DNA of 13,696 bases, from positions 1 to 13,696 of the forward strand of contig JAMOTU010000007.1 in the NCBI GenBank assembly GCA_027062165.1, given 5' to 3'. Of the stretch, positions 1 through 13,696 are shown in pieces. Position 1 is the stretch's first letter. Every line of letters begins with the position of its first letter. The position numbers were made by a program, and so were the translations under genes. The notes under the pieces are model-generated. The model did no database searches and was not told the DNA's origin. It was given only the letters and a program-made list of their open reading frames with translations. Source of the stretch: Candidatus Altimarinota bacterium. Lineage in GTDB: Bacteria > Patescibacteriota > Gracilibacteria > Absconditabacterales > Absconditicoccaceae.

Positions 1-331
1 ACTTTATCATACCTTTTCTGAAATCCTTATATCTTTTCTCATAAGCTTTCAATACATTTATATGAAAATCTAATTTAGAATTAAATTCATTTTTCAAAAT
101 CTTGCTTATCAAATTAGGATATTTTTCCGTTATTCTCTTAAATAATTGAAATTGATAATAACTTAATTCAACTACAAAACTATCTTTCAAAATTTTAAAA
201 ATTTTTTCTCAAGCTACATATAATTTCTCCCTTAATAAATCACAATTCCTTTTAGCTTTCAATTTTTTCTTAAAGAAACAATCCTCGATTCCTTCTAATT
301 CAAAATATAAAGATTCTAACGATAATTTCAT
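1..331 (-). CDS. Hypothetical helical protein, C-terminus outside the window
   Basis: The frame reads leftward from ATG at 331-329 and is still open at position 1, so at least 110 residues are present and the C-terminus is missing. It contains one in-frame TGA, read as Gly in context VAGEKIF. The product is lysine- and leucine-rich, looks entirely alpha-helical, and has no membrane segment or signal peptide. I do not recognise a family. It is the last visible gene of a leftward run, 23 bases downstream of cutA, so it is probably cotranscribed with cutA and the SufB-like gene. Nothing in the visible part suggests catalysis; it could be a structural or binding protein. Confidence is for the reading frame, not for a function. 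Confidence 0.6.
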
Positions 332-354
332 ACTTACTTTAATAATAAAATAAA

Positions 355-657
355 TTAATTATTTATCCACTTAAGATACTTTTCATTTACTTCATTAGGC
401 TTTATCCAAACAATCTCTGGAACTTGATATGGATGATTTTTTTCTATCCAAGTTTGCAATTTTTCCTTTTTCTCAACTGAAGTCTTTATAATTAAAATTT
501 TTTCTTCGTCTTTTACAATTTTTCCTTGCCATATGTAATAAGATTTTACATAATTAATTCTATTTACACATTTAGCTAATCATTGTTTTAATATAGCCAT
601 TATAAACTTTTTAAGTTGTCTAGGCTTGTTAGGATAAGTAGTAATTAGAATCCGCAT
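355..657 (-). CDS. cutA: CutA family protein (divalent ion tolerance)
   Basis: The product is 100 residues, the usual CutA length. Family signatures are visible in order: an N-terminal strand MRILITTYPN, the ACVN-like turn AKCVNRI, the YIWQGKI strand (family consensus Y.WWEGKI), the DEEKILIIKT strand, and the hallmark HPYQVPEI near residue 80. CutA proteins are small cytoplasmic trimers with a ferredoxin-like fold. They were first linked to divalent-cation (copper) tolerance, but their exact biochemical role is still unsettled. One in-frame TGA is read as Gly (KQGLAKC), where the family usually has Arg, Lys or Gly. The gene starts 13 bases after the SufB-like gene and is probably in the same transcript. 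No Shine-Dalgarno sequence is evident. Confidence 0.9.
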
Positions 658-670
658 TACTTTTTACGAT

Positions 671-1639
671 TTAATCTAAAATACCTTTAACTATAAAATC
701 AATAGCTTCATCATAAGACAAGCCTTTTACCATAAGATTATCTATTGCTTTCTTTTCTACCGTTCAAACTGATGCTTCATGAGTCAATCTAGAAGTAGGA
801 TTTTCAACAGAAAGGGTAGGAGAAGTTTTGATTATACATTTTCACATACTAATTTCATCACATTCTATATGACCTTTAGTATAATCTCATATTCAAACAA
901 GTTCTCATTTAAATTTATTAGTTCATCACTTGTAAGTAACTGATTTTGATTGTATTAATCACGAACTCTTTTCTCATATAAGTTCTATCTTAATATCGAG
1001 TTCAGAAATATCTTTATCTAAAATTTTATTTTTTGTTATAAATTCTGCTTTTGAGTTTTTTCATAGACATTTTATTAGACATTTAGTCACTCAATGTCCA
1101 AGATGTCCAACTGTGGAGATATAATAATTTTTAAATTTTGCATCATCTTTTAATTCAGCATAAACACTATTGTATACTGTAAGATAAGATTGCGTTTCAT
1201 TATAATTAAATTCATATACTTCCAACTCAGAACCTTCTTCTAGATAATATTTTTTCCCATCTCAGTGAAGTATATCAAAATCTAACCCAAAACAGTAAGC
1301 AAAAATTTTTACTTTAGCATATTTACCAATATACCAAGTAGGTTGTATAGCTTGTTTTGTTCATTTTTTATCTAAAATAAAACAAAAATGTAAAGGAGTT
1401 TTTACTTCATATCAGTCAGGTACTTTTATTATCGTCTTCAAAGCCCCATTTTCTACTTTTGTTTCCATTTGTATTTGATTATCCACTATTTGTTTTTTAA
1501 TATTTTGTTTCTGAGATTCATTTTTTAATACTAAAATATTATCTCAAAAGATTAAATCTTTTAGACTAACTCATATTTTATCAGCTATTTTTTTTAACTC
1601 GATCAATATTTCTTTAGACACTCATTTAAAATTAGTCAT
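671..1639 (-). CDS. SufB-like Fe-S cluster scaffold, short single-protein type
   Basis: The protein has 322 residues. Its C-terminal half (about 220-322) carries the SufB/SufD core: GHIECDEI, then SVENPTSRLTHEASVG, then NLMVKGLSYDEAIDFIVKG. From memory of the family, Cys260 aligns with the SufB scaffold cysteine and His287-Glu288 with the SufB His-Glu pair, so this resembles SufB rather than SufD. Canonical SufB is about 480 residues. This length instead matches the minimal SufB-like proteins of archaea and deep-branching bacteria that work with one ABC ATPase (SufC/SmsC). No such ATPase gene is visible here. The first 60 residues are helical and weakly conserved. At least ten conserved-position glycines are TGA. 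It lies 6 bases downstream of the pseudouridine synthase. The inferred role is assembly of Fe-S clusters on a scaffold. Confidence 0.82.
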
Positions 1640-1645
1640 AATTAA

Positions 1646-2359
1646 TTAATCGTTAAATCTTAAACCTATACTTCGTAAATGTAATATATCATCTGAATTT
1701 TGATTTTCAAGCTTAACTCAATAAAGTTTGTCTCACAAAATACTCAATCATATAGAAGACAGATGTGCTCTTATCTGATGTCTTATACCTTTAAAAATTA
1801 CCACTTCGAAAGTAACAATATTATTGTCAATATACAATGGCCTTAACAAAGTTTTCACATAATGAAACTTTCACCTTACTTTATTTTTATCTTTTTCAGT
1901 TTTAATCACCACCATTTTTTCCTTTACAAATTTATGATGAGCTATAGGATAATCAATCAGGAAATAATTATCTTTCCTTTTTAGCCTATTTTCCAATTTA
2001 TTCAAAATATTTTTAGGACGTTTCAACCACACATCACAAAGATATATTTTCTCTATTTTTTCTTTAGATTGCAAATCCTTAAATTTATCAAAAGCTTCTT
2101 TACTTTTAGCAAAATACAAAAGTCAACCTGTGTCGTTATCTAAACGATTCAATAAAAAACTATCTATATTATACCCTAATTTTTCAACTAAAGAGAAAAA
2201 TTTTTCTTGCACCCTATCTAATAAATCTTTTTTAACTATTTTGGATAATCAAACAAGTTCTTCTATAAAACTTTTATTTTTTCAAAAAGTAGTTGGAATA
2301 TTATTTGGCTTCCAAACAAAAAAATAGTCTCCAACTTCATAAATTGCTGGTATTTTCAT
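1646..2359 (-). CDS. RluA-family pseudouridine synthase
   Basis: The product is 237 residues. The catalytic motif reads LNRLDNDTGGLLYFAK, with the nucleophilic Asp at about residue 74; the family form is HRLDxDTSGL. The C-terminal motif is GIRHQIRAHLSSIG followed by ILGDKLYG, the standard RluA/RluC/RluD ending. These enzymes isomerise specific uridines in rRNA or tRNA to pseudouridine. There is no S4 domain at the N-terminus, which argues against full-length RluC or RluD. The exact target (23S rRNA or tRNA) cannot be assigned. Several motif glycines, including those in DTGG, SSIG and LGDKLYG, are TGA. The gene begins 3 bases after the small membrane protein and ends 6 bases before the SufB-like gene, so the three are almost certainly cotranscribed. 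Confidence 0.9.
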
Positions 2360-2362
2360 AAA

Positions 2363-2668
2363 CTAATTTTTTTCAAATTTTTTAAAATGATATAAAAAAA
2401 TAGGTAAAGTTATTAAAATAGTTATCAAGTTTCTTATAAGAGATTTTTTAAATTCGTAATTTCTTTGTATAAGTAAACATTCTTTTTTGTCTTTTAAAAA
2501 ACAATTATTATATACCCAATGATGACTATTTAAATACTCTTTATCAGTTATCAAAATCCTTTGGAAAATAGTAGTTCCTAAATCTATTAAAGAAAAAATT
2601 AATAGTACTATACTAATTAAACACACCAAACCATAATACAAAATTTTCAAATTTTTAATCTGAAACAT
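2363..2668 (-). CDS. Small two-helix membrane protein, unknown function
   Basis: The frame gives 101 residues and ends in TAG. A long hydrophobic helix at about residues 9-30 and a second at about 77-94 flank a loop of about 45 residues rich in Asn, Lys and Glu. The loop contains two cysteines (Cys56 and Cys64) that could form a disulfide if the loop is extracytoplasmic. I do not recognise a family. It contains no TGA codons and, notably, only one glycine that is not at a conserved site. Its position as the promoter-proximal gene of the leftward run, with only 3 bases before the pseudouridine synthase, supports a real gene. A weak promoter lies just upstream. Topology and function are inference. 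Confidence 0.6.
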   Translation of the reverse strand: MFQIKNLKILYYGLVCLISIVLLIFSLIDLGTTIFQRILITDKEYLNSHHWVYNNCFLKDKKECLLIQRNYEFKKSLIRNLITILITLPIFLYHFKKFEKN

Positions 2669-2701
2669 TAATATATAATTTTAATCTTTAAAGCTAACTT
2701 T

Positions 2702-2729
2702 AATATACTAAAAACTTTAAAAAGAGCAA
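2702..2729 (-). promoter_or_regulatory. Candidate promoter of the leftward operon
   Basis: Read on the minus strand, TTGCTC (2729-2724) and TATATT (2707-2702) are separated by 16 bases, a plausible sigma-70-like pair. Transcription would start near 2695, leaving a leader of about 27 bases before ATG 2668. The match is imperfect in AT-rich DNA, so this is a candidate only. Confidence 0.3.
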
Positions 2730-2888
2730 GGAAAAGTTAGTTTATGCTTTCTTTTATTGAAATATTATTTAACATTTCTATTATTTTTGAAAGCTGTATA
2801 CAAATTAAATTTCTCCAAAATTTGAAAATTTTTAAATAGCGGAGTAGTATCATTATGGATTATTTTCATTTGAAAGTATTATACAATT

Positions 2889-2916
2889 TTGTTAATATAT
2901 ACTTTAATTTTAATAT
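2889..2916 (+). promoter_or_regulatory. Candidate promoter of the GT4-rlmH-comF group
   Basis: TTGTTA (2889-2894) and TAATAT (2911-2916) are 16 bases apart on the plus strand, giving a start near 2923 and a leader of about 70 bases. The AT-rich background makes chance matches common. Confidence 0.28.
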
Positions 2917-2991
2917 GAATAAAATTTCATTCAATTACTAAATTGTAGAAACAACCTGTATATCAAAATTTGCCATTTGATATTAATAAAA

Positions 2992-3603
2992 ATGTCTAAA
3001 AAAATTCTTATTGTATCTGATTATATTGATTCTGACTTGGGAGGAATTGAAACTTATATTTATCAGGTGAAAAAAATTTTACAAAAACAATGATTTGAAA
3101 TAAAAATTGTATGATATAAAACTAAAAAATCAAAATTTAAAAAACTCTTTTTTTTATTATTATCTTTTTTCAATATTCATTGATTTTTTAAACTAAGAAA
3201 AACAATTAAAAATTTTAAACCTGATATTATACGATTACATAGTATAGCAAGAGCTTTTTGACCAATTTGAATTTTACCTATTAAATTCTTTAATTGAAAA
3301 ACATTAATAATGTATCACGATTTAGGATATTTTCATCCCTTTGCAAGTAATGTTACAGAAGAAAAACAACTAGTTTTACCATTTACTTTCAAATGATGGA
3401 TTAAATCTTTAAAAAATTACTGTTTTTTGAACAAAATTTATTGAATTTTTAAGTATTTTAAATTATATTTTTTAAAAAAAATTTTAATTAAATATGTAGA
3501 CATTCATATAGTGCCTTCAGATTTTATGGTAGATATCTTAAAAAAACGGTGAATTAAAAAAAAGAAAATAAGAGTCTTAAAACATTTTATCTTACAAGAA
3601 TAA
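2992..3603 (+). CDS. GT4-type glycosyltransferase, N-terminal domain only
   Basis: The product has 203 residues. The start matches GT-B family 4 enzymes: MSKKILIVSDY, then GGIETYIYQVKKILQKQGFEI (the GG.E.....L...L...GH.V pattern), then the strand KPDIIRLHS, then TLIMYHDLGYF. The acceptor-side domain ends as usual with VDIHIVPSDFMVDILKKRGI, followed by KIRVLKHF. The frame then stops at TAA. The C-terminal nucleotide-sugar-binding Rossmann domain with the EX7E motif is absent, and the 51 bases before rlmH cannot encode it. Full GT4 enzymes have about 350-400 residues. It may be a decayed gene, or a stand-alone acceptor domain that works with a separate donor-binding subunit. Gly positions are largely TGA. 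If functional, it would be membrane-associated and act in polysaccharide or glycolipid synthesis. Confidence 0.65.
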
Positions 3604-3654
3604 TATAAAATTTGTTAAAGATAGTTTTTAAATTGTCTATGATTATTATAATCT

Positions 3655-4098
3655 ATGAAAATAAAAATAATTACTATAGCTGATTCCTATAAAGATTTTC
3701 AATCTGTTATAAAACATTATGAAAAAATGCTCTGAAAATCCGTAAAAATAATAAAAATCAAACCCACAAAGTGATGAGAAACTCAAAAAATAATTAAAGA
3801 AGACACAGATAAAATAATAAAAACTCTACAAAAAGATAAAAACTATAAAATATTATTGTCCAAAGAATGAGAAAATATTGATACAGAAAACTTGACAAAA
3901 TTAGCAAAAGACAATTTAAATTTAACTTTCATAATAGGTTGACCTTATGGATTAGATGAAAGAAAATTAGACAATTATATAAATAAAAAAGTATCTTTAT
4001 GAAAAATAACTATGTCACATCTTGTAGTTTTAACCGTATTGTTAGAACAAATTTTTAGAGTTAAGACTATCATTGAATGAAGAAAATATCATTATTAG
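3655..4098 (+). CDS. rlmH: 23S rRNA (pseudouridine1915-N3)-methyltransferase RlmH
   Basis: RlmH is a SPOUT-class enzyme that methylates pseudouridine 1915 in helix 69 of 23S rRNA on assembled ribosomes, using S-adenosylmethionine. The 147-residue product is close to the usual 155-160. Visible signatures are LLSKEGENIDTE (family L.. .G...sSe.fA), FIIGGPYGLDE at residues 92-102 (the SAM-binding trefoil-knot loop), the KITMSHLVVLTVLLEQIFR helix, and the C-terminal tail EGRKYHY, where family members end in G.pYH. Both GGPYG and the tail use TGA for Gly, which is strong internal evidence for the recoded stop. It overlaps the comF start by 22 bases, so the two are translated from one transcript. 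Confidence 0.95.
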
Positions 4099-4799
4099 AC
4101 AACTTTACACAATTTTTCGATAAATTATTTCCCACTTATTGTATAGTTTGTAAAAAAGAATGAGAAGGGTGGCTTTGTAAAAATTGTAAGAAAAAATTAA
4201 TTTCACATCCAGAAATTTGTCCAATTTGTCATAAGCCTTCAGTATTTGGACAAGTTTGTCTACATTGTCAACTTACCAATCCAAGCTTTCCATTAAAAGG
4301 AATAATGATATTGTTTTCTTACAATCAAATAATAAAAAAGCTAATATTAGCTCTTAAATACTATCACATTAAAGATACTTCTAAATTTCTAGCTCAAAGA
4401 ATGGCTAATTACTTATTAACCAATAAAAACATTGATCTTTCAAATGTTGCCATAAGTTATGTACCAACACATTGGAAAAGAAAAATTTTTCAAAAATGAT
4501 ACAATCAATCTTTTCAACTAGCAAAAAACTTAGCTGAAATTTTAAATTTACCCTTATTAAATCTTTGTAAGAAAAGAACAAATACCAAATCCCAACTTAG
4601 TTTATCCCGCAAAGAAAGATTATATAATCTAAAAAATGTCTTTTCTCCTATAACTAGCAATATAGAGCAAGAAACAATAATAATTGTCGATGATTTAACT
4701 ACCACCTGAACTACTCTAAAAGAAGTAGCAAATTGTATTAAAAATATAAATCAAGATATTGAAATTCGATGACTAGTTGTGGCTAGACACAATATCTAA
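4077..4799 (+). CDS. comF: ComF-family phosphoribosyltransferase-like protein
   Basis: The 240-residue protein has the ComF/GntX layout. It has an N-terminal double zinc finger with cysteines at 22, 25, 34, 37 and 48, 51, 61, 64. After this come the conserved ALKYYHIKD segment and the motif VPTHWKRKIFQKGYNQ (family VP....R...RGFNQ). A C-terminal type I phosphoribosyltransferase PRPP loop, IIIVDDLTTTGTTLKE, lies at about 201-216. ComF proteins are needed for DNA uptake in naturally competent bacteria and are cytoplasmic; their precise biochemistry is not settled. TGA encodes Gly in the RGFNQ-like motif and in the PRPP loop. The start is inside the end of rlmH. The stop overlaps the stop of the convergent downstream gene by 4 bases. 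Confidence 0.93.
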
Positions 4800-5194
4800 A
4801 TTTTTATCAATAGTTCCCCAAACTCCTTTTCATCCTCCCAAAAAATTATATCTTTGGTTATACCATATATTCATCGCCGTTCATCTTGTAAAGATCTCTT
4901 CATTAAAATTTTTATTTTTTTATTTAAAGCATATCATATACCCAATTCTAAAAGCATTCACTCAGATTTTTCTTTATATTTTATATAACATAAAATTAAA
5001 TCACTATCTTTTATTTTTTCTTTTGTTATTCTCATTATTTCATCTGAAGTAAGCTTGTCCCGATTAGGTTCATCTAATATCCACACAAATACCTTATGTC
5101 ATTTATTAGTTAAAATATCTTTTATTTTCTTCAATTCCTTTCTCAAAAGTTTTTCATTAAGTCAAGATTGTTTATACGAAAGATATATATTCAT
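4796..5194 (-). CDS. Nucleoside 2-deoxyribosyltransferase-like protein
   Basis: The 132-residue protein has the compact Rossmann-like fold signature of nucleoside 2-deoxyribosyltransferases and the related DNPH1/Rcl nucleotide hydrolases. It has an N-terminal strand MNIYLSY, a helix leading to GHKVFVW, then KIKDSDLILCYI, and the active-site segment SEGMLLELGIGYALNKKI with the likely catalytic Glu83. These enzymes cleave or exchange the N-glycosidic bond of deoxynucleosides or their 5'-phosphates, which fits nucleotide salvage. Substrate and exact activity cannot be read from the sequence; related folds also occur in TIR-like and uncharacterised proteins. It is the last gene of the long leftward operon, 12 bases after tsaE. 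TGA encodes the Gly in SEG and LGIG. Confidence 0.72.
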
Positions 5195-5206
5195 TAGTAT
5201 AAAAAA

Positions 5207-5608
5207 TTAAGAGTAAATAGATACCTTCCTTTTGTTATCATTAATTTTTTCTATTTTAATTTTCAGCCACTGATCATCTATATATTCTTCTTCTCGTTTA
5301 GGTCGTTCTATACAAATATAATCAAATCTATCTATACTATCCAAAATTCACTTATCTATTAGTTCTGAAAATTCTTTCAATCTATACATATCTATATGTA
5401 ATAATTTATTATCATAATTATTTATTATTGTATAAGTTGGACTTGTCACTTTATCTTTTTCTATACCCAATCAACTTGCAAATCCCTTTACTAAATGAGT
5501 TTTTCAAACTCCTAAATCTCAATATATTAATATTTTACTATAATTTTTAACTATTTGGCTACCTAATTTCACCATATCATCTGGAGAAGCTATAATCACA
5601 GTCTTCAT
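5207..5608 (-). CDS. tsaE: tRNA t6A biosynthesis ATPase TsaE
   Basis: TsaE is the small P-loop ATPase that, with TsaB and TsaD, completes N6-threonylcarbamoyladenosine at position 37 of ANN-decoding tRNAs. The 133-residue product has the Walker A loop GDLGVGKT at 30-37, the switch I segment TSPTYTIINNY at 55-65, the HID motif at 71-73, and CIERPK at 99-104, where the family has a VEWPE-like acidic segment. Trp is replaced by Arg there. Three of the four P-loop glycines or their neighbours are TGA codons. It starts 10 bases after comM ends and lies 12 bases before the deoxyribosyltransferase-like gene, so it belongs to the same operon. Its partners TsaB, TsaC and TsaD are not in the window. 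Confidence 0.94.
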
Positions 5609-5618
5609 AACTAAAATT

Positions 5619-7169
5619 TTATTCCTCTAAAAGATCAAAATAAGATTTACTTCTATATTGTAAAGCTTCAGCTATATGATTCTGCTGAATTTTCTCAGAT
5701 TGTTCAAAATCAGCAATAGTTCTAGATACTTTTAACAATCTATGTATCACTCTTGGAGAAATTCATAAACTTTTTACAGCCATTTTCAAAAAGGATTCTG
5801 CTTCAGATGTTAGTATTATATACTTTTCAATATGTCTAGCAGTCATTTCAGAATTTGTCGATATACTATCTTCAGCAAATCTTCTTTGTTGAACTTCCCA
5901 AGCTAATCTAACTTTTTCTCTTATAGAGTCAGAATTATCTTCTTTAGTTTTCTCTAAAATTTTGTCAATCTTTTCTCTAGGAATTTCTAAAATCATATCA
6001 AATCTATCTAAAAGTGGACCAGAAATTTTACTTTGATACCTTTTAATCTGCGATATAGAACATTTGCAATGTTTCTCAGGATCTTTGTAATATCAACACG
6101 GACAAGGATTCATTGCAGCCACAAACATAAAATGTGCTGGATAACTAACAGTACCATTAGCTCTAGAAATAGTAATTTTTCTATCTTCCAATGGTTGTCT
6201 TAATACTTCTAAAACATTTCTCGGAAATTCAGGAAGCTCGTCAAAAAATAAAATTCATTTATGAGCTAAAGATATCTCTCCTGGTAATAAATTGGATCAT
6301 CATCCAATAATAGAAACTTTTGACGCTGTATGATGAACAGCTCTAAAAGGTCTTTTAACAATCAAAGGATTCTCTTTAGTTAGTTTTCAAATAATAGAAT
6401 ATATTTGACTAACTTCCAAAATTTCATCATAATTCATAGGAGGTAATATTGATTGTAATGCTTTAGCCAACATTGTTTTTCCACTTCCTGGACTTCATAT
6501 CATCAATACATTATGTAATCAGGCAGCTGCAATCATTAAAGCTCTTTTGGCAAAAATATGACCTTTTATATCTGAAAAATCTATTTCAAAATCTTGATTA
6601 GTCAACAAATTGTCTATTTGTTGTCTAGGTTGTCTAAATTTTATCTGTTCCCCTCAAATAAATATATCTACCAATTGTTTAAAACTTTCTACTGGAAAAA
6701 TTTCTATATCTTTTAAAAAATCAAGCTCATAGATATTTTCCATAGGAACAAAAAATTTTCTATATCATTTTTTATAAGCATATATTATAGAAGGCAAAAT
6801 TCCATTTATTCTTTTTACAGATCCATCTAATCAAAGTTCTCCAAAAAATAAAGATTTATTCAATAAATCCTTATATGCAATTTTATCCTGATACATCAAA
6901 TATAGTATTGCCATAGCCATAGGAAGATCATATCTTGTACCGATTTTTTTAATATCAGAAGGAGAAAGATTTAAAACTATTCTACTTTTAGGTAATCAAA
7001 TTCAAACATTTTTAAAGGTAGATTTTATTCTTTCCTTTGCTTCCTTTATACTAGCATCAGGCAATCAAACAATATCTATACCAGGTAAAGATTTGTTAGA
7101 ATCAGACTCTATTTCAACAAGAAAATTTTCTAATCAAATATTTGCTACTGTTTTAATTTTAAGAACCAT
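5619..7169 (-). CDS. comM: Mg-chelatase-like AAA+ ATPase ComM (YifB)
   Basis: The 516-residue product is full length for YifB/ComM. The N-terminal S5-like domain (to about 165) includes [20 protein letters not shown] and [17 protein letters not shown]. The AAA+ domain has Walker A GSPGSGKT at 225-232 and Walker [10 protein letters not shown] at about 307-315. A four-cysteine zinc motif follows (Cys356, 358, 368, 370) in NPCPCGY, and then SGPLLDRFD. The C-terminal Mg-chelatase domain ends with [20 protein letters not shown]. ComM is a hexameric helicase that promotes branch migration during integration of DNA taken up by transformation. Its start lies within the last codons of galU (11-base overlap). 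Many motif glycines are TGA. It shares this window with comF, another DNA-uptake gene. Confidence 0.95.
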
Positions 7170-7968
7170 TATTAAAAAGCTTATTATTAAAAATCTCTAT
7201 ATTTGCTTTTAACCAACTTTCAGGTGTTCCGGCATCCCAAATCTTATAACTAGTAATATAAGGATATATTTCTTCTCATTCTTGCATCAAAAGTCTAAGA
7301 CTATCAGGCAATAATATTTCTCATTTTTGAGGATCAACTGGTGTTTTTTCAATAATATCAAAAATCTTTTTTGGTAAAATATAGACGCCAAACATTATAA
7401 GATTAGAAGGTGCTTCTTCTACTTTTGGTTTTTCTACCATATCTATTATTTGTCAATTTTCTATTTTTACAACTCAATATTTATAAACTTCTTCTTTGGG
7501 AACCTCAACAAGTCATATTACAGTTTTTTTAGTTTGCTTGTGTATGTCTATAATATCTTTAAAAATTCTATAATCAAAAATTGAATCTCCGACTGTTAAA
7601 AGAAAATAATCTTCTTTTATCCATGGCTTTGCTTCCAAAATTGCATGTGCAAATCAAAGTTGTTGTTTTTGCTTAACAAAAGCAAAATTAGCTAAAAACT
7701 TTATTTTATTTATCTCTTCTAATAATTCTTTCTTTCATTTTTTTCTCAAAACTTCCTCTAATTCATAATTTTTATCAAAATATTGTTCTATCGATTCCTT
7801 TCATTGACTAGTAATAATAATAATATCTTTAATACCTCAACTAACTATTCACTCTACTATATATTGTATAACTGGTTTATTTCACACTGGTAAAAGCTCT
7901 TTAGGAATAGTCTTAGTAATAGGTAACATCCTAGTTCAATAACCAGCAGCTGTTATTATTGCTTTCAT
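7159..7968 (-). CDS. galU: UTP-glucose-1-phosphate uridylyltransferase
   Basis: GalU makes UDP-glucose from UTP and glucose-1-phosphate, feeding glycolipid, capsule and other polysaccharide synthesis. The 269-residue product begins with the nucleotidyltransferase signature AAGYGTRMLPITKTIPKELL, followed by LPVGNKPVIQYIVEG. It continues with KQKQQLGFAHAILEAKPWI, the metal-binding segment LLTVGDSIFD, MVEKPKVEEAPSNLIMFGVYIL, and WDAGTPESWLKANIE near the C-terminus. It is a little shorter than the usual 290-300 residues. The P-loop-like Gly and others are TGA. It overlaps the Nudix gene by 13 bases upstream and comM by 11 bases downstream. A related sugar nucleotidyltransferase (for example RmlA-like) is possible, but the pattern favours GalU. 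Confidence 0.92.
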
Positions 7969-8423
7969 AACTTACTCTTTAAAAAGTATAAAACTTTTGA
8001 AAAAATATCTTTTAATGATTTAAATTCTAAATAGTCTCCAACTTTTTCCGAAGGTACTAATTTAATCTCATATATTTCTCATACCTGAGGCTTTATATAT
8101 TCTTCAAATCAATCTTTTAACTCTCATATAAAATATTTTACAATCTTTTTTATTTTTTTTCCATTTAAAGTAAAAAAATAATCATCCTCCAATACTATAT
8201 CTGTATCCATTATTACAAAGTCAGCAGGTATACCAGTCTCTTCTTGAAATTCCCTTAATGCAGTTTGTTTACAATCTTCTCATTTTTCTATATGTCATTT
8301 AGGAAAACCCCGATGATTATGCCGTCACTTTATCAATAAAAAATATATTTTATCATCTTTTACAAAGTATGGAATTATTCAACAAGATTTTTGAATTTCC
8401 ATCTCTACTAAATTAAATAACAT
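7956..8423 (-). CDS. Nudix hydrolase, Ap4A-hydrolase/MutT-like
   Basis: The 155-residue protein has a complete Nudix box from Gly43 to Ile65, GX5EX7REXXEEXGI, within GFPKGHIEKGEDCKQTALRE. Nudix enzymes hydrolyse nucleoside diphosphates linked to another group, with the REXXEE glutamates binding Mg or Mn. The preceding GFPKGHIEKGE resembles the diadenosine tetraphosphate hydrolase (NUDT2/RppH-like) subgroup, so Ap4A cleavage or RNA 5' pyrophosphate removal are candidates; substrate is not fixed by sequence. The start overlaps the end of the moxR gene by 11 bases. The last codons (TGA AAG CAA TAA) run 13 bases into galU: the in-frame TGA at 7967-7965 forms an ATGA overlap with the galU start and is read as Gly. 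Confidence 0.92.
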
Positions 8424-9504
8424 TTAAAATCTTTTCTATAATTATATCATCAGCTTTTACATTGTCTATTTTAGCATCATAAGACAAAATAACTCTATGT
8501 CTTAATACATTTAATAAAACTTGAAAAATATCTGATAATTCTACATAATCTCTTCATTTCAAAAAAGCAACAGCTTTTGAAGCAATCATCAATCCAATAC
8601 TTCATCTCGGACTAGCTCAATAAACAATTCTAGGATCGAATTTTCTAGTCTCTTCTATAATTTTGACAATAAAATCTTTTAATTTATCAGACAAATACAC
8701 TTTTTCTACATCAGTTTGTACTTTTAAAATTTCTTCTTTAGTTAACACTCTTTCTAAATCTATATTTTTCTCATTTTCTATTACCTCTAAAATCTTTTTC
8801 TCTTCTTCAGATTTTGGATAATCTACAATTACTTTAAATAAAAATCTATCTATTTGTGCTTCTGGCAAAGGATAAGTTCATTCTTGTTCTATAGGATTTT
8901 GTGTTGCTAACACAAAAAAAGGATTTGGTAAAGTAAAATCTTTTCATCCGATACTTACTTTTTTTTCTTGCATTCATTCTAACAAAGCGGATTGTACTTT
9001 AGGTGTAGTTCTATTTATTTCATCAGCTAAAAGAATATTAGTAAATATAGGTCATAATTTTATTTCAAAATCATTTATTTTTTGGTTATATATTTGAGTT
9101 CAAATGATATCGGCAGGCAACATATCAGGAGTAAATTGAATTCTTTTAAAATCTAAATCTATCACTTTAGCCAAAGTCTCGATAGTTTTTGTTTTTGCTA
9201 AACCAGGTACTCACTCAACTAGTAAATGTCAATTACTCAATAATGTAACTAATATGCTATTTATTAAATTATCTAATCATATTATCTTTTTATGAATTTC
9301 TGATTTTATTTTTTTAAATTCTTCAACTTTTATATCTAAATTATCTAATCAGTTTTTAATAAGATTTAAATATTCATTGTTATCCTTTTTAACTTCAAAT
9401 TTAACATTTATATTTTCTTTTTCATCTTCTGAACTCGAAAGAATAAAATAAGCAATAGTAAGAAAAACAATTGTTAACAATAAAGACAATAAAAATATCA
9501 TCAT
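8413..9504 (-). CDS. MoxR-family AAA+ ATPase with N-terminal membrane anchor
   Basis: The 363-residue protein opens with a hydrophobic helix (about residues 2-22, [15 protein letters not shown]...) and a charged linker of about 45 residues. The AAA_3 ATPase core has Walker A GVPGLAKT at 98-105, Walker B LLADEINR at 158-165, the [17 protein letters not shown] helix, the sensor segment [20 protein letters not shown], and DRFLFK. It ends in the usual AAA lid with [15 protein letters not shown]. MoxR ATPases act as chaperones that mature or insert metal cofactors in, or remodel, partner proteins, often with a VWA or DUF58 protein. Most are soluble, so the TM anchor is unusual. No VWA gene is visible here. 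Two adjacent ATGs (9504 and 9501) are both possible starts; I take the first. Confidence 0.9.
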
Positions 9505-9516
9505 TTTATCTATTCG

Positions 9517-9813
9517 TTAAAAGCTAAATAAAGAATCTATTTTTTTATTTATATATTGTTTAATATTATTTTTAATCTCTTCTTTTATTTTCTCTTTTTC
9601 CTGATTAATCTGAGTAGTTATTTGATTAGTAGTATTTTTAATCATTTGTTTAGAATAAGTTTTTCATTTCTCTAATTCAGACTTTATTATATTATGAACT
9701 TCCTCAGGTAATTTTTCTAATCAAAAATTAACTGTTATATTAAAAGCAAAATATCATCATATTATTAATCAAATAATCACTCATAAAATCATTCCTAAGA
9801 TAAATCCTTTCAT
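9517..9813 (-). CDS. Small membrane-anchored helical protein, unknown
   Basis: The 98-residue product has a glycine-rich hydrophobic helix at about residues 3-25 with a GxxxG-like pattern (GMILGVIIGLIIGG). Four of these glycines are TGA. A long polar helix full of Lys, Glu, Gln and Asn follows and looks like a coiled coil (residues about 33-98). I recognise no family. It sits between ftsW/rodA, whose last 19 bases overlap its start, and the anchored MoxR gene 12 bases downstream. It could assist either as a small scaffold or regulator. The ATG at 9813 is the only reasonable start, since the helix begins at residue 3. Function is inference from position and shape only. Confidence 0.75.
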
Positions 9814-10913
9814 GACTTTTGACTAATTAAATAAAGTTTATATAAAAGCACCAATTCAACAATATTAATTATTAAAGAAGTACCTCCATAACTTATAAAC
9901 GGCAATGTAATTCCTGTTATAGGTAAAAGTTTAATATTAACTCAAATATTAACAAAAGCTTGTATAAAAATCAAGGATATTATTCAAATACCTAACAATT
10001 TATAATATTCATCATAAATATTTTTAATAGCTTTTAAAGAAAAATATACTAAACTAAAATATAAAAACAATAATATTAAATTTCAAATAAATCATATTTC
10101 TTCAGAAAAAGCTGCAAATATAAAATCAGAATATGCTTCAGGAATATATCAAAATTTTTGCAATCATTTTCAATATCCATTTCCAAATAATCATCAAGCT
10201 CATACCGCTATAAGAGCCTGTTTTGTCTGCCATCATATTCATCTTCAACTAACATCAATATCAGGATTAATGAAAAAATCTATTCTTTTTCTTATATAAG
10301 AAAATTGCATTCATATTGTTAATCCTAATATTAATCAAATTACTAAAAAAGTTACTACATATTTAAATTTTCAACCTGCGTATCGATACATAATCAATGA
10401 AACAGGTCATAATATTAACAAAGTTCATAAATCTGGTATTTTCAGAAATATTAAAAAAAATATACTTATTACAAAAATAAACTGAAAAAATCACTCTGGA
10501 GTTTTCAACAATTTCTTTTTTTTTAAAAGCCATCATGCTAGAAATATCACAAAAGCTAGTTTAAAAATTTCTGCTGGTTGTAAAGTTGAAAATCAAGGAA
10601 GAGGTATTTTTATCCATCCAGCAGCACCTTTTAATTTTAATCATAAAGGAGTAAAAACTAATAGCTGTAATATCAAAGCTCATATAAATATTTTATTTTT
10701 ATATTTCTTTATAAATTCTAAAGGTATTTTGTAAACAATTAATCATATTAAAATTCAAATAATAAGATATTTAATATGTCTCAAAAAATAAAAATAATTT
10801 GATGGATCTCAAAATTTACTTAAAGTTAACTGAAAAGAAGAAAATATACTTACTGAATATATAGCTGCTATTCAAAACAATATTAAAAGACATCCAATAA
10901 TAAGCACAGGCAT
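9795..10913 (-). CDS. SEDS family peptidoglycan polymerase FtsW/RodA
   Basis: The 372-residue integral membrane protein has about ten hydrophobic helices. SEDS motifs are clear: GAAGWIKIPLPGFSTLQPAE at about 96-115, a QTKQALIAVGAGGLFGNGYG segment at about 229-248, then GYIPEAYSDFIFAAFSEEIG with Asp263 at the catalytic position of the large loop, and INVGVNIKLLPITG-like ending (residues about 322-334) before TLPFISYGGTSL. SEDS proteins polymerise glycan strands from lipid II with a class B penicillin-binding protein. FtsW acts in division, RodA in elongation; I cannot choose between them here. An in-frame TAA 12 bases upstream fixes the start at 10913. Many glycines are TGA. It is the first gene of the long leftward operon, with a candidate promoter about 75-100 bases upstream. 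Confidence 0.95.
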
Positions 10914-10984
10914 TTCAAAATTATCTTAATTTACTTCTAAAAATGAATTAAATTTTTATAAGAATAAATACATAAAATTCAAAC

Positions 10985-11014
10985 TATAAAACCAATTTAT
11001 TATCAATTTGTCAA
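10985..11014 (-). promoter_or_regulatory. Candidate promoter of the long leftward operon
   Basis: A consensus -35 box TTGACA is at 11014-11009 on the minus strand. A weaker -10 follows: TTTTAT at 10991-10986 (17-base spacing) or TTTATA at 10990-10985 (18-base spacing). Transcription would start near 10978, about 65 bases before the ftsW/rodA ATG. It is the only full TTGACA near the start of the eight-gene run. Confidence 0.4.
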
Positions 11015-11094
11015 TATACAAATATTATACATTTCAATATAGTGATAAATATAAGTTAGCAAAAAATTATTTTTATATATTGAAAAAAAATAAT

Positions 11095-11121
11095 TTAAGA
11101 TTATTTTAATGAGCGTATAAT
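11095..11121 (+). promoter_or_regulatory. Candidate promoter of the structured RNA
   Basis: A perfect TATAAT is at 11116-11121. The -35 side is weak: TTAAGA at 11095-11100, spacing 15, is the best nearby match. Predicted start is near 11128, which would place the copy of CCTGTTATATACAGG at the very 5' end of the RNA. Confidence 0.45.
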
Positions 11122-11126
11122 AATAT

Positions 11127-11141
11127 CCTGTTATATACAGG
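11127..11141 (+). repeat. Direct repeat copy 1, CCTGTTATATACAGG
   Basis: This 15-base sequence is repeated exactly at 11292-11306. It is itself a hairpin (CCTGT/ACAGG around TATAT). Copy 1 sits at or just after the predicted transcription start. Confidence 0.9.
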
Positions 11142-11288
11142 ATATTGTTGAGTCCGGCCACCAGGTTGGGACCAACAAACCAACTGGGGGAGCCAGGGTT
11201 AAATTATAGTAATATCACCATTTGGATAAGATGAATTTTATTTTATCTAAATGGTGGTATTCCACAGGCCCTGGCTCCCCCATAGCCA

Positions 11289-11320
11289 GGGCCTGTTATA
11301 TACAGGTCCTTTTCTTTTAT
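11289..11320 (+). terminator. Intrinsic terminator of the structured RNA
   Basis: The stem GGGCCTGT (11289-11296) pairs with ACAGGTCC (11302-11309), with one G-U, around the loop TATAT. It is followed directly by TTTTCTTTTATTTT. This is a textbook rho-independent terminator on the plus strand. Its 5' arm is also part of the 3' arm of stem D, so D and E cannot coexist. Confidence 0.75.
11292..11306 (+). repeat. Direct repeat copy 2, CCTGTTATATACAGG
   Basis: This is an exact second copy of 11127-11141, here forming the core of terminator E. The two copies enclose the central part of the structured RNA symmetrically. Confidence 0.9.
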
Positions 11321-11321
11321 T

Positions 11322-11349
11322 TTGAAAAAAAATTAAAAATAGTTAATAT
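11322..11349 (+). promoter_or_regulatory. Candidate promoter of tyrS
   Basis: TTGAAA (11322-11327) and TAATAT (11344-11349) are 16 bases apart, giving a start near 11356 and a leader of about 32 bases. If this is used, tyrS does not depend on readthrough from the RNA upstream. A small inverted repeat GTTAA-TAT-TTAAC (11342-11354) overlaps the -10. Confidence 0.3.
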
Positions 11350-11387
11350 TTAACATATTAATTTAGCTTGATAAATAAAATAAAACA

Positions 11388-12686
11388 ATGACACAAAAGT
11401 TATCTCTTAAAGAAGAACTTCAAAAACGTGGATTAATATACCAATATACAGATGAAAAACTTTTTGAAGAGTACGATAAATGAGGAAAAGTTTTATATTT
11501 GTGAGTAGATCCTACTGCGGATAGCTTACAATTATGAAATTTAGTACCTATAATGGCAGCAGTTAACTTTATGAAAAGAGGCAATAAATTAATATTAATC
11601 TTATGAGGTGCTACTGGTATGATAGGAGATCCTTCGTGAAAAGACAAAGAAAGACAACTTAAATCTATAGAAGAAATCAAAAAAAATTGAGAGAAAATAT
11701 ATAGACAACTTGTAGACATTTTAGACAGGTTATCAAAATTTTCAGGTATAAAACTAGAATCTGAAGTTGTAAATAATTATGATTTTTATAAAAATATGTC
11801 TATTTTAGAATTTTTAAGAGATGTTGGTAAATATATTACAGTCAATCAAATGATAGCAAAAGAATCTGTTAAAAGGAGATTACAAGATCCTGAAAGATGA
11901 ATTTCTTATACAGAATTCTCTTATATGCTTTTACAATGATATGATTTTCTAAAACTATACGAAGACAAAAATGTTCAACTTCAAATTTGATGATCAGATC
12001 AATGGTGAAATATTGTAACAGGAATAGAATTAATTAGAAAAAAATTAGGAAAAGACAACGCGTGGTGATTTACAGTACCTTTATTAACTACTTCTGATGG
12101 TAAAAAATTCGGTAAATCAGAAGGAAATGCAATATGGATAGATCCAAACAAAAACAGTCCTTATTTTGTATATCAATATTTCATTAATACCACTGATGAA
12201 GATGTAGAAAAATTCCTTAAAATATTAACTTTGCTTGATTTAGAAGAAATAAATAAAATAGTTGAGAAACATTTTGAAAAACCAGAAAAAAGATTCGGAC
12301 AAAAAAAATTAGCATATGAAATAGTAAAATTTTTATTCGGAGAAGATGAAGCAGAAATTGCAAAAAATATTTCCGAATTATTATTCTGAAAAGAAAACAA
12401 ACTAGAAATTTTATCTAAGTTTAACAATCAATGACTTGAAAGATTATTTAATGAAATTTGAGGTATAAAAAATATCAAACTTCCAATTTCTATCTTAGAT
12501 ATTTTAGTAGAATCTTGACTAGCTAAATCAAAATCGGAAGCTAGAAAATTAATAAAACAATGATGAATATATCTTAATGAAAAACTAATTAATGATATAA
12601 ATTATCAAATTACAGATAAAGATTTTATCAAAAACATAGCTTTATTAAGAAAATGAAAAAAATCATATAAATTACTAATAAAATAA
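11388..12686 (+). CDS. tyrS: Tyrosyl-tRNA synthetase
   Basis: The 432-residue product is full length for a bacterial TyrRS with a C-terminal S4 domain. It is a class I synthetase that charges tRNA-Tyr. Visible landmarks: LYLGVDPTADSLQLGNLVP at about 36-54 (HIGH region), ILGGATGMIGDPSGK at 71-85, ISYTEFSYMLLQGYDF at 172-187 (tyrosine pocket), QIGGSDQWGNIVTGIELI at 199-216, KKFGKSEGNAIWID at 239-252 (KMSKS equivalent), and an S4 RNA-binding domain from about 366 (ISILDILVESGLAKSKSEAR...). The HIGH motif reads QLGN: the first His is Gln48 and the second Asn51. Many motif glycines are TGA. No Shine-Dalgarno is evident before the ATG. Its stop is 2 bases from the stop of the convergent ttuA. Confidence 0.96.
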
Positions 12687-12688
12687 TT

Positions 12689-13666
12689 TTAGTTATTAAA
12701 AAGTAGTCTACATACTCTACAAATACCTGAATGACTTGCGGTAGGATAACCACAAATTTTACACTCTTTCATAAGTTCAGATTTTTTTATTTTAGCTAAA
12801 TCATAACCATCTTCTTTTAAATTTTTTCTTAAAAACTCCATAAATTTTCTAGCATAATCAAACTTTTCTGAAAGTTTTTCTACAAATTCTTGTACAATTA
12901 AATGAGTATTTCATTGACTTTTTCTAGCCAAAACATCTTTTAAAGGGCAAGCGTTATCAGAAGATACATATTTTATATCTTTCAATTTACAATACCATAC
13001 ATTGTCTTCCTCTTCTATCCAAAATTGAGGTCTAATTTTTGAAACCAACTTTAAATCTCTATCTCCTGGTAAAACGTACAATATGTTTTTATAAATATCT
13101 TCATATTTAGTAGCTATTATATTCTGTTTAATAAATATAACATTATCAGTGAGATTATGACCTGTAGCTATATAATCAAATCAATTTTCAAAAGCAAATT
13201 TATTTAAAAAATATCTTTTTAAAGTACCACAAATAGAACACGCTTTCCCACCATTTTCAAAAACAATATCAGGAAGCGACTTACCTGCAATATTTTGTAA
13301 ATTTAAAATATTTAATTTTACTCAGAGTTTACCAGTTAAATTTTCTACAGCTTCCAAAGCTTTTGATACAAACTCTACAAATTGATTTTTAACTTGATTA
13401 TCTCATCTGGTTTCAGCTAGTTTTATAAAAACAGCTTCCAGTTCATATCAATATTGAGATTTTAAATCTACTAAAACATCTAATAAAGCCTGTGAATCTT
13501 TTCCTCAAGAAGTAGCAACCAATATTTTTTTTCAATTTAATCTTACTTTATTTAAAACTCTTTTAATCCTTTTTTTATAATAAGCAAAAAAATGTTCCTC
13601 ACAATACCAAAATCAGTGTTTTTTTATAACTGCTTTTTTTCTACAATGTCTACATCTAGGCATCAT
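12689..13666 (-). CDS. ttuA: TtuA/Ncs6-type tRNA 2-thiolation enzyme
   Basis: The 325-residue product matches the TtuA architecture throughout. An N-terminal zinc finger uses Cys5, Cys8, Cys22 and His25. The PP-loop is SGGKDS at 53-58. The catalytic CSICG motif (Cys143, Cys146) plus Cys240 are the three ligands expected for the [4Fe-4S] cluster. ATGHNLTDN is at 167-175. A C-terminal zinc finger uses Cys302, 305, 316 and 319. These enzymes adenylate and thiolate a tRNA uridine (position 54 in thermophiles; position 34 in Ncs6/Ctu1 of eukaryotes and archaea), taking sulfur from a ubiquitin-like thiocarboxylate carrier. The target here is not determined. Two ATGs (13666, 13663) follow AAGGA; an in-frame TAA just upstream excludes a longer form. 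Confidence 0.92.
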
Positions 13667-13694
13667 TCCTTACTTTACATTCTAAACACCTATC
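13656..13694 (-). CDS. C-terminal end of an upstream gene, unidentified
   Basis: The minus-strand frame ending in TAG at 13658-13656 is open to the window edge. It gives only DRCLECKVRNDA, a CxxC pair close to the C-terminus. It overlaps the ttuA start by 11 bases, matching the overlap habit of this genome. It is too short to identify, and chance openness cannot be excluded over 12 codons. Confidence 0.3.
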   Translation of the reverse strand, partial: DRCLECKVRNDA

Positions 13695-13696
13695 AA

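Follow-up and report, generated by a model that had tools for sequence, protein, structure and literature searches.

What is encoded between the ftsW/rodA and tyrS genes of this bacterium? The DNA analysed here, a stretch of 13,696 nucleotides referred to as the window, has genes that read sensibly under genetic code 25 only, in which TGA specifies glycine, and the closest relatives of its TyrS, among those with informative labels, belong to Gracilibacteria or Patescibacteria. Between the FtsW/RodA gene (9795-10913, minus strand) and tyrS (11388-12686, plus strand), both read under code 25 and both confirmed by Pfam in the position that an earlier note had given them, lies an element (11122-11318) with 42% G+C compared to 24% for the whole window. 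The earlier note took this GC-rich island in AT-rich DNA for a compact structured RNA that fits no recognised family and, in hedged terms, for a lineage-specific regulatory RNA. Comparison of sequences from related genomes establishes a family of such elements with a common architecture, with covariation in their helices and with a copy-specific complementarity between two segments of the 3' half, B and C. The structural part of the earlier proposal is thereby borne out; the regulatory role is one that we infer.

The intergenic element of the window

The segment 11122-11320 folds with -100.8 kcal/mol compared to -52.8 +/- 4.8 kcal/mol for dinucleotide shuffles (z -9.9), and none of 200 shuffles was equally stable. 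The predicted RNA of about 190 nt consists of two 5' hairpins, the first of which the earlier note had recognised, a linker, a long rod and an intrinsic terminator (Table 1). The perfect GC-rich stem described in that note forms the lower part of the rod and is one pair longer than the 13 pairs counted there, and the AT-rich hairpin that caps it comprises more pairs in the MFE fold than the 19 to 21 that had been given. The terminator was identified correctly and is the only terminator-like site in 10800-11600 (one found, 0.2 expected). The TATAAT motif is located directly upstream of the element as reported, but the promoter is weaker than was implied: the best -35 sequence matches at four of six positions with a spacing of 15, and promoter-like sites around the element occur at about the level expected by chance (8 found, 6.3 +/- 2.3 expected).

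Table 1. Features of the intergenic element, in window coordinates.
Feature	Position	Strand	Basis and remarks
TATAAT, probable -10 box	11116-11121	+	Sequence reading and script; -35 weak; promoter-like sites at about chance level
H1, 5' hairpin	11122-11146	+	Fold, sequence
H1 apical sequence CCTGTTATATACAGG, recurring in the terminator	11127-11141	+	Sequence
H2 hairpin	11147-11176	+	Fold; loop ACCA at 11160-11163, unpaired A at 11151
Linker, single-stranded	11177-11184	+	Sequence and length both variable among copies
A, 5' strand of lower rod stem	11185-11198	+	14 perfect pairs with 11269-11282
Upper rod, with an asymmetric internal loop below an AT-rich apical hairpin of about 24 pairs (MFE)	11199-11268	+	Fold; 3' side of the loop also pairs with C
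B, 3' strand of lower rod stem	11269-11282	+	Alternative: 11265-11275 with 11285-11295
C, 5' arm of terminator	11285-11296	+	In the alternative fold, paired with B
C:D intrinsic terminator	Hairpin 11288-11310, U-rich tail TTTCTTTT to 11318	+	Terminator search

A TTGAAA sequence follows the T-rich tail at 11322-11327, and likewise in three of the other copies described below (G027, G000b and G002b); it is possibly the -35 box of the next promoter or part of the element.

Copies of the element in one bacterial family

A BLASTN search with the window element in 49 genomes of the bacterial family returned nothing credible beyond its own locus: 23 of the 49 genomes (G000, the genome of the window, counted) had matches at E <= 0.1, and the longest match outside the locus spanned at most 41 bases. 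A second element with the same layout was spotted by eye upstream of tyrS in the nearest relative (L030, apparently G027:C11; TyrS 67% identical), and a third adjoins tyrS of G002. The pattern GTTG..CCACCAGG..CAACAA is present in three of the 49 genomes, exactly G000, G027 and G002, and the reversed control in none. A covariance model built from the window alone identified a second copy in G000 (G000:C28:11980-12137; 58.8 bits, E 4e-11), a three-copy model searched against 40 genomes a second copy in G002 (1102804-1102969; 65.4 bits, E 1.5e-14), and a five-copy model, also searched against 40 genomes, a copy in G020 (G020:C19; 30.2 bits, E 3.8e-4). The copy in G018 was reached by BLASTN from G020 through a weak 41-base match in the flank (E 0.014), and those in G013, G019 and G021 were obtained with the pattern HCCTACCAAGGK followed by folding. 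Taken alone, the latter pattern proves nothing, as its reversed control gave 12 matches; nine of its 15 matches were rejected after folding.

In total, eight of the 49 genomes contain ten copies, two each in G000 and G002 and one each in G013, G018, G019, G020, G021 and G027, and all within one bacterial family, in agreement with the lineage-specificity that had been proposed. The five copies found first are G000a (the window copy), G000b, G002a, G002b and G027. Because covariance models and pattern searches overlook divergent copies, these totals are a lower bound: the single-copy and the three-copy model both missed the G027 copy genome-wide and the former also missed that of G002, implying that the other 41 genomes may hold undetected copies. 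Several candidates were not accepted. G004:C30 (27.2 bits) consists of a terminator only, G002:C1:1085952 (38.1 bits) and a match in G001 (19.7 bits) lack a rod of the right kind, and L102 (25.4 bits) was also set aside. No copy was seen in 20 further neighbourhoods of tyrS or MurG genes.

To gauge specificity we used a descriptor, drawn up once the copies were known, of a hairpin with an ACC[AC] loop followed by a rod and then a terminator; G002b fails it because its loop is ACCCC. Applied to tyrS, murG-like and copy-bearing loci (258,155 bases), the descriptor finds known copies only, and all ten matches in 74 other loci (238,055 bases) are known copies. Across 1.16 Mb tiling G002 it recovers the known copy and one likely false positive in a G+C-rich stretch (L136), and across 0.79 Mb of G027 the known copy only. 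It has no matches in 120 viral loci (1.10 Mb) or in 37 more distant tyrS loci (0.22 Mb), and six alternative loop motifs placed in the descriptor gave no matches across G002 and G027. Class-wide pattern matches were obtained in six of 353 genomes, three of which (G156, G238 and G292) lack the element by the descriptor, and viral pattern matches, among the matches listed, were taken as chance, as none of the 120 loci passes the descriptor. A separate descriptor of the three helices A:B, B:C and C:D gave 52 matches in the complete G002 contig, with the two copies ranking first (scores of 95 and 88.5; next 73.5). In a separate observation, three loci of G002 (L147, L178 and L186) contain stretches with similar repeated pieces of the types GGAGTACCCC and TTGTAACAAA, which may represent an intergenic repeat family of that genome that forms hairpins.

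A protein-coding function is not supported by the reading frames. As had been noted, the window element contains no reading frame: no ORF of at least 60 aa overlaps it under code 25, and frames that begin with a start codon and span the ACCA loop reach 46 codons at most. Frames from a start codon do overlap G002a (102 codons), G027 (97), G000b (88) and G018 (80), and Pfam gives no match for those of G002a and G000b. The phase open in G002a, G027 and G000b has 36 codons in the window, with no start before the loop, and 8 codons in G019 and G021. Across the copies, there is no common phase in which the ACCA loop is covered by an open frame.

The Rfam covariance models likewise leave the element without a family. 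At thresholds up to E 5 no family, T-box and riboswitch families included, has a match overlapping the window element, and for three other copies the same is true with a threshold of E 2. The G027 copy gives 14 sub-threshold matches up to E 10, of which the best (mir-3150; 30.3 bits, gathering 100, E 0.0017) was taken as a chance match to a long hairpin.

Common anatomy and a competing helix

From 5' to 3', the copies have in common a hairpin (H2), a linker, a rod interrupted by an asymmetric internal loop, and a terminator, and H2, rod and terminator constitute the MFE fold in nine of ten copies. In H2 the stems vary and the loop is ACCA in nine copies and ACCCC in G002b; the loop-closing pair is C-G or U-A in all ten, and in nine the 5' side carries an unpaired A on top of the lowest four to five pairs. 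The U run after the terminator is broken by one C in eight copies and unbroken in G013 and G019. H1 is present in the five first-found copies and variable, and extra 5' hairpins occur in G027, G000b and G002b. A loop of the type GG-NAUU(U)-CC that seemed common to H1 and terminator is loose, restricted to the first five copies and absent from G018, G019 and G021, and was discarded. The distance from H1 to the tail is 176-257 nt in the five first-found copies and that from H2 to the tail 160-195 nt in all ten. The fold z-scores of the five are -11.1, -11.1, -11.7, -8.5 and -9.9. Promoter-like hexamers lie upstream of several copies; for G027 the script detected none of the chosen kind.

Two-sided changes are observed in 22 of 33 pairs in an alignment of three copies and in 28 of 33 pairs in an alignment of five, in which 97% of the cells are paired and to which none of 500 shuffles came up by any measure; controls in which the sequences were slid gave 36-55% paired and 4-11 pairs with two-sided change. 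In the lower rod stem, 13 of 14 pairs changed on both sides among the five copies. As the alignments (A5 and A7) had been made to fit the structure, they are biased in its favour; nevertheless, the variety at single pair positions, e.g. C-G, G-C and U-A, is real sequence, and some positions hold pairing via G-U. Comparing relatives for compensatory changes, as the earlier note had advised, thus gave conservation with strong covariation rather than their absence.

The 3' half can also adopt a second fold, which the earlier note did not mention. In the window copy, CAGGCCCTGGC, a segment of B at 11265-11275, can pair without a mismatch with GCCAGGGCCTG, which lies at 11285-11295 in the terminator arm C. 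When partners were swapped among the five copies, the copies' own A:B, B:C and C:D combinations were each the best of 120 arrangements and A:D was not (34 of 120 as good); the same preference for the own C (best of 120) holds for the stretch just 5' of B, most of which is left unpaired by the rod. Among all ten copies the rod 3' strand pairs with its own C with a mean of -17.9 kcal/mol compared to -7.9 kcal/mol for foreign C, the own partner is best in eight copies, and none of 20,000 permutations was as good; the same holds for 20,000 re-pairings of C:D. The corresponding counts in controls were 15,134 for the rod 5' strand with C, 5,580 for the rod 3' strand with D and 167 for the rod 5' strand with D, the last being low as expected if the rod 5' strand resembles C. 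With the test restricted to the five later copies, 130 of 5,000 arrangements of the rod 3' strand with C were as good. Segment borders in these tests were set manually, and B:C had been noticed before its test. A pairing of H2 with A, striking by eye as an upstream sensor, is not copy-specific (48 and 74 of 120 as good).

The predicted energies of the two folds depend on whether D has been made. Before D, forcing B:C costs 0 kcal/mol in G000a, G002a and G002b, 2.8 in G027 and 12.0 in G000b, so that in four of five copies, all but G000b, no fold beats B:C by more than 3 kcal/mol. With D present, the cost is 11.3 kcal/mol in G000a, 16.1 in G000b, 0 in G002a, 4.2 in G002b and 14.6 in G027, and a fold lacking B:C is ahead by 4-16 kcal/mol in four of five copies. 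G002a keeps B:C in its MFE fold even with D, so that the terminator form is not always favoured. Moreover, B:C is weak in G018 (-9.5 kcal/mol) and G020 (-7.1 kcal/mol). Antiterminator and terminator are mutually exclusive, and both are kept by covariation across the ten copies, weakly in G018 and G020. In total, these comparisons, confined as they are to sequence and predicted structure, support well a structured RNA family outside Rfam with a copy-specific competing helix, and this family is seen so far in one family of bacteria allied to the code-25 Gracilibacteria. The two competing 3' folds suggest a molecular switch.

Neighbouring genes, descent and possible functions

The next gene downstream is convergent in six of the nine copies with readable surroundings and co-directional in three; G021 is unreadable at a contig end. 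The RNA adjoins tyrS in G000 and G027, upstream and on the same strand, with tyrS starting about 70 nt after the tail in the window and 98 nt after it in G027, and it converges on tyrS in G002 (G002a), where the order is MurG-like gene, tyrS, RNA. In G002b the tail is followed, about 60 nt further on, by the start of a co-directional gene for a 5'-3' exonuclease. In G018, G019 and G020 the RNA converges on a gene with Pfam glycosyltransferase 28 domains, which we take from its motif to be MurG-like, so that in six of eight genomes one of the neighbours of the RNA is tyrS or a MurG-like gene. G013 converges on a T4SS-pilin-like gene and G000b on a DNA-methylase-like gene; the latter (L110 10921-11979) matches Pfam N6_N4_Mtase with 35.9 bits, and its product may be a DNA or RNA methyltransferase.

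On a TyrS tree of 30 genomes, six of the eight RNA-bearing genomes among them, the RNA-bearing genomes fall outside a well-supported group (98/96) of 18 genomes without detected RNA. The presence of the RNA takes four changes on this tree compared to 5.6 for shuffled labels, with 31 of 500 shuffles as low, and vertical descent of the RNA is plausible.

Combining these data, we suggest with about even confidence that the element encodes a stand-alone trans-acting regulatory RNA that probably functions in an RNP and whose 3' half is a two-state switch. A protein or RNA partner would read the ACCA hairpin. During transcription, rod strand B would capture terminator arm C and, once D has been made, the A:B rod and the C:D terminator would usually be favoured and the RNA released. 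Stabilising or opening the rod would then tip the outcome, either towards release or read-through or towards one of two forms that the finished RNA can take. Read-through would, however, often enter the antisense strand of a neighbouring gene, and what role it could have is hard to see. The convergent next gene in most readable copies argues for such a stand-alone RNA and against a family that serves mainly as a tyrS leader. What we infer beyond the sequence comparisons is transcription, action in trans, assembly of an RNP at the ACCA hairpin, use of switching or read-through, and targets.

Alternatively, though we regard this as doubtful, the element could be a cis-acting attenuator or riboswitch, in which the rod leads to termination and an opened rod allows the B:C antiterminator to form, so that the downstream gene, tyrS in the window, is expressed. 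The three mutually exclusive helices A:B, B:C and C:D followed by an intrinsic terminator are the textbook topology of attenuators and terminator-type riboswitches, B:C is copy-specific, and in G000a, G027 and G002b a gene on the same strand begins some 60-100 nt beyond the tail; cis control is possible in these three copies, as is a cis-acting tyrS leader in the window. However, the latter is not the common arrangement of the family: the next gene is convergent in G002a, G000b, G018, G019, G020 and G013, and the upstream sensor pairing of H2 with A is not specific to its copy. A T-box or tyrosine-specific leader was set aside, as Rfam gives it no support and the copies do not generally precede tyrS. 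No riboswitch or other aptamer in Rfam overlaps the window element or three other copies, and the ACCA hairpin is the sole conserved candidate for one.

A more speculative version of the trans-acting RNA, and an unlikely one in our estimation, is self-attenuating: binding at the rod or at the ACCA hairpin would decide between the terminated RNA and a longer read-through product. If this version were true, the read-through product would be antisense to the MurG-like gene or tyrS in four species, and a self-attenuating small RNA would operate at cell-wall and tRNA-synthetase genes in bacteria with a recoded genetic code.

It is very unlikely that the element represents 6S RNA in a diverged form or a different housekeeping RNA. 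The loose resemblance to 6S RNA that the earlier note saw extends to the size of about 190 nt, the rod with an asymmetric bubble, the apparently stand-alone unit and the two paralogues in two genomes, as 6S has two paralogues in some bacteria; moreover, the Rfam model (RF00013) detects no 6S RNA in seven of eight genomes of the bacterial family tested, G000 and G002 included. The same model gives no match on five of the ten copies (the window copy, L105, L109, L124 and L030), and the ends of the element form hairpins of their own instead of a closing stem. G027 also speaks against a 6S RNA, as it contains this RNA and, as the only one of the eight, a separate 6S candidate. This candidate, at L309 1501-1644 (G027:C6:43560-43703), is near threshold, with 44.3 bits compared to a gathering score of 46.4 (E 4e-8).

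Other systems resemble the element in part. Protein-titrating small RNAs of the CsrB/RsmZ type also have several stable hairpins, but with repeated GGA loops in place of the single conserved ACCA loop, and type I toxin mRNAs such as hok have competing folds around a stable 3' end, whereas the copies share no reading frame. An elaborate intergenic terminator, or a cruciform at the level of DNA, would account for a strong terminator that often faces a convergent gene, but is most improbable given that an ACCA hairpin before the rod and a copy-specific competing helix are superfluous for termination and that pairing is kept through G-U at some positions. A mobile element or repeat (MITE, REP or IS200-like end) is scarcely credible: the apical sequences of H1 and terminator are alike in the window and two genomes have two diverged copies each, but the complete G002 contig has only two copies and most of G027 one, without multiple near-identical copies where genomes were searched in depth, and the copies differ by many compensatory changes and adjoin tyrS or a MurG-like gene in most genomes.

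Within the literature covered, which did not extend to preprints and most subscription journals, we found no studies of small RNAs in Gracilibacteria, Absconditabacteria, Patescibacteria or BD1-5, and candidate-phyla bacteria with recoded genomes seem to be nearly blank in RNA studies. Ten copies, two-sided changes in 28 of 33 pairs and a copy-specific helix make the element a concrete and testable candidate RNA switch in recoded bacteria. If this switch works without a downstream gene, the geometry of an attenuator would be separated from the control of a gene in cis, which would be unusual.
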